In this document: positions 1 to 64,000 of the stretch, piece by piece | How the letters are laid out: every line of letters begins with the position of its first letter | Numbering within the stretch: position 1 is the stretch's first letter | DNA from: Nocardia inohanensis NBRC 100128 | GTDB taxonomy: Bacteria > Actinomycetota > Actinomycetes > Mycobacteriales > Mycobacteriaceae | NCBI RefSeq assembly: GCF_001612945.1 | Contig: NZ_BDBK01000018.1 | Location: 1-64,000 of the forward strand | Direction: 5' to 3' | DNA length: 64,000 bases | Notes under the pieces: model-generated | Told to the model about the DNA's origin: nothing | The model's database searches: none | The model's input: only the letters and a program-made list of their open reading frames with translations | Position numbers and translations under genes: made by a program

Positions 1-720
1 ATCCCACCACAGGTCACGGCCCTCGGTCCATTCGGTCTCGATCCCCGTGCGCCGCACCACCAGCACGTGTTCGACGGTGGCGGCGGCGTCCGAATCGCTG
101 TGCGCGGCAAGCGCTTCGTCCACCGCCGCCTTGAGCGGAGCCGCCGTGCCCCGCCGCCACTGGCCATCGGCGGTGATGACCAGCCGGGCTTGTGCGTCGT
201 CCACCCGCTGCCGTAGTGCGCTCGCCGAGAATCCGGCGAACACCACCGAGTGCACCAGCCCGAGCCGCGCGCACGCCAGCATGGACACGATCGCCTCGGG
301 AATCATCGGCAGATAGATGGCGACCCGATCCCCGGCGCGCAGGCCGAGATCGGTGAGAACATTCGCGGCCCTGGACACTTCGGCCAGCAGTTCGGCGTAG
401 GTGAGGTCCCGGGTATCACCGGGCTCGCCTTCCCAGTGAATCGCGACCTGATCCCCGTGCCCCGCTTCGACATGCCGATCCACGCAGTTGTAGGCCACAT
501 TCAGCTGCCCGTCCGCGAACCATTTCGCGACCGGCGCGGCCGACCAGTCCAGCACCCGGGTGAACGGGCGATGCCAGTGCAGCCGCCCGGCCTGCTCCGC
601 CCAGAACGCGTCCCGGTCGGTGACCGCCCGGTCGTACAGGGCGGCCCCGGTATTCGCCTGCGCCGCGAAGCCGGCACTCGGCGGGTAGGCGGCGAGACGA
701 TCGTTGACGATGCTGGTCAC
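1..720 (-). CDS. acs: acetyl-CoA synthetase (AMP-forming), N-terminal part, cut by window edge
   Basis: Activates acetate to acetyl-CoA through acetyl-AMP in the cytosol. Translating back from the GTG at 720 gives about 240 residues that look like the ACS N-terminal domain: an opening DAFWAEQAGRLHWHRPF-type segment, a LTYAELLAEVSRAANVL helix, the GDRVAIYLPMIPEA stretch and HSVVFAGFSASALRQR. The AMP-binding core (YTSGTTG-type loop) lies beyond the window. An AGGAGA about 7 nt upstream supports the GTG start. It sits 46 nt downstream of a monocarboxylate symporter gene on the same strand, so uptake and activation of acetate are probably co-expressed. Propionyl-CoA synthetase is a less likely alternative that the missing C-terminus would settle. 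Confidence 0.93.
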   Translation of the reverse strand, partial: MTSIVNDRLAAYPPSAGFAAQANTGAALYDRAVTDRDAFWAEQAGRLHWHRPFTRVLDWSAAPVAKWFADGQLNVAYNCVDRHVEAGHGDQVAIHWEGEPGDTRDLTYAELLAEVSRAANVLTDLGLRAGDRVAIYLPMIPEAIVSMLACARLGLVHSVVFAGFSASALRQRVDDAQARLVITADGQWRRGTAAPLKAAVDEALAAHSDSDAAATVEHVLVVRRTGIETEWTEGRDLWWD

Positions 721-766
721 TGCGTAATCTCCTGTCGAAAAGTCATGCGGGGCACGGGGTCACCGA

Positions 767-2395
767 TCAGTGCGCGATGGCCTGCTCGGCGCCCACGCCG
801 GTGAGGGAACGGACCTCCATCTCGGAAGCCTTCGCCGGGTCTTCCTTGTCGCGCCCGGCGAAGGTGCCGGCGATGCCGAGCACGAAGGCCAGCGGGATCG
901 AGACGATGCCCGGGTTGGAGAGCGGGAACCAGTCGAAGTCCATACTGGGCAGCATGGCCGTCTTGGATCCGGAGACGGCGGGGGAGAAGACGATCAGCAC
1001 GATGGTGGAGATCAGGCCGCCGTACATGCTCCACAGCGCGCCGGTGGTGTTGAACCGCTTCCAGAACAGCGAGTAGATGATGGTCGGCAGGTTCGCCGAG
1101 GCCGCCACCGCGAAAGCGAGCGCCACCAGGAACGCGATGTTCTGGCCGTTGGCGAGAATGCCCAGCCCGATGGCCATCAGGCCCACCACCACGGCCGTGA
1201 TCCGCGAAACCTTCACCTGCTCGGCGTCGGAAACCTTGCCGCGCTTGATGACTCCGGCGTAGATGTCGTGGGCGAAGGAGGCCGACGCGGTGATGGTCAG
1301 CCCCGCCACCACGGCCAGAATGGTCGCAAACGCCACCGCCGAGATGATGCCCAGCAGCACCACGCCGCCGAGTTCGAACGCCAGCAGCGGGGCCGCCGCA
1401 TTCTGCCCGCCGGCCGCGGCCAGGATCTTGTCCGGACCCACGATCGCCGCCGCGCCGTACCCGAGCACCAGCGTGAACAGGTAGAAGGCGCCGATCAGCC
1501 CGATCGCCCACACCACCGAGCGCCGCGCTTCCTTGGCGGTCGGCACCGTGTAGAAGCGCATCAGCACATGCGGTAGCCCGGCGGTGCCCAGCACCAGCGC
1601 CAGGCCCAGCGACAGGAAGTTCAGCTTCGAGGTCCCGCTGCCGCCGTACTGCGCACCCGGCGCGAGCACGTCACGCTTGGCCACCGCCTTGTTCGCCGAT
1701 TCCGCCACATGCTGCTGCGCGGAACCCAGGATCTCGGAGAAGTTGAACCCGAACTTGGCCAGCACCAGCACCGTCATGAACGCCGCGCCCGCGATGAGCA
1801 GCACGGCCTTGATGATCTGCACCCAGGTGGTGCCCTTCATGCCGCCGATCAGCACGTACGCGATCATGAGCACGCCGACCACCGCGATCACCACGGACTG
1901 CCCGGTGCGGGACTTGATATCCAGCAGCAGCGCCACCAGACCGCCCGCGCCCGCCATCTGCGCCAGCAGATAGAACAGCGACACCGCGAGGGTGGTGAGC
2001 GCGGCCGCGGTCCGCACCGGCCCCTGCTGCAACCGGAAGCTGAGCACGTCGGCCATGGTGAATTTGCCGGTGTTCCTGAGCATTTCGGCCACCAGCAGCA
2101 GCGCTACCAGCCACGCCACCAGGAACCCGATGGAGTACAGGAACCCGTCGTAGCCGTAGACGGCGATGGCGCCCGCGATACCGAGAAAGCTTGCGGCCGA
2201 AAGGTAATCGCCTGCGATGGCGATCCCGTTCTGCGGACCGGAGAAGCCGCGCCCGCCGGTGAAGAAGTCGGCGGCGGTGGCATTGTTGCGGCTGGCCTTG
2301 ATCACCACCACCATGGTGACGGCGACGAACGCCGCGAAGATCAGAATATTGGCGACCGGGCTGCCCACGGTCGCGCCGGCGGCATAGGTGTTCAC
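767..2395 (-). CDS. actP: cation/acetate (monocarboxylate) symporter, SSS family, ActP/MctC-like
   Basis: A 542-residue polytopic membrane protein of the sodium:solute symporter family, which imports acetate, propionate or pyruvate with a cation. About 13 hydrophobic segments are visible. Family signatures include FTGGRGFSGPQNGIAIAGDY, SAASFLGIAGA near the N-terminus, and GTAGLPHVLMRFYTVP in the middle. The GTG start overlaps the stop of the upstream DUF485 gene by 4 nt, the usual coupling for yjcH-actP pairs, and acs follows 46 nt downstream. This gene context favours acetate or a related short monocarboxylate as substrate; the exact substrate cannot be read from sequence. Confidence 0.93.
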   Translation of the reverse strand: MNTYAAGATVGSPVANILIFAAFVAVTMVVVIKASRNNATAADFFTGGRGFSGPQNGIAIAGDYLSAASFLGIAGAIAVYGYDGFLYSIGFLVAWLVALLLVAEMLRNTGKFTMADVLSFRLQQGPVRTAAALTTLAVSLFYLLAQMAGAGGLVALLLDIKSRTGQSVVIAVVGVLMIAYVLIGGMKGTTWVQIIKAVLLIAGAAFMTVLVLAKFGFNFSEILGSAQQHVAESANKAVAKRDVLAPGAQYGGSGTSKLNFLSLGLALVLGTAGLPHVLMRFYTVPTAKEARRSVVWAIGLIGAFYLFTLVLGYGAAAIVGPDKILAAAGGQNAAAPLLAFELGGVVLLGIISAVAFATILAVVAGLTITASASFAHDIYAGVIKRGKVSDAEQVKVSRITAVVVGLMAIGLGILANGQNIAFLVALAFAVAASANLPTIIYSLFWKRFNTTGALWSMYGGLISTIVLIVFSPAVSGSKTAMLPSMDFDWFPLSNPGIVSIPLAFVLGIAGTFAGRDKEDPAKASEMEVRSLTGVGAEQAIAH

Positions 2396-2745
2396 GCCCG
2401 CCCCTCCATCTCGTTGCGAATGGCCTCGGCGCGCGGATCCAGTTCCCGGTTGGCGAACCGCACATAGAGGCCGGTGATCAGGAACGTGGAGACGAACTGC
2501 CCGAGCCCGAGCAGCAGCCCGGCATTGATGTTCCCGAAGACCTTGGTGGCCATGAAGTCGTGCGCGTACGCGCCGAGCAGCACGTACACCAGGTACCAGG
2601 TCAGGAACAGGGCGGTCATGGGAAAGACGAACCGGCGCAGCCGATTACGCAATTCCTGGAATTGCGGGCTGGCCTGGACGGCGGCGAAATCCGCCGCCGT
2701 CGGCGTGTGCGGCGGGGTGGTGCCGCCGACCTCTGTCGTACTCAT
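2392..2745 (-). CDS. DUF485 small membrane protein (YjcH-like), partner of the symporter
   Basis: A 117-residue protein with two predicted membrane helices (around FPMTALFLTWYLVYVLLG and GLLLGLGQFVSTFLITGLYV). The pattern is that of DUF485 proteins, which nearly always precede ActP-type symporters and are thought to assist them. An upstream in-frame start would add 26 residues, but the ATG at 2745 with an AGGA-type site just before it gives a normal family length. Its stop overlaps the start of the symporter gene by 4 nt, so the two are translationally coupled. Confidence 0.88.
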   Translation of the reverse strand: MSTTEVGGTTPPHTPTAADFAAVQASPQFQELRNRLRRFVFPMTALFLTWYLVYVLLGAYAHDFMATKVFGNINAGLLLGLGQFVSTFLITGLYVRFANRELDPRAEAIRNEMEGRA

Positions 2746-2883
2746 CGAACGTCCTAGCGTGTGACGTGGCTTACTTGCCGGGAACCGTAACCAGCCGACC
2801 GTGACCGCAACATGATGTGGCATGGGTCACTCGCCGAACGCCCCCGCTGTTGCGCCGAACGGTCGATCCGGCGCGACGAACGG

Positions 2884-4413
2884 TCAGCGCGCCCGCTGCC
2901 CCGGCTCGCGGTCGGCGCCCAGGCCGAGTCGTTCCGGGGCGTGCAGGCGCACGAAGATCCGCCCCACCTCGTGCGCTGTCTGTCCGCGCGTGAACCGGCT
3001 GCCCGCGATCATCACCGCGAACGCGAGCGGCACACTGACCGCCGCCGGATAACTCAGCACCGCGTCCAGCCAGCCACCGGCGAGCCGTTCGGACACTCCG
3101 CCGCTCACCGAGACGACCGTCGCCGCACCCGAAGTGAGTCCGCCCGCGACTAATCCGGCCGCGGCACCGGCGGCGGTCAGCCCCCGCCACCAGATCCCCA
3201 GCACCAGCAGCGGGCACAGGGTCGATGCCGCCACCGAGAACGCCAGCCCGACCGTGCGCGACAGGTCCAGGGAGGCGACGGTGAGCGAAAGTCCCAGCGG
3301 CACAGCGCCCGACACCAGCGCCGCCAGCCGGAAATCGCGAATCCGGCCCGGCAGCATATCGGTGCCGATCACGCCCGCCAGGCTGACCAGCAGGCCGGAG
3401 GAGGTGGACAGGAACGCCGCGATCGCCCCGGCCGCGACCAGCGCGCCCAGCAGTTCGCCCGGCAGCCCGTGCAGCACCGAACCCGGCAGCAGCAGCACGG
3501 CCGCATCCGAGGCGTCGCCGAGTTGTTCCGACGGCACATACAGTCGCGCGAAAACGCCCAGCAGCGTGGGGAACAGGTAGAACAGGCCGACGAGCCCGAT
3601 CACCGTCGCCGCCGTCGTGCGCGCCGCCCGGCCATCGGGATTGGTGTAGAACCGCACCAGCACATGCGGCAGCCCCATGGTCCCCAGGAACGTCGCCACG
3701 ATCAGCGAATACACCTGGAACAGCGGATGCGCGCCACCCAATCCGTTACCGGGAGAGAGCCATTCGGCGGGCAGCGGCTCCGGCGCGCGCTCCCCGCCGA
3801 GGAAGTGCGCCGCCAGCACCAGCGCCGGAATGGCGATGGCGGTCAGCTTCAACCAGTACTGGAACGCCTGCACGAATGTGATCGACCGCATGCCGCCACC
3901 CACCACGGTCCCGATCACGATGGCCCCCACCGCGAGCGCACCCACCCAATTCGGCACGCCCAGCAGGATTCTCAGCGTCAACCCCGCGCCTTGGAACTGC
4001 GGAATCAGATACACCCCGCACACCAGCACCACGACCAGCGCCGCCAGCCGCCGCAAACGCACCGAGCCGAGCCGGAATTCGGCGAAGTCCGGCACCGTGT
4101 ACGCCCCCGACCGGCGCAGCGGCGCGGCCACGAACAACAGCAGCCCGAGATATCCGGCGGTGAACCCCACCGGATACCAGAGCGCATCCGCGCCGTACTT
4201 CGCGATCAGCCCGGCGACGCCGAGAAACGAAGCCGCGGAAAGATATTCACCCGAGATCGCGGCCGCGTTCCAGCGTGCGCCGACCGTGCGCGAAGCCACC
4301 AGGAAGTCGGAGGTGGTGCGCGCCAGCCGAACTCCGTACGCCCCGATCCCGACCGTCGCCACCGCGGCCAGCAGCAGCGCGGCGAGGGTGAATCCCGATG
4401 CCCCGGAATCCAT
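2884..4413 (-). CDS. second sodium:solute symporter family protein
   Basis: A 509-residue polytopic protein of the same superfamily as the 767-2395 gene but clearly divergent from it. It carries SGEYLSAASFLGVAGLIAKYG near the N-terminus and GTMGLPHVLVRFYTNP in the middle, both characteristic of the acetate/monocarboxylate branch of SSS transporters. It begins 1 nt after the stop of a 121-residue membrane protein gene that resembles a DUF485-type partner in position and size. Having two symporter/partner pairs in a row suggests either two related substrates or two affinities. Substrate unknown. Confidence 0.88.
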   Translation of the reverse strand: MDSGASGFTLAALLLAAVATVGIGAYGVRLARTTSDFLVASRTVGARWNAAAISGEYLSAASFLGVAGLIAKYGADALWYPVGFTAGYLGLLLFVAAPLRRSGAYTVPDFAEFRLGSVRLRRLAALVVVLVCGVYLIPQFQGAGLTLRILLGVPNWVGALAVGAIVIGTVVGGGMRSITFVQAFQYWLKLTAIAIPALVLAAHFLGGERAPEPLPAEWLSPGNGLGGAHPLFQVYSLIVATFLGTMGLPHVLVRFYTNPDGRAARTTAATVIGLVGLFYLFPTLLGVFARLYVPSEQLGDASDAAVLLLPGSVLHGLPGELLGALVAAGAIAAFLSTSSGLLVSLAGVIGTDMLPGRIRDFRLAALVSGAVPLGLSLTVASLDLSRTVGLAFSVAASTLCPLLVLGIWWRGLTAAGAAAGLVAGGLTSGAATVVSVSGGVSERLAGGWLDAVLSYPAAVSVPLAFAVMIAGSRFTRGQTAHEVGRIFVRLHAPERLGLGADREPGQRAR

Positions 4414-4414
4414 C

Positions 4415-4780
4415 TCAGTCTCCGGTCAATTCACTGAAGTCCTGCTCGTTCCGCTCCGACCATCGCACATACACCCGGCCCACCCCGTACAGCAGCGGAT
4501 AGGCGACCACACCCAGCAGCAGCCACGGCAGCCGGACGCCGATTACCTCCATCCGCCCCACCGGCCCGAGGAACAGCAACGGCAGCGCACCCAGCAGCAC
4601 CACCGTCACCAGGCCCAGGCGGGCCGCCAACCCGAATTGCGCCCGAATCAGCCCGCCGATCAGCGCCGCCCCGACCTCGGTCTGCTCGGCCACCTCCACC
4701 CGGGTGCGCACCGGCCGCGCCCCACGACGCTCGGCCAGCACCACACGCTCCCGCACGGGTCGCCGCTGCTCGGCATTCAC
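4415..4780 (-). CDS. small membrane protein preceding the second symporter
   Basis: A 121-residue protein with a charged, Arg-rich first 40 residues and two hydrophobic segments (LGLVTVVLLGALPLLFLG and LPWLLLGVVAYPLLYGVG). It starts with GTG at 4780. Directly abutting the symporter gene, it is in the place where DUF485 or DUF4212-type accessory subunits are found, and it probably serves as the partner of that transporter. I did not recognise the family from sequence alone. The gene starts 18 nt after the stop of the secreted hydrolase gene upstream, so all may share a transcript. Confidence 0.75.
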   Translation of the reverse strand: MNAEQRRPVRERVVLAERRGARPVRTRVEVAEQTEVGAALIGGLIRAQFGLAARLGLVTVVLLGALPLLFLGPVGRMEVIGVRLPWLLLGVVAYPLLYGVGRVYVRWSERNEQDFSELTGD

Positions 4781-4798
4781 CGGCTCATACTAGGCATG

Positions 4799-6310
4799 TC
4801 ACTGCGGGAAATAGCTGGAGTCCGGCGCGCAGGTCAGGTCGGTGTCGGGCAGTGCGCCGGTGGCGAGGTAGCCGTTGACGGCATCGGTGACGCACGGGCT
4901 GAGACCGACCCGGAAAGCGCCGTGAATGCGCGCGCCCGCCAGGGTGACCAGGCGCGACCCGGTCAGATCCGCGTGCAGCGCAAGCCCTTCCCGATAGGCG
5001 GTCCGGGTGTCGTGCTCGGACACCAGGATCAGCGCCGGTGCGTCATTGCGCACCCGGGTGGCCGGCTCGACCGGATCGGGCCAGTAGGCGCAGGCGGTGA
5101 TGTTGTTGGCGAACGCCCCGAACACCGGCTGTTCGGCCCGCGTCCGCTCGATATTGGCCTGATACCAGGCGGGGTCGCGCGGAGCCCGGTTGTCGCCGCA
5201 GAGCACGGCGGCCAGGCTGGCGGCTTCCAGCGGAACCGCCGCGGTGACTTTGGCTTTCAGATCGTCGAGGTCGAGGGGGAGCCCGTCCACGCCGTCGGAG
5301 ATCATCCGGACCACGGTGGCCAGGCGGGCGTTCCACTGCGGATTGGCCAGCAGCGCGAAGATCATCAACGGCACCGTGTGCTCGTCCACCAGATAGACCG
5401 AGCTGATGCTGGCCACGGGATGCGCGGCGGCCCGGCGGATCATGTCCGCGATGAAGGCCCGGACCGCGGGCGCGGTCGCGCCGAAGTGGTATTCGTCGTC
5501 GTGGCGTGCCGCCCACGCGGCCCAGTCGTCGAGCGCGTACTCGTTGATGGCGCCCATGTCCCGGTAGTGGTCCACCCACACCTTGTCCGGATCGACCGCG
5601 CTGTCGAGCACGAAGCGGTCGGTGCGGCCGGGGAACATCTGCATGTAGACCGAGCCCAGATAGGTGCCGTACGACGCGCCGAAGTAATTGACGGTCTGCT
5701 CACCGAAAGCGCTGCGCAGGACATCCATATCGCGAGCGGTATTGCGAGTGGTGATGTTCCGGATCTTCTCGGCGTCGGGCGTCGTGCACGCCGTGGCCAG
5801 CGCGGCCGCGAGTGTGGTGTCACGGGCATAGCCGAGGGCATCGAATCCGGCCGAGTAGAGAATGCTCGGCACCGGGAACGCACAACTCACCTTGTCCGAG
5901 CGCCCGATACCGCGCGGGTCCATGCCGATCAGATCGTATTGCGCCCGTACCGAATCGGAGAGATTCTTCTGCGTGGCGACCATGTACCGCAGTCCGCTGC
6001 CGCCGGGCCCGCCCGGGTTCGACAGCAGGACGCCGCGCCGCCGCGCCGGATCGGTGGCGGTGATCCGCGAGACCGCGATGCTCAGCGTGCGGCCGTCAGG
6101 TTTCGAGTAGTCCAGCGGCACAGTGATATTCGCGCATTGTGCGCCCGCCTCATCCAAGGTCTGGTCATTGCATGCTTGCCAATCCAGGTGCTGGCTGTAG
6201 TACCGCTCCAATCCCGCGGGAACGTCCTCGCCGGTCGCGCTCGCTACCGGTGCGGCTGCCGCCAGCAGCGTCACACTCAGTGCGATCCGTCGAATCCATC
6301 CGGCGGGCAT
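4799..6310 (-). CDS. secreted alpha/beta hydrolase, tripeptidyl aminopeptidase (TAP) / S33 type
   Basis: A 503-residue protein with a signal peptide (basic MPAGWIRRIA, then a hydrophobic run ending near ASA at about residue 25). The alpha/beta hydrolase core shows the oxyanion-side SNPGGPGGSG loop and the nucleophile elbow FGASYGTYLG (Ser at about 213). A late LILVSEHDTRTAY segment probably supplies the Asp, and GARIHGAF the His. The C-terminal half matches the TAP-like domain of secreted actinobacterial peptidases and esterases. It likely cleaves N-terminal peptides or esters outside the membrane. It lies between the LytTR regulator gene (stop 34 nt upstream) and the symporter genes. Confidence 0.88.
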   Translation of the reverse strand: MPAGWIRRIALSVTLLAAAAPVASATGEDVPAGLERYYSQHLDWQACNDQTLDEAGAQCANITVPLDYSKPDGRTLSIAVSRITATDPARRRGVLLSNPGGPGGSGLRYMVATQKNLSDSVRAQYDLIGMDPRGIGRSDKVSCAFPVPSILYSAGFDALGYARDTTLAAALATACTTPDAEKIRNITTRNTARDMDVLRSAFGEQTVNYFGASYGTYLGSVYMQMFPGRTDRFVLDSAVDPDKVWVDHYRDMGAINEYALDDWAAWAARHDDEYHFGATAPAVRAFIADMIRRAAAHPVASISSVYLVDEHTVPLMIFALLANPQWNARLATVVRMISDGVDGLPLDLDDLKAKVTAAVPLEAASLAAVLCGDNRAPRDPAWYQANIERTRAEQPVFGAFANNITACAYWPDPVEPATRVRNDAPALILVSEHDTRTAYREGLALHADLTGSRLVTLAGARIHGAFRVGLSPCVTDAVNGYLATGALPDTDLTCAPDSSYFPQ

Positions 6311-6344
6311 CGAATCTCCTTGCGGGTCGGGGAGTGGTCGGCGT

Positions 6345-7130
6345 TCACCGTAGGCCCTTACCGCGCGGTGGTACGAGCTTTTGCTTGAGCTCGCGCACCT
6401 GGCGGCGGGCGACCGGCAATTCGACCTCGGGTGCGTCGCCCTCGGCCCGCAAGCGCACCACCGTGCTCGTGCCGGCGGTCCGCAGTCCGGTTACCTCCCG
6501 CAGCGCAACCAGATATGACCGGTGCACGCGCACGAATCCGGCTTCGCGCCAGCGGTTCTCCAGCTCGGACAAGGGGATTCGCACCAGATGGGAACCGGTG
6601 CGGGTGTGCAGGCGAGCGTAGTCGCCGTCCGCTTCGACCCAGTTCACGCTGGCTCGGTCGACCAGGGTGGTGAGGCCGCCGAGCTCCACCGGAATCACCT
6701 CGTGCGGGTCGGATTGGCCCGGGCCGGGCGTGGGGATCGTCCGCGCCGCCGTGATCCGGCGCACCGATTCCGCCAGCCGTGCTTCCCGCAGGGGTTTCAG
6801 CAGGTAGTCGGCGGCTCCGAGGTCGAAGGCGGCGATCGCTTTGTCGTCGTGTGCGGTCACGAACACGATTGCCGGTGGATGCGCGAACTCGCTCAGGACC
6901 CCGGCCAGCTCCAGACCGTCCAGCCCCGGCATATTGATGTCCAGGAAGACGGCATCAACTTGCTGTGCGCGCAACACCCGCAGCGCCGACGTCGCATCGG
7001 GCGCTTCGTGAATAGCCCCGATTTCCGGCTGTGCGCGCAACAAGAACACCAGCTCATCCAGAGCCGGCTTCTCGTCATCGACTGCCAGCACTCGCAGCGC
7101 GTCCGGCGTGTTCTCGGTGGTCGGAGTCAC
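6345..7130 (-). CDS. LytTR-family response regulator
   Basis: A 261-residue two-component regulator. The receiver domain has the VLAVDDE acidic pocket, the phospho-acceptor in VDAVFLDINMPGLDG, and the conserved Thr/Lys in VFVTAHD and YLLKPLRE. The C-terminal LytTR DNA-binding domain runs from about residue 155 (WVEADGDYARLHT, then GFVRVHRSYLVAL). A much longer open frame exists, but its extra N-terminus is encoded by the neighbouring inverted repeat and is not receiver-like, so the GTG at 7130 was chosen. Its probable partner is the LytS-type kinase at 8992-10095, which would be adjacent but for an inserted HNH gene. Symporter genes downstream on the same strand are plausible targets. Confidence 0.88.
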   Translation of the reverse strand: MTPTTENTPDALRVLAVDDEKPALDELVFLLRAQPEIGAIHEAPDATSALRVLRAQQVDAVFLDINMPGLDGLELAGVLSEFAHPPAIVFVTAHDDKAIAAFDLGAADYLLKPLREARLAESVRRITAARTIPTPGPGQSDPHEVIPVELGGLTTLVDRASVNWVEADGDYARLHTRTGSHLVRIPLSELENRWREAGFVRVHRSYLVALREVTGLRTAGTSTVVRLRAEGDAPEVELPVARRQVRELKQKLVPPRGKGLR

Positions 7131-7160
7131 AGCCGGTCCATCGTAGGGGCAGAGATCAAG

Positions 7161-7288
7161 AGATAAAAGATGGAGGTGAGGTTGCGTCGCCTGCCCCGCC
7201 GGGCTCGGGCTGACGCCGGGTCGGGTGCCGTCGGCCCGCCGATTCTCGACGGCCGGACCGAACGCATCGCCTTTTACCGATTTTCGAG
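7161..7288 (+). repeat. left inverted repeat of the HNH element
   Basis: This copy reads AGATAAAAGATGGAGGTG at its outer end and ends at TTTTCGAG. It contains the last codons and stop (7274-7276) of the HNH gene. It pairs with 8858-8975, with about 10 extra bases near its inner end. Confidence 0.8.
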
Positions 7289-8770
7289 CAAACGCGCACT
7301 CCTCGGGGAGCAGGTTCGCTGTTGGCGGGCCCGGTTTCTCGCGCGTGCACGGGTTTCCCTGAGGAGGTCTTCGGGGCGGTGGATGTGGTTGACGCGTGGG
7401 GTTCCGGTGGGGTCGAGGTGTTCTGGGGCGATCCACGCGGTGCGGCCGGGAAATTCCGAATCCTTACCGAGTTTCACCGTTCTCCAGCCGCCGGGTCCGT
7501 CGTGGACGAGGGCGTGGCAGGCGTCGCAGGCCAAAGTCAGGTTGTTGATGGAGGTGTCGCCACCCTTGGCCCATTCGGTGACGTGATGCACGGCCGACAG
7601 GCTCGCGGGAGCGTCGCAGCCCGGGCGGGTGCAGCCGCGCTCGGACGCGATCAAGGCCAATCGTTGTGCCGGGGTGGCCAGGCGCTCGGAGCGGGCCAGG
7701 TGCAACGGCATTCCCGCCGCGTCGAAGACTGCCAGGTAGGGCTTGGAACGTTGGGCCAGGCGCAGGGCGTCCTCGATCGGGACCATGCCTCCGGTGGCTG
7801 TGGTCGCGACACCGCCTGCCGCCTTCTCCAATTGATCGATCGACATGGTGACGATGGTGGCGACGGGCAGACCGCGATGACGGCCGAGCCCGTCCGGAGT
7901 GACGCCGGGGCTCAACAACGCCACCAGCGCATCGTGATTGCGTTGCCCGACGGTGCGGGTGTCGCGGCGTGCGGCGGCGTCGAGCACCGCGCGCCCGGCC
8001 TCGCCCGAAGCTTCCAGTGCGGACAGCGCTGTGGGCGTGGGGCTTTGGGGGTCGTCGGGATTGCACACGCCCGGGCGCGCGAATTTGGCCAGCACGGGAT
8101 CCAGCAGCGCACGCAGTTCCGGAGTGATTTCTCCAGCGATCGGGGTCATTCCGTCAGCACATTGCCCGCCCACCACGAACTCCCGCCGCCGCGCACGGTC
8201 GATGTCGTCGGTCAGCTGCCCGTCGGGGTCCAAGTGCCCGAGGATGCGCGCGCCGAGCACCGACACCCCTTCGGGAAAGCCTTGCCGGGCATAGTCGGCC
8301 AGCTGCCATTCGGCCTCGTCTCGCTGCACCGCATCGACGTGATCGGGGATTCGCTTCATGACCGCCGCGATCCGCCGCACGTGATCAGATGAAATCTCAC
8401 CCGCTTCTTGAGCTTCGGCCGTACACGGCAAAACCGGTGCCGCAATCTCCCCGGTCGGCCCGCACAGCTGCCCGACCTGCGTGGCCGCTCGGACTCGCGC
8501 ATACGCCTCGGCCCGCGACAAATGCAGAGTCTGCTCGAGAAACTGCCCCACCGTCCGCAGCCCGGCCTTCTCACACAAGGACCGTTCCCCGGCCTGAACG
8601 ATCAATTTATGCCCCACGAAAGCCAGCTTCCGCGTTACGGTTTCCAGCCCCCGCAACAATTCCACAACCTGCTCATCGGTACACGGCACGAAATCCGCCC
8701 CCACCAAACTTTCCACCGCCACGGTCAACAGGGCGACCGTCTCGTTGATGTTCTCCCCCCGCGATTCCAT
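7274..8770 (-). CDS. DUF222 / HNH endonuclease domain protein (13E12 repeat family)
   Basis: A 498-residue protein. The N-terminal about 330 residues are the helical DUF222 (13E12) domain. The C-terminal part has an HNH nuclease fold: ERGCTRPGCDAPASLSAVHH supplies the zinc cysteines and the catalytic His, followed by the Asn of INNLTLACDACHALVH with the second Cys pair. Family members are multicopy in mycobacteria and nocardiae and are suspected selfish or phage-associated nucleases; their target is unknown. The start ATG at 8770 has no strong ribosome site. The stop lies inside the left inverted repeat, so the last residues are repeat-encoded. Some third positions are AT-richer than in the neighbours, consistent with acquisition. 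Confidence 0.9.
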   Translation of the reverse strand: MESRGENINETVALLTVAVESLVGADFVPCTDEQVVELLRGLETVTRKLAFVGHKLIVQAGERSLCEKAGLRTVGQFLEQTLHLSRAEAYARVRAATQVGQLCGPTGEIAAPVLPCTAEAQEAGEISSDHVRRIAAVMKRIPDHVDAVQRDEAEWQLADYARQGFPEGVSVLGARILGHLDPDGQLTDDIDRARRREFVVGGQCADGMTPIAGEITPELRALLDPVLAKFARPGVCNPDDPQSPTPTALSALEASGEAGRAVLDAAARRDTRTVGQRNHDALVALLSPGVTPDGLGRHRGLPVATIVTMSIDQLEKAAGGVATTATGGMVPIEDALRLAQRSKPYLAVFDAAGMPLHLARSERLATPAQRLALIASERGCTRPGCDAPASLSAVHHVTEWAKGGDTSINNLTLACDACHALVHDGPGGWRTVKLGKDSEFPGRTAWIAPEHLDPTGTPRVNHIHRPEDLLRETRARARNRARQQRTCSPRSARLLENR

Positions 8771-8857
8771 ACATCAATTCTACCGCTCAACCAAGCACAA
8801 AAGAACGCGAATTGTCCTGGTGCGCAACAATTCCCACCGGTCTCGTCGATAGTGAAT

Positions 8858-8975
8858 CTCGAAAACGCACTGCGTGCAGTCCGCCCGTCGAAAACCGCAG
8901 GCCAACGGCTCCCAGCCCGGCGTCAGCCCAGGCCCGGCAGGGCAGGCGACGCAACCACACCTCCATCTTTTATCT
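8858..8975 (-). repeat. right inverted repeat of the HNH element
   Basis: Reverse-complement partner of 7161-7288, ending at the outer AGATAAAAGATGGAGGTG. It lies 87 bases upstream of the HNH start and 16 bases downstream of the kinase stop. It carries no gene. Confidence 0.8.
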
Positions 8976-8991
8976 TTCCCGCAACACCGGA

Positions 8992-10095
8992 TCAAACCTG
9001 AATTCCCGCCCGGAACTTGGGAACCCGCATACTCACTTTGGTTCCGGCCCCGGGCGCGGTCTCCACCACAAGTCCGTAATCATCACCGAAAGCGGCACGC
9101 AACCGATCATCGACATTGCCGAGCCCGACATGCGCCCCCTCTGCCGCATCGAGTCCGCCTGAACGTAACAACTCCGGATTCATACCTACCCCGTCATCCT
9201 CGACGCTGATTACACAATCGGTACCTTCGTCGACAGCGGTTATGACGATGGTCCCGCCCCCCGCTTTACCCGCAAGCCCGTGCCGCACAGCGTTTTCGAC
9301 CAACGGCTGCAACGCCAGAAATGGAAGCACGACATTCAGAACCTCGGGCGCGACTTGAAGCCGGACCTGAAGCGCATCACCGAACCGGGCCCGCTCCAGA
9401 ATCAAATAGCGATCGATGTTCTTCAGCTCGTCGGCCAGCACCGTGAATTCACCCGCCGACCGAAACGAATACCGCGTGAAATCAGCGAAATCCAGAATCA
9501 ACTCACGTGCCCGCACCGGATCCGTACGCACGAACGAGGCGATCGTATTGAGCGCGTTGTAGATGAAGTGCGGCGAGATCTGCGCCCGCAACGCCCGGAC
9601 CTCCGCCCGATCCAAACGAGCTCGCGACGCATCCAGCTCCGCGAGTTCGATTTGCCCGCAGGCGTATCGAGCCACCTCGGCCACCGCCCCCACCATTCCC
9701 GGATCCGGCTGATCGGAGGTGACCGCACCCAGCGCACCGACCATCCCGTTGTATTCGGTGACCAGCGGCTGAGCCAGCACGCTGCGCCCACCGGTCCCCG
9801 CCCCCGAGACCAGCACCGGCCGCCCGGTCTCGACCGCCCGCCGCGCCGCATCGGCGAAGACCGGTTCGAGCTCGGTGTGCGGACCGTCCCACGCCAGCAA
9901 CGTTCCGGATGAATCGGACACGCCCAGGGCCTCGGCTCCCGTCAATGCCCGCAGTGACGGCGCGGCCTCCCGCGCGGAGTCCGCGTCCAGCCCCCGCCGC
10001 AATGGCTTGGCCGCCAGCGACGCGGTGTGCAGCGCCATGTGCACCGCCCGCTCGGCCGGAGTAGTTACCGTCCGGCGCCACCGCAACCACTTCAT
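8992..10095 (-). CDS. LytS-type sensor histidine kinase (soluble, GAF-like sensor)
   Basis: A kinase of about 367 residues with no obvious transmembrane helix. Residues about 35-150 look like a GAF-type sensor (LGVSDSSGTLLAWDG, then VTEYNGMVGALGAV). Next comes the His_kinase (PF06580) motif QISPHFIYNALNTIASFVR with its phospho-accepting His. The HATPase domain has the N box PLVENAVRHGLAGK, SVEDDGVGMN and GLGNVDDRL. An alternative ATG at 10131 adds 12 residues; neither start has a clear ribosome site. The regulator expected next to it (6345-7130) is displaced by the inserted HNH element. LytS/LytTR pairs elsewhere control carboxylate transporters, which fits the symporters downstream. Confidence 0.88.
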   Translation of the reverse strand: MKWLRWRRTVTTPAERAVHMALHTASLAAKPLRRGLDADSAREAAPSLRALTGAEALGVSDSSGTLLAWDGPHTELEPVFADAARRAVETGRPVLVSGAGTGGRSVLAQPLVTEYNGMVGALGAVTSDQPDPGMVGAVAEVARYACGQIELAELDASRARLDRAEVRALRAQISPHFIYNALNTIASFVRTDPVRARELILDFADFTRYSFRSAGEFTVLADELKNIDRYLILERARFGDALQVRLQVAPEVLNVVLPFLALQPLVENAVRHGLAGKAGGGTIVITAVDEGTDCVISVEDDGVGMNPELLRSGGLDAAEGAHVGLGNVDDRLRAAFGDDYGLVVETAPGAGTKVSMRVPKFRAGIQV

Positions 10096-10232
10096 CGCCC
10101 GATTATCACTGTGCCGTTCCCGCAGTGACATTCGCCACGACCCAACTGGACGTCCGAGGCGACACGCGAGGACGCCACGCCGAACTTGCCGGTCGCCTCA
10201 GCGTGCCTTCGGAACCCGTCGGTGGGGACGCT

Positions 10233-10238
10233 TAGTAT
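10233..10238 (+). promoter_or_regulatory. putative -10 element of dnaE, leaderless arrangement
   Basis: TAGTAT ends 6 nt before the GTG start of dnaE, so transcription would begin at or next to the start codon. No Shine-Dalgarno sequence precedes that GTG. GGAACC at 10211-10216 stands at a reasonable -35 spacing but is a weak match. Confidence 0.45.
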
Positions 10239-10244
10239 GTCTGC

Positions 10245-13799
<3,555 letters not shown>

Positions 13800-13846
13800 T
13801 CCCGGCCTCCACGGAATCCGCTGGTCACGGCGGTAGGGTGCTGATC

Positions 13847-15013
13847 ATGGCGGCCCTACCGCGTGTACGCAGTCTCGCCGTGCTGATGACCGCCGGGCTG
13901 CTCGGCGTGACGACGGCCTGCGCCGACGGCCCGCATTCGGTGGTCACCAACTCCGTGCCGCAGGCCGCTCCGGCGAGTGGCCCGCCGTCGGCCGCCGCGG
14001 CGGTCACCGCCTCCCCGGCGGGTCTGCGATTGCGCGGGCAGCCGTGGTGGCCTTCGGGATTCAACGCCCCACAGCTGGCCACCGACTACACCGTCAATTT
14101 CGGCTGCGGCGCGGAAGTCGACCTGGACTGGTTCTTCCGAACCGTGCCCGAGCAGTCCCTCACCCGGGTCCCCATGTTCCAGGCGCTGGCGGTGAACAAG
14201 AACACCGGTGCCCTGGACTTCACGGCGGTGGACGAGGTGATCACGGTCGCCGAGAAGTACGGCCGGCTCGTCCTGCCGGTGCTCGGCGCGCAGACCGGCG
14301 ACTGCGGTGACGAGATCTTCAAGCAACGGGACTGGTACGTGGACGGCTGGAAGAAGCTCATCCCCGTTCCCGGCCGGTCGGTGCTGAGCTATCGGGACTG
14401 GTTGCGGACGGCGGTATCCCGCTGGCGCGGCTCGCCGGTGCTGGCCGGCTGGGAGCTGGTCGGCGAACCGGAGCCCAGCAATTGCTCGGGCACGCAATGC
14501 GATCTGCGACTGCGCGAATGCCCCTCCGATGCCGCGCAGGTGCTGCGCGCGTTCATGGACGAAGCCGGGCAGACGGTGCGCGAACTGGACCCGCAGCGGC
14601 TGATCTTCGCCGGTTATGTCGGCGGCAGCCAATGCGGTATCGCCGGAAACGATTTCGGCTATGTGAGCGCCTCCGCGAATGTGGATGTCGTCGAATACCA
14701 CGACTACAGCGACGCCGACACCCCACTGCCGGGCGGCCCGAACAACGGCTTGGCCCGGCGGCTGGAACAGGCGCGGCAGCTCGGTAAACCGTTGCTGGTG
14801 GCCGAGATCGGCGAGTTCGCCGGTTCCTGCCAGCCCCTACCGGACCGGCGGGAACGCCTGGGCCGTCGTATCGCCGGCCAACGCGCGGCCGGGTCGGCGG
14901 GCGCGCTCATCTGGGCGTTCGTCCCGGACCCGCGCCAGGACCGATGCACCTACGATGTCGGCCCGGACGATCCGCTCTGGGCCTTGGTCGCCGAGCAGAC
15001 CACCGTCGGCTGA
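13847..15013 (+). CDS. secreted GH5-like glycoside hydrolase (mannanase/cellulase-like), probable lipoprotein
   Basis: A 388-residue exported protein. The N-terminus is a signal sequence ending in a lipobox-like VTTAC (Cys25), then a Pro/Ala/Ser-rich linker to about residue 58. The catalytic (beta/alpha)8 barrel follows. The acid/base glutamate is probably E207 in LAGWELVGEPEP (the family NEP motif with Gly for Asn), and the nucleophile E320 in PLLVAEIGEFAG. Eight or more cysteines suggest disulfides outside the cell. The gene converges with the polysaccharide synthase gene row on the other strand, the stops being 4 nt apart. That context suggests a role like BcsZ, trimming or releasing nascent glycan. 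Substrate unknown. Confidence 0.75.
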   Translation: MAALPRVRSLAVLMTAGLLGVTTACADGPHSVVTNSVPQAAPASGPPSAAAAVTASPAGLRLRGQPWWPSGFNAPQLATDYTVNFGCGAEVDLDWFFRTVPEQSLTRVPMFQALAVNKNTGALDFTAVDEVITVAEKYGRLVLPVLGAQTGDCGDEIFKQRDWYVDGWKKLIPVPGRSVLSYRDWLRTAVSRWRGSPVLAGWELVGEPEPSNCSGTQCDLRLRECPSDAAQVLRAFMDEAGQTVRELDPQRLIFAGYVGGSQCGIAGNDFGYVSASANVDVVEYHDYSDADTPLPGGPNNGLARRLEQARQLGKPLLVAEIGEFAGSCQPLPDRRERLGRRIAGQRAAGSAGALIWAFVPDPRQDRCTYDVGPDDPLWALVAEQTTVG

Positions 15014-15017
15014 CCTA

Positions 15018-16697
15018 TCAGCTGCCGATGACCCGGTAGAGCCGCCAATTGGGCTGTCCCGCCCCGTCATTGGGGATCTCCAGCTCCAAAGTGGCGATCT
15101 GCGCCCCGTTCTCGTACATGGTCGGATACCGCCGGTTGACCGCATCGGAGGTGCCGCGGCCGGTGTTCGGCACCGCCAGAATGTATTTCGCCCCGCGCTC
15201 GGCGGGCCGGTTGAGAATGCGCACGAAGTCGCGATCCGACGGAATGACGAAGCGTTCGGGCCGCTCGGAGGCGGCCAGCACCGCGAAGCCGTACACCGTG
15301 TCCAGCACAATGGAACCGGGCGGCAACTCCAGCGCGTCGAGATAGTCGGCCAGCCGCCGCTCGGTGGAGAAGGTCGCGGCGATCCGTACCTGATCGGCAT
15401 ACTTGTCGGAGACATTGTCCGGATCCGGGAACAGCACCGCACCCAGCGGATACTCCTGCACCGCCATGATCTGACTGTTCATTCCCAACGCCGTGACGGG
15501 CAGCGAAACGAGCAACAGCACCGCCGCCGCCCCCGCACCGACCACCGGCCGGCCTCGCCGCGCGGTCGCTGAAACTGCTTCCACCGCCACATGTTCCGTC
15601 GCGTTCCGGTCCACCTCTGCGTATCGGCCCAGGCGGCGGCTCGGCGGGCACCCGCGCGCGGGTGCGATGAGCAGGGCCAGGATCGCCGTCAGCGGGATGG
15701 CCGCGATATAGAACCGCAGGAACGCGAAGGTGGAGCCGGTGACATAGGTGAGAGTCTGGAACCCCAGCACCGCGCCGAAGAGCAGGATCGGCACCGCCGG
15801 TTGCCAATCCCGCCGCCGCACCCCGAGCGCCGCCGCCAGCGGCAGCAGCAGGGGCAGCGTGGGCGCGAGGATCAGCATGGCCGCGAACGAGTACTGCGCG
15901 GCGGCAATGGGATGATCCGGCCGTACCGCCCCCGACTGCTCCAGGATCGCGGAATTGCCGTACTGCGAGGTGAACTGCTGGAACGCCTGCCCGGTGATCA
16001 GCCAGCTGGTGGCCGCCCACACCAGGAACGCCAACGCCACCGGCGCGACCAGCAGCACCAGATCCATTGCCGCCCCGGCGAATCGCTGCTCGGTACGCCG
16101 GCGATAGCTGAAGCCGTACACCGCGAGCCCCGCGACGGCGGCCGGAGCCAGCGCGTCGTACCGGGTCAGATAGGCCAGGCCGAGCGCGATGCCGGCGGCG
16201 GCCAGGTCGTGGACGCCGTCGGTGCGCACCCAGCGCATGAGCCGCCGCACCGCCCAGCACAGGCAGCACCCGAACAGCGCCTCGCTCATACCGTTGCCGC
16301 CGTAGAACACGATCATCGGATTGAGTGCGAAAGCGGCGGTGATCAGTACGCACAACCATTGCGGCGCACCGCGATCCACGCCGATGCCCCAGATCATGGT
16401 GACCGCACCCGCCATGAACAGCGCCGTCATCAGCACCCCGGACAAACCCCATCGGGTGATCGCCGGGAACCACTGCGAGAGCGCCACGAACGGCAATTGC
16501 GCCAGCGAGGTCAGCGGCGTGAACACGAAACCGATGGCCGACAGGTGCGGGTCGCGGCTGAACAGCGCGGACTCGGTGGCCGAGACCCGGCTCAGCGCAT
16601 CGCCCATGAGATCCCCGCGCCCGGCGGTGAGGAAGGTCCCGGTCACCAGGTACAGCAGCGTGGACGCGGCGAACACGATCCGCGGCGCGCGCCTCAC
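15018..16697 (-). CDS. polytopic membrane protein, GT39/ArnT-like glycosyltransferase
   Basis: A 559-residue protein with about 10-11 hydrophobic segments followed by a soluble C-terminal region of about 130 residues (from EYPLGAVLFPDPDNVSD). The layout resembles GT-C fold transferases of the GT39/PMT/ArnT type, which use polyprenyl-phosphate sugars; an acidic GRGDLMGDALSR stretch in the first loop may hold the catalytic Asp. The GTG start at 16697 overlaps the stop of the GT2 gene by 4 nt. A longer open frame into the GT2 gene is a different-frame shadow. It is the last gene of the row and probably decorates the glycan or a protein with it. Precise donor and acceptor unknown. Confidence 0.72.
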   Translation of the reverse strand: MRRAPRIVFAASTLLYLVTGTFLTAGRGDLMGDALSRVSATESALFSRDPHLSAIGFVFTPLTSLAQLPFVALSQWFPAITRWGLSGVLMTALFMAGAVTMIWGIGVDRGAPQWLCVLITAAFALNPMIVFYGGNGMSEALFGCCLCWAVRRLMRWVRTDGVHDLAAAGIALGLAYLTRYDALAPAAVAGLAVYGFSYRRRTEQRFAGAAMDLVLLVAPVALAFLVWAATSWLITGQAFQQFTSQYGNSAILEQSGAVRPDHPIAAAQYSFAAMLILAPTLPLLLPLAAALGVRRRDWQPAVPILLFGAVLGFQTLTYVTGSTFAFLRFYIAAIPLTAILALLIAPARGCPPSRRLGRYAEVDRNATEHVAVEAVSATARRGRPVVGAGAAAVLLLVSLPVTALGMNSQIMAVQEYPLGAVLFPDPDNVSDKYADQVRIAATFSTERRLADYLDALELPPGSIVLDTVYGFAVLAASERPERFVIPSDRDFVRILNRPAERGAKYILAVPNTGRGTSDAVNRRYPTMYENGAQIATLELEIPNDGAGQPNWRLYRVIGS

Positions 16698-18163
16698 GAC
16701 TTGTCCTGTGCCGCGTTGCCCAGACCGTGAAAAGTCTTCTCCCAGTAGGACGGATTGCGCACCAGCTGCCAGCAACCCTTGGCCGCCGCGACCGCCATCA
16801 GCAGCCAGTACAGCGGCGAGAGCAGGCAGGCGAGCAGCAGATCGGGCCGGTCGTTCTCCCGGCAGGCGATCAAGTTCATGTACACCGTGGCGGCATTGCC
16901 GAGCACCAGCGCGAGGAGCGCGGGGAAGTAGACGGCAGCGGGGAACATCTTCTCGATCAGCTCGGGCTGGCCGAAGATCCAGGCCATCGAGATGAACCAG
17001 AACACCAGATTCAGGCAGGCGATGATCGGGGTCCCCGCCAGGATCAGCGTGAACCGCAGAAAGCTCACCGCGCCGATCTCGCGCCACAGGCGGACCGGCC
17101 GCCGCGCATGCACCAGCCAGCTTTGCAGATAGCCCTTGTACCAGCGCGAGCGCTGCCGAATCCAGTTGATGGCGTCCGGATTCGCCTCCTCCAGGGTGAC
17201 CGAATCGATGACCGCCGTGGAGTAGCCGCGCGCCGCGATCCGCACCCCCAGATCCGCGTCCTCGGTGACGTTGTACGGATCCCAGGCCCCGATATCCACC
17301 AGTACGCCGCGGCGGAAGTGATTCGAGGTGCCGCCCAGCGGAATCGGCGCGCTGCTGCGCATCAGCCCCGGCAGCAGGAAGCTGAACCACAGGCCGTAAT
17401 CCATGGTGAACCAGGCGGTCAGCAGATTCTGCCGGGCATTGTGGAACGCCAGCTTGGCCTGGACGCACACCACCGAACGCGGCAGCGTCTCGAAAGCCGC
17501 CACCACCCGCCGCAATTGCAGCGGATCGGGAATGTCCTCGGCGTCGTAGATGGTGACGATATCGCCGGTCGCGGCATGCAATCCGTAATTGCACGCCTTG
17601 GGTTTGGTGCGCGGATCGGCGGCCGGCACCAGCACGATGGTGATGTGTTCGCTGCCCGCGCTGCCGATTCCGGCCCGCCGCGCCGCCTCGATGGTGGGCG
17701 AGTCGTCCTCCTCCAGCAGCAACAGCGCCTGCATCCGGTCGCGGGGATAGTCCAGGCCGTTGAGCGCCGCGATCAGATCGCCGACCACCTCGGGCTCCCC
17801 GTAGGCCGGAACCAGGATGGTGTACGACGGCAGCCGCTCGTCCGGCAGAGCGCGCGCGGTGTCGTCGTCGATGGTCAGGATGGCGTCGCGGGACATGCCG
17901 CGGGTGAACACCAGCACTCGGTCCACCATGACGGCGATATATCCGAGGGTGGCCACCGCGATCATCGTGGTGAGCGTCGGCATGGGGGCGAGCACCGCGC
18001 ACGCCAGCAGCACCGCGCACCCAGCCAGCACCGTATTGCGTTGCCAGGGCAGGAAAGCCACCGACGCCGAGGCCATCGGATCGGTTTCGCGCAGTCCGTG
18101 CACCGCCGCGTGCAGCGCCCGCGCGCGCTCCTCGGGGGTGGCCAAGCCGGGTAGTTCGCTCAT
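16694..18163 (-). CDS. family 2 glycosyltransferase, BcsA/XagB-like membrane polysaccharide synthase
   Basis: A 489-residue membrane glycosyltransferase. Two helices (about residues 43-90) precede a GT2 domain with SYTILVPAYGEPEVV, the DxD-like YDAEDIPD (about 207-210), the TED motif (300-302) and the product-binding QRSRW (337-341). This is the full signature of processive synthases such as cellulose synthase. Three or four C-terminal helices would form the translocation channel. It lacks a PilZ domain, so cyclic-di-GMP control is not expected. Its ATG overlaps the upstream stop by 4 nt, and it is embedded with a BcsB-like gene and an MspA porin gene. The sugar polymerised cannot be predicted. 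Confidence 0.85.
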   Translation of the reverse strand: MSELPGLATPEERARALHAAVHGLRETDPMASASVAFLPWQRNTVLAGCAVLLACAVLAPMPTLTTMIAVATLGYIAVMVDRVLVFTRGMSRDAILTIDDDTARALPDERLPSYTILVPAYGEPEVVGDLIAALNGLDYPRDRMQALLLLEEDDSPTIEAARRAGIGSAGSEHITIVLVPAADPRTKPKACNYGLHAATGDIVTIYDAEDIPDPLQLRRVVAAFETLPRSVVCVQAKLAFHNARQNLLTAWFTMDYGLWFSFLLPGLMRSSAPIPLGGTSNHFRRGVLVDIGAWDPYNVTEDADLGVRIAARGYSTAVIDSVTLEEANPDAINWIRQRSRWYKGYLQSWLVHARRPVRLWREIGAVSFLRFTLILAGTPIIACLNLVFWFISMAWIFGQPELIEKMFPAAVYFPALLALVLGNAATVYMNLIACRENDRPDLLLACLLSPLYWLLMAVAAAKGCWQLVRNPSYWEKTFHGLGNAAQDKS

Positions 18164-19659
18164 CCGCCCGACCCGATCCGGACCACCTCGCGGGCCACCG
18201 CGGTGAGCATGGCCTCGTCCTTGTACTCCGAATCCGGTTCGCCGAAGTCCGATTCCGGATCGATCACCACGGCATTGCCGCGCAGCACCTGATGCAACTG
18301 GTTCTCGAAGAGCACCCGCACCGAGGCGTTCGGCTGCGGGAACACCGCATCCGGCAGATGATTGTCGGCCGCGATCAAGCTGACCCGTTCGGCGCCGTCC
18401 CGGCCGACCCAGTTCCAGCTCAGCCACGTCCAGCTGAGCAGCTGCCGGTCGTCGACGACGGTATTGAGCCGCGCGGTCACCCCGTGCCCGAGGTCGATGC
18501 GCCGCGGCGGGCTCACCCGGGGCTGAGCGAGGGTGTACACCGTGAGTTCGGGGAAGTACTCGAGGCCCCGGGTCTGCTGCGTGCGGATGACATCGACCAT
18601 GATCCGGCGGCGCCGGGATTCCTTGTCCCACTCCGGATTACCGCGCACCGCCTGCCACTGCTCCCGGTGCCAGCTGGTGGAGGGACCGAAGAACCGTGAG
18701 GCCCAAGGATATTCGCGTTCGTTGAGCAGCTGCCAGCCCGGCGGTGTGGCGGGACTGGCGGCGATCGACATGTCCGGGGTATGGGCGATCTGCACCAGGT
18801 ACTGGGTGGGGAAGGGAATTAGCGCGGTCAATGCGGTGGCCACGAGTACCGTCAGCAGCGCGCTCGGCGAACGAGAAGCGGTGTACGGCAACAGCGGTCG
18901 ATCGAACGGCCGCACGTGCGCCCAGCCCCGGTAGGCGAGGTACATGACGGTGGTGGCCGTGTACACCGCGACGATCGGCGGAACCAGCTGGTAGTACAGC
19001 GCCGACACGTCCGGGAACCAGGCCCACAGCACGAACAGGGCGAGCGCTCCGGCCGCCAGCGCGATCGCCCCGCCCGCGCACGCTCGGCCCCGGGTGCGTC
19101 CCGACCCGATGGCCGCCGCGGCCGCCGCCGGAATCAGCAGCACCGCGCCCTTGGCCACATACGATCCGCCCAGCAACGCCACCGCCAGCCGGTACTGCGC
19201 CGGGGTCGCGCAGAGCAGCACCAGCAGCCACACCGGCCAGAACCGGAACACCGGGCGCAATCCGAACAGCAGGATGGACGCGCTCATCAGGAACAGCGGC
19301 GCGGACAGCAGATCCAGATGCCAGATCTCGTATTCGTAGGGGTAGCGCAGCACCAGCAGCCCCTCCAGCGCGGCGGTGCCGGCCAACCCGAGCAGGCCCA
19401 CGATGATGTCGGTCTGCCGGTCGTAGATCGGCAGTTCGGGTCCGCGCCGCAGCGCCATCCCGGTGGCCGCGAACGCCGCCAGCACCGGCAGCGCGAACAC
19501 GTAGCCGATATCGGAACCCTGCCCGATGTCCTCGATCAGTTCGGCCCACAGCCCCCAGAACGCCAGCCCGGTGCAGGCGACCACCAGCACCAGCCGCAGC
19601 GCACTCAGCCACGGGAAATGGCGTTCCGGTGCGGAGGTCTCCGCCGCGGTGACGGTCAT
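18160..19659 (-). CDS. polytopic membrane protein of unknown function in the polysaccharide gene row
   Basis: A 499-residue protein. The first about 310 residues hold some 8-9 hydrophobic segments; the last about 190 form a soluble extracytoplasmic domain (from TPDMSIAASPATPPGWQLL). The spacing of the first helices and the GLRPVFRFWPVWLLVLLCAT stretch faintly recall exosortase-type membrane proteins, but the conserved catalytic Cys motif of that family is not visible, so this is not a firm assignment. It lies 7 nt after the BcsB-like gene and its stop overlaps the GT2 start, so it is almost surely expressed with both. A scaffold or processing role in glycan export is inference only. Confidence 0.7.
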   Translation of the reverse strand: MTVTAAETSAPERHFPWLSALRLVLVVACTGLAFWGLWAELIEDIGQGSDIGYVFALPVLAAFAATGMALRRGPELPIYDRQTDIIVGLLGLAGTAALEGLLVLRYPYEYEIWHLDLLSAPLFLMSASILLFGLRPVFRFWPVWLLVLLCATPAQYRLAVALLGGSYVAKGAVLLIPAAAAAAIGSGRTRGRACAGGAIALAAGALALFVLWAWFPDVSALYYQLVPPIVAVYTATTVMYLAYRGWAHVRPFDRPLLPYTASRSPSALLTVLVATALTALIPFPTQYLVQIAHTPDMSIAASPATPPGWQLLNEREYPWASRFFGPSTSWHREQWQAVRGNPEWDKESRRRRIMVDVIRTQQTRGLEYFPELTVYTLAQPRVSPPRRIDLGHGVTARLNTVVDDRQLLSWTWLSWNWVGRDGAERVSLIAADNHLPDAVFPQPNASVRVLFENQLHQVLRGNAVVIDPESDFGEPDSEYKDEAMLTAVAREVVRIGSGG

Positions 19660-19666
19660 GGCCGGG

Positions 19667-21640
19667 TCAGCGGGAACGCCGTCGCTGCAACAGGATCGCG
19701 AGCCCGCCGATCAACCCGGCCAGCAGTACGGCACTGCCCACCAGGGTCAGTTTGCGGGCCAGCGGGATATCGGTGTCGGGGGCGCTGCTCACCGCCGCGA
19801 GCTCACTGTCGGGGGAGGCCGCGGGATCGAAGAATTCCGGTTCGCGCTCCCCGGCCTGCACCAGCACCGGACCGCTGAGCCGGAAGGAGCGATCCGGGTC
19901 GGCGGTCAGCCAGTTCAGCAACCGGTCGAGGTTTGCGGGGGCCTGCGTCGAGGTGGCGATCACCACGGTGCGCTTGCCGCTCCAGGTCGCCTGCAACGAA
20001 CCGAACGAAAGCGGCGGGGCGAGATCGATTTTCGTCTCCAGTTCGGCATCGTCGCCGTACACGGTGAGGGTGTCGCCGCTACGGTCCAGCGGCAGCGTGA
20101 TCGCGGACGGCACCCCGCCGTCCGGCGCGATCAGCACCGCGGGCAGCGTGCCCCGCACCGCCTCGTCGAAGGAGACCAGCTCGGGCCGCAGCGGCACCGA
20201 GGTCAATCTCTGGATGGCGACGAGAACCTGTGCGGCGCGGACGGTATCGGCGTAGCCCGGCGTCTGCAATCCCACCCGCACCCGCGGCAGTAGCGCCTGC
20301 GCGATCGCGCCCAGCCCGCCCGGCGCCGGCGGGGCCGCGAGCTTGCTCTGCACCGCGCCTTCGGGATCGATGGTCAGGGTGATCGGCTGCTCCAGCCCGC
20401 AGCCGTGCGTCAATCCGGCCTGCTGCAAGGTGACCGACACATTGGTGATCCGGCCCAGCAGCTCGTCGGGGATGGTGACCCATTGGTCGAACCGTCCCGA
20501 AGGCTCCACCGGCCAGGCCGCGATCTGGCGTTCGCCCACCGCCACGCTCAGCTGTCCGTTCAGCGTGTCCGGCAGCGGAGTGTGGTTGCCGTGCAGGTTG
20601 ATTCGCACCTGCCGCGACGGCCGGCCGAGCCGGGTCTGATCGATGGCGAAGTTCACGCGCACGTAGCCGATGGCGGTGGCGCTGAGCCGGCTCTGGCCGA
20701 GCTCCTGCAAGGTGGTCGATTCCGGGGCCAGCCGCGGCACCGCGGGCATTCCGGCCGCCGAGGCCGCCGAACCGAGCGCCGCACGCGCGAGATCGCTGGT
20801 CAGCAAACGCATTTGGACCGGCATCGACTTGTCGTCGCCGGAGACCGTGAGCACGGGGGTGGGGCCGCCGCTCACCCGCAACCCGGCATCGCCCGATTCC
20901 CGGATCACGATCTGCCGTTCCAGGAAGGCCGGCGGATGATCGGGAACCGCGGTGCCGGAATCGCTTCGGCGCACCTCGACCGCGACCGGCCGGCTGTAGT
21001 AGCGCGCGGTCACCGCCGTCACCAATTGCAGCGCCGCCGCCGATTCGGTCTGCGAGGGACCGCCGGGCAGGTACACGGTGAGCCGATCCAGCACCGGCGG
21101 CAGGAAGTCCGCCACCAGCGTCGGCTGCGTCTCCTCGCCGAAGTAGGTGACCGCGCCGTCGGTGAGCGTCAGCGGCTGCCCGGTCCAGTCGTCCGGGCAG
21201 ATCCCGGGCTCGGGCATCAGCGCCGATGCCAGCGTCACCGTGACCGCACCGCCTTCGGCCTCCGCCCCGGCGAGCGAAATGCGAATGGGCGCACGGGGTT
21301 CCAGCGGCAGGTTCACCCGATCCAGCAGCCGCGTCCCCGACCGGGCTTCGAGGGTGCCGCGCGACAGTGTCGGTGGCAGCTGCACGGTGCCGGTCAAGGC
21401 GGTCGGCGCGAGCCCCGGCAACAGCGGCAGGGTGAGCGTGACCTCGTGCACCCGGCCCGGGAATTGCAGCGATTCGCCCAGGCCCAGGCCGGCCAGCGGC
21501 ACCGGGTGATCGCCCGGCTCGGCCGCCGCGGGTCCCGCCACGATCATGGGGGCCACCGCGGTGAGCGTGACCGTCGCCAGGGTGAGCAGCGCGAGCGCCG
21601 GGCGGCGCAGGACACCGGGGGAGCGGACACACAGGGTCAT
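19667..21640 (-). CDS. BcsB-like polysaccharide synthase co-subunit
   Basis: A 657-residue exported protein with an N-terminal signal sequence (hydrophobic run ending near GPAAAEPGD) and one C-terminal transmembrane helix (LTLVGSAVLLAGLIGGLAIL) with a basic tail. In between, the order is that of BcsB: a beta-rich carbohydrate-binding-like domain, a flavodoxin-like segment (FLPPVLDRLTVYLPGG onward), a second beta domain (GYVRVNFAIDQTRLGRPS onward) and a second flavodoxin-like segment. BcsB anchors to the synthase and guides the emerging glucan. The ATG at 21640 has an AGGAG site. The gene is 40 nt downstream of an MspA porin gene and 7 nt upstream of the next gene. Confidence 0.78.
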   Translation of the reverse strand: MTLCVRSPGVLRRPALALLTLATVTLTAVAPMIVAGPAAAEPGDHPVPLAGLGLGESLQFPGRVHEVTLTLPLLPGLAPTALTGTVQLPPTLSRGTLEARSGTRLLDRVNLPLEPRAPIRISLAGAEAEGGAVTVTLASALMPEPGICPDDWTGQPLTLTDGAVTYFGEETQPTLVADFLPPVLDRLTVYLPGGPSQTESAAALQLVTAVTARYYSRPVAVEVRRSDSGTAVPDHPPAFLERQIVIRESGDAGLRVSGGPTPVLTVSGDDKSMPVQMRLLTSDLARAALGSAASAAGMPAVPRLAPESTTLQELGQSRLSATAIGYVRVNFAIDQTRLGRPSRQVRINLHGNHTPLPDTLNGQLSVAVGERQIAAWPVEPSGRFDQWVTIPDELLGRITNVSVTLQQAGLTHGCGLEQPITLTIDPEGAVQSKLAAPPAPGGLGAIAQALLPRVRVGLQTPGYADTVRAAQVLVAIQRLTSVPLRPELVSFDEAVRGTLPAVLIAPDGGVPSAITLPLDRSGDTLTVYGDDAELETKIDLAPPLSFGSLQATWSGKRTVVIATSTQAPANLDRLLNWLTADPDRSFRLSGPVLVQAGEREPEFFDPAASPDSELAAVSSAPDTDIPLARKLTLVGSAVLLAGLIGGLAILLQRRRSR

Positions 21641-21680
21641 GGCAGGACTCCTGAGCTATGTCGGTAGGCGCGAAATCGCG

Positions 21681-22349
21681 CTACAGCCAAGTGGATTCGC
21701 CGAAGACCGCGCCGCTGTCGTCGACCTCGGGGGATTTGGTGTACAGATACGTGTAGTGCCGGATCGCCACCGGCCCGGTGCACTGGTTGACGATGATGTG
21801 GAAGTCCCGGATCACGATGGTCCCCACCGTGCCCGGGACGATCTCCTTCTCGCCGACCGGCACCTCTTTCACCTCACCGGCCGAGAGGTTGAGGGTGGCA
21901 ACGGGATTCGGGTTCGCGCCGAGGATGAGCGGCGGGATGGCCGCGCCCGGATCGGTGCCGAGCATTTTGCCGGGATCGATGGTGGTGCCGACATTGAGGT
22001 CCGGGGTGGCGCCGACCGTGCCCGCGCCGATGCTCACCGCGCACCCGACGTGATAGCCGGTCTTGAGCACGCCGGTGGCCGGGCCGAGAATCCGCCCGTA
22101 GGCGATGTTGTCGACGAAGGCCTCGCGGGTGGTGCCCACCATATTGAGCGGGGCGACGCGATTGACCTGTTCGTCGCGGTGACCGACGACGAAACTGCCG
22201 TTGATCGATTGAATGGTGCGCTCGTGCGGCGGCAGGGCTTCGACATCGGCGTGCGCCGCGGCGAACGAGGCGAGAGTGGCGGCTGCGATGAGAAGGCTTA
22301 CGGTCCCGAGTTTGCTGGCCACCAGCAAACTGTAGTAGCTGACATGCAT
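21681..22349 (-). CDS. MspA-family mycomembrane porin
   Basis: A 222-residue protein with a signal peptide (hydrophobic run after SKLGTVSLL, cleavage near AHA). The mature part follows the MspA pattern: early [18 protein letters not shown], the [10 protein letters not shown] stretch, and [14 protein letters not shown] glycine/proline-rich constriction segment and an [19 protein letters not shown] strand close the barrel. Two cysteines (in VGC and NQC) may form a disulfide, as seems usual outside the M. smegmatis MspA clade. The ATG at 22349 was chosen; a TTG one codon earlier is possible. MspA porins form octameric channels in the mycolate outer membrane. Here the gene sits 40 nt upstream of a BcsB-like gene on the same strand. 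Confidence 0.85.
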
Positions 22350-22408
22350 CAATCTTCGGAAGACACGCGGTCTCCGGAGTGGGACCGCCGACTCGGGAAG
22401 GGTGCGCC

Positions 22409-22630
22409 TCAGGCGCGCGCGAATCCGATCAGCCAGCGTGCCGCCGCGATGGTCGCCGCCGCCAGGACGGCGATCTGCGGAGACCCGGTGATGAGTGCCA
22501 GGGTCAGCGCCGCGACCAGGCCCGCGGCCAGCGCCTCGAGCTTGTACACCGGCCAGGGCGTACCCGCGATATCGACCGTCGCGGCCCGCGAACGGGGGCG
22601 CTCGACCTGAGTAGGGTGAACCACTGCCAT
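22409..22630 (-). CDS. small conserved-looking membrane protein
   Basis: A 73-residue protein with a polar N-terminal third and two closely spaced hydrophobic segments ([19 protein letters not shown] and [19 protein letters not shown]). The ATG at 22630 was preferred over an upstream TTG. It lies 59 nt upstream of the MspA porin gene on the same strand and could be the first gene of that row. Function unknown; small DUF-type two-helix proteins of this kind are common in actinobacteria. Confidence 0.65.
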
Positions 22631-22717
22631 CTGCTCAGGGTACCCGGGGACCGAAAGTTCGGGCAACCGAAACTTCTTGTCGGGAACATAACAGGATGCC
22701 TCGGTGTTAGCTGGGTC

Positions 22718-23155
22718 ATGCCACTAACCGGAGAGTACGAACCCAGCACATCCGATTGGGCCCGCGAACAGGCCGAGAAGTTCGAGAATTCGGGCGGCAC
22801 CGAAGGCACGACCCTCCAGGGCAAGCCCATCATCTTGCTCACCACCGTCGGCGCCAAGACCGGCAAACTCCGCAAGACCGCGCTCATGCGCGTCGAGCAC
22901 GACGGTGAGTACGCCGTCGTCGCCTCGCTCGGCGGCGCGCCGAAGCATCCCGTCTGGTACTGGAACATCAAGGCGCAGCCGCATGTGGAGCTGCGCGACG
23001 GCACCGTGGTCAAGGACTACGACGCCCGCGAGGTGACCGGCGAGGAGAAGGCCGTGTGGTGGAAGCGAGCCGTCGAAGCCTGGCCGGATTACGCCGCGTA
23101 CCAGACCAAGACGACCCGCGAGATCCCGGTCTTCGTGCTCACCCCGCGCGACTGA
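22718..23155 (+). CDS. deazaflavin (F420)-dependent nitroreductase family protein
   Basis: A 145-residue protein of the Ddn/FDR-A family, small split-barrel F420-binding reductases. Typical features are [20 protein letters not shown] (phosphate-contacting loop), [20 protein letters not shown], and the [20 protein letters not shown] block. The ATG at 22718 gives the usual length. It precedes ilvA as it does in M. tuberculosis (Rv1558-Rv1559), with a terminator between. Members reduce quinones or nitro compounds with F420H2; the substrate of this one is unknown. Confidence 0.9.
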
Positions 23156-23169
23156 TCCGATCCGGAGCG

Positions 23170-23199
23170 GCCCCGGCGGTTTGCCGCCGGGGCATTTTC
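23170..23199 (+). terminator. rho-independent-like terminator after the nitroreductase gene
   Basis: A perfect 10-bp stem, GCCCCGGCGG with CCGCCGGGGC, closes a 4-nt loop TTTG and is followed by ATTTTCC. It lies 15 nt after the stop and 80 nt before ilvA. Confidence 0.75.
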
Positions 23200-23266
23200 C
23201 TGTCCAGCAAACCGGACGATTCGCCCTGTTGTCGGCGCTGCCGCAAGCTGCCGCCCTGCTCCCGGC

Positions 23267-23272
23267 TAGCAT
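23267..23272 (+). promoter_or_regulatory. putative -10 element of ilvA, leaderless arrangement
   Basis: TAGCAT ends 6 nt before the GTG start of ilvA, the same spacing as at dnaE. No Shine-Dalgarno sequence precedes the GTG. No convincing -35 was seen. Confidence 0.4.
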
Positions 23273-23278
23273 GTTCGA

Positions 23279-24634
23279 GTGTCTGATCCGCTGGCTGTAG
23301 CCGAGAAAGTGTCCAATCCGCTGCCCGAACTGACGGCGGATGAGATCGATGCGGCCGCTAAGCGAATTTCGGACATTATCGAGCCGACCCCGTTGCAACG
23401 GATCGCCCGCCTGTCGGCGCTGACCGGGGCCGAGGTCTACCTCAAGCGCGAGGACCTCACCGCCGTGCGCTCCTACAAGCTGCGCGGCGCGTACAACCTC
23501 ATCGTGCAGCTGACCACCGCCGAGCGGGCCGCCGGAGTGGTGACCGCCAGCGCCGGAAACCACGCGCAGGGTGTGGCTTTCGCATGCAAGGCGATGGGCA
23601 TCAAGGGGCGGATCTACGTGCCGACCACCACCCCGAAGCAGAAGCGCGACCGGATTCGGGTGCACGGCGGGGAGTTCGTGGAGCTCATCGCCACCGGCGA
23701 CACCTACGACGCCGCGGCCACCGCCGCCGCCGCCGATGTCGCCCGCACCGGCGCGACCATGGTGCCGCCCTTCGACGATCCGCGCACCGCGGCCGGGCAG
23801 GGCACCATCGCCGCCGAATTCCTGGAACAGCTGGGCCGCGGCCCCGATCTGGTGATCGTGCCGGTCGGCGGCGGCGGCTGCCTGGCCGGCGTCGGCACCT
23901 ATCTGCGCGAGCGCTCCCCGCGCACCGCGATCCTCGGCGTCGAGCCCTCGGGGGCGGCCTCCATGACCGCGGCGCTGGTGGCCGGGGGACCGGTGACGTT
24001 GCCGGAGATCGACCCGTTCGTCGATGGCGCGGCCGTGCGCCGCATCGGCGCGGTGCCGTTCCAGGCGGTGTCGCGCTTCGGCGGCCACGTCCGCTCGCAC
24101 GCCTCGCTGCCTTTACTGACCAGCACCGAAACCGATTCGGGCGCAGGCTCTTTCCGCATGATGCAGGTCGACGAAGGCGCGATCTGCACCGCCATGCTCG
24201 AGGTCTACCAGAACGAGGGCATCGTGGCCGAGCCGGCGGGCGCGCTGTCGGTGGCCGCGCTGCGCGAGATCGCGATCGAACCCGGTTCGACGGTGGTGTG
24301 CCTGCTCTCCGGCGGCAATAACGACGTCTCCCGCTACGGCGAGGTGATCGAGCGTTCGCTGGTGCATCAGGGGCTGAAGCACTATTTCCTGGTGGACTTT
24401 CCGCAGGAGCCCGGCGCGCTGCGGCGTTTCCTGGACGAGGCGCTGGGGCCCGACGACGACATCACGCTGTTCGAGTACGTCAAGCGCAACAACCGGGAAA
24501 CCGGTGCGGCGCTGGTGGGTATCGAACTGGGCACGCCCGATGGCCTGGACGCGCTGCTGAGCCGGATCAAGGCCTCGCGGATCCAGTGCGAGCGGCTGGA
24601 TCCGGGCTCCCCGGCCTACCGCTACCTCACCTAG
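23279..24634 (+). CDS. ilvA: threonine ammonia-lyase (threonine dehydratase)
   Basis: A 451-residue PLP enzyme converting threonine to 2-oxobutanoate, the first step of isoleucine synthesis. The PLP lysine is in VRSYKLRGAYN, the substrate loop is TASAGNHAQGV, and the phosphate-binding glycine loop is VPVGGGGCLAGV. The C-terminal about 90 residues (from KHYFLVDFPQEPGALRRF) form one ACT-like regulatory domain, which in the family mediates isoleucine feedback. The GTG start at 23279 follows a -10-like hexamer and has no ribosome site, suggesting a leaderless transcript. It converges with the response regulator gene on the other strand, their ends overlapping by 4 nt. Confidence 0.96.
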   Translation: MSDPLAVAEKVSNPLPELTADEIDAAAKRISDIIEPTPLQRIARLSALTGAEVYLKREDLTAVRSYKLRGAYNLIVQLTTAERAAGVVTASAGNHAQGVAFACKAMGIKGRIYVPTTTPKQKRDRIRVHGGEFVELIATGDTYDAAATAAAADVARTGATMVPPFDDPRTAAGQGTIAAEFLEQLGRGPDLVIVPVGGGGCLAGVGTYLRERSPRTAILGVEPSGAASMTAALVAGGPVTLPEIDPFVDGAAVRRIGAVPFQAVSRFGGHVRSHASLPLLTSTETDSGAGSFRMMQVDEGAICTAMLEVYQNEGIVAEPAGALSVAALREIAIEPGSTVVCLLSGGNNDVSRYGEVIERSLVHQGLKHYFLVDFPQEPGALRRFLDEALGPDDDITLFEYVKRNNRETGAALVGIELGTPDGLDALLSRIKASRIQCERLDPGSPAYRYLT

Positions 24635-25302
24635 ACGTGCAGCCGGTAGCCGGCGGCGGACTGGTGGATCAGTTGTGGCGCACCGAGTTTGCGCTCCAGC
24701 CGGGCCAGCAGCTCGTCGACGGCCGGCGCCGGTTCGGCGCAGTACAGGGCCAGCTCACCGCGGGTGACCAGACTGCCCGGCCGGGCCGCCAATAGTTCGA
24801 GCGCGGAGAATTCGCGCACGGTCAGGGTCAGCAGCACCCCGCCGCGCTGTACTCGCCGCCGCATCCGGTCCACCACCAGATCGCCGATGGCCAGCACCTG
24901 CGGCGGCGGTTGCGCGCGGCGATGGCACAGCGCCCGCACCCGGGTGGCCAATTCCCCGAGCGAGAACGGCTTGGCCAGGTAGTCGTCCGCGCCGCCCGCG
25001 TAGCCCTCGGTGCGCGTGGCGGGGGTATCGCGTGCGGTGATGATCAAGGCGGGGGTGTGGTCACCCGATTCGCGTTGCCGCCGCACCAGATCCAGGCCGT
25101 CGCCGTCGGGCAGGCCGCGATCGACGATCAGGCAGTCGTAATGCCGGGCCCCGCAATACCGGCACGCCTCGGCCAGATTCCGGGTCAGATCGACGGTGAA
25201 TCCGGCCTCTCGCAAACCCTCGGCTACACGTGCCCCCAACTCGTCGTCGTCCTCGCACACCAATACCCAGGCCGTGCGTCCGGTTCCGCGATCGTCGAGC
25301 AT
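24631..25302 (-). CDS. OmpR-family response regulator without an adjacent kinase
   Basis: A 223-residue regulator. The receiver has the acidic pair in VLVCEDDDEL, the phospho-acceptor in YDCLIVDRGLPDGDGLD, and Thr/Lys in IITARDTP and DYLAKPFS. The C-terminal winged helix runs from about residue 130. It is strongly similar to the regulator at 35279-35947, for example in DRGLPDGDGL and RQRESG, so the two look like paralogues. The recognition helix region (ELALYCAEPAPAVDELLARL) is less typical and may bind a changed site. No sensor kinase gene lies next to it. Direct repeats just upstream at 25315-25345 are a likely autoregulatory site. Confidence 0.88.
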   Translation of the reverse strand: MLDDRGTGRTAWVLVCEDDDELGARVAEGLREAGFTVDLTRNLAEACRYCGARHYDCLIVDRGLPDGDGLDLVRRQRESGDHTPALIITARDTPATRTEGYAGGADDYLAKPFSLGELATRVRALCHRRAQPPPQVLAIGDLVVDRMRRRVQRGGVLLTLTVREFSALELLAARPGSLVTRGELALYCAEPAPAVDELLARLERKLGAPQLIHQSAAGYRLHV

Positions 25303-25314
25303 GCCGCCAGATTG

Positions 25315-25345
25315 TCATGCAGATCATGAACGAATCATGAGCGAT
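25315..25345 (-). promoter_or_regulatory. TCATG direct repeats upstream of the orphan regulator
   Basis: Three TCATG units begin at 25315, 25324 and 25335. The last two extend to TCATGAACGAA and TCATGAGCGAT, an 11-nt period typical of OmpR/PhoP-type binding. The site lies 13 nt upstream of the regulator start and in the region shared with the divergent DUF2235 gene. Confidence 0.45.
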
Positions 25346-25466
25346 CGCCGAATCGGGCCCGGGCGTTAACACTGCGGTCCGGGTTAACAATCGCGCCGCG
25401 GGCGGGCGATGACTCGGGTAGTCCACTATGCATGAAACCGAACAGTCAGGGGTGGAGGCTCGTTTC

Positions 25467-26714
25467 ATGAAGAAAAGGCTGGTGGTGTGCTGCGACGGCA
25501 CTTGGAAGGCCGAATCCAGCGACACCGTTTCCAATATCGTGAAGATCGCGCAGGCCGTGTGCCTGGACGGCACCGGCGCGGCGGGGGAGCCGGTCGGGCA
25601 GCGGGTGTTCTATGTTTCCGGGCCGGGAGCGCACGGGTTCGCCACGGACAAGATCCTGGGCGGCGCCTTCGGGTACGGGCTGGAAGCGAATCTCTCCTCG
25701 GCGTACTGGCAGCTGGCATTGAATTGGCAACCGGGCGACGACATCTACATCTTCGGATTCAGCCGGGGCGCGTACACCGCGCGCAGCCTGGCGGGGATGA
25801 TCGACCGGCTCGGAATTCTGAAGCCCGAGGCCATGATCGAGAAGAAGATCTACTGCGAGGCGCTCGAGATCTACCGGACGCCGAAACCGAAGCCCGGTGA
25901 TCCGGAGCCCGACCGGGCGGTGCGATTCCGGGCCGAGCACTGCTACCCGGATTCGCAGCGGATCCACTTCCTGGGCGTCTTCGACACGGTGGGCGCGATG
26001 GGAATTCCCGGGATCTCGCGCAAGAAGCACCAGTTCCACGACGTCCATCTCGCCAGCAGCGTGCACTGCGCGCGGCAGGCGCTCTCCATCGACGATCGGC
26101 GGCGCGCGTTCGAACCGTGCCTGTGGACGGTGCCGGTGGAGTTGCACAAGAAGTATCGCCGTACCGACCGCGTCAAACAGGTCTGGTTCGAGGGCAGGCA
26201 CAGCGATGTCGGCGGCGGCCTCGACAGCTGCGTGCTCTCCGACCTGAGCCTGCGCTGGATGGTCGGCGAGGCGCACGCCGAAGGCTTGGAATTCGATCCG
26301 GTCCGGCTGCGCGAATTGCTCCCGCCGGCCCGGACGCCCGCCCTGCGGCTCGAACTGAAGACCTGGCCGGGCGTGCCCTACACCATCCTCAATTGCGTTC
26401 GCCTGCTTCGGCATCCGCGCAGTAAGCGGTTCTACTGGGATGCCTGGCGGCGGCTGCTGGAGGAGGGCGACCAGAACAGCTATCTGGCCTCGACCGTCGA
26501 GGTGGAGCGGCACGCCAACCTGCGGCGCTGGCGGGACACGCTGGCGGACAAGCAGATTCCGGCGGGGCTGATCGAACAGATCCCGAGCGGGCCACTGCCC
26601 GAACGGCCTCCGCGCACCCGGCCGATCTTCCTGCCCGGGCCGGTCACGCCCCTGCCCGACCCGGTGGTGACGGTATTGGACACGACCGAACCGGACGACG
26701 AGACCGCTGCCTGA
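25467..26714 (+). CDS. DUF2235 alpha/beta hydrolase (Tle1-like lipase fold)
   Basis: A 415-residue protein starting KKRLVVCCDGTWK, the DUF2235 hallmark. The nucleophile elbow is YIFGFSRGAYTAR, the acid is probably the Asp of FLGVFDTVGAMG, and the His is in GRHSDVGGG. Family members include type VI phospholipase effectors, but free-standing copies occur widely, and no secretion genes or signal peptide are visible here. The ATG at 25467 has a GGAGG site; an upstream ATG adds 13 residues. It converges with treY with the ends abutting, in the place where treZ lies in M. tuberculosis. Substrate unknown. Confidence 0.85.
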   Translation: MKKRLVVCCDGTWKAESSDTVSNIVKIAQAVCLDGTGAAGEPVGQRVFYVSGPGAHGFATDKILGGAFGYGLEANLSSAYWQLALNWQPGDDIYIFGFSRGAYTARSLAGMIDRLGILKPEAMIEKKIYCEALEIYRTPKPKPGDPEPDRAVRFRAEHCYPDSQRIHFLGVFDTVGAMGIPGISRKKHQFHDVHLASSVHCARQALSIDDRRRAFEPCLWTVPVELHKKYRRTDRVKQVWFEGRHSDVGGGLDSCVLSDLSLRWMVGEAHAEGLEFDPVRLRELLPPARTPALRLELKTWPGVPYTILNCVRLLRHPRSKRFYWDAWRRLLEEGDQNSYLASTVEVERHANLRRWRDTLADKQIPAGLIEQIPSGPLPERPPRTRPIFLPGPVTPLPDPVVTVLDTTEPDDETAA

Positions 26715-29138
26715 TCAGCGCACCAGCAGCGCCACGGGTAGGCGCGCGAAGAGCTTCTCCAAGCGCGCCCGCCCGGAGAAGGTGTGCCCGGTGAGCCGAT
26801 CGGTCCAATGCCCCTGCGGCAGATCCAGGACCGTATCGGCCCAGCCGCCCTCCTCGTCCAGGCGAATGCTGTGCCGGGTGGCGGCCACGATCACCTCGGG
26901 GGTCTCCCCGGCGCGGCCGCGCGCGAAGGACACCAGGTGCGCGGCCTGCTCACCGCCGGCGAAGAGCGGGGTGTAGGTGCCGCCGACGAAGCAGTCCGGT
27001 CGTTCCCGGCGCAGCCACAGCGCGTACGCCACGATCCACATCTTGACCGCACCGGAGGGATCGAGATCCGGTGTGCCGGTGAGCGATTGCAGCAGCAGGG
27101 TGCGGTGGGTGAAGTCGACCGGCCGCCGATTGTCGGGATCGACGAGCGCGTCCTCCCACAGCTCGGTGCCCTGGTAGATATCCGGAATGCCCGGCCCGCA
27201 CAGCTGCAACAGCTTCTGCGCCAAGGCATCCGACCAGGCGTGGGTGGCCAGATCGGTGACGAACTCGCCGAGCTCCGCGCCGACCGGGCCGTCGATGACC
27301 GCGTCGATCCACCGGTGCACCTTGTTCTCGAACTCGAGATCCGGTTCCTCCCAGGAGGATTGGGTCCCGGCCTCGCGAACCGCCTTCTCCGCGAACACGT
27401 GAATGCGCTCCCGGAAGCCGGGCACCGCGGCGGCGGGCCGGCCGTCGGCGGGCCAGACGCCGAAGATGTTCTGCAACAGGAACAGGGTGGTCGCGCCGTC
27501 CGGGCCGGGAACCATCTCGTTCCAGGTGGTGACCGCGCGCGCCCAGATATCGGGCACCTGGGAGAGCATGCCGATGCGGGCGCGCACATCCTCGCCGCGC
27601 TTGGTGTCGTGGGTGGAGAGCGTGCTCATGGTGGCGGGCCAGCGGGCGGCGCGCTCGGCATTGGCCAGATGGAACTCCACCAGCGAACGGCCCCAGCGGG
27701 TCGGATCCGCGCCCATCTCCTGGAGTGAGACCAGGCGCGCGGCGCGGTAGAACATGGTGTCCTCCACCGCTTTCGCGCTCATCGCCGCACCGACCTGATG
27801 GAAGCGCACGGCCGCCTCGCCGTTGACGGCCAGCGCGGTCGAGAGCACCTGTAGCGGCGGGGTGAGTTCACCGTTGCGCCGGGCCACCTCGGCCACCACC
27901 GCGCGCACCACCCCGGCCAGCGGCGCGTAATCGGTGCGGGCCACCGGCATGAACGACAGCACCTCGATGACGGCATTGGTGAGCGCCATGGTGTCGAAGG
28001 AGCCGGCCCGGGCATCGCTCTTGATCGCGCCGACCAGCCGGCGGATCTCGGGCACCAGCATTGTTTCGGCAACCGCGCGTTTGATGCGATGCCGCTGCTC
28101 GTCGAACCAGGCGCGGTCGCTGCCGTGCCCGATGAATTGCCGGGACAGCTCGGTGAGTTGCTTCTCACCGTCCGGATCGATGAGCACGCCACCGATATCG
28201 GCGAGCGCGTCGTAACCGGTGCTGCCGTCGATGGGCAGGGTGGCGTCCAGGGGTTCCTGATCCGAGAGCACCTTCTCGATCAGCAGTAATCGCCCCGGGC
28301 CGATGAGTTTGCGCAGCCGCTCCAGGTATTCGGCGGGGTCGGCCAGCCCGTCGGGGTGGTCGATGCGCACGCCGTCGATCAGATCGTGCTCACACCAGGC
28401 CGCGAGTTCGCGATGGGTGGCCTCGAAGACCGCGGTCTCCTCCTGCCGGACCGCGGCCAGCCCGCCGACGGTGAAATAGCGCCGGTAGCCACATAATCCG
28501 GACTTCCAGTTGACCAGGCGGTAGTGCTGTTTGTCGTGGATGCGCAGCGCGTTCTCGCCGTCGGTGCCGGGCGCGATGGGGAAGCGCATATCGCGCAGCG
28601 CCAGCATGGGTTCGGGGCCGGAGCGGTCCACGGTGAGCGCGGCCGGATCGTTCTCGTTGGCCAGCACCGGCAGTGCGATGCGCCCGCCCGCGCCGTTGGC
28701 GGGGCTGAAGTCGAGATCGAACCAGTGCGCGTACTGCGAATCTTTGCCATTGCGCAGGACGTCCCACCACCAGGCGTTCTGCCGGGGATCGGCGACGCCC
28801 ACATGGTTGGGCACCAGGTCCACGATCAAACCCATGCCGCGGCTGCGCACCTCGTCGGCGAGCGCCTTGAGGCCGGTCGGCCCGCCCAGCGCCTTGGCCA
28901 CCGTGGTCGGATCGGTGACGTCGTAGCCGTGGGTGGAGCCGCGCGCGGCGGTCAGGATGGGCGACAGGTACAGATGCGAAATGCCCAATTGCTGGAGGTA
29001 TTCGGCGATACCGCGGGCATCGGCGAAGGTGAGCGCGTCGGGCCGCAGTTGCAGGCGGTAGGTGCTGCGCACGGGCGTCTGCCGGGCGATGGGTCCGGTG
29101 GTGTGTTCGGGCGAGCTGGTCATGGCGGTATCGATCAT
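26715..29138 (-). CDS. treY: maltooligosyl trehalose synthase
   Basis: An 807-residue GH13 enzyme that turns the reducing-end glucose of maltodextrin into a terminal trehalose unit. Evidence: [20 protein letters not shown] at the N-terminus, [20 protein letters not shown], the [16 protein letters not shown] region, [13 protein letters not shown] with the catalytic Asp, and the C-terminal [20 protein letters not shown] block. The ATG at 29138 overlaps the treX stop by 4 nt; a second ATG at 29123 is an alternative. The enzyme normally acts before TreZ, but no treZ gene follows here. Confidence 0.95.
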
Positions 29139-31252
29139 GCCGTACGGCGCAGCACGAGCAGACAACGCGCGGGGACTTGGACGCTCGACGCGGCAGGGTG
29201 GGTGCGCGGCGCGTCCGGTAGCCCGGTGGGGGCCGAGCAGTCCAAGGCTACCTCCCAGTTATCGCCGTGTTCCGGTGCGGGCAGGGTGAACTCGAGGGCG
29301 GCGTCATGGGCGTTGAAGCAGAGTAGGAACGAGGCGTCGGTGATGCGTTCGCCGCGCGGGCCGGGTTCGCGAATGCCGTCGCCGTTGAGGAAGACGGTGA
29401 GCGAGCGGCCGAAACCGTTGTCCCAGTCCGGATCGGTCATGGCCGCGCCGTCCGGGGTGAACCAGGCGATGTCGTCGGGGTGGTCGTGGGTGGGGGCGGG
29501 GCGGCCGTCGAAGAAGCGGCGGCGCCGGAACACCGGGTGCGCGGTGCGCAACGCGACCGCGCGGCGGGTGAATTCGAGCAGGTCGGCATTGGTGTGCATG
29601 AGGGACCAGTCCATCCACGACACGGCATTGTCCTGACAGTAGGCATTGTTGTTGCCCATTTGGGTGCGGCCGAATTCGTCGCCGTGCACCAGCATCGGGG
29701 TGCCCTGGGACAGCAGCAGGGTGGCGAGCAGATTGCGTTGCTGGCGGGCGCGCAGGGCCAGGATCGCGGGATCGTCGGTGGGGCCTTCCACGCCGCAGTT
29801 CCAGGAGCGGTTGTAGGGCTCGCCGTCGAGATTGCCCTCGCCGTTGGCTTCGTTGTGTTTCTCGTTGTAGGACACCAGATCCGCGAGGGTGAAGCCGTCG
29901 TGCGCGGTGACGAAATTGATACTGGCGCTGGGGCGGCGGCCGGTGGCCTCGTACAGGTCCGAGGAGCCGGTGAGGCGGGAGGCGAACTCGCCCAGGGTCG
30001 CCGGTTGCCCGCGCCAGTAATCGCGCACGGTGTCACGGTATTTGCCGTTCCATTCGGTCCAGGCGACCGGGAAATTGCCGACCTGATAGCCGCCCTCGCC
30101 GACATCCCACGGTTCGGCGATCAGCTTGACCTGGCTGACCACCGGATCCTGGTGCACCAGATCGAAGAAGGTGGAGAGGCGGTCCACATCGTGCAATTCG
30201 CGGGCCAGCGTGGCGGCCAGGTCGAAACGGAAACCGTCGACGTGCATTTCCAGCACCCAGTAGCGCAGTGAATCCATGATGAGTTGCAGGGTGTGCGGAT
30301 GCCGGACGTTCAGGCTGTTGCCGGTGCCGGTGTAATCCATGTAGTGCTGTGGATCGTCGTCCACCAGGCGGTAATACGCGGCATTGTCGATGCCCCGGAA
30401 GCAGATGGTCGGGCCGAATTCATTGCCCTCGGCGGTGTGGTTGTAGACCACATCGAGGATCACCTCGATACCGGCGGCGTGGAAAGCCCGCACCATGGCC
30501 TTGAATTCGGTGACCGCCGCACCCGGCACCGGGCTCGCGGCGTATTCGGCGTGCGGGGCGAAATAGCCGAAACTGTTGTAGCCCCAATAGTTTCGCAGCC
30601 CGCGATCCAGCAGGATGCGGTCGTGCAGGAACTGGTGCACCGGCATGAGCTCGACGGCGGTCACGCCCAGGCTCCGCAAATGCCCGATGATCGCCGGATG
30701 CGCCATGCCCGCGAAGGTGCCGCGCAATTCCGGCGGGATCTCCGGATGGGTGTGCGTCATGCCCTTGACGTGCGCCTCGTAGATGACCGTCTCGTGGTAC
30801 GGCCGCTGCGGCGGGCGGTCGTTGGCCCAATCGAAGAACGGGCTGATGACCACGCCGGTCATGGTGTGGCCCAGGGTGTTCTGGCCGTGGTTGTAGGGCG
30901 CGGCATCGGCCCCGAAATCGCCGGTGAACGCTTTGCCGTACGGATCGAGCAGCAGTTTGGTCGGATCGCAGCGCTGCCCCAGCGCCGGATCGTAGGGCCC
31001 GTGCACGCGGAACCCGTAGCGCTGCCCGGGCCCGATGCCGGGCAGGTAGGCATGCCAGACATACCCGTCCACCTCGTCCAGGGTTATCCGGGTCTCGCGG
31101 TCGCGCTCGTCCAGCAAACACAGCTCGACCCGCCGGGCGACCGCGGAGAACACCGAGAAATTGGTGCCGGCTCCGTCATAGGTCGCGCCCAGCGGGTAGG
31201 CGGTTCCCGGCCAGACCCCGAGCGGGGCTTGGTCGGTGGTCGCATGGGCCAT
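29135..31252 (-). CDS. treX: glycogen debranching enzyme TreX/GlgX
   Basis: A 705-residue isoamylase-type GH13 enzyme that removes alpha-1,6 branches from glycogen, supplying linear chains to TreY. It has an N-terminal CBM48 ([18 protein letters not shown]) and the barrel motifs [21 protein letters not shown] (nucleophile Asp), [14 protein letters not shown] (acid Glu) and [10 protein letters not shown]. It starts with ATG at 31252 and is translationally coupled to treY. Upstream, the 290 nt to bioA are divergent and hold a BioQ-type operator nearer to bioA. Confidence 0.95.
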
Positions 31253-31477
31253 GCCCAGACCCTAGCGCCCGGGTGCGAGGTCCGAATCGAGTGCCCTGCG
31301 CCAGGTCTGGCCGACCAGATCCCGGCCGAAGCTGTGATGCGGATTCGACTCCACCAACTCGAATCCGGCACGCTGGTTCGGCTGGTCGCGGCGGGGTTCG
31401 CGGTGATTGCCGGTGTTGGTGCTCGGAGGTCCCGCTGACTGCACCCGGGCTCCCGGAAATGCTGTTCCGGTGATAAC

Positions 31478-31492
31478 TTGAACGGCGTTCAA
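31478..31492 (+). promoter_or_regulatory. BioQ-type operator upstream of bioA
   Basis: TTGAACGGCGTTCAA is a perfect palindrome around one central base (7-1-7). It matches the known BioQ half-sites TGAAC and GTTCA spaced by 3. It lies 51 nt before the bioA start, overlapping the expected transcription start downstream of a GATAAC hexamer at 31472-31477. Confidence 0.8.
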
Positions 31493-31543
31493 GGCTGTCA
31501 CGGCGGGTGCCGTGCGGCCGGTCGCCGACCCGGAGGGCTACCC

Positions 31544-32812
31544 GTGGCAATGACCCCCGACGAGATCACCGCGGTGGACGCGGCGCACGTGTGGCATCCC
31601 TATGGCGGATTTCCGGCGAGCACCGAGCCGTTGGTCGTCGCCTCGGCTTCGGGTACGCGGCTGACGCTGGCCGATGGCCGGGAGTTGGTCGACGGGATGA
31701 GTTCGTGGTGGGCGGCGGTGCACGGGTATGCGCATCCGGTGCTGGACGCGGCGCTGCTGGCGCAGTCGCGGAAGATGAGCCATGTGATGTTCGGGGGGCT
31801 GACTCACGAACCGGCCGTTCGGCTTTCGCAATTGCTGGTCGAGTTGACGCCCGCGGGTTTGGACAAGGTGTTCCTCTGTGACTCCGGGTCGGTGTCGGTG
31901 GAGGTCGCGGTCAAGATGTGCCTGCAATATCAGCGGGCGCTGGGGCGGCCGGAGAAGCGGCGGCTGTTCACCTGGCGGGGCGGGTATCACGGCGACACCT
32001 TCACGCCGATGAGCGTGTGCGATCCCGAAGGTGGCATGCACTCGCTGTGGACCGATGTGCTGGCCACCCAGATCTTCGCGCCGATGCCGCCGAGCGAGTA
32101 TGAGCCGCAGTATGTTTCGGAGCTGGAGCGAGCCCTTGCCGAGCATGCGCACGAGGTGGCGGCGGTGATCGTCGAGCCCGTGGTGCAGGGTGCGGGCGGG
32201 ATGCGGTTCCACCATCCGCGCTATCTCGAAGACCTGCGGCGGCTCTGCGACGCACACGACGTACTGCTCGTCTTCGACGAGATCGCCACCGGATTCGGCC
32301 GCACCGGAACGCTTTTCGCGGCCGACGCGGCCGGGGTGCGGCCCGATGTGATGTGTGTGGGCAAGGCGCTCACCGGCGGGTACATGACGCTCGCCGCGGC
32401 GCTGTGCACGTCGGAGATCGCCGAGACCGTCAGCCGTGAGCACGGCGGGCTCATGCACGGTCCGACCTTCATGGGCAATCCGCTGGCCTGCGCGGTGGCG
32501 GTGGCCTCGATCGAATTGTTGCTGTCGCGGGATTGGCAGGGTGAGGTGCGGCGTATCGAATCCGAGCTGCGGGCCGGGCTCGCACCGGCGCGCGACCTCT
32601 CCGGCGTGGCCGATGTGCGCGTGCTCGGCGCCATCGGTGTGATCGAACTAGACCATTCGGTAGACATGCGGAAGGCGACTCATGCCGCAGTCGACTCCGG
32701 CGTGTGGTTGCGGCCCTTTCGCAACCTGATCTACTCCATGCCGCCGTTCATCAGCGGCACCGATGACATCGCGCGGATCACGACGGCCATGCTCGCGGCT
32801 GCGGCCGGCTGA
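31544..32812 (+). CDS. bioA: adenosylmethionine-8-amino-7-oxononanoate aminotransferase
   Basis: A 422-residue PLP enzyme making 7,8-diaminopelargonate (DAPA) from KAPA with SAM as amino donor, the antepenultimate step of biotin synthesis. Seen: VWHPYGGF at the N-terminus, [16 protein letters not shown], the [15 protein letters not shown] block, and the PLP lysine in [17 protein letters not shown]. The GTG at 31544 has GGAGG at 7 nt; an ATG two codons later has poorer spacing. A BioQ operator lies upstream. It is not adjacent to bioF: a minus-strand gene of unknown function intervenes. Confidence 0.96.
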
Positions 32813-32821
32813 TCCGGGAGG

Positions 32822-33133
32822 TCAACGGGTAGCGCGTTTTTCCTTCATCCGATCCGGATTGTCGCTGTCCGACAGCACTTCCCAGACTCGGAAAACGCAG
32901 TGATAGTCGTCGGACCAGCCCCGGGCGATCAGCATGAAGGTGTCGCCGTCGCGCAGGATCGTGCGGCGGCTGACCATCTTCGGATGATCGGGGATGAATT
33001 TCGACACGAGGTCGGGCAGTTTCGCGAGGGCTTGTTCGCGGGTGCCCACCACCTCGGTGAGGACCTTCGGACTCCAGCTCTTGCTGTCTCCGAAGCCGGT
33101 CGTCTGCTCGACCACTATTGCCCACCGTGGCAT
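32822..33133 (-). CDS. conserved-looking hypothetical protein between bioA and bioF
   Basis: A 103-residue soluble acidic/basic mixed protein beginning MPRWAIVVEQTTGFGDSKSW and containing RRTILRDGDTFMLIARGWSD. There is no signal, membrane helix or known motif. A strong AGGAGG site precedes the ATG at 33133, which supports a real gene. It is divergent from bioF, and the BioQ operator at 33177-33191 lies only 44 nt upstream of its start, so it could be co-controlled with biotin genes. It converges with bioA with a 9-nt gap. I do not recognise the family. Confidence 0.75.
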   Translation of the reverse strand: MPRWAIVVEQTTGFGDSKSWSPKVLTEVVGTREQALAKLPDLVSKFIPDHPKMVSRRTILRDGDTFMLIARGWSDDYHCVFRVWEVLSDSDNPDRMKEKRATR

Positions 33134-33176
33134 CGCGCAGCCTCCTTACGCCTTCCACCATAGCGCCGGGTGACTC

Positions 33177-33191
33177 TTGAACGCCGTTCAA
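33177..33191 (+). promoter_or_regulatory. BioQ-type operator in the bioF promoter
   Basis: TTGAACGCCGTTCAA is a 7-1-7 perfect palindrome that differs from the bioA site only at the central base. It directly abuts a -10-like TATGCT (33193-33198) that precedes the bioF GTG, so bound repressor would block the promoter. It also lies between bioF and a divergent gene of unknown function. Confidence 0.82.
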
Positions 33192-33206
33192 GTATGCTTC
33201 CGAGCT

Positions 33207-34361
33207 GTGACTGCCGATCCCCTGAGCTGGTTGGACCGTCGCGCCGCCGAGCGCGTGGACGCCGGGCTGCGCCGCGAACTGCGCGCCCGCACGCCGGAAA
33301 CGGCGAGCATCGACCTGGCCTCCAACGATTACCTCGGATTGGGCCGCCATCCCGAGGTCATCGACGGCGGTATCGAAGCCCTCCGCAAATGGGGCGGCGG
33401 CGCCACCGGATCCCGTCTGGTCACCGGCACCACCACCGAACACGAACTCCTCGAAGCCGAACTGGCCGAATTCGTCGGCGCGGAAGCAGGACTGGTCTTC
33501 GCCTCCGGATATGCGGCGAACCTCGGCGCGGTCACCGCGCTGGCTGGACGGGACGCCCTCGTCGTCTCCGACGCGGGCAGTCACGCCTCCCTCGTCGACG
33601 CCTGCCGGTTGTCCCGCGCCCGAGTCGAAATCGCGCCCCACCGAGACGTGGCAGCGGTCGACCGGTTGCTCGCCGAACGCGGCGAAGAACGCGCACTCGT
33701 CCTCACCGATTCGGTATTCAGCGCGGACGGCGACCTTGCCCCTCTCGCCGAATTGCATCGCGTAACCCGCGCCAACGGTGCGGTTCTCATCGTCGACGAA
33801 GCCCACGGCCTCGGCGTGCGCGGCGACGGCGGCCGTGGTCTGGTCCACGAAGCCGGCCTCGCCGGATCGCCCGACCTGATCATCACCGCCACCCTGTCGA
33901 AGGCATTCGGCTCCCAAGGTGGCGTAGTCCTGGCCCCAGAACGCGTCCGTGCCCACCTCATCGACACCGCCCGCACCTTCATCTTCGACACCGGCCTGGC
34001 CCCCGCCGCCGTCGGAGCCGCCCGCGCCGCCCTCCGACTGCTGCGCGCCGACCCGGAAATGGCGACCCGAGTCCTGGCCCGAGCCGCCGACCTGGCCCGC
34101 ATAGCCGGTGTCCCGCAACCCGATTCGGCCGTCGTCTCCGTCGTCCTCGGGGAAGCCCAGGTCGCTTACGACGCCGCACAAGCCTGCCGCGCCCGCGGCC
34201 TCGACGTCGGCTGCTTCCGCCCACCGTCGGTCCCGGAGGGCACCTCCCGACTCCGCCTGACCGCGCGCGCCGACCTCACCGAACCCGAACTGGCCACCAT
34301 CGCGACGGTGCTGAGCGAGGTCCTGGCCGAAGCCCGAAGCCGCCACGCCGTCTCGGCATGA
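33207..34361 (+). CDS. bioF: 8-amino-7-oxononanoate synthase
   Basis: A 384-residue PLP enzyme condensing pimeloyl thioester with alanine to KAPA. Signatures: [36 protein letters not shown], the [14 protein letters not shown] cofactor-binding block, and the PLP lysine in [13 protein letters not shown]. The GTG at 33207 follows a TATGCT hexamer by 8 nt and has no ribosome site, so the mRNA is probably leaderless. bioD follows after 67 nt. Length and motifs are normal. Confidence 0.95.
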
Positions 34362-34428
34362 GGGCGCCGGCCGTGATCGCGTCCACGACAAACACTTTCC
34401 GCGTCAGTATCGCTCGAAAGGCCATCGC

Positions 34429-35118
34429 GTGAGTCTGCTCTTCGTAACCGGCACGTCGACCGATGTCGGCAAGACCGTCGTCACCGCCGCGCTGGCGGCG
34501 ACCGCTCGCTCCGCCGGTGCATCCGTCGCCGTGGTCAAACCGGCCCAAACCGGCGTCGCACCAGGCGAACCCGGCGACCTGGCCGAAGTCACCCGGCTGA
34601 GCGGCGTCACCCGCACCGTCGAACTGGCCCGTTACCCCGAGCCGCTGGCCCCCGACACCGCCGCCCGCCGCTGCGGCGCACCCCTGCTCACCTTGGCCGA
34701 AACGGCGGCCGCGATCGAGGCGTGCGCCGACGCCGACCTCACCCTGGTGGAGGGCGCGGGCGGCCTGCTGGTCCGCATCGGCGAATTCACCCTCCTCGAC
34801 CTCGCCCAAAAACTTTCCGCCCCGGTCCTGCTCGTCGCGGCCGCCGGCCTGGGCACCCTCAACCACAGCGAATTGACCACGCGCACACTCCAATCCGCCG
34901 GCGTCCCCTGCGCCGGCCTGGCCATCGGCTCCTGGCCCGAAACCCCCGACCTGGCCTCCGAATGCAACCGCACCGACCTCCCCGCCGTCACCGGCGTAGA
35001 CCTGGTCGGCACCCTCCCCGCCGGAGCCGGCAGCTGGTCCGCCGCCCCCTTCACCGAAGCCGCCCCGACCTGGTTCGATCCCACCTGGTCGGCGCGATAC
35101 CTCCACCCCGCCGTATAG
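34429..35118 (+). CDS. bioD: dethiobiotin synthetase
   Basis: A 229-residue ATP-dependent enzyme that closes the ureido ring of DAPA with CO2. It shows the P-loop [14 protein letters not shown], the Lys-containing [11 protein letters not shown], and [16 protein letters not shown]. The GTG start at 34429 has an AAAGG site 8 nt upstream. It follows bioF on the same strand, as in the mycobacterial bioFD order, and should be under the same BioQ control. Confidence 0.95.
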
Positions 35119-35278
35119 GTCAGCCCCGCCCCGGCAGAAGAAGCTCACGAATTCCTAACGAGCCGCCTGCCACCGTTGGCGAATGGGTGAATCGCGGTTC
35201 AGTGGCACATCGCCGAGGGCTTTTGCCCGGATCGACCACCGTGGTGTGCCACTCGATCCGATGTTTCCGGGTGGTGTA

Positions 35279-35947
35279 ATGGCGCGGGTGCGGGTTTTGG
35301 TGTGTGAGGACGATCGGGCGCTGGGGGATGCGGTCGTGGCGGGGTTGCGGGCGGCGGGGTTCGCGGTGGATTTGGCGCGCGGTTACGGGGACGCGGATTT
35401 GAAGGTGGCGGTCAATCGGTACGACTGTTTGGTGATCGATCGGGGGCTGCCGGACGGGGATGGGCTGGAACTGGTTCGGGCGCAGCGGGAATCGGGGGAG
35501 CGGACGCCGGTTTTGATACTCACCGCTCGGGATGCGCTGGCGGATCGGCTGGATGGGTTCGCCTGCGGCGCGGACGATTACGTGGTCAAGCCGGTCGCGA
35601 TGGATGAGCTGGCGGCGCGGGTGCGGGCGCTGTGTCGCCGGCAGGAGATGCCGGCGCCGACTCGGACGGTGGTGGGGGATCTGGTGGTGGATCGGCCGCG
35701 GCGGCGGGCGCAGCGGGCGGGCACCTTGCTGACGCTGACGCCGAAGGAGTTCGGGGTGCTGGAGTTGCTCGCCGTGCGGGCGGGCACCGTGGTCACCCGG
35801 GGTGAGCTGATCGAATGCTGCTGGGATGAAATGGCCGAGCCCGCATCGAATGTGGTCGATGTGATCATCGCCCAGTTGCGTCGCAAGCTCGGCGCGCCCG
35901 CCCTGATCGAAACCGTGCGCGGTGCCGGCTTCACGATCGCGGGTTGA
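35279..35947 (+). CDS. OmpR-family response regulator
   Basis: A 222-residue regulator beginning MARVRVLVCEDDRALG. The phospho-acceptor is in YDCLVIDRGLPDGDGLE, with Thr/Lys in LILTARD and DYVVKPVAM. The winged helix (from about residue 125) ends with the common VVDVIIAQLRRKLGAP and GAGFTIAG. An in-frame start further upstream was rejected for lack of receiver-like sequence. Its stop TGA shares a base with the ATG of the kinase gene, so the pair is translationally coupled. It is a close paralogue of the orphan regulator at 24631-25302. Confidence 0.92.
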   Translation: MARVRVLVCEDDRALGDAVVAGLRAAGFAVDLARGYGDADLKVAVNRYDCLVIDRGLPDGDGLELVRAQRESGERTPVLILTARDALADRLDGFACGADDYVVKPVAMDELAARVRALCRRQEMPAPTRTVVGDLVVDRPRRRAQRAGTLLTLTPKEFGVLELLAVRAGTVVTRGELIECCWDEMAEPASNVVDVIIAQLRRKLGAPALIETVRGAGFTIAG

Positions 35948-37212
35948 TGATGTTCGGGCGGATTCGGCCCGGGAACGGTCGCGGTGCGGTGACCCCCGGA
36001 CGGTTGCGGCGGACTCGGTGGGCGTTGACCGCGCTGTTCACGGTGATCACCACGGTATGCCTGATCGTGCTGGGCGCGGTGGCGGCGTCGATCGATGCGC
36101 AGTCCCGGGATCGGGCGCTGAACGACGGGGTCGATCGGGTGGTGACCGGGCTGGCGCGGGAGGTGTATTGGGACGAGAACGGCGGCGCAGACCTCGAGGC
36201 GGTGCGGGAGGACGATCTCGCGCAGGGGACCACGGCCGTGGCGGTGCTGGTGCGCGATGGCGAGGGGCGGTGGCGGGAGGCGTTCACGCACCAGCGGGCC
36301 GGATTGCCCGCCGAGACGGCGATGCTCGCCGAGGACGCCGCCGCTGCCGAGGAACTGGTATTGAGCACCCTGCCCGATCGTGACGGGAACCGGGTGCGGG
36401 TGGCGGCCGAACCGGTGTGGGGCAATGAATCCGCCGTGGACGCGGTGGTTTTCGCGGCGGCGCAAACCTCCGCGGGGGAGCGGGATCACCGGCGGCTGCT
36501 GCTGGCGTTGGAGTTCGGCGGGCTGGCCTTGGTCGCCCTCGCTGCCCTGGCGGGGCATCTGCTGTCGGGGGTGAGCATGCGCCCCGCCGCGCGGATGCTG
36601 GCCGAACAGGAGCGTTTCCTCGCCGACGCGTCCCACGAACTACGCACCCCGCTCGCCACGCTGCGGCTGTATCTCGATGCTGCACTGCGTGATCCGGCGG
36701 ACGCCCGGCGCGCGGTCACCGACGCCCGCTCGCTCACCGATCGAATGGCGCGGCTGGTCACCGGATTGCTGGCGCGCACCCGCACCGAGACCGGCCTCGG
36801 CGAACTCGACACCCAGCGCCTGCATTTGGATCAGTTGGTCGAGGGCGTGGTGGCCGAGAGCGGAGTGCCCGATATCCAGATCCGCACCGAACCCACTGCG
36901 GTGCATGCCGATCCGGACCTGCTGGCGTTGGCGGTGCGCAACCTGCTCGACAATGCGGTGGTGCACGGCGGCGGTGGCATCGAAGTGACGGTGGCGGCCG
37001 GGCGGATCACCGTGCGTGATCACGGCCCGGGATTGGATCCGGCGCTGACCGATCCTTTCGAGCGCGGCGCCACGGGTGCGAGCGGGCGGCACGGCATCGG
37101 CCTGTCCATCGTGCAATGGGTGGCGCGCGTGCACGGCGGCACCGTCGAGATCACCGACGCCACGGACGGGGGCACCGTAGCCACGTTCACCCTGCCGCCC
37201 GCCGAGGCGTGA
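35947..37212 (+). CDS. sensor histidine kinase partner of the 35279 regulator
   Basis: A 421-residue membrane kinase. Two transmembrane helices (about residues 24-47 and 175-197) flank an extracytoplasmic domain of about 125 residues. The HisKA motif is RFLADASHELRTPLATLRLY with the phospho-His, and the HATPase has LLDNAVVHGGG, VRDHGPGLDP and GRHGIGLSIVQW. No HAMP domain is obvious. It starts at the ATG overlapping the regulator stop. The sensed signal is unknown. Confidence 0.92.
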   Translation: MMFGRIRPGNGRGAVTPGRLRRTRWALTALFTVITTVCLIVLGAVAASIDAQSRDRALNDGVDRVVTGLAREVYWDENGGADLEAVREDDLAQGTTAVAVLVRDGEGRWREAFTHQRAGLPAETAMLAEDAAAAEELVLSTLPDRDGNRVRVAAEPVWGNESAVDAVVFAAAQTSAGERDHRRLLLALEFGGLALVALAALAGHLLSGVSMRPAARMLAEQERFLADASHELRTPLATLRLYLDAALRDPADARRAVTDARSLTDRMARLVTGLLARTRTETGLGELDTQRLHLDQLVEGVVAESGVPDIQIRTEPTAVHADPDLLALAVRNLLDNAVVHGGGGIEVTVAAGRITVRDHGPGLDPALTDPFERGATGASGRHGIGLSIVQWVARVHGGTVEITDATDGGTVATFTLPPAEA

Positions 37213-37301
37213 ATCTCCGCCGCGCACCGCGACACGCAAGGCCCCTTGCGGTTCGCGCCAACCTGCTGTGATCTATCTCACCCCGGGCGTATGGTGCTCG
37301 C

Positions 37302-37784
37302 GTGACCGCCACCAATGTCGAATGGCTCGTGAGTGCGCAGCGTCCTAACGTCTTTCGCGCGCTGCTGGACGCGCGCTCGGTCCGCACCTGGATGGTGCCG
37401 GACGGAATGACCAGCCGGATCCACGAATTCGATGCGCGGGTGGGCGGGAAGTTCCGGATCTCGCTCACCTACGACGTGCCGAACGGGGCCGGGAAGACCT
37501 CGGCGCACACCGACACCTTTCACGGCCGGTTCGCGCGGCTGGTGCCCAATTCCGAGGTGGTGCAGACGGTCGAGTTCGAGACCGAGGATCCGGATCTACA
37601 GGGTGAGATGACCATCAGTTACACCCTCGCCGACGTACCGGGCGGGACCAAGATCGTCGCACGGCACGACAACCTGCCGCCGGGGCTGTCCGCGCAGGAC
37701 AACGAGGTCGGATTCCGGATGGCGCTCGCCAAACTGGCCGCGCTGGCCGAGCGCTGGGCGGCCGCCAACCCCGAATCGGATTGA
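37302..37784 (+). CDS. SRPBCC (AHSA1-like) family protein
   Basis: A 160-residue protein of the START/Bet v1-like fold: VFRALLDARSVRTWMVPDGM, the GGKFRISLTYDVPNG strand pair, and the C-terminal helix (GFRMALAKLAALAERWA). Such proteins bind lipids or other hydrophobic ligands, or act on heat-shock ATPases; the ligand here is unknown. The GTG start at 37302 stands 6 nt after a TATGGT hexamer with no ribosome site, again suggesting leaderless expression. It stands alone, 89 nt after the kinase gene. Confidence 0.85.
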   Translation: MTATNVEWLVSAQRPNVFRALLDARSVRTWMVPDGMTSRIHEFDARVGGKFRISLTYDVPNGAGKTSAHTDTFHGRFARLVPNSEVVQTVEFETEDPDLQGEMTISYTLADVPGGTKIVARHDNLPPGLSAQDNEVGFRMALAKLAALAERWAAANPESD

Positions 37785-37843
37785 GCCTGCCGGGCTTCCG
37801 GTAGGGCTTGATCGTTTACGGCTCGTGCTTACAGTGGGTTGGT

Positions 37844-38992
37844 ATGGCTTTGCCGGATTACCCACGTCCGTCCACGGCCGCCGAGTACGACGACCGGCGC
37901 CGCCGGGCCCGCCTGCTCGACTCCCGCTGGGGCCAGGACTGGGTGCGCTGGCGGCGCGCCCGGCTGATCCTGTTGCGGCTCAGCCTGATTCCACTCGTCC
38001 TGCTGGTCGTCTTCGCCCAGTACATGGCGCGTGACGTCGCCCCGGAACGGGCGCGGCTGGCCCGCACCACCCCGGCGGTGCTGCCCATCGCCGCGCCCGA
38101 CGGCGCCCAGGCCAAGGACACCGCCGTCTTCGATCTGGTCGGTCTCGGCGTGCTCGACGCCTCCGATACCGCCCGCGCCCTGCCCGCCCTCACCGAGTTG
38201 GGGTCGGTGTGGGCGGTCCGCTACGACAACGCCGGTATCGACACCAAGGTCATCGCGGACCTGATCGTGCGGGTCACCGAAGCAGCCAAGATCTCGACCG
38301 TCACCCTGGTCGGGCACAGCATGGGCGGGGTGATCGCGCTGGAGATCGCCAGCCATCTGCACACCGGCAGCACCCGCAGAGTGGCCGCGGTGATACTGGA
38401 TTGCACCCCCGTCGACCTGCACGCGGTCCGCGCCGAGAGCCGCGACCAAGGCGAGAATATGCAGCGCTGGATGGGCTGGATCCCCGGCGCGCGCGAAAGC
38501 CGCCTGTTGCGCTTCGCCGTCGAAACCTATGCCCGTCACGACCGTTTCCTCGGCGGCCGGCGCGGCTTCCGCGCCGAGGAGTTCCGCCAAGTGGTGCTGG
38601 ACGTGCTGGAAGACAAGATCTTCAACACCGACACCGCCAGCAACGGCCTGATCGAAGCCCAGTTCAAGGCGATCGTGGCCGGCGGCGCCGTCGACGACCT
38701 GCGCGCACTGGCCAAACCGGCCGACGGCAAACCCCGCCCCGCCATCGTGTTCATCCGCCCGCACGATGCCTATCGTGACCCGGTCGTCGACGTCGACTAC
38801 TCGCACCGCGCCCTGATCGACCGGGTCGGCGGCGTGGACGGCACCCTGCTGGTGGTGACCACCCGAACCACCGCCCACGCCAACCCGATTCAGCGCCCGG
38901 AGGAGTACAACAGGGTCATCGCCCAGCAGGTGGTGCCGTTCGTGCGGCTGGTGCAACAGGAGTCCGCGACCGGGTCGTCGGCCGGGCGATAG
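37844..38992 (+). CDS. membrane-anchored alpha/beta hydrolase
   Basis: A 382-residue protein with an Arg-rich cytoplasmic N-terminus, one transmembrane helix (LILLRLSLIPLVLLVVFAQY, about residues 45-65) and an outward alpha/beta hydrolase domain. The nucleophile elbow is VTLVGHSMGGVIALE; an Asp in VILDCTPVD and the final AHANPIQRPEEY segment may complete the triad. The ATG at 37844 gives a start just before the Arg-rich stretch; upstream frame extension is non-coding-like. Substrate unknown. Its end is 19 nt from the convergent importer gene cluster. Confidence 0.82.
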   Translation: MALPDYPRPSTAAEYDDRRRRARLLDSRWGQDWVRWRRARLILLRLSLIPLVLLVVFAQYMARDVAPERARLARTTPAVLPIAAPDGAQAKDTAVFDLVGLGVLDASDTARALPALTELGSVWAVRYDNAGIDTKVIADLIVRVTEAAKISTVTLVGHSMGGVIALEIASHLHTGSTRRVAAVILDCTPVDLHAVRAESRDQGENMQRWMGWIPGARESRLLRFAVETYARHDRFLGGRRGFRAEEFRQVVLDVLEDKIFNTDTASNGLIEAQFKAIVAGGAVDDLRALAKPADGKPRPAIVFIRPHDAYRDPVVDVDYSHRALIDRVGGVDGTLLVVTTRTTAHANPIQRPEEYNRVIAQQVVPFVRLVQQESATGSSAGR

Positions 38993-39011
38993 TTCGAACG
39001 TTTCCCCGGCG

Positions 39012-40067
39012 TCACCGGACCACGTCGTCGAAGGCCGGGCGGATGCCGGAGGCGGGGACGAGGTTCCAGGCTTCCAGCTGCACGCGCAGCTGTTCGGCCG
39101 CATCGATGTTCAGTGGGCCGCTGGTCCACAGGGCGTACGGGAGGTTCAGGAAGCGGCCGGCGGTGACTGCGCGCAGGTTCTGGATGCCGGGCTTGGAACG
39201 CAGCAGATCCACCTTCTGCTCGAAGGTCTGCGGCGGGTAGTCGACGAAGACGATGGCGTCCGGATCGGCGGCGGCCAGGCGTTCCCAGGACACGGCGGTC
39301 CAGGTGTCGGAGACGTCCGCCAGGGCGTTGCGGGCGCCTGCGGCCTCCAGGATCGCTTGTGGCGCACCGAATTTGCCGCTGGAGAAGACGGTGTCGGAGG
39401 CGCTGTCGAAGACGAAGATGGTCGGCGTGCGCTCCGGCCGCGGCGCCGCCCGCAAGGCCGTGAGCCGCCTGCCGATATCGGCGTCGAGCGCGGTGGCCCG
39501 CTCGTCGCGGCCGGTGATCGCACCCAGATCGGTGAGATCGGTCCGCAATGCCGTCCAGGCGTCGGTGATCCCGCGCTCCCCATCGGGCCGGCGGCAGCTC
39601 TCGGTCAGCGTGTACGGCGCGACCCCTGCCGCCCGCAGTGAATCCGGGGTCAGATTCGTCGCCTCCGAATAGCCGTAATTCCATCCGGCGACCATCACAT
39701 CCGGTCGCTGCGCGAGCACCGTCTCGCGCGAAGGATATTCGGGCGCAACCTGATTCAACCGGTCCACCGCATCCCCGTAATGCCGCCGCAGGGTGTCGGC
39801 ATCGCGTTTGAGGCTCGACACCGCCACCACCTGATCCTGCGCGCCCAAGGCCAGTGTCATGGAGATCAGGTTCCCGTCATTGACGAACATCCGCTGCGCC
39901 GGCGACGGAAACTTCACCTCCACACCGCAATTGCGCACCGTCAGATCACCGCTCGCCGCCTGCGGACTCCCGCACGCCGCCACCGAAACCACTACCGCCG
40001 CGACCGCGGCGACGCCCAGACCCTTCGGCGTCGCGGCCACCGCCGTGCCCTTCGTAACCTGTTTCAC
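39012..40067 (-). CDS. btuF: corrinoid (or metal-chelate) ABC importer, substrate-binding lipoprotein
   Basis: A 351-residue lipoprotein: basic N-terminus, hydrophobic run, lipobox-like VSVAAC, then a class III (BtuF/FhuD-type) binding domain with RMFVNDGNLISMTLALGAQD, YPSRETVLAQRPDVMVAGWN and SWERLAAADPDAIVFVDYPP. The GTG at 40067 overlaps the ATPase stop by 4 nt and has an AAAGG site; a longer open frame upstream is a shadow. It is the third gene of a permease-ATPase-binding protein row. The cobalamin riboswitch ahead of the row makes corrinoid the likely ligand; a siderophore would be the alternative from protein sequence alone. Confidence 0.82.
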   Translation of the reverse strand: MKQVTKGTAVAATPKGLGVAAVAAVVVSVAACGSPQAASGDLTVRNCGVEVKFPSPAQRMFVNDGNLISMTLALGAQDQVVAVSSLKRDADTLRRHYGDAVDRLNQVAPEYPSRETVLAQRPDVMVAGWNYGYSEATNLTPDSLRAAGVAPYTLTESCRRPDGERGITDAWTALRTDLTDLGAITGRDERATALDADIGRRLTALRAAPRPERTPTIFVFDSASDTVFSSGKFGAPQAILEAAGARNALADVSDTWTAVSWERLAAADPDAIVFVDYPPQTFEQKVDLLRSKPGIQNLRAVTAGRFLNLPYALWTSGPLNIDAAEQLRVQLEAWNLVPASGIRPAFDDVVR

Positions 40068-41059
40068 GCCTGTGCCTTTCGCGCCGTGATCAGTAGATGT
40101 GATTCGCCGGTACCGGGGTGCGCCACTCGTGTCGCACACACTCCGAACACCGTTTCGAGCACCTCGTCCCGCAAAGCCGTCGCGGGTTCGGCCGGCGCCT
40201 CCGCGCGCCCGTCGTGCACCACCAGCACCCGATCGCAATATCGATCCGCCAGCGCCAGCTCGTGCAGGCTCATGACCACTGTTCGCCCCAATCCCCGTGC
40301 CAGCTCCAGTAATTCGAGCTGATGCGTCACATCCAGATGATTGGTCGGCTCGTCCAGCAGCAATACCGGCGTCTGCTGCGCCAGCGCCCGCGCCAGCATT
40401 ACCCGCTGCCGCTCACCGCCTGAAAGCCGATGCACCGCACGCCCTTCGAACCCCGACAGATCGACCCGCGCCAGCGCTTCCGCCACTGCCGCTCGCTCCC
40501 CGTCCCCGCCCGCACCCCACGGCGGCAGATACGGCGTCCGCCCCAGCGCCACCAATTCCCCCACCAGCAGATCCTCCGGCGGCCGCTCGTCCTGTCCCAC
40601 CAGCGCGACGAGGCGAGCCCGCACCCGCCCCGAAACCCCGTGCAGCAGCCGCCCGTTCACGAACACCTCGCCCCGCACCGGCGCGGCCAGCCCCGCCAAT
40701 GTCCGCAACAGGGTGGTCTTTCCGCTCCCATTCGGCCCCACGATGCCGATGACCTCCCCGGCCGCCACCGAGAACTCCACCCCGGCCACCACGGTCCGCC
40801 GCCCAGCCGCACAAGCCAGCCCCCGCACCTCGATCCCGGCCGCGTTCGGAACGGCCACCGTACTCGGCGTCCGGGCAGGCTCGGCCGTACTCGGGCACCC
40901 GGCCGCCGCACTCACGGTGGCTGTCGAGGGTGCGGTCTCGACTGCCTCGGCGGGTTCGGTCCTGAATCCCGCGGTTTTGTCAGCGTTCTCGCCGCCGGCC
41001 CCGCGCCGGAGCCACCGTCGGCTCGTCCGGGCCTCGTCCGTGCCGCCTCCCCGCCTCAT
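40064..41059 (-). CDS. btuD: ABC importer ATPase (BtuD/FecE-like) with N-terminal extension
   Basis: A 331-residue ATPase. The Walker A is GIVGPNGSGKTTLLR, the Q loop is in VALVGQDERPPED, the signature is HRLSGGERQRVMLARAL, the Walker B is PVLLLDEPTNHLD, and the switch His is in VVMSLHELAL. The core starts near residue 75. The ATG at 41059 overlaps the permease stop (ATGA) and implies an unusual 70-residue Arg/Gly/Ala/Thr-rich extension with no homology I can see. A later GTG near the core could be the true start. It energises import with the adjacent FecCD permease. Confidence 0.88.
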   Translation of the reverse strand: MRRGGGTDEARTSRRWLRRGAGGENADKTAGFRTEPAEAVETAPSTATVSAAAGCPSTAEPARTPSTVAVPNAAGIEVRGLACAAGRRTVVAGVEFSVAAGEVIGIVGPNGSGKTTLLRTLAGLAAPVRGEVFVNGRLLHGVSGRVRARLVALVGQDERPPEDLLVGELVALGRTPYLPPWGAGGDGERAAVAEALARVDLSGFEGRAVHRLSGGERQRVMLARALAQQTPVLLLDEPTNHLDVTHQLELLELARGLGRTVVMSLHELALADRYCDRVLVVHDGRAEAPAEPATALRDEVLETVFGVCATRVAHPGTGESHLLITARKAQA

Positions 41060-42084
41060 GACGCACCGAATCGGTAACGGCGGCGGCCCATGAGCAGCAG
41101 GAAGGCGGGTGCGCCGATGAGGCCGGTGAGGACGCCGACCGGGATTTCGGTGGGGCGCACCAGGACTCGGGTGGCGGCGTCGGCCGCTACCAGGAAGATC
41201 GCGCCGCAGAGGGCTGAGGTCGGGAGCAGGATGCGGTGGCGGGGGCCGACCAGCAGGCGGGCGGCGTGCGGGACCACCAGGCCGACGAAGCCGATACCGC
41301 CGGAGACCGCGACCAGGACGCCGACCAGGACCGCGAGCAGGACGAACAGGGCGATTCGCAACTCGCGCACCGGGACTCCGATGGAGGCGGCGGCATCCGG
41401 GCCGAGGCCCAGCGCGTCGAGCCAGTTCGCGGCGAGCATGAGGATCGCCGCGCAGGCCGCTACGACGGTGGCGGGGAGCAGGATTCGGGTCCAGTCCGCG
41501 CCGGCGAGGCTGCCCAGCAGCCAGAACAGCACCGATTGGGCGGCGGCGGGATCGCTGCTGCGGAAGATCAGGTAGCTGCTGCACGCGGCGAAGGCCGAGC
41601 CGAGGACGGTGCCGGTGAGGACCAGACGCAGTGGGGTCAGGCCGCCTTGCGCTATCGCGATGATGAAGACCGCCGCTGCGGCGAGCAGGGCTCCGGCGAG
41701 CGCGCCCGCCGACAAAGCCCACAGTCCGGCTCCGGCGAACACCCCCGAGGTGATAACCGCCGCCGCACCGACTCCCGCGCCGGAGGACACCCCGAGCAGG
41801 TAGGGGTCGGCGAGCGGATTGCGTACCAGCGTTTGCATCGCGGCCCCGGCGATCGCGAGCCCCGCGCCGACGACGGCCGCGAGAATCGTTCGCGGCACCC
41901 GCAATTGCCACACGATGGTGTCGAGTCCCGAGCCGGTGGCGTCGCCGGTCACTCGCCGGACCAGGACGTCCACGACCGCGCGCACCGGCACGAGCTCCGC
42001 GCCGAAGCCCGTCGCCAGCACCATGGCGACGACCAATAATCCCCCGAGCAGGGGCAACCACAACGATGTCCGCGCACGGCTCAT
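41056..42084 (-). CDS. btuC: ABC importer permease, FecCD/BtuC family
   Basis: A 342-residue polytopic permease with about ten helices. It shows WQLRVPRTILAAVVGAGLAI, the AGAAMQTLVRNPLADPYLLG family signature, GLTPLRLVLTGTVLGSAFA, and GGIGFVGLVVPHAARLLVGP, which contacts the ATPase. The ATG at 42084 has GGAG at about 8 nt, in a leader that is a cobalamin riboswitch (42128-42237). A longer open frame through the riboswitch was rejected. First gene of the importer row; corrinoid is the likely substrate. Confidence 0.9.
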   Translation of the reverse strand: MSRARTSLWLPLLGGLLVVAMVLATGFGAELVPVRAVVDVLVRRVTGDATGSGLDTIVWQLRVPRTILAAVVGAGLAIAGAAMQTLVRNPLADPYLLGVSSGAGVGAAAVITSGVFAGAGLWALSAGALAGALLAAAAVFIIAIAQGGLTPLRLVLTGTVLGSAFAACSSYLIFRSSDPAAAQSVLFWLLGSLAGADWTRILLPATVVAACAAILMLAANWLDALGLGPDAAASIGVPVRELRIALFVLLAVLVGVLVAVSGGIGFVGLVVPHAARLLVGPRHRILLPTSALCGAIFLVAADAATRVLVRPTEIPVGVLTGLIGAPAFLLLMGRRRYRFGAS

Positions 42085-42127
42085 CGACCAAGCTCCACAG
42101 GCAAATCGCGGCCTCTCCAGAGTTCCA

Positions 42128-42237
42128 TCCGGTGGGGGAGGTCTGACTCGCGCACGAAGCCGTGCGCTCACAGTGGCGCGACCGTTCCGGATTCTCACCG
42201 GATTCCCGCACCCACCAACGACAACGCCGGAACTCTA
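42128..42237 (-). ncRNA. cobalamin riboswitch ahead of the importer genes
   Basis: Read on the minus strand, the leader has GGGAATCCGGTGAGAATCC, then GAACGGTCGCGCCACTGTGA containing the B12 box GCCACTG (+ strand 42170-42177), a variable hairpin, and AGTCAGACC. This is the conserved order of cobalamin riboswitches. It ends about 45 nt before the permease ATG, so ligand binding probably sequesters the ribosome site or stops transcription and lowers import when B12 is plentiful. The outer boundaries are approximate. Confidence 0.88.
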
Positions 42238-42271
42238 CCGCCTGGTCTGCTGGAGTGGTCGAGCCAGCCTC

Positions 42272-42300
42272 ACCTTATTGAAAACTATTTCCAATAAGGT
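42272..42300 (-). promoter_or_regulatory. 29-bp near-perfect palindrome, Fur/Zur-box-like
   Basis: ACCTTATTG and CAATAAGGT frame an A/T-rich centre; only one of the 13 paired positions is off. On the minus strand its core TGGAAATAGTTTTCA matches 13 of 15 positions of the actinobacterial Zur-type consensus as I recall it. It lies 35 nt upstream of the riboswitch, in the probable promoter of the importer genes, and 18 nt past the bioQ stop. It could instead be a bioQ terminator hairpin, but no T-run follows. Confidence 0.5.
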
Positions 42301-42317
42301 ACCGCATGGCGGGCCGC

Positions 42318-42902
42318 TCAGCGCACGCGGGTGCCGAGCAGGTGGCGGACGCCGGAGACGAAGAGCTGCAAACCGAAGTCGAAGCGGGCGGTGGCATCGA
42401 TGGTGTCGTGCAGTGGCGAGTTCTCCTCGGGAAGCGCGCCGGCGGAGTCCATCTGGATGCGGGACTGCTCGTCCACGGTCTGGCCGAGCACGTAGTAGAG
42501 CAGGGTGAAGGCCGCGAGATCGGCTTCCTCCCTGGTCATTCCGGCGCGAATGGCGGCCGAGGCCAGGCGTTCGCGGCCCTTGGAGGTGGTCAGGCGCGAG
42601 GCGTAGGTGGACGAAACCAGTTCCGCCCCATCGCGATAGGCGAGCAGGCAGGAGCGCAGCCGGTGCGCCAGCTCGGTCAGCTGCCCGGACCATTCGTCCG
42701 ATTCCACCGGCTCGTCCATCGGCGCGAGAATGCGGTCCGCCACCGCGCCCAGCAACGCCTGCTTATTGGGGAAATGCCAGTACAGCGCGCCGGGCTGGAC
42801 ATGCAGCGAACCCGCCAGCCGCCGCATGGTGAGGTCCGCGAGGCCGTACTGATCGAGAATGGCGATGGCCCCGTCGACCACATCCGTGCGGTGCAGTTGC
42901 AC
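42318..42902 (-). CDS. bioQ: TetR-family biotin regulon repressor BioQ
   Basis: A 194-residue TetR-type repressor. The N-terminal helix-turn-helix reads YGLADLTMRRLAGSLHVQPG followed by ALYWHFPNKQALL; the C-terminal ligand domain is all-helical. The GTG at 42902 has AAGGGG at about 9 nt; a GTG at 42932 is possible. It is divergent from bioB, with a BioQ-type palindrome between, and matching palindromes sit at bioA and bioF. In Corynebacterium and Mycobacterium, BioQ represses such genes; the signal is thought to report biotin status indirectly. Confidence 0.9.
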   Translation of the reverse strand: MQLHRTDVVDGAIAILDQYGLADLTMRRLAGSLHVQPGALYWHFPNKQALLGAVADRILAPMDEPVESDEWSGQLTELAHRLRSCLLAYRDGAELVSSTYASRLTTSKGRERLASAAIRAGMTREEADLAAFTLLYYVLGQTVDEQSRIQMDSAGALPEENSPLHDTIDATARFDFGLQLFVSGVRHLLGTRVR

Positions 42903-42954
42903 TGAATCCGACCCCTTCGTGTTCCGGCTCACGTTTCCGGCTGCTAGCCTACCC

Positions 42955-42967
42955 TGAACACCGTTCA
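42955..42967 (+). promoter_or_regulatory. BioQ-type operator between bioQ and bioB
   Basis: TGAACACCGTTCA has perfect TGAAC and GTTCA arms with a 3-nt centre. It is 41 nt upstream of bioB and 52 nt upstream of bioQ, so it can control bioB and autoregulate bioQ. A TACCCT hexamer (42950-42955) directly abuts it on the bioB side. Confidence 0.82.
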
Positions 42968-43008
42968 AGTTGCTCGGCCACAGGGCCGGACGAAGGGATT
43001 TGCGCGCC

Positions 43009-44046
43009 ATGACCCAGGCAGCCGTCACCACCGAAGCCGCCGGCTCGGCCAGCGACGACATTCTCGCCATCGCCCGCGAGCAGGTGCTCGAACGCGGCGT
43101 CGGCCTGAACCAGGAACAGACCCTCGAGGTGCTGCGGCTCGGCGACGACAAGCTCGAGGAGCTCCTGGCTCTCGCCCACGATGTGCGCATGAAGTGGTGC
43201 GGCCCCGAGGTCGAGGTCGAGGGCATCATCTCGCTCAAGACCGGCGGCTGCCCCGAGGACTGCCACTTCTGTTCGCAGTCCGGCCTTTTCCAGTCGCCGG
43301 TGCGTGCGGCGTGGCTCGATATCCCCTCGCTGGTGGAGGCCGCCAAGCAGACCGCCAAGACCGGTGCGACCGAATTCTGCATCGTGGCAGCGGTTCGCGG
43401 CCCGGACGAGCGCCTCATGGCGCAGGTCGCGGCGGGCGTGGAGGCCATCCGCAACGAGGTCGACATCCAGGTCGCCTGCTCGCTGGGCATGCTCAACCAG
43501 GATCAGGTCAACCAGCTGGCCGCCATGGGCGTGCACCGCTACAACCACAACCTGGAGACCGCGCGCTCGCACTTCCCGAACGTGGTCACCACCCACACCT
43601 ACGACGAGCGCTGGGAAACCCTGCGCATGGTGCGCGAAGCCGGTATGGAGGTCTGCTGCGGCGGCATCCTCGGCATGGGCGAATCCCTGGAGCAGCGTGC
43701 GGAATTCGCCGCCGACCTGGCCTCGCTGGAGCCGGACGAGGTGCCGCTGAACTTCCTCAACCCGCGCCCGGGCACCCCGTTCGGCGACCTCGAGGTGCTC
43801 CCGGCCGCCGACGCGCTGCGCGCCGTCGCCGCCTTCCGCCTCGCGCTGCCGCGCACCATCCTGCGTTTCGCGGGCGGTCGTGAGATCACCCTCGGCGACC
43901 TCGGCGCCAAGCAGGGCATCCTCGGCGGCATCAACGCCGTCATCGTCGGCAACTACCTGACCACCCTCGGCCGTCCGGCGGAATCGGATATCGATCTGCT
44001 CGGCGAGCTGAAGATGCCGATCAAGGCGCTCAACGAAACCCTCTGA
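43009..44046 (+). CDS. bioB: biotin synthase
   Basis: A 345-residue radical-SAM enzyme inserting sulfur into dethiobiotin. The [4Fe-4S] cysteines are C81, C85 and C88 in [13 protein letters not shown]. Further motifs are [44 protein letters not shown], and the Arg of FAGGREI near the second cluster. The ATG at 43009 has AAGGGA upstream; an earlier in-frame GTG adds 13 unlikely residues. It is followed 12 nt later by bsaP. Actinobacterial BioB of this type is reported to need the BsaP auxiliary protein. Confidence 0.97.
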
Positions 44047-44058
44047 GATAGTAGAAGG

Positions 44059-44280
44059 ATGGTCGTGGACATCGAGGAGCGCTACAACCCGTTCACGGGT
44101 AAACGAGTGGTGCCGGGCCTGGACGATCCGATTCCGCCTTCCGCCGCACTGGGTTTGGAGCCGCCGCGCTTCTGCCAGCAGTGCGGCCGGCGGATGATCG
44201 TGCAGGTCAGCCCCGACGGCTGGTGGGCCAAATGCTCCCGGCACGGGGTGCTCGATTCGAGCAACCTGGAACGCCGCTAG
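44059..44280 (+). CDS. bsaP: biotin synthase auxiliary protein
   Basis: A 73-residue protein equivalent in place and size to Rv1590 of M. tuberculosis, recently reported as an iron-sulfur auxiliary protein that lets BioB work. It has FCQQCGRRM (CxxC), then a third Cys 16 residues on (WWAKCSRHG), enough for a cluster ligand set with His. The N-terminus [15 protein letters not shown] looks conserved. It is 12 nt downstream of bioB, and its stop shares a base with the next start, so all three genes are one transcript. Confidence 0.88.
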
Positions 44281-44999
44281 TGGCAGCCACATTGGCCGGC
44301 GCCGCGCCCGGCAGGCTATCCGCCGACGTCGTCAAGCGGGAAGGCCGGGCCGCGGCGCTGGTCTTCCTCGCCGTGAGTGCTTTCAGCGCGCTCGGCGGGG
44401 TGGTGTGGGCGTATCTGGCTCCCGCCGAACAACTTCTGGTGGTCGAACCGGATCGCGGCGCGCCGCTGACGGGGGAGAGCACGCATCGGTTCGATGCCGT
44501 GGCGATCTATGTGCTGATCGCCGTGGTGGTCGCGGTGCTGACCGCGGTCGCCACCTGGCGCTGGCGGCGCATGCGCGGTCCGATTCTGCTGGTCGGTCTG
44601 CTCGGCGGGGCGGCGCTGGGGTCCTCGCTCATGCGCTGGGTCGGCGAGGCGGTGGCCGAGCAATTGCATACCCGGCCCGCACATCCGCCGGTCAAATCGA
44701 TCGTCGAGATCGCGCCGGTCGTCCAGGGCTGGCCGGTGCTGCTGGTGCAACCGCTGCTGGCGGCGCTGGTCGTGCTGATCATGGCGGCGCTCAGCACCTC
44801 CGATGATCTGGGCAGCGGCGAATACCTGCCGTTCGGTGGGGAACTGCCGCAGCCCGAGGTCGTCGCGCCCGGCTTCGGCACCGCCATGACGTACGGCCCG
44901 TATGCGAACGAGGGTCCGTCGCAACCGTTCGGTCCGCGAAACCCGGTGGTGCCGTTCGAAGCTCCCGGCTCGGTGCCGGACTCCGACCGCACGCGCTGA
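44280..44999 (+). CDS. DUF2567 membrane protein (Rv1591-like)
   Basis: A 239-residue membrane protein with about four helices (including AALVFLAVSAFSALGGVVWA and AIYVLIAVVVAVLTAVATW) and a Pro/Gly-rich acidic tail of about 65 residues. It starts at the GTG that overlaps the bsaP stop (TAGTG), which implies coupling. The gene keeps the same place next to bsaP in M. tuberculosis, where the function is also unknown. Persistent coupling to bioB-bsaP suggests a role linked to biotin, but nothing in the sequence shows one. Confidence 0.8.
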   Translation: MAATLAGAAPGRLSADVVKREGRAAALVFLAVSAFSALGGVVWAYLAPAEQLLVVEPDRGAPLTGESTHRFDAVAIYVLIAVVVAVLTAVATWRWRRMRGPILLVGLLGGAALGSSLMRWVGEAVAEQLHTRPAHPPVKSIVEIAPVVQGWPVLLVQPLLAALVVLIMAALSTSDDLGSGEYLPFGGELPQPEVVAPGFGTAMTYGPYANEGPSQPFGPRNPVVPFEAPGSVPDSDRTR

Positions 45000-45033
45000 A
45001 ATTCGCTGGCCGCCTGTCAGTGCCTGCCCTTAC

Positions 45034-45062
45034 CTTGTAGTCCGGACTTCACGGACTACAAG
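45034..45062 (+). repeat. perfect 11-bp inverted repeat upstream of a small gene
   Basis: CTTGTAGTCCG and CGGACTACAAG are separated by 7 nt, with AGTCCGGACT as an extra internal palindrome. Its 3' arm runs straight into the AGGGGGA ribosome site of the 57-residue gene, so it could be an operator or an RNA hairpin that covers the site. Confidence 0.65.
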
Positions 45063-45073
45063 GGGGACCGGCC

Positions 45074-45247
45074 ATGGGTGCCGTCGCTTCTCAGCCCGGT
45101 CCCACCCCGGAAACCGCCGGGGAGCGACCGGATCTCACCGCGTGGCGGCAGCGCCACGAACTACGCCGATCCAATGCGGCGCAACCTGTTCCGAGCGGGC
45201 GGGCGTACAAGCGCACCGGCAAACACCGCAAGCGCGACCGCGACTAG
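45074..45247 (+). CDS. small basic protein, 57 residues
   Basis: The frame ATG 45074 to TAG 45247 is preceded by a strong AGGGGGA site, and most of its codons end in G or C. The protein is rich in Arg, Lys and Pro: TAWRQRHELRRSNAAQPVPS in the middle and YKRTGKHRKRDRD at the end, with no Cys and no hydrophobic segment. The basic tail suggests nucleic-acid or ribosome contact, but this is inference. It follows a perfect inverted repeat and is followed by a 76-bp palindromic element. I do not recognise the family. Confidence 0.6.
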   Translation: MGAVASQPGPTPETAGERPDLTAWRQRHELRRSNAAQPVPSGRAYKRTGKHRKRDRD

Positions 45248-45253
45248 CCGCCT

Positions 45254-45329
45254 CGTCATCCCGGCGTGTTTTTGGCCGGGATCTCACCTATCGATGTGAG
45301 ATTCCGGCCAAAAGCATGCCGGAATGACG
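45254..45329. repeat. 76-bp near-perfect palindromic element (MITE-like)
   Basis: The element begins CGTCATCCCGGC and ends GCCGGAATGACG; the arms pair along their whole length with a few mismatches around a CTATCGAT-type centre. It lies between two convergent genes, so it may act as a two-way terminator. A half copy recurs at 52429-52459 (18 identical bases at the outer end), which shows it is a dispersed family. Confidence 0.75.
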
Positions 45330-45341
45330 GAGGATGAGGTG

Positions 45342-46184
45342 TTAGCTGGGCGGTCGCAGGGCTGCGAATTCGTCGGTGACGCGGATCTCCGAATCGGTGA
45401 AGCGGTAGACCGCCGCGGGTCGTCCGCCGGCGCGGCCGGGGGAGGCTGTCGCGCCGGTCGGCATGATCACCTTGCGGCGGGACAGGACTCGTTGCAGGTT
45501 GGTCGTGTCCACGTCGTATCCCAGCGCCGCGCAATAGATTTCGCGGAGTGTGGACATGGTGAAGCGCTCGGGGGCGAGGGCGAAGGCCATGTTCGTGTAC
45601 GAGAGTTTCGCGGCCAGGCGGGTGCGGGCGTGCTCGACGACGATGCCGTGATCGAAGGACATGTGCGGTAGATCCGAGACCGGATGCCAGCGGGTGTCCG
45701 GGGGAAGTTCCGGCTCCGCGGTCAGCGGCACCAATCCGAGGTAGGCCGAGGCGATGCGGCGGTCGCCGGGCACTCGGTCCGGATCGCTGAAGACCGACAG
45801 CTGTTCCAGATGCGTCAGCTCCCGCACATCGACCTTCTCGGCCAGTTGGCGCGCGGCGGAGGTATCGAGATCCTCGTCGTCGCGCAGCCGCCCGCCGGGT
45901 AGCGACCAGGTCCCCTTGGCCGGATCCAGGGCCCGCTCCCACAACAGCACCGCGAGTTCGGTGCGCTGGCCCGGTGGGCAGCGCTGCGCCGTGGCGGCCT
46001 TGCCCGCCGCCGCGGCGGTACCGCGTCCGTTGGCCGCGAAATCGGGCGCGGAACCGGGATTCGCATGTCCTGCACCACTTTCCGGTGCAGCTTTAGCACT
46101 TCTACCTGCACCGATAGTGTCCGGGAAGCGACGAACCTGGAACACGGCGGTGAGCGTTTCGTGGATGGTGCTACTATGGGGCAC
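45342..46184 (-). CDS. nrtR: NrtR-family (Nudix-derived) NAD biosynthesis repressor
   Basis: A 280-residue regulator: N-terminal Nudix-like ligand domain and C-terminal winged helix (from about residue 205: GYDVDTTNLQRVLSRRKVI). The Nudix box GRLRDDEDLDTSAARQLAEK keeps the first Glu and the Arg but lacks the REUXEE glutamates, as expected for a non-hydrolysing sensor of ADP-ribose or NAD-related ligands. An Ala/Gly/Pro-rich insertion of about 45 residues interrupts the Nudix fold (residues about 25-70). The GTG at 46184 directly abuts an operator-like palindrome. It is divergent from nadA, which it probably represses; it corresponds to Rv1593c. Confidence 0.88.
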   Translation of the reverse strand: MPHSSTIHETLTAVFQVRRFPDTIGAGRSAKAAPESGAGHANPGSAPDFAANGRGTAAAAGKAATAQRCPPGQRTELAVLLWERALDPAKGTWSLPGGRLRDDEDLDTSAARQLAEKVDVRELTHLEQLSVFSDPDRVPGDRRIASAYLGLVPLTAEPELPPDTRWHPVSDLPHMSFDHGIVVEHARTRLAAKLSYTNMAFALAPERFTMSTLREIYCAALGYDVDTTNLQRVLSRRKVIMPTGATASPGRAGGRPAAVYRFTDSEIRVTDEFAALRPPS

Positions 46185-46207
46185 GTTTTCGATTCTAAGT
46201 CGAAAAC
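46185..46207 (+). promoter_or_regulatory. NrtR-type operator between nrtR and nadA
   Basis: GTTTTCGA and TCGAAAAC are perfect 8-bp arms around a 7-nt centre. The element starts at the base next to the nrtR GTG and overlaps its TAGAAT -10 (minus strand, 46197-46192). A TACTAT on the plus strand (46172-46177) could be the nadA -10, putting the element in the early transcribed region. Confidence 0.78.
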
Positions 46208-46261
46208 CGGTTGTATGCGAATCGGCGAGGTGGCCGGTCGCATGAGAGAAGGAGCCACGCC

Positions 46262-47299
46262 ATGGCTGCACTAGGTGCGACGATCGCGCTTTCCGAGCGC
46301 ATCGTGGACGGCCCGTCGGGTTTCGGCGGCGTCGAGGCCACGCCGGAATGGGCGGCGGAGATCAAGCGGCTGGCCCGCGAACGCAACGCCACCATCCTGG
46401 CGCACAACTACCAGCTGCCCGAGATCCAGGACGTGGCCGACCACGTCGGCGACTCCCTGGCGCTGTCCCGCATCGCGGCGGAGGCGCCCGAGGACACCAT
46501 CATCTTCTGCGGCGTGCACTTCATGGCCGAGACCGCGAAGATCCTCAGCCCCGAGAAGACCGTCCTCATCCCCGATCAGCGCGCGGGCTGCTCGCTGGCC
46601 GACTCCATCACCGCCGAACAGCTCGCCGAATGGAAGGCCGAGCACCCCGGCGCGCTGGTGGTCTCCTACGTCAACACCACCGCCGCGGTGAAGGCGCTCA
46701 CCGACATCTGCTGCACCTCCTCCAACGCCGTCGACGTGGTCGCCTCCATCGACCCCGACCGCGAGGTGCTGTTCCTGCCGGACCAGTTCCTGGGCGCGCA
46801 CGTCAAGCGCATCACCGGCCGCGAGAACATGCACATCTGGATGGGCGAATGCCACGTGCACGCCGGCATCAACGGTGACGAGCTGAACGAACAGGCCCGC
46901 ACCCACCCCGACGCCGAACTCTTCGTGCACCCCGAATGCGGTTGCGCCACTTCGGCGCTGTACCTCGCGGGCGCGGGGGAGTTCCCGGCCGATCGCGTGC
47001 ACATCCTGTCCACCGGCGGCATGATCGACGCGGCCAAGGCCGCCAAGTCGAAGCAGGTCCTGGTCGCCACCGAGGTCGGCATGCTGCACCAGCTGCGTAA
47101 AGCGGCCCCGGGCATCGACTTCCAGGCCGTCAACGACCGCGCCTCCTGCGCCTACATGAAGATGATCACCCCGGCCGCCCTGCTCCGCTGCCTGGTCGAG
47201 GGCCGCGACGAAGTCCACGTCGACCTCGAAACCGCGGCCCTGGCCAAGAACTCGGTGCAGCGCATGATCGAGATCGGCAACCCGGGCGGCGGCGAGTAG
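46262..47299 (+). CDS. nadA: quinolinate synthase A
   Basis: A 345-residue [4Fe-4S] enzyme condensing iminoaspartate with DHAP to quinolinate. Seen: [36 protein letters not shown], and the [11 protein letters not shown] cysteine. The other likely cluster cysteines lie in [14 protein letters not shown] and [10 protein letters not shown]. The ATG at 46262 has AAGGAG at 8 nt; an earlier in-frame ATG was rejected. It is the first gene of the NAD set, under a probable NrtR operator. nadB starts 313 nt later on the same strand, but a cold-shock gene lies antisense in between. Confidence 0.97.
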
Positions 47300-47349
47300 C
47301 CATGGCCCCCGCCGGGGCCGCGGGCCATCTGCCCGCGCCGCACCAGAAT

Positions 47350-47568
47350 TCAGCGTTTGCGCACCCGGAGAGCGCGAAACCGGAAGCTGTCCTGTTGGGC
47401 GGCCTCGTAGTCGAAGGTGACCCGGTCACCGGCTTCCAGCGAGCGGAAGCCGGTGCCTTCGATCTCGCGCAAGTGCACCCACGCGTCGAATCCGGACGGC
47501 AGTTCGGGGGACGCGATCGCGCCCCAGCCGCGCTCGGCGTGGAAGAACTTCACAATCCCGTCGGCCAT
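47350..47568 (-). CDS. divergent cold-shock domain protein, antisense between nadA and nadB
   Basis: A 72-residue single CSD protein: GIVKFFHAERGWGAIASPE corresponds to the RNP1 region, and WVHLREIEGTGFRSL to the RNP2 region. In both, usual Phe/Tyr residues are changed (GWGAI for GFGFI, VHLREI for VFVHFS). The end DSFRFRALRVRKR is basic. The ATG at 47568 was taken; an open frame upstream adds 18 unrelated residues. It would bind single-stranded RNA or DNA. Its placement on the opposite strand splits nadA from nadB. Confidence 0.82.
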   Translation of the reverse strand: MADGIVKFFHAERGWGAIASPELPSGFDAWVHLREIEGTGFRSLEAGDRVTFDYEAAQQDSFRFRALRVRKR

Positions 47569-47612
47569 CTGTCGAGCATGGCAGCGGGTCTCCCCTGGAA
47601 GGGGTGGATGTA

Positions 47613-49397
47613 GTGAACACATCCGTATCGATCACTTGGGAAGCCGAGGCCGACCTGGTCGTGGTGGGCGGCGGCGTCGCGGGACTGACCGCGGCGCGCA
47701 CGGCCTCGCTGCGCGGGCTGCGGGTGCTGACGCTCAGCAAGGGCGGGCCCACCGATACCTCGACGCAGTACGCGCAGGGCGGGATCGCCGTGGTTGCGCC
47801 GCACGGGGATTCGGTGGAATCGCATGTGCAGGACACCGTGGTGGCGGGGGCCGGGCTGTGTGATGCGGAGGCGGTGCGGTCCATTGTCGAAGGCGGTGTG
47901 GATGCCGTCGCGGCGCTGACCGATCTCGGGGCGGTGTTCGATCTCGGCCGGGACGGGGAGGTTTCGCGGACCCGGGAAGGCGGGCACAGCACCCGGCGGA
48001 TCATTCACGCCGGCGGCGACGCCACCGGGGCCGAGGTGCAGCGGGCGTTGAACGCGGCCGGGCTGCCGGTCATCTTCGGGGCCGCGGTACTCGAGATCGT
48101 GACCGGGCCCGAAGGGGTTCGAGGTGTGATCGCGGTGTCGGAGCAGGGGTTCGGCGTGGTGCATACGCCGGCCGTGCTGCTGGCCACCGGCGGGCTCGGG
48201 CAGTTGTACGCGTGCAGCACCAATCCGTCCGGGGCGACCGCCGACGGCATCGCGCTCGCCTTGCGCGCCGGTGCGCTGGTCTCGGATCTGGAGTTCTTGC
48301 AGTTCCATCCGACGGTGCTGTTCACCCCCGGCGGGCTCGGGCGGCGGCCGCTGATCAGCGAAGCCGTACGCGGCGAGGGCGCGATTCTGGTTGATTCGCA
48401 GGGCGATTCGGTGATGGCGGGCGTGCACGAGCGCGGGGACCTCGCCCCGCGCGATATCGTCTCGCGAGCCATCGCCGCGCGGATGAAAAGGCTGGGCGCC
48501 GACCACGTGTACCTCGACGCCCGCGCCCTGGACGGCTTCGCGCAACGCTTCCCGACGATCACCGCGTCCTGCCTGGCCGCGGGCATCGACCCGACCGAAA
48601 TGCTCATTCCGGTCGCGCCCGCCGCGCACTACCAGTGCGGCGGCGTCGTCACCGACACCTCCGGCCGCACCACCGTCCCCGGTCTCTACGCCGCGGGCGA
48701 GGTGGCGCGCACCGGATTGCACGGGGCCAACCGGCTCGCCTCCAACAGCCTGCTGGAGGGTCTGGTGGTCGGCGAACGCGCCGGTACGGCCGCCGCCGAA
48801 CGGCTCGGCACGGCGGCCCCGATCACCGAGGTCGGCCCGCTCCGGTTCCCGCGCGCGGACCGGAAACTGTTGCAGGAACTCATGACCGAGCACGCCTCGG
48901 TGGTCCGCGACGGCGACGGCCTGCGCTCGGCCATCCTACGCATGGTCGGCCTGATCTCCGACAACAGCGCACCCGGTCTCGCCGTCCGCTTCGCGCCCGG
49001 CGGACCCGCCGATGCCGTGCCCGCCGGGGTTCGGTCGCAGCCGGACGCGGCCGCCCTCATCGGCGACGTGGCGCAGGGATCCGAGGTGGTCTCCGACGCG
49101 ATCGGCGCGACCCCGGACGACGCGAAGATGATCGCCGCCGATTCGGCTGCGGCGGTGATTCGCGAGTTGGAGGATTCGGCGCTCACCCTCACCGCTCGCG
49201 CGCTCTTGCTGGCGGCCGCCGCACGCACCGAAAGCCGTGGCTGCCACACCCGTTCGGACTATCCCGAGCCTCGCGAGGAGATGCGCCGCAGCACCGCGGT
49301 CCGGCTGGGCTCCGACGGCCGCCCCAAACTGGCCGCCGACGGATGGGCAACCACGTTGGCCGACGGGGTCTCCACCGAGCTGCGGTCGGCGTCATGA
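47613..49397 (+). CDS. nadB: L-aspartate oxidase
   Basis: A 594-residue FAD enzyme oxidising aspartate to iminoaspartate for NadA. The dinucleotide loop is DLVVVGGGVAGLTAART; other blocks are STQYAQGGIAVV, GHSTRRIIHAGGDATGAEV, EFLQFHPTVLF, and APAAHYQCGGVVTDTSGRT with the active-site His/Arg surroundings. The helical C-terminal domain ends ELRSAS. The GTG at 47613 was chosen because AAGGGG is about 8 nt upstream; a GTG at 47604 would overlap that site. It precedes nadC but is separated from it by 256 nt holding a small questionable gene. Confidence 0.96.
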   Translation: MNTSVSITWEAEADLVVVGGGVAGLTAARTASLRGLRVLTLSKGGPTDTSTQYAQGGIAVVAPHGDSVESHVQDTVVAGAGLCDAEAVRSIVEGGVDAVAALTDLGAVFDLGRDGEVSRTREGGHSTRRIIHAGGDATGAEVQRALNAAGLPVIFGAAVLEIVTGPEGVRGVIAVSEQGFGVVHTPAVLLATGGLGQLYACSTNPSGATADGIALALRAGALVSDLEFLQFHPTVLFTPGGLGRRPLISEAVRGEGAILVDSQGDSVMAGVHERGDLAPRDIVSRAIAARMKRLGADHVYLDARALDGFAQRFPTITASCLAAGIDPTEMLIPVAPAAHYQCGGVVTDTSGRTTVPGLYAAGEVARTGLHGANRLASNSLLEGLVVGERAGTAAAERLGTAAPITEVGPLRFPRADRKLLQELMTEHASVVRDGDGLRSAILRMVGLISDNSAPGLAVRFAPGGPADAVPAGVRSQPDAAALIGDVAQGSEVVSDAIGATPDDAKMIAADSAAAVIRELEDSALTLTARALLLAAAARTESRGCHTRSDYPEPREEMRRSTAVRLGSDGRPKLAADGWATTLADGVSTELRSAS

Positions 49398-49639
49398 CCC
49401 GGCAGCGCGCACTGCGGCTTCGCGAGGAGCAGTGCCGCAATACCGCGGTCCGGCTGACCGGCGAAAGCTGGACGACTACTGCCGCGCCCGGATCTCCGCG
49501 CACCCGGGGCACGGCGGGTTTTCCGCCACGCCGTGGGCCGGCTGCGCCGACGACTCTCTCGATCGCCTATAGCGCGATGCGGCCGGCCTCGGCTCCGGAC
49601 CGCCGCGACATCATCGGGCCCGCTTCAACTTTCATGTGA
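49394..49639 (+). pseudogene. small frame between nadB and nadC, probably frameshifted
   Basis: The frame starts with an ATG that overlaps the nadB stop (ATGA), so coupling is possible. The first about 22 codons (TRQRALRLREEQCRNTAVRL) end mostly in G/C, then the bias is lost. From 49465 to the TAG at 49572 the bias is strong in a different frame (KLDDYCRARISAHPGHGGFS, then ATPWAGCADDSLDRL). A frameshift near 49455-49465 would join both parts into one protein of about 60 residues. The first part also resembles the nadB C-terminus (REEMRRSTAVRL). Function unknown; it may be a decayed gene or a sequencing error. Confidence 0.45.
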
Positions 49640-49653
49640 GAAGGAACGTAGTT

Positions 49654-50514
49654 ATGGCACTCGACTCCAGCCTGGATCGCGACGAGGTCGTCGCGCTGAT
49701 TCGCACCGCCCTGGATGAGGATCTGCGGTACGGGCCCGATATCACCACGATGGCGACGGTTCCGGCCGACGCGGTGGCCAAGGCGGCCATGGTGTCGCGG
49801 CAGCCGGGGACCGTGGCCGGGCTGGATGTCGGGCTGCTGGTGCTCGACGAGGTGATCGGGGCGGGCAATTACGAAGTGAGCGAACGGGTCGCGGACGGGA
49901 CCCGGGTGCAGCCCGGGGATACCGTGTTGCGGCTGGTCGCGCCGACGCGTGAGCTGTTGACCGCCGAGCGGACGCTGTTGAACCTGGTGTGTCATCTCTC
50001 GGGGATCGCCACCGCGACCTCCGCGTGGGTGGACGCGGTGGCGGGCACCGACTGCAAGATCCGGGACAGCCGTAAGACGCTGCCGGGGCTGCGGGCTCTA
50101 CAGAAGTACGCGGTGCGGGTGGGCGGCGGCGTGAATCACCGGATGGGACTGGGTGATGCGGCGCTGATCAAGGACAATCACGTGGTCGCGGCCGGGTCCG
50201 TGGTGGCCGCGCTGCGCGCGGTGCGGGAGTTGAATGCCGATATCGAGTGCGAGGTCGAGGTGGACAGCCTCGAACAGCTGGACGGCGTGCTGGCCGAAGA
50301 CGTGCAGCTGGTGCTGCTGGACAACTTCCCGCTGTGGATGACCCAGTCCGCGGTGCAGCGGCGCAACAACATCTCGCCGGCTACGAAACTCGAGTCCTCC
50401 GGCGGCCTTTCGCTCGATATGGCCGCCGACTACGCCCGCACCGGCGTCGACTATCTCGCCGTCGGCGCGCTCACCCATTCGGTGCGGGTACTGGACCTCG
50501 GTCTGGATATGTGA
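49654..50514 (+). CDS. nadC: quinolinate (nicotinate-nucleotide) phosphoribosyltransferase
   Basis: A 286-residue enzyme converting quinolinate and PRPP to nicotinate mononucleotide. Motifs: DEDLRYGPDITTMATVP, TAERTLLNLVCHLSGIAT, KIRDSRKTLPGLRALQKYAV (substrate Arg/Lys), GGGVNHRMGLGDAALIKDNH, and the end SSGGLSLDMAADYARTGVDY. The ATG at 49654 has an AAGGAA site. It completes the de novo NAD set and ends just before the convergent TerB-like gene. Confidence 0.97.
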   Translation: MALDSSLDRDEVVALIRTALDEDLRYGPDITTMATVPADAVAKAAMVSRQPGTVAGLDVGLLVLDEVIGAGNYEVSERVADGTRVQPGDTVLRLVAPTRELLTAERTLLNLVCHLSGIATATSAWVDAVAGTDCKIRDSRKTLPGLRALQKYAVRVGGGVNHRMGLGDAALIKDNHVVAAGSVVAALRAVRELNADIECEVEVDSLEQLDGVLAEDVQLVLLDNFPLWMTQSAVQRRNNISPATKLESSGGLSLDMAADYARTGVDYLAVGALTHSVRVLDLGLDM

Positions 50515-50517
50515 AGC

Positions 50518-51003
50518 TCAGAGCCCGAACTCGCGCGGATCCAGGTGCAGCACCTGGCAGGCTTCCTTGACGGCGGCGATCTCGCTCGCATCGAAATCGC
50601 CGTCGGCATTGCCGATCATGATGCCCATCTGCACCACCGCGCGGGCCTCGGTGTCCTTGCCGGTGGACTTGGCGATCTGCTGCATGACGTAGGCGCGGCC
50701 GAAGGCCGGATCCATGGTGATGCGATTGCAGTTGTCCTCGAACAGGGTCCGCAGTTCATCGGTGGCGAAGTGTTGCAGGATCGGATCGGACCCGATGAGC
50801 TGCGCCACCCGCATGCGCTCACCCGGATCGATGCTGCCGTCCGCCGCCGCGACCAGCGCGCAGATGCCCATGGTGGCATCCCGGAATGAGCCGCCGCGCA
50901 ATTCGTTTCGCTTGCTGAGTAGTTGTTCCCGCCATTTCGGCGCGCTGTCCATCAGTTTGCTGATCGACGTGGCATGCGAGATGAGGCGGTTGAGGAAAGC
51001 CAT
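50518..51003 (-). CDS. TerB-family protein
   Basis: A 161-residue soluble helical protein with two acidic TerB-type repeats: ALVAAADGSIDPGERMRV and MIGNADGDFDASEIAAVKEA, which probably bind metal. The N-terminus SHATSISKLMDSAPKWREQL is typical of tellurite-resistance TerB relatives. The ATG at 51003 has GGAG at 7 nt; an upstream start adds 22 residues. No other ter genes are nearby, so a tellurite role should not be assumed. Confidence 0.85.
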   Translation of the reverse strand: MAFLNRLISHATSISKLMDSAPKWREQLLSKRNELRGGSFRDATMGICALVAAADGSIDPGERMRVAQLIGSDPILQHFATDELRTLFEDNCNRITMDPAFGRAYVMQQIAKSTGKDTEARAVVQMGIMIGNADGDFDASEIAAVKEACQVLHLDPREFGL

Positions 51004-51175
51004 GACACACTCCGAGAATTCTTCCCGGACCGACACCACAACCCCCGTGTCCAGGTCCGGACTGCGCAACGTTACAAGCAGACCCTAACAGCAGGTTCGC
51101 CGGTAGGGGCACGAAAATTATTCGGCGACAATCGTACTCGCAGCCGCGGCCGCGCGTGGGGTATGACCAGGGAAT

Positions 51176-52345
51176 TCAGGCGGTGAGTTCGCGTTCGAGC
51201 GGTGTACGGAAGCGTGGGATGGGCCGTACTTCGCCGTACCACTCGCGCATGCGCTCGGCTTCGGCGGCGATCGCGGCGCTCGCGTCCGCGCCCACGTCCT
51301 CGAGCAGCCGCCAGACGATCTCGCCGTCGGTGCGCTGCGCCCAGCCGCCGACAATGTGCCCGTTCCACCAAATGGTCGGTCCGACATTGCCATTGCGATC
51401 GAAGAGGGCGGGGCCGTGCGTACCGAGATACCAGTCGCGGGACTGCCAGCCCATCGGGGTGGGGTCGAGCGCGGGCAGCAGTGCGGCCCAGGGGTCGGGC
51501 TCCGGGGTCGGTTCCAGATCATCCGACAGCGCCAGCCCGGTGGTGCCGTCCAGATCCACTTCGGTGACATCCAGCGTCGCCAGGGTCTTCTTGACCTCGC
51601 CGGCCGTCCAGCCCGTCCACCATTTGATATCGCTCACCGGCGCGGGCCCGAAGGTCCACAGCCAGCGCCGCACCAGCTCGGCCCGCGCTTCCTCGATCGT
51701 GAGCTCCGGAATCCCCTGCGGCACCCACGATTCGATGGGCGCCCAGGTGTATTGACTGCTGCCCCAAGACCCGTTCGGCCGCCCGCGCACGATCCGGCCC
51801 TCGGCACCGAGGGTCACCAGCACCCAGGTGGTGATGTTGGTCGGCTTCGAATACGACTTGCCCGGCGCGGTATTCACCTGCGTTCGCAGTCGCGGCACAT
51901 CCTTGCTCAACTGCGCACCCGTCGCGGCCCCGCGCGTCAGCAGCGCCGCATGCGTCTCCGCCTCCACCTCGGCCCACCAGCCGGCGACATCACCCTCGAC
52001 GACGCCGGCCTTCTCCAGATAGCCCGCATAGGTCTTGCGCTGCTTGTGCGCCAGCCCGTCCCCGCACGAAGCCTGGAGTGCGGGCACCAATTCGAGCGGC
52101 GCGACGAACATGGTCCGCCGCATGGCCAGCAACCGCAGCAGCGTCCGGTCCTCGTACAGCGCCTTCTCCACATGCCCCGGCTGCGCGGTCCGGCTGCGCG
52201 CCGCGACCGACAGGTACACCGTGGCCGGATCGGTGGCATGCAGCACCACCATCGACCGCACGATCTCGTCCACGTCATCGCTACGCTCGGCCCGCGCCAG
52301 CCGATGCCGCACCCCTACCCGGGCCCGCCGCTCCGCCACACTCAT
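51176..52345 (-). CDS. winged-helix DNA-binding protein (HTH_42, AlkZ-like)
   Basis: A 389-residue protein with three tandem winged-helix-like segments: ARVGVRHRLARAERSDDVDE, an ATVYLSVAARS block, ALYEDRTLLRLLAMRRTMF, KPTNITTWVLVTLGAEGRIV and the C-terminal GTHGPALFDRNGNVGPTIWW. This is the HTH_42 family; some members (AlkZ, YcaQ) are DNA glycosylases that unhook crosslinks, others are uncharacterised. The ATG at 52345 was chosen over a very long artefactual frame. It stands alone, divergent from a secreted hydrolase gene. Confidence 0.82.
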   Translation of the reverse strand: MSVAERRARVGVRHRLARAERSDDVDEIVRSMVVLHATDPATVYLSVAARSRTAQPGHVEKALYEDRTLLRLLAMRRTMFVAPLELVPALQASCGDGLAHKQRKTYAGYLEKAGVVEGDVAGWWAEVEAETHAALLTRGAATGAQLSKDVPRLRTQVNTAPGKSYSKPTNITTWVLVTLGAEGRIVRGRPNGSWGSSQYTWAPIESWVPQGIPELTIEEARAELVRRWLWTFGPAPVSDIKWWTGWTAGEVKKTLATLDVTEVDLDGTTGLALSDDLEPTPEPDPWAALLPALDPTPMGWQSRDWYLGTHGPALFDRNGNVGPTIWWNGHIVGGWAQRTDGEIVWRLLEDVGADASAAIAAEAERMREWYGEVRPIPRFRTPLERELTA

Positions 52346-52678
52346 CGAAAGCACGATCGAAGAGTAACCACTGCCACTGACAGCACCGCTGATTCGGCGA
52401 GCGCCATCCTTCTCGGTCCGCGCGCTCTCGTCATTCCGGCATGCTTCAACCGGAATCCGCGGCACGAATTGGCCGCTGGTCGGATCCGACAGCCGCTCCG
52501 GGCTCTCGTCCGAACGGGAACAGGAGCTGTCCACCGGGTGTCGGTTTGCGGCACTGCCCGTGTGTATCCCGCCTGAAAGCGCGCCGGGACGGCGGGTTCG
52601 GGCACGATGACCGGACGCGAGCCGGAACGCTCGGCGCGGATGCCCGGTGACGGGGCGGGGACGTGCGATGATGCCGCG
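52346..52678. other. 333-nt divergent intergenic region
   Basis: It separates the winged-helix gene (minus) from the secreted hydrolase gene (plus). It holds a half copy of the palindromic repeat at 52429-52459 and presumably both promoters. I see no gene or RNA in the rest. Confidence 0.6.
52429..52459 (+). repeat. half copy of the 45254-45329 palindromic element
   Basis: It begins CGTCATTCCGGCATGCTT, identical over 18 bases to one arm of the 76-bp element, and continues CAACCGGAATC where the other has TTGGCCGGAATC. The second arm is absent, so this is a truncated copy. Confidence 0.65.
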
Positions 52679-53692
52679 ATGCGAGGTCGGAGCGCGGGCG
52701 CGGTGGTCGGAGCGGTACTGGCGGTGCTGGTCGCTACGGGTGGTGTGGCGCTGGAGGTTTCGGCCGCCTCGCCCGCGGCCGCCGATCCCGTGGCGAGCGT
52801 ACGCGTCGACATCCAGGACGTGTCGCTGACCGTCGATGGGGAGACCGCGACGGGGCGGCTGTACGAGCCGTATCGGGAGCATCCGGGGGATCTCGAGGCG
52901 CGGGACCTGATCGTCGCGGTGCACGGGCATGCGGGCAGCGCGGCCGACTTCGAGGGGTACATGAGCTCGATCGTGCGCAATACCGGCGCGCCGTTGCTGA
53001 CCATGGATCAGCGGTCGGCGCAGGGTCCGTGGCGGACGGGGGAGTGGAATGTCTGGGCGGGCTGGCGGGACACGGTGAGCGCGACGCAGTGGTATCGCGG
53101 TGCGCACCCGGCGATTTCGCGGACCGTGCTGTGGGGCTGGAGCCAGGGCGGGGTGACGAGCGGGCTGGCGGCCGCGTACGCACCGGCCGGGACCTACGAC
53201 TATTGGGTCGATACCTTCGGGCAGTCGGGCGACTTCACCGGCTGGCTCGAAGCGCCATTCGCCGGACCCGCGCTGCGGCCGGAGATCGAACGGGACGCGG
53301 GCGGCTGCACACCGCTGTCCTGCCCGCAGGCGTACGCGGACCGCACGCCGACGCTGCTGGCGAACCGGATGAACATCAAGCGCGCCTTGATCGTTCACGG
53401 TACCGCCGACAATCTGGTGCCCTACGCGTCCGGGTTGGAGACGCGGGCCGCCATGACGCTCACCGGCAAACCGGTCTCGATGTATACCGTGCTGACCGGA
53501 CGCGATCTCGACGGCAGCGTGGTGCCGGGCGGGCACGGGCTCGGCCCGGTGTTCTACGAATCCGGGTGTGTGGTGCAGCGGTTGCTGCTGAACACCGAAC
53601 CCCTGGGCGGTGACCACGACTATCTGATCGATATCGCCAACGGCATCGACACCGCTCCGCCCGCCCCGCCGAACACCCTGTGCGGCGGCTGA
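52679..53692 (+). CDS. secreted alpha/beta hydrolase (prolyl-oligopeptidase-like)
   Basis: A 337-residue exported protein with a signal peptide (AGAVVGAVLAVLVATGGVAL, cleavage near AAA). It begins with a short beta segment, then an alpha/beta hydrolase core: LIVAVHGHAGSAADF (oxyanion side), TVLWGWSQGGVTSG (nucleophile Ser), ALIVHGTADNLVPY (Asp) and VVPGGHGLGPV (His). The triad is complete. A pair of cysteines (GGCTPLSC) suggests an extracytoplasmic fold. The ATG at 52679 was chosen as the one next to the signal peptide. Peptidase or esterase; substrate unknown. Confidence 0.82.
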   Translation: MRGRSAGAVVGAVLAVLVATGGVALEVSAASPAAADPVASVRVDIQDVSLTVDGETATGRLYEPYREHPGDLEARDLIVAVHGHAGSAADFEGYMSSIVRNTGAPLLTMDQRSAQGPWRTGEWNVWAGWRDTVSATQWYRGAHPAISRTVLWGWSQGGVTSGLAAAYAPAGTYDYWVDTFGQSGDFTGWLEAPFAGPALRPEIERDAGGCTPLSCPQAYADRTPTLLANRMNIKRALIVHGTADNLVPYASGLETRAAMTLTGKPVSMYTVLTGRDLDGSVVPGGHGLGPVFYESGCVVQRLLLNTEPLGGDHDYLIDIANGIDTAPPAPPNTLCGG

Positions 53693-53750
53693 TTCCGGAT
53701 CGTCCAGCCCGTCCGCAGGCAGATACGGTCGGGGCGCGGCCGGTCCGAGA

Positions 53751-56240
53751 TCAGTCCGCGCTGACCGCGTCCACGATATCGAGGCGGGCGGCCCGGACCG
53801 CCGGTGGAATCGATCCGAGCAGGCTCAGTGCCAGTGCGCCGCCGGTGAATACGAGCAGCATGGGGCCGGGCCGGAAATGCACGTCCAGACTCATCAGATC
53901 GGTGGCCAGGAACGAGTACAGGAACTGATTGGTCAAGCCGAACAACATCCCCAGCGCGGCCCCGACCAGTCCGATCCCCAGCGCTTCGGCCAGCACCATG
54001 CGTAGCGCGAAACGGCGGCTGGACCCGACGGCCCGCAGTATCCCCAATTCCCGGCGGCGTTCCAGCAGCGCCAGGGTGAGCGTATTGAGCAGACCCATGG
54101 CCGCGATGACCGACACGATGACGAGCATGATGCGCGAGAGCGCGAGCCCCTGCTTCATCGCGCTGCTGACGCCGTCCAGCGCCGCGTCCCCGGTGTAGAC
54201 GTGCACATCCGGCGGCGCGACCTGCCGGACCGCATCGGCCAGCGCGTGGCGATCCGTCCCGGGCGCGGCGGTGATCTGCAAGGTCGAGGAGCCGGGCCGT
54301 TCGAACCATTCCCGCATGAGAGTCAAACTGAGCGAAGCGGTTCCGGTGAGCGCGGAGAAATAGGAAATGGTCGCCAGCACCCGCACCTGCCGCGCGCCGC
54401 CGGGTGTCTGCAAGGTCAGCTCCTCGCCGGTCGAAACCCCCAGGGTGTGCGCCAGATCGCGGGACAGCACGATGCCCTCGCCCGCCAGTACCCGCTGCTG
54501 TGTCCGCGCGTCGAGGGCGTCGAGCATGGCGAAGTTGCTGTCCGGTTCCACGCCGTACAGCAGGGCTTTGGTGCCCGCCAGCGTGGCGAAGGACAGTTGC
54601 CCCTCGACCACCTTCGCGACCCCGGGCACCGCGGCGACCAGCTCGGCCAGATCGTCGGGGAGTAGAGCGGTGGGCACCGCGTCCTCGGGCGGCACCGTGA
54701 TCCACACGTCGGTCTCGGCCAGCGCGGCGAAGGTCGAACGGGCCGAGGTCACCGCGTCCGCATTGGACCCGGTGATGGTGATGGTCATGGCCACCGCGAT
54801 GGCGACGGTCATCAGCGTGGCCCACACCCGGCGCGGCGCGCGGTCGATACTCACCGCGGCGAGCACCCCGGGCGCACCCAGCCGCCGGGTCAGCGCGCCG
54901 GCCGCCCATACGATCGGCCCGGTGCAGGCGAAGGCCAGCGCGATCTCCGCGGTGAACGCCAAACCCAGTGCGACAGCGGCGAACAGGCCCAGATGCGCCC
55001 GGGTGGTCAGCACCGTCGCGACGATCAGCAGCCCGCCCAGGGCCGCGGCCACGACGCGCAGCCGGCGCGGGATATCGTCGGCGTGCGAGCCGCCGACCGG
55101 AGCCAGCGCCTCCACCGGTGACACCCGGTAGACCTGGCGGGCCGCGACCGCCGTGGCCGCGACGGTGGTCAGCACGGTGGCCGCCACCGCGGCCGGGATC
55201 GCGTAGGCGGGCAGGAAGTATTGCAGCCGGGCGTCGGTCACCTGGGTGAACGCGCCCGGCAGCAGGCCGATCGCGTACTGCCCGGAGAAGATGCCGAGCA
55301 CCGCGCCGATCAGGCCGCCGAGCAGGCTCAGCGCCAGGGCCTCCACCAGTACGTCGCGCACGATCGTCTGCTTGCGCCCGCCGATGGCCCGCAGCATGGA
55401 GATCACCTGCCGCCGCCCGGCCAGGGCCATGCTCATGGTGTTGTAGATGAGGAAGGCCGCCACCACGAAGGCGATGCCCGCCCCCATGGTGCCGATGAAC
55501 TGGATCATCACGATGCCGTTGCCGGTCTGCGCCGCCTGCGCCCCGGGCAGCCCCACCACCGCGCGCCCGGCCACCGCGCCGATGACCGCCGACTTCAGCT
55601 GTGCCGCATCGGTATCCGGCGCGGCGACGATCAGTACCGAGTCGATCTGTTCGCCGCGGTCGGTGATGCGCTGCGCCAGCGGCAGCGGTGCCACCAGGAA
55701 GTGCCCGCCGTTCAAGTGCGCCGACTGCGCATCGGTGAGTACGGCCGCCACGGTGACCCGGTGCGGTCCGATCTGCACGGTCTCGCCTTCGGCGTAACCC
55801 GCGCTGGGACCGGCGAACACGCCGTCGCGCACCCTGGTCAACTTGCCGATCGCAGCGGTGTCCACGGCGCTGCGCAGATCGGAATCGAGTGCGGCACTGG
55901 ATCCGTCGACGCCGAGGATCAGCAACTGGCCGGAGTGCGGTCCGACATTGGACCGCAGCATGGGCACCGCGGCCCGCACACCGGGCACCTGCGCCACGTC
56001 ATCCCGCACCGACTGCGCGAAGCCGGCGTCGGTCACCCCCGAGATCTCCAGTGCCGCATTGCCGGACAACCCGGCCGAGAGCCGTTCGATGGACCCGGTC
56101 AGGGATCCGGAGATGCCCAGCACGGTAACCAGGAATGCCGACGACACCGCCATTACGAATACCGCCGCCGCGGTCCGCCCCCAGTGCGTCGCGAACTCGC
56201 GAACGGTGAACAACCGCAAGCGATCCAGTAACGCGATCAT
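53751..56240 (-). CDS. FtsX/MacB-type ABC permease, double FtsX domain
   Basis: An 829-residue membrane protein with the LolC/FtsX duplication. An N-terminal helix (AVFVMAVSSAFLVTVLGI) is followed by a large extracytoplasmic domain and three helices around ALAGRRQVISMLRAIGGRKQ. A second unit starts near residue 440 and ends with helices around LERRRELGILRAVGSSRR. Such permeases move lipids or lipoproteins, or transmit force, and need an ATPase partner; none is adjacent on either side. It starts with ATG at 56240, divergent from an epimerase gene. Confidence 0.9.
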   Translation of the reverse strand: MIALLDRLRLFTVREFATHWGRTAAAVFVMAVSSAFLVTVLGISGSLTGSIERLSAGLSGNAALEISGVTDAGFAQSVRDDVAQVPGVRAAVPMLRSNVGPHSGQLLILGVDGSSAALDSDLRSAVDTAAIGKLTRVRDGVFAGPSAGYAEGETVQIGPHRVTVAAVLTDAQSAHLNGGHFLVAPLPLAQRITDRGEQIDSVLIVAAPDTDAAQLKSAVIGAVAGRAVVGLPGAQAAQTGNGIVMIQFIGTMGAGIAFVVAAFLIYNTMSMALAGRRQVISMLRAIGGRKQTIVRDVLVEALALSLLGGLIGAVLGIFSGQYAIGLLPGAFTQVTDARLQYFLPAYAIPAAVAATVLTTVAATAVAARQVYRVSPVEALAPVGGSHADDIPRRLRVVAAALGGLLIVATVLTTRAHLGLFAAVALGLAFTAEIALAFACTGPIVWAAGALTRRLGAPGVLAAVSIDRAPRRVWATLMTVAIAVAMTITITGSNADAVTSARSTFAALAETDVWITVPPEDAVPTALLPDDLAELVAAVPGVAKVVEGQLSFATLAGTKALLYGVEPDSNFAMLDALDARTQQRVLAGEGIVLSRDLAHTLGVSTGEELTLQTPGGARQVRVLATISYFSALTGTASLSLTLMREWFERPGSSTLQITAAPGTDRHALADAVRQVAPPDVHVYTGDAALDGVSSAMKQGLALSRIMLVIVSVIAAMGLLNTLTLALLERRRELGILRAVGSSRRFALRMVLAEALGIGLVGAALGMLFGLTNQFLYSFLATDLMSLDVHFRPGPMLLVFTGGALALSLLGSIPPAVRAARLDIVDAVSAD

Positions 56241-56437
56241 GGGATCAGGCTAGGGTGCCGGGTGAACCGGTGTCCATGGGCGCGACGGCTTCGCGCGAGG
56301 GCGATATCCCGCGCGTGTCGGGGCTGTTCGGACCGGCCGCACCGGAGCGCGAGCAGGGCGGCTCGCAGCCCTGCGGAGTGTCCGTCTCAGACGGTAAGCT
56401 CGGCGGGCGGAGGACGTGTGAATCAGGGTGGTAGGCA

Positions 56438-57382
56438 ATGAAGATCATCGTGGCCGGCGCGACCGGAACCATCGGCAGACCGCTGGTGACGGCGCTGCGG
56501 CAGCGCGGGCACCGGGTGTACGCGCTCACTCGGGGCGGGCGCGGCGCGGAGGTGGCGCGTTTCCTGGGTGCGACGCCGTTGATCGCCAATGTGCTCGATG
56601 CCAAGAGCCTCACCCGCGCCACCGAACGGCTGACCGCCGACGCGGTGATCCACCAGCTCACCGGATACCGCAATTCCCCGCCCACCCACTATCACAGCCC
56701 GGGATTGCTGCGCACCAACACCTTACGAGAGATCGGCAGCAAGCATCTGGTGGAGCTCGCCGAAAGGGTCGGCGCCACCCGCTATCTCACCCAATCGATC
56801 GTGCTCGGTTACGGAATGCGCGACCACGGCGCGGAACTCGTCACCGAACAGGCCGGATTCGCGCGCCTGCAAGGCGATCACAACGACGAATTCCTGGCCG
56901 CCCTGCACGAAGCCGAGGCGCATGCCTGGCGGGCGCGCGGCCTGGACGGAATCGCGCTGCGCTACGGGCTGATCTACGGCCCCGGCGCCTCGGATCTACT
57001 GGTGCGCGCCATGAAGCTGCGCCTGGTACCGGTGGCCGCGCGCGGTGTGGGACAGATGAGCTTCGTGCACATCGACGACGTGGTCGGCGCGACGGTCGCG
57101 GCCCTGGAACACGGCCGCGGCGGGCAGAGCTACAACATCGTCGACGACGAACCGGTCAGCTGGAAGGTCATGTTCGACGCCATGGCCGCCGCGGTGGGGG
57201 CGCGCCGCCCGCTGCGGGTTCCGGGCCGCGCGCTGCGGATGAGTTCGCCGCTGGCCGCGGCGCAGATGCTCGATCTGTCGATTCGCGTCTCGAACGCCAA
57301 GGCCAAGACCGAGCTCGGCTGGAAGCCCGCGCTGCCCACCTATCGGGAGGGGACGGCGACGCTCGCCACCGCGGTGCGCTGA
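56438..57382 (+). CDS. NAD(P)-dependent epimerase/dehydratase (extended SDR)
   Basis: A 314-residue Rossmann protein: KIIVAGATGTIGRPLVTALR is the cofactor loop. The usual Tyr-x-x-x-Lys is replaced around QSIVLGYGMRDHG, so it is an atypical SDR. ALRYGLIYGPG and SFVHIDDVVGATVAALEHG are standard family blocks. The C-terminal SNAKAKTELGWKP is typical of sugar-nucleotide or flavonoid-type reductases. Substrate unknown. It is followed by an arylamine N-acetyltransferase gene 64 nt downstream. Confidence 0.85.
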   Translation: MKIIVAGATGTIGRPLVTALRQRGHRVYALTRGGRGAEVARFLGATPLIANVLDAKSLTRATERLTADAVIHQLTGYRNSPPTHYHSPGLLRTNTLREIGSKHLVELAERVGATRYLTQSIVLGYGMRDHGAELVTEQAGFARLQGDHNDEFLAALHEAEAHAWRARGLDGIALRYGLIYGPGASDLLVRAMKLRLVPVAARGVGQMSFVHIDDVVGATVAALEHGRGGQSYNIVDDEPVSWKVMFDAMAAAVGARRPLRVPGRALRMSSPLAAAQMLDLSIRVSNAKAKTELGWKPALPTYREGTATLATAVR

Positions 57383-57446
57383 ACCGGGAACAGCCGCGGC
57401 TCGCCTACCGTTGGCCCGGTAAACGAGGCTCGGCAGAGAGGCAGCC

Positions 57447-58322
57447 ATGACGACTCCGGTGGACCCGTCCTATCGATGGGACGGCGGCGACTTGGACCTG
57501 GACGGCTACCTGTCCCGGATCGGTTTCACCGGTGCGCGCACCCCGACCCTGGCCACCCTGCGGGAGCTGGTCTACACGCACACCACCACCATCCCGTTCG
57601 AGAACCTCGAGATCATCCTCGGCCGCGGTGTTCCCCTGGACGTGGAGTCCTTGCAGGACAAGCTGATCCGGCGGCGGCGCGGCGGCTACTGCTACGAGAA
57701 CGTCGGCCTCTTCGCCGCCGCTCTGGAGCGCCTCGGCTTCGAGTTCACCGGTTTGTCCGGCCGCGTCACCATGGGCGCGCCCGGCCTGCGCCCGCCCACC
57801 CACGCCCTGCTGCGCGTCACGCCCGCCGATGACGATCGCGCCTGGCTCTGCGATGTCGGCTTCGGTTCCGGTCCGCTCGAACCGGTCGAGCTGAACGGCG
57901 AGCGCGGCGAATTCGCCCTGGGCGCTTGGCGTTTCCGCCTGGAGCGCGGGACCGGCGCGCTCGGCAGCGAGCTGTGGACCCTGTACCAGTCGGGTGCGGA
58001 CGGCTGGCTGGACCGCTACACCCTCACCATGAACCCGCAGTACCGGATCGACTACGCGGTCGGCAATCACTTCGTATCCACCTCGCCGCGTTCGCCGTTC
58101 ACCATGCGGCCGTTCGTGCAGCGCTTCGGACCCGAGGTCCATCACCAACTCGACGGCACCACTTGGACAATCGGCTATCCGGACAAACAGGGCGAAACAC
58201 GCGAATTGGAGGCGATCGAACTCCCCGAACTCCTTTCCGAGGTCTTCGACATCGATCTCGACGACGCCGATGCGGCCGTGCTGGCCCGCGGCGACTGGCC
58301 CGCGGCGGCGCGTCCGGAGTGA
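57447..58322 (+). CDS. nat: arylamine N-acetyltransferase
   Basis: A 291-residue enzyme transferring acetyl groups from acetyl-CoA to arylamines or hydrazines. The Cys-His-Asp triad reads C82 in RRGGYCYENV, H119 in PPTHALLRV and D136 in WLCDVGFGSG. The N-terminus has the usual TLRELVYTHTTTIPFENLEI segment. Length is normal for bacterial NAT. In mycobacteria the enzyme acetylates isoniazid and has been linked to sterol-derived propionyl-CoA; no sterol genes are seen here. Confidence 0.95.
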   Translation: MTTPVDPSYRWDGGDLDLDGYLSRIGFTGARTPTLATLRELVYTHTTTIPFENLEIILGRGVPLDVESLQDKLIRRRRGGYCYENVGLFAAALERLGFEFTGLSGRVTMGAPGLRPPTHALLRVTPADDDRAWLCDVGFGSGPLEPVELNGERGEFALGAWRFRLERGTGALGSELWTLYQSGADGWLDRYTLTMNPQYRIDYAVGNHFVSTSPRSPFTMRPFVQRFGPEVHHQLDGTTWTIGYPDKQGETRELEAIELPELLSEVFDIDLDDADAAVLARGDWPAAARPE

Positions 58323-58431
58323 ACATGCGCCCGCGCGCGGCTTCGTGCGCCGGTGCGCGTTCGCAAACTCGCACCGCCCGGACCAGCGGATACGGGTGAT
58401 CTGTCACGCCGAGGTCACGTGAATGCGATCC

Positions 58432-58464
58432 AGATCTCACCGAGATCTCGCTCATATCTCACGC
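58432..58464 (+). promoter_or_regulatory. three 11-bp direct repeats upstream of the Ser/Thr kinase gene
   Basis: AGATCTCACCG (58432), AGATCTCGCTC (58443) and ATATCTCACGC (58454) stand in exact 11-nt register, a pattern typical of OmpR/PhoP-type regulators. A -10-like TACACT (58493-58498) follows, placing the repeats around -40 to -72. Confidence 0.5.
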
Positions 58465-58565
58465 TGACGTCGGCGGGACGCGCTGCGCCCGCTACACTCG
58501 TGCGGGGAAACACGCGGGCAACCGCCTCGTCACAGTCGTCTCGAAAAGAACTTCGGAGTAGTGCC

Positions 58566-60173
58566 ATCGAAACCGGCCAAGTGATCGCAGGGCATTACCG
58601 CCTGGTCGAACGGATTGGTAGCGGCGGCACAGGTGTCGTCTGGCGTGCCGTCGACGAACGGCTGGAACGCTCGGTCGCGGTCAAGCAGATCATTACCCAG
58701 CCGAGCCTGTCGCAAGCCGATAAGGACATCGTGCGGCAGCGCGCCGCGCGGGAAGCCCGCAACGCGGCCCGCTTCCAGCATCCCAATGCCATCGTGGTGT
58801 TCGACATCACCGAGCACGAGGGCGACCCGTGCCTGGTCATGGAGTACCTGCCGTCGCAGAGCCTGGCGGTGGTGCTGTCCGCGCAGGGCACGCTGCCGCT
58901 GCCGCAGGTGGCGCGCATCGGTGAGGCGGTCGCCTCGGCGCTGATCGCCGCGCACCGGGCGGGCATCGTGCACCGCGATGTGAAGCCGGGCAATATCCTG
59001 CTCGGCGACAACGGAGCGGTGAAGATCACCGACTTCGGCATCGCCAAATCCAAGGGTGACGTCACCCTGACCGCCACCGGGCTGATCTCCGGTACCGCCG
59101 CCTACCTCGCCCCCGAGGTCGCACGCGGCGCCGAACCGAGCCCGGCGGCGGACGTATTCGCCCTGGGCGCAACGCTTTTCCACTCGCTGGAGGGCGAACC
59201 GCCCTACGGAACCAACCCCAATCCGCTGGCACTGCTCTACGCCGCGGCCAACGGCCAGATCAGCGAACCGCGCAATGCCGGACCGCTCAGTGATCTGCTG
59301 CTCAGCCTGCTCAGCTTCGAACCCGAGGACCGCCCGAGCATGCTCGAGGTCCGCGACATCATGGCCGAGTTCGCCGAGGTCGGTCCCGACGCCGATGCCA
59401 CCCGGGTGTTGCAGGCGCGCCGCAATGGCGCGGTCGCGGCCCCGCGCCGGCAGGAACCGCCGGCCCCGCGCCCGGCTCCGCAGCGTCAGGTCACCCGGCA
59501 GATGGAACGCCGCCCGTCGGCCAATGCCGATATCCCGACCGGCGCCATGAGCCAGGCCCAGTTGCTGGAGACCCCGCCGCCGCGTCCCGCCGCACCGGGT
59601 GGCCCGCCCACCCACAGCGGTTTCGCGCCGCACGACGAAGAGCCGCGCTCCAAGCGAAAGCTGGTGTGGGCGGCCGTGGTCGCGGCGGTCGTGGTCGCCG
59701 GTGGCGTGGTGTTCGGGATCCTGAGCTCCTCGGGTTCGGATACGCCGAACACCCAAGGCGCCGGGAGCAGCGGTTCCAGCGCCTCCTCGGCTACCACCAC
59801 CGGTAAGGGCACGGCGGGTCTCGGACAGACCAAGAGCGCCTCGCAGGTGTCGGTGCTGTCGGCGGCCGATGTCATCGAGCGCTTCTACGACGGGCTGGTC
59901 TACCAGAGCTTCGACGACGCGTGGAGCCGGCTGACGCCCGCGGCGCAGAAGGCGTACGGCAGCCAGCAGGCGTTCCAGCAGTATTGGACGCAGAACCGGG
60001 TCACTCGCTACTCGAGCATCAGCGGTGCGCGCGGCAATGACAGCAACAATGCCGACGGTTCGGTCGACATCGCGCTGGGCAGCCTCACCGCCGGCGGGCA
60101 GAACAAGTCGCTGAACCTGCGCGTCATCGACTCGGGTGGCGGCAACCTGCTCATCGACAGCGAAACCCGCTAG
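58566..60173 (+). CDS. membrane Ser/Thr protein kinase (PknB-like kinase domain)
   Basis: A kinase of about 535 residues. The kinase domain starts at once (GQVIAGHYRLVERIGSGGTG) with the ATP lysine at about residue 40 (VAVKQI), the catalytic loop GIVHRDVKPGNILL, and DFG in KITDFGIAKSK. The APE-type segment is AAYLAPEVARG. A Pro/Arg-rich linker leads to one helix (VWAAVVAAVVVAGGVVFGIL) and an extracytoplasmic NTF2-like domain; no PASTA repeats. GGAG at 58555 is 7 nt before an ATC at 58566, which fits homologues starting here. The next canonical start is GTG at 58581, and an upstream GTG would extend through the promoter. Confidence 0.9.
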   Translation: METGQVIAGHYRLVERIGSGGTGVVWRAVDERLERSVAVKQIITQPSLSQADKDIVRQRAAREARNAARFQHPNAIVVFDITEHEGDPCLVMEYLPSQSLAVVLSAQGTLPLPQVARIGEAVASALIAAHRAGIVHRDVKPGNILLGDNGAVKITDFGIAKSKGDVTLTATGLISGTAAYLAPEVARGAEPSPAADVFALGATLFHSLEGEPPYGTNPNPLALLYAAANGQISEPRNAGPLSDLLLSLLSFEPEDRPSMLEVRDIMAEFAEVGPDADATRVLQARRNGAVAAPRRQEPPAPRPAPQRQVTRQMERRPSANADIPTGAMSQAQLLETPPPRPAAPGGPPTHSGFAPHDEEPRSKRKLVWAAVVAAVVVAGGVVFGILSSSGSDTPNTQGAGSSGSSASSATTTGKGTAGLGQTKSASQVSVLSAADVIERFYDGLVYQSFDDAWSRLTPAAQKAYGSQQAFQQYWTQNRVTRYSSISGARGNDSNNADGSVDIALGSLTAGGQNKSLNLRVIDSGGGNLLIDSETR

Positions 60174-60188
60174 TTCGCAGCACTTCTC

Positions 60189-60222
60189 CTACGGCCGGGA
60201 TCCCACCAGATCCCGGCCGTAG
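60189..60222 (+). terminator. strong hairpin after the kinase gene
   Basis: A perfect 14-bp stem (CTACGGCCGGGATC with GATCCCGGCCGTAG) closes a 6-nt loop, starting 15 nt past the stop. No T-run follows, as is common for GC-rich actinobacterial terminators. Confidence 0.7.
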
Positions 60223-60285
60223 GTGTTCCCGGGTGGCTCGGGCACGGGGTATCGCCGAAGCCCTTGCGGTGATTAGGCTTTCGTC

Positions 60286-60891
60286 ATGGGTGTGCGCCAG
60301 ATGCTCGAAGACGAGCGCGGGGAACTGGTAGAGCTGCTGCGGTCGCTGACCGACGCCGAATGGGAGACGCAGTCGCTCTGCGCGGGCTGGCGGGTGCGGG
60401 ATGTGATCGGGCATTTGCAGACCGACACCGTTTCACTGCCGTCCTATGTGATGCTCGGGCTGCGCGCCGGACCGTCGGTGGATCGCGTGAACGAGGCCCT
60501 GGTGCGGCAGTTCCGGACGCTGCCCACCGGTGAACTGGTCGACCGGCTGGCCGAATCCAACGGCTGGTTCTCACGATTCCTGCCCGCGGTCGCGCTCTCC
60601 GATCTGTTCGTGCACCAGCAGGACATTCGCCGGCCCCTCGGCTACGAGCGAAAAGTACCGGCGGAACGCATGATTCAGGTGCTCGGCAGCCCGGACCCGT
60701 TCGCCTTCCCGCGTCGCTATCTCAAGGGCTTGCGCTGGGAAGCCTCGGATGTGGAGTGGGCCAAGGGCTCCGGGCCGCTGGTGCGCGGACCGGGCGAAGC
60801 GCTCGCCCTCGCGATGGTGGGGCGGCCGGTCGCGCTCGCGGACCTCGAAGGTGACGGCGTGCCCGAGCTGCGCCGCCGGATCGAAGCCTGA
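60286..60891 (+). CDS. mycothiol-dependent maleylpyruvate isomerase-like (DinB/MDMPI) protein
   Basis: A 201-residue protein of the MDMPI/DinB fold: SLTDAEWETQSLCAGWRVRD, then VIGHLQTDT with the first metal His, and LSDLFVHQQDIRRPLG with the second His and acidic ligand. Such metalloenzymes use mycothiol for isomerisation or transfer. The C-terminal DVEWAKGSGPLVRGPGEALA segment is typical. The substrate is unknown. It lies between the kinase terminator and a decayed regulator gene. Confidence 0.85.
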   Translation: MGVRQMLEDERGELVELLRSLTDAEWETQSLCAGWRVRDVIGHLQTDTVSLPSYVMLGLRAGPSVDRVNEALVRQFRTLPTGELVDRLAESNGWFSRFLPAVALSDLFVHQQDIRRPLGYERKVPAERMIQVLGSPDPFAFPRRYLKGLRWEASDVEWAKGSGPLVRGPGEALALAMVGRPVALADLEGDGVPELRRRIEA

Positions 60892-60903
60892 GGCACCCGC
60901 GGA

Positions 60904-61107
60904 TCAGCGCCGCACACTCTCCGCGGCCAGACCCGCGAGCAGGTGTAGCGCCGTGGCGCTGGGGAGTCCGGTTCCACCGTGTGCGCGATCAATCCCTGAT
61001 CCGGATCGTCGGGCAGCCGCAGGGTTTCGAAGCCGAGATCCAGGCGGCCCACCACCGGGTGCAGGCGAGCCCCGGCCGGGAGTACTCGTCGGGCGCGATC
61101 GACGACG
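60904..61107 (-). pseudogene. C-terminal remnant of an MmyB-like XRE regulator, frameshifted
   Basis: On the minus strand, VLPAGARLHPVVGRLDLGFE then TLRLPDDPDQGLIAHTVEPD match the C-terminal ligand-binding region of MmyB/XRE regulators. Near 60962 the frame breaks; after a one-base shift it continues PSATALHLLAGLAAESVRR to a stop at 60904. Only about 65 of some 280 residues remain and the helix-turn-helix part is gone. This is a decayed gene. Confidence 0.6.
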
Positions 61108-61163
61108 CCGACTCCATCGCGGCCATCCGGCACGCGGTGGATTCCGGTACTCTCGCCATTGTG

Positions 61164-61457
61164 ATGACGCGGATTCGATCGACGGCGCTGCTGGCAGGCG
61201 CGCTCGTCATCGCCGCGTGGGCCGTGCTGTATCTGGCGGCGGCCGAACCCAATTCGCTGATCGTGCTCGGTGCGGCGGCCCTGGTCGCCGTCACCGCCGC
61301 CATGCTCTCCGCGCAGCGGCTGCCGGTCAGCGTCACCGCCAATGCCGGTCCGCCGGAATCGGCTGGTCAGCGTCGCCGCGGCGCTTATCTGCGGCAGAGC
61401 AATCCCGACACTGCGGGGCGTCCGCGCCCACGTGCGCCGGGGGCCGTCCTCGCCTGA
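61164..61457 (+). CDS. small membrane protein upstream of yidC (DUF6412-like)
   Basis: A 97-residue protein with two hydrophobic segments (STALLAGALVIAAWAVLYLA and SLIVLGAAALVAVTAAMLSA) and a basic C-terminal tail (SAGQRRRGAYLRQSNPDT). As I recall, small DUF6412 proteins often precede YidC/Oxa1 paralogues in actinobacteria, and the order fits here: yidC starts 95 nt later. The ATG at 61164 lacks a clear ribosome site; a GTG one codon upstream is possible. Function unknown, perhaps a partner in membrane insertion. Confidence 0.62.
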   Translation: MTRIRSTALLAGALVIAAWAVLYLAAAEPNSLIVLGAAALVAVTAAMLSAQRLPVSVTANAGPPESAGQRRRGAYLRQSNPDTAGRPRPRAPGAVLA

Positions 61458-61552
61458 TCCCCGCCTGTCCGGGCCGGATCGGGTTTTCGCTGCCCCCAAT
61501 CCCTTTCGTCCACGCGCACCGCCGCATGGACGTCTCGCAGTGAGGTCCCTCG

Positions 61553-62410
61553 ATGCTCGATTTCATCTACTACCCCGTTTCCGGTGTGCTCTGGGTATGG
61601 CACACCGTCTTCGCCTCCGTGCTCGGCGCGGCCGGTGGCCCGGCCTGGGTGCTGGCCATCGTCTTCCTGGTCATCACCCTGCGCGCGCTGCTGCTACGCC
61701 CTTTCCTCGCGCAACTGCGCTGGCAGCGCGGGCTCACCCGCATGCAGCCTCAGATCGCCGAGATCAAACGCAAACACGCCGGTGACATGCAACGTCAAGG
61801 CGAGGAAATGCAGAAGCTCCAAAAGGAGCACGGCGTGAGCATGCTCGGTGGATTCCTGCCCATGGTCGCCCAGATCCTGGTCTTCCTCGGCCTCTTCCAT
61901 GTACTGAAGTCGTTCCAGAACCCCGACGTCGCCAATTACGTGTTCGGCACCGACCAGGTCCGGTCGTTCCTGAACGCCGACCTGTTCGGTGTTCCGCTCA
62001 CCGCCACGCTGACCAATGGCGCCGTCTCCACCGTCGCGGTCGCCGTCGTGGCCATTCCCCTGATGCTGCTGGCGGCCGTCGCCACCCACCTGACCGCCCG
62101 CTCGGCCATCGCCCGGCAACGCGAATCCGGCATCGAACCCACTCAGCAAACCGCCATCATGAACACCTTGTCACTCTGGGTCTTCCCCCTGGGCGCACTG
62201 CTGTCCGGCCTGATCTTCCCGATCGCGATCCTGCTCTACTTCCTCACCCAGAACGCCTGGACCTTCGCCCAGCAATTCGTGGTGCATCGCAACGAAACCC
62301 GCACCCCCGACCAGCCCGTCCCGGCCCCCGTGCAAACCGTCAAGTCGCTCCCGCCCCGCCCGGGTCAGCGTCCCGCGTCCCGTCCGCGCCGCGCGAAGCG
62401 GACCGCCTGA
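61553..62410 (+). CDS. yidC: YidC/Oxa1-family membrane protein insertase (paralogue)
   Basis: A 285-residue insertase with the five-helix YidC core and no large periplasmic domain: [18 protein letters not shown], the [20 protein letters not shown] segment with the groove Arg, a coiled-coil cytoplasmic hairpin ([20 protein letters not shown]) and [18 protein letters not shown]. The basic tail is Arg/Pro-rich. The ATG at 61553 has GAGG upstream. The main actinobacterial yidC lies near oriC with rnpA, so this is probably a second copy with a specialised client. Confidence 0.88.
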
Positions 62411-62467
62411 CCCCGGTCTGGCCGATAAGCGCTGGCAACGACCGGATAGTCTGGTAGCTGGTCGTGA

Positions 62468-64000
<1,533 letters not shown>

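Follow-up and report, generated by a model that had tools for sequence, protein, structure and literature searches.

Results and discussion

The kinase gene and its product

The window, that is, the whole 64,000-nt stretch of DNA that was analysed, carries a Ser/Thr protein kinase gene preceded by a GGAG ribosome-binding site, a promoter core and a set of direct repeats, with a gene for an arylamine N-acetyltransferase (NAT) as the kinase gene's upstream neighbour. The features are collected in Table 1, in which rows are the orthologous loci described below.

Table 1. Features of the kinase locus (positions in the window)
Feature	Position	Strand	Basis or remark
Direct repeats in 11-nt register	58432..58464	+	Candidate site for a transcription regulator; 16/58 rows
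Promoter core CCGCTACACTC, with the -10-like TACACT at 58493-58498	58489..58499	+	Conserved in 44/58 rows
Upstream in-frame GTG after the -10-like hexamer (rejected start)	58500..58502	+	2-nt indel breaks the frame in L001
Shine-Dalgarno core GGAG	58555..58558	+	7-10 nt before codon 1 in 27/27 distinct sequences
Proposed start codon ATC (AUC)	58566..58568	+	ATC in 57/58 rows, ATT in 1
Codons 1-15, synonymous sites near-frozen; possible extended initiation element	58566..58610	+	0.991 synonymous identity
GTG at codon 6 (rejected start)	58581..58583	+	Not ATG/GTG/TTG in 11/58 rows
Ser/Thr protein kinase gene, 535 codons and TAG	58566..60173	+	Profile matches, motifs
Kinase domain, residues 11-262	58596..59351	+	PF00069 (Pkinase), E 2.2e-44
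Probable single transmembrane helix, residues 367-385	59664..59720	+	Top 19-residue hydropathy mean 2.5
C-terminal domain, presumably outer, probable NTF2-like fold	59838..60170	+	Predicted structure, Foldseek

For comparison with relatives, a contig scan yielded 75 loci and ten more genomes were searched by protein. The resulting orthologue set comprises 58 rows, namely the window and 57 loci (L001-L050, L057, L074, L121, L122, L124, L125 and L126), which cover Nocardia, Hoyosella, Amycolatopsis, Prauserella, Saccharomonospora, Thermocrispum and Allokutzneria and also take in further genomes of the same genus and of family f14 of the order. Left out were L075, which matches in its C-terminal part only, L130 (genome G361), where a canonical ATG/GTG occurs in frame 27-30 nt upstream, L132 and L134, in which the N-terminus was not placed, and other related kinases, 37 of which served as the outgroup of a kinase tree.

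The catalytic motifs found in the product (K40 in VAVK, HRD at 136, DFG at 156 and APE at 182) identify it as a Hanks-type Ser/Thr kinase. It resembles the PknA/PknB-type Hanks kinases of Mycobacterium in its kinase domain, in K40 and in the probable arrangement as a membrane kinase with an outer domain, but differs from the PknB type in having a probable NTF2-like C-terminal domain where PknB-type kinases have PASTA repeats. The protein falls outside the PASTA kinase class, with a score of 235.2 for NF033483 against a cut-off of 450 and no PASTA match. The C-terminal domain, of which the predicted structure has a mean pLDDT of 95.8, is common to 20 aligned rows, the window and 19 loci with a full-length match, with 32-95% identity to the window. 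It belongs to no Pfam family above cut-off, and Foldseek gave nothing at E up to 0.001; the best Foldseek matches (E 0.009-0.05) include many NTF2-like entries, with PBP2a/PBP5 entries among them.

Two side observations touch on this domain and on the kinase at large. In the N. abscessus clade (L019:607-2358) the gene directly upstream of the kinase gene resembles, as read from its translation, a penicillin-binding protein, where the window has NAT; the kinase C-terminal domain shows a weak likeness to part of PBP2a/PBP5. Moreover, the own genome (8.1 Mb) holds 55 matches to the kinase at E up to 0.001, a large Ser/Thr kinase set.

Promoter core and direct repeats

The promoter core CCGCTACACTC lies 75-86 nt upstream of the ATC in 43 rows and 133 nt upstream in one; four further rows (L026, L049, L050 and L121) have TACACT without the full core, and ten of the 58 have neither. 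A scan for the sigma-70 consensus found no sigma-70-type promoter. Comparison thus supports the core in most rows, and the -10-like hexamer would place the transcript start so as to leave a GGAG-containing leader of roughly 60 nt.

Three direct repeats in 11-nt register had been described in the initial annotation as standing just upstream of the start. They are real, consisting of AGATCTCACCG (58432-58442), AGATCTCGCTC (58443-58453) and ATATCTCACGC (58454-58464), but their position has to be corrected: they lie 102-134 nt before the ATC, upstream of the promoter core, with 28 nt between their end and the -10-like hexamer. A relaxed pattern finds the repeats in 16 rows and a strict one in 13, all near the window's species, and in 16 of the 16 rows having them the first TCTC precedes the start of CCGCTACACTC by 54 nt; they are absent from other Nocardia clades. 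The triple repeat has one exact match in the 8.1 Mb genome and three further sites with 3 mismatches, and a reversed control pattern gave two matches, which puts the triple repeat above chance; with one exact site and three others at 3 mismatches, the idea that the repeats mark a regulon was rejected. Direct repeats in this register presumably point to a putative OmpR/PhoB-type regulator.

Start codon and ribosome-binding site

The initial annotation had proposed that translation begins at an ATC, and its observations in the window stand. The gap between GGAG and ATC is 7 nt, reading from the ATC puts the ATP lysine at residue 40 (VAVK being residues 37-40), and a correctly spaced ATG, GTG or TTG is absent, the next in-frame GTG (codon 6) lying 22 nt after the GGAG. 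It had also argued that an upstream GTG would read through the probable promoter: of the upstream in-frame GTGs (58353, 58419 and 58500) the first two do precede TACACT and the third comes directly after it, ahead of the expected transcript start. A further GTG (58561-58563) stands 2 nt after the GGAG, out of frame, and runs into a TGA 7 codons on. In frame, GC at third codon positions rises from 0.56 ahead of the ATC to 0.86 behind it, and the frame from the ATC runs to the TAG at 60171-60173.

Paralogues place a start codon at the same position. The nearest paralogue in the own genome (L077, 53% identity) has ATG exactly in the ATC column, as does its equivalent L139 from a different genome of the genus, and an Actinophytocola kinase (L067) has GTG there; since ATG, ATG and GTG fill this column, the ATC occupies a start-codon position. 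Several other related kinases have a GTG start one codon earlier.

Codon 1 among relatives

The check that the initial annotation had named was which codon close relatives carry here, with GTG at 58581 as the competing outcome. Codon 1 is ATC in 57 of the 58 rows and ATT in one (Hoyosella), with GGAG 7-10 nt ahead of it in all 58, and the codon at 58581 is variously GTG, TTG, CTG, CTT, CTC or AAG, an outcome in favour of the AUC. Counted over distinct sequences from -20 to +45, 26 of 27 have ATC and one ATT, the gap between GGAG and codon 1 being 7 nt in 11, 8 nt in 13, 9 nt in one and 10 nt in two. Because membership of the 58 rows was decided with ATC/ATT in view, two counts independent of the codon are given: ATC or ATT is present in 54/54 rows of the well-supported (starred) clade of the kinase tree that contains the window, and in 39/39 scan loci with a match from residue 1 to at least residue 533. 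From this comparison we conclude with high confidence that translation of the kinase starts at the AUC at 58566.

On a tree built from 95 kinase domains, two label changes account for the 58 ATC/ATT rows; none of 500 shuffles came as low, and a single change suffices in 26% of 200 bootstrap trees. The long-branched rows with other starts (L065, L067 and L068) sit beside the base of the ATC/ATT rows. A single old origin of the ATC start is possible on these trees.

Wider scans left codon 1 free. One pattern was run on 397 genomes of the order, a set that may overlap in species with that of the contig scan, and a longer form on 394 genomes of the class; both forms require GGAG, and relatives without it would escape them. 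The order-wide pattern had any match in 76 of the 397 genomes, and the longer form matched in six of the 394, all ATC and all six inside the order. Every match recognisable as this kinase site in the two scans has ATC. A CATCGA site typical of this kinase occurs in 39 genomes of the order, the own included, judged mostly from the printed match alone. Nine of the ten genomes of the own genus in the order sample match; the tenth (G309) has the ATC, but its codon 6 is AAG and so falls outside the pattern. Among 30 loci extracted in the order-wide scan, 17 were read and none of these 17 is this kinase. The match in G282 resembles the GTG-start paralogue L068, and L097 was dismissed as a false match in another gene. 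A search of plasmid records found nothing useful.

Constraint on the first 15 codons

Conservation extends beyond codon 1. In the 15 Nocardia rows with NAT, synonymous codon identity over codons 1-15 is 0.991 for the kinase versus 0.606 for NAT; in the same rows the values from codon 31 onwards are 0.675 and 0.670, respectively. The 13 rows with an MDMPI gene likewise give 0.933 for codons 1-15 of the kinase versus 0.593 for MDMPI. The neighbour control was made without L009 (NAT) and L018 (MDMPI), in which the alignments began at residues 3 and 5. The starts of these neighbours are ATG in 14 of 15 NAT loci, L009 reading GCG in an alignment that begins at residue 3, and ATG in nine and GTG in four of 13 MDMPI loci, one GTG being extrapolated from residue 5. 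As its synonymous identity exceeds that of the neighbours, the first 45 nt of the kinase gene appear to be held by more than the protein sequence.

Alternative starts

Canonical codons exist in many rows, but none of them serves the whole family. Between the nearest upstream stop and the ATC there is no in-frame ATG/GTG/TTG in 26 of the 58 rows, among them L001, which the tree places nearest to the window; at codon 6, 47 rows have GTG or TTG and the remainder CTG (six), CTT (two), CTC (two) or AAG (one). Every row retains at least one of the two kinds of alternative (26 have none upstream, 11 others have no usable codon 6 and 21 keep both), and the case against them therefore rests on the fact that none could serve all rows. 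The CTG at codon 6 in six of the 11 rows could in principle initiate. A reading restricted to canonical starts gives four different beginnings, at -213 in the window, -42 in L019, -51 in L032 and codon 6 in L031, and gene callers that accept ATG/GTG/TTG only must assign inconsistent starts in this kinase family.

One alternative that keeps the AUC is that ribosomes reach it by reinitiation after a short leader frame ending right behind the GGAG. The triplet after the GGAG (58559-58561 in the window) is TAG, TGA or TAA in 49 of the 58 rows, a leader frame opening with ATG/GTG/TTG within 75 nt and ending at this stop is possible in 40, and in clade B a 9-codon frame, ATG...TAG, is retained ahead of the ATC as a possible leader peptide. 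Against it, the window itself has no ATG/GTG/TTG within 75 nt in the frame that ends after the GGAG, the triplet is AAG, TAC, ATT or AAT in the remaining nine rows, and at the 39 order-wide kinase sites it is TAG in 15 but no stop (CAG, TGG, AAG and others) in 24; the start codon would, moreover, remain AUC anyway. We regard reinitiation as an improbable account of the site in general; it may assist in some lineages, perhaps in many relatives, and is not the conserved feature.

Structure in the leader was also considered. Seven RNA folds (three of the window and one each of L001, L014, L030 and L019) did not clearly surpass shuffles in stability, with z from +1.11 to -1.45, and the two Rfam matches in 58300-58800 scored well short of the gathering thresholds. 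Close to the probable transcript start, the folds predict a hairpin at 58514-58525 in the window and at a similar place in L014, L030 and L019, where the sequences differ; it is possibly a stabiliser of the 5' end.

A start at codon 6 (GTG 58581; TTG or CTG in relatives), giving the product MIAGHYRLVERIG, would leave the kinase fold intact, is compatible with the GTG or TTG of most rows and is where L031 begins under canonical starts. Such a start would lie 22 nt from the GGAG with no other ribosome-binding site, and it would not be leaderless either, because TACACT sets the transcript start far upstream. The codon is AAG in L121, CTT in L049 and L050 and CTC in L057 and L126, and in codons 2-5, which line up with the N-terminal ends of paralogues, most differences fall at third positions or exchange similar residues. 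We consider a codon-6 start very unlikely.

Even less credit is given to an upstream in-frame GTG or ATG as the start, with the ATC as an internal Ile codon. The window frame is open as far as GTG 58353, and an in-frame ATG stands 42 nt upstream in clade B; in L121 this ATG is replaced by ACG, with ATC and GGAG retained. The 26 rows without such a codon before the stop, L001 included, speak against it. So do the indels that shift the leader frame among relatives, of which a 2-nt one separates the window from L001 between promoter core and GGAG; the spacing between GGAG and ATC itself differs by one base between Nocardia clades. Furthermore, in the 11 rows without usable codon 6, the printed upstream candidates (the first one or two per row) have no GGAG within the 16 nt before them. 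Comparison of relatives thus led us to reject both the upstream starts and the codon-6 start.

A sequencing error, one missing base that hides a normal GTG start at 58561 (with one extra base, GTG CC(N) ATC would be in frame), is refuted by the identical bases in many independently sequenced genomes and by L010 (ACCGCC) and clade B (GGCGCC), which have no GTG at that place, and its probability is negligible.

Proposed control of translation initiation

IF3 is the fidelity factor that rejects starts poorly paired with the initiator tRNA, which matches an AUC at two bases only. The start of the kinase would thus be a poor one, and with ATC/ATT in all 58 rows and no drift to ATG, GTG or TTG it has very probably been selected. 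That a poor start codon persisted through such long evolution suggests that kinase production is deliberately limited.

The gene of IF3 itself shares the codon. Throughout the sample of the genus (30 of 30 genomes) infC starts ATC after AGGAGG, with no in-frame ATG/GTG/TTG within the 60 nt examined in 16 of them; the own infC (L116:1473-1485; contig C18 153982-153994) reads AGGAGG CCCC ATC AGC ACT GAG. The start of infC is ATT in E. coli and ATC in Streptomyces (PMC5472188). The conserved AUC start is common to infC and the kinase gene, whereas infC has the longer AGGAGG site and is autoregulated, and the kinase, which is not a translation factor, has GGAG. As infC also starts ATC, it is plausible, by analogy, that the AUC signals regulated translation of the kinase.

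A close parallel is sigR of Streptomyces coelicolor, for which a GTC start has been proven by mutation and Western blot and is repressed by IF3 (PMC5472188). Both are actinobacterial regulatory genes with a conserved non-canonical start and a ribosome-binding site, in both the start is misassigned by canonical-start rules, and in both lineages infC starts ATC. They differ in codon (GTC, reported for Streptomyces sigR only (PMC5472188), not ATC) and in product (a sigma factor, not a kinase), and in that start and IF3 effect were proven for sigR, while the kinase start is deduced from comparison. Given that infC shares the ATC and that the GTC of sigR is repressed by IF3, a scarce kinase that follows IF3 would be the simplest mechanism.

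Another gene outside the translation machinery, pcnB of E. coli, has an AUU start that limits its level. It resembles the kinase gene as a non-translation gene with a weak AUH start and differs from it in codon, function and phylum.

We therefore consider it quite probable, though on comparative grounds, that the ATC is the true AUC start of a membrane kinase, served by a GGAG leader, with a low output that depends on IF3 and with a start kept by selection. On this model, transcription from the conserved promoter core would yield the short leader; kinase output would be low and dependent on IF3 activity, because IF3 discards mispaired starts; the level of the kinase would move in step with infC through the shared start codon ATC; and selection would have kept the weak AUC start throughout the kinase subfamily.

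How far such a start is used for regulation can be read in two ways. The AUC could be a fixed dosage limit, with IF3 lowering the kinase constitutively and nothing regulated through the AUC. Dosage limitation alone would suit a weak start that is retained over the entire tree, and for sigR, oxidative stress could not be shown to enhance translation from the GTC start (PMC5472188); the near-frozen synonymous sites of codons 1-15 hint, on the other side, at more than a weak codon, though not necessarily at regulation. We would put this fixed limit at slightly below an even chance. Alternatively, AUC, GGAG and the near-frozen 45 nt together might form a dedicated element that ties the amount of an envelope sensor-kinase to IF3 activity, a tentative reading that also stands somewhat short of even.

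Experimental characterisation exists for very few non-canonical start codons, and the full set of IF3-repressed genes is not yet known (PMC5472188). The kinase would add a signalling gene to the short list of non-canonical starts. If the proposed control is true, a kinase subfamily in Nocardia, Hoyosella and Pseudonocardiaceae shares AUC-based translational control with infC and represents an uncharted output of start-codon fidelity. A literature search of titles and abstracts, with subscription journals largely outside it, found nothing on this kinase or on any AUC-start kinase. Conserved non-canonical starts are known as a kind; new is such a conserved start on a signalling kinase. In the lineage of the window, the repeats would lay a lineage-specific transcription control on the conserved AUC start.
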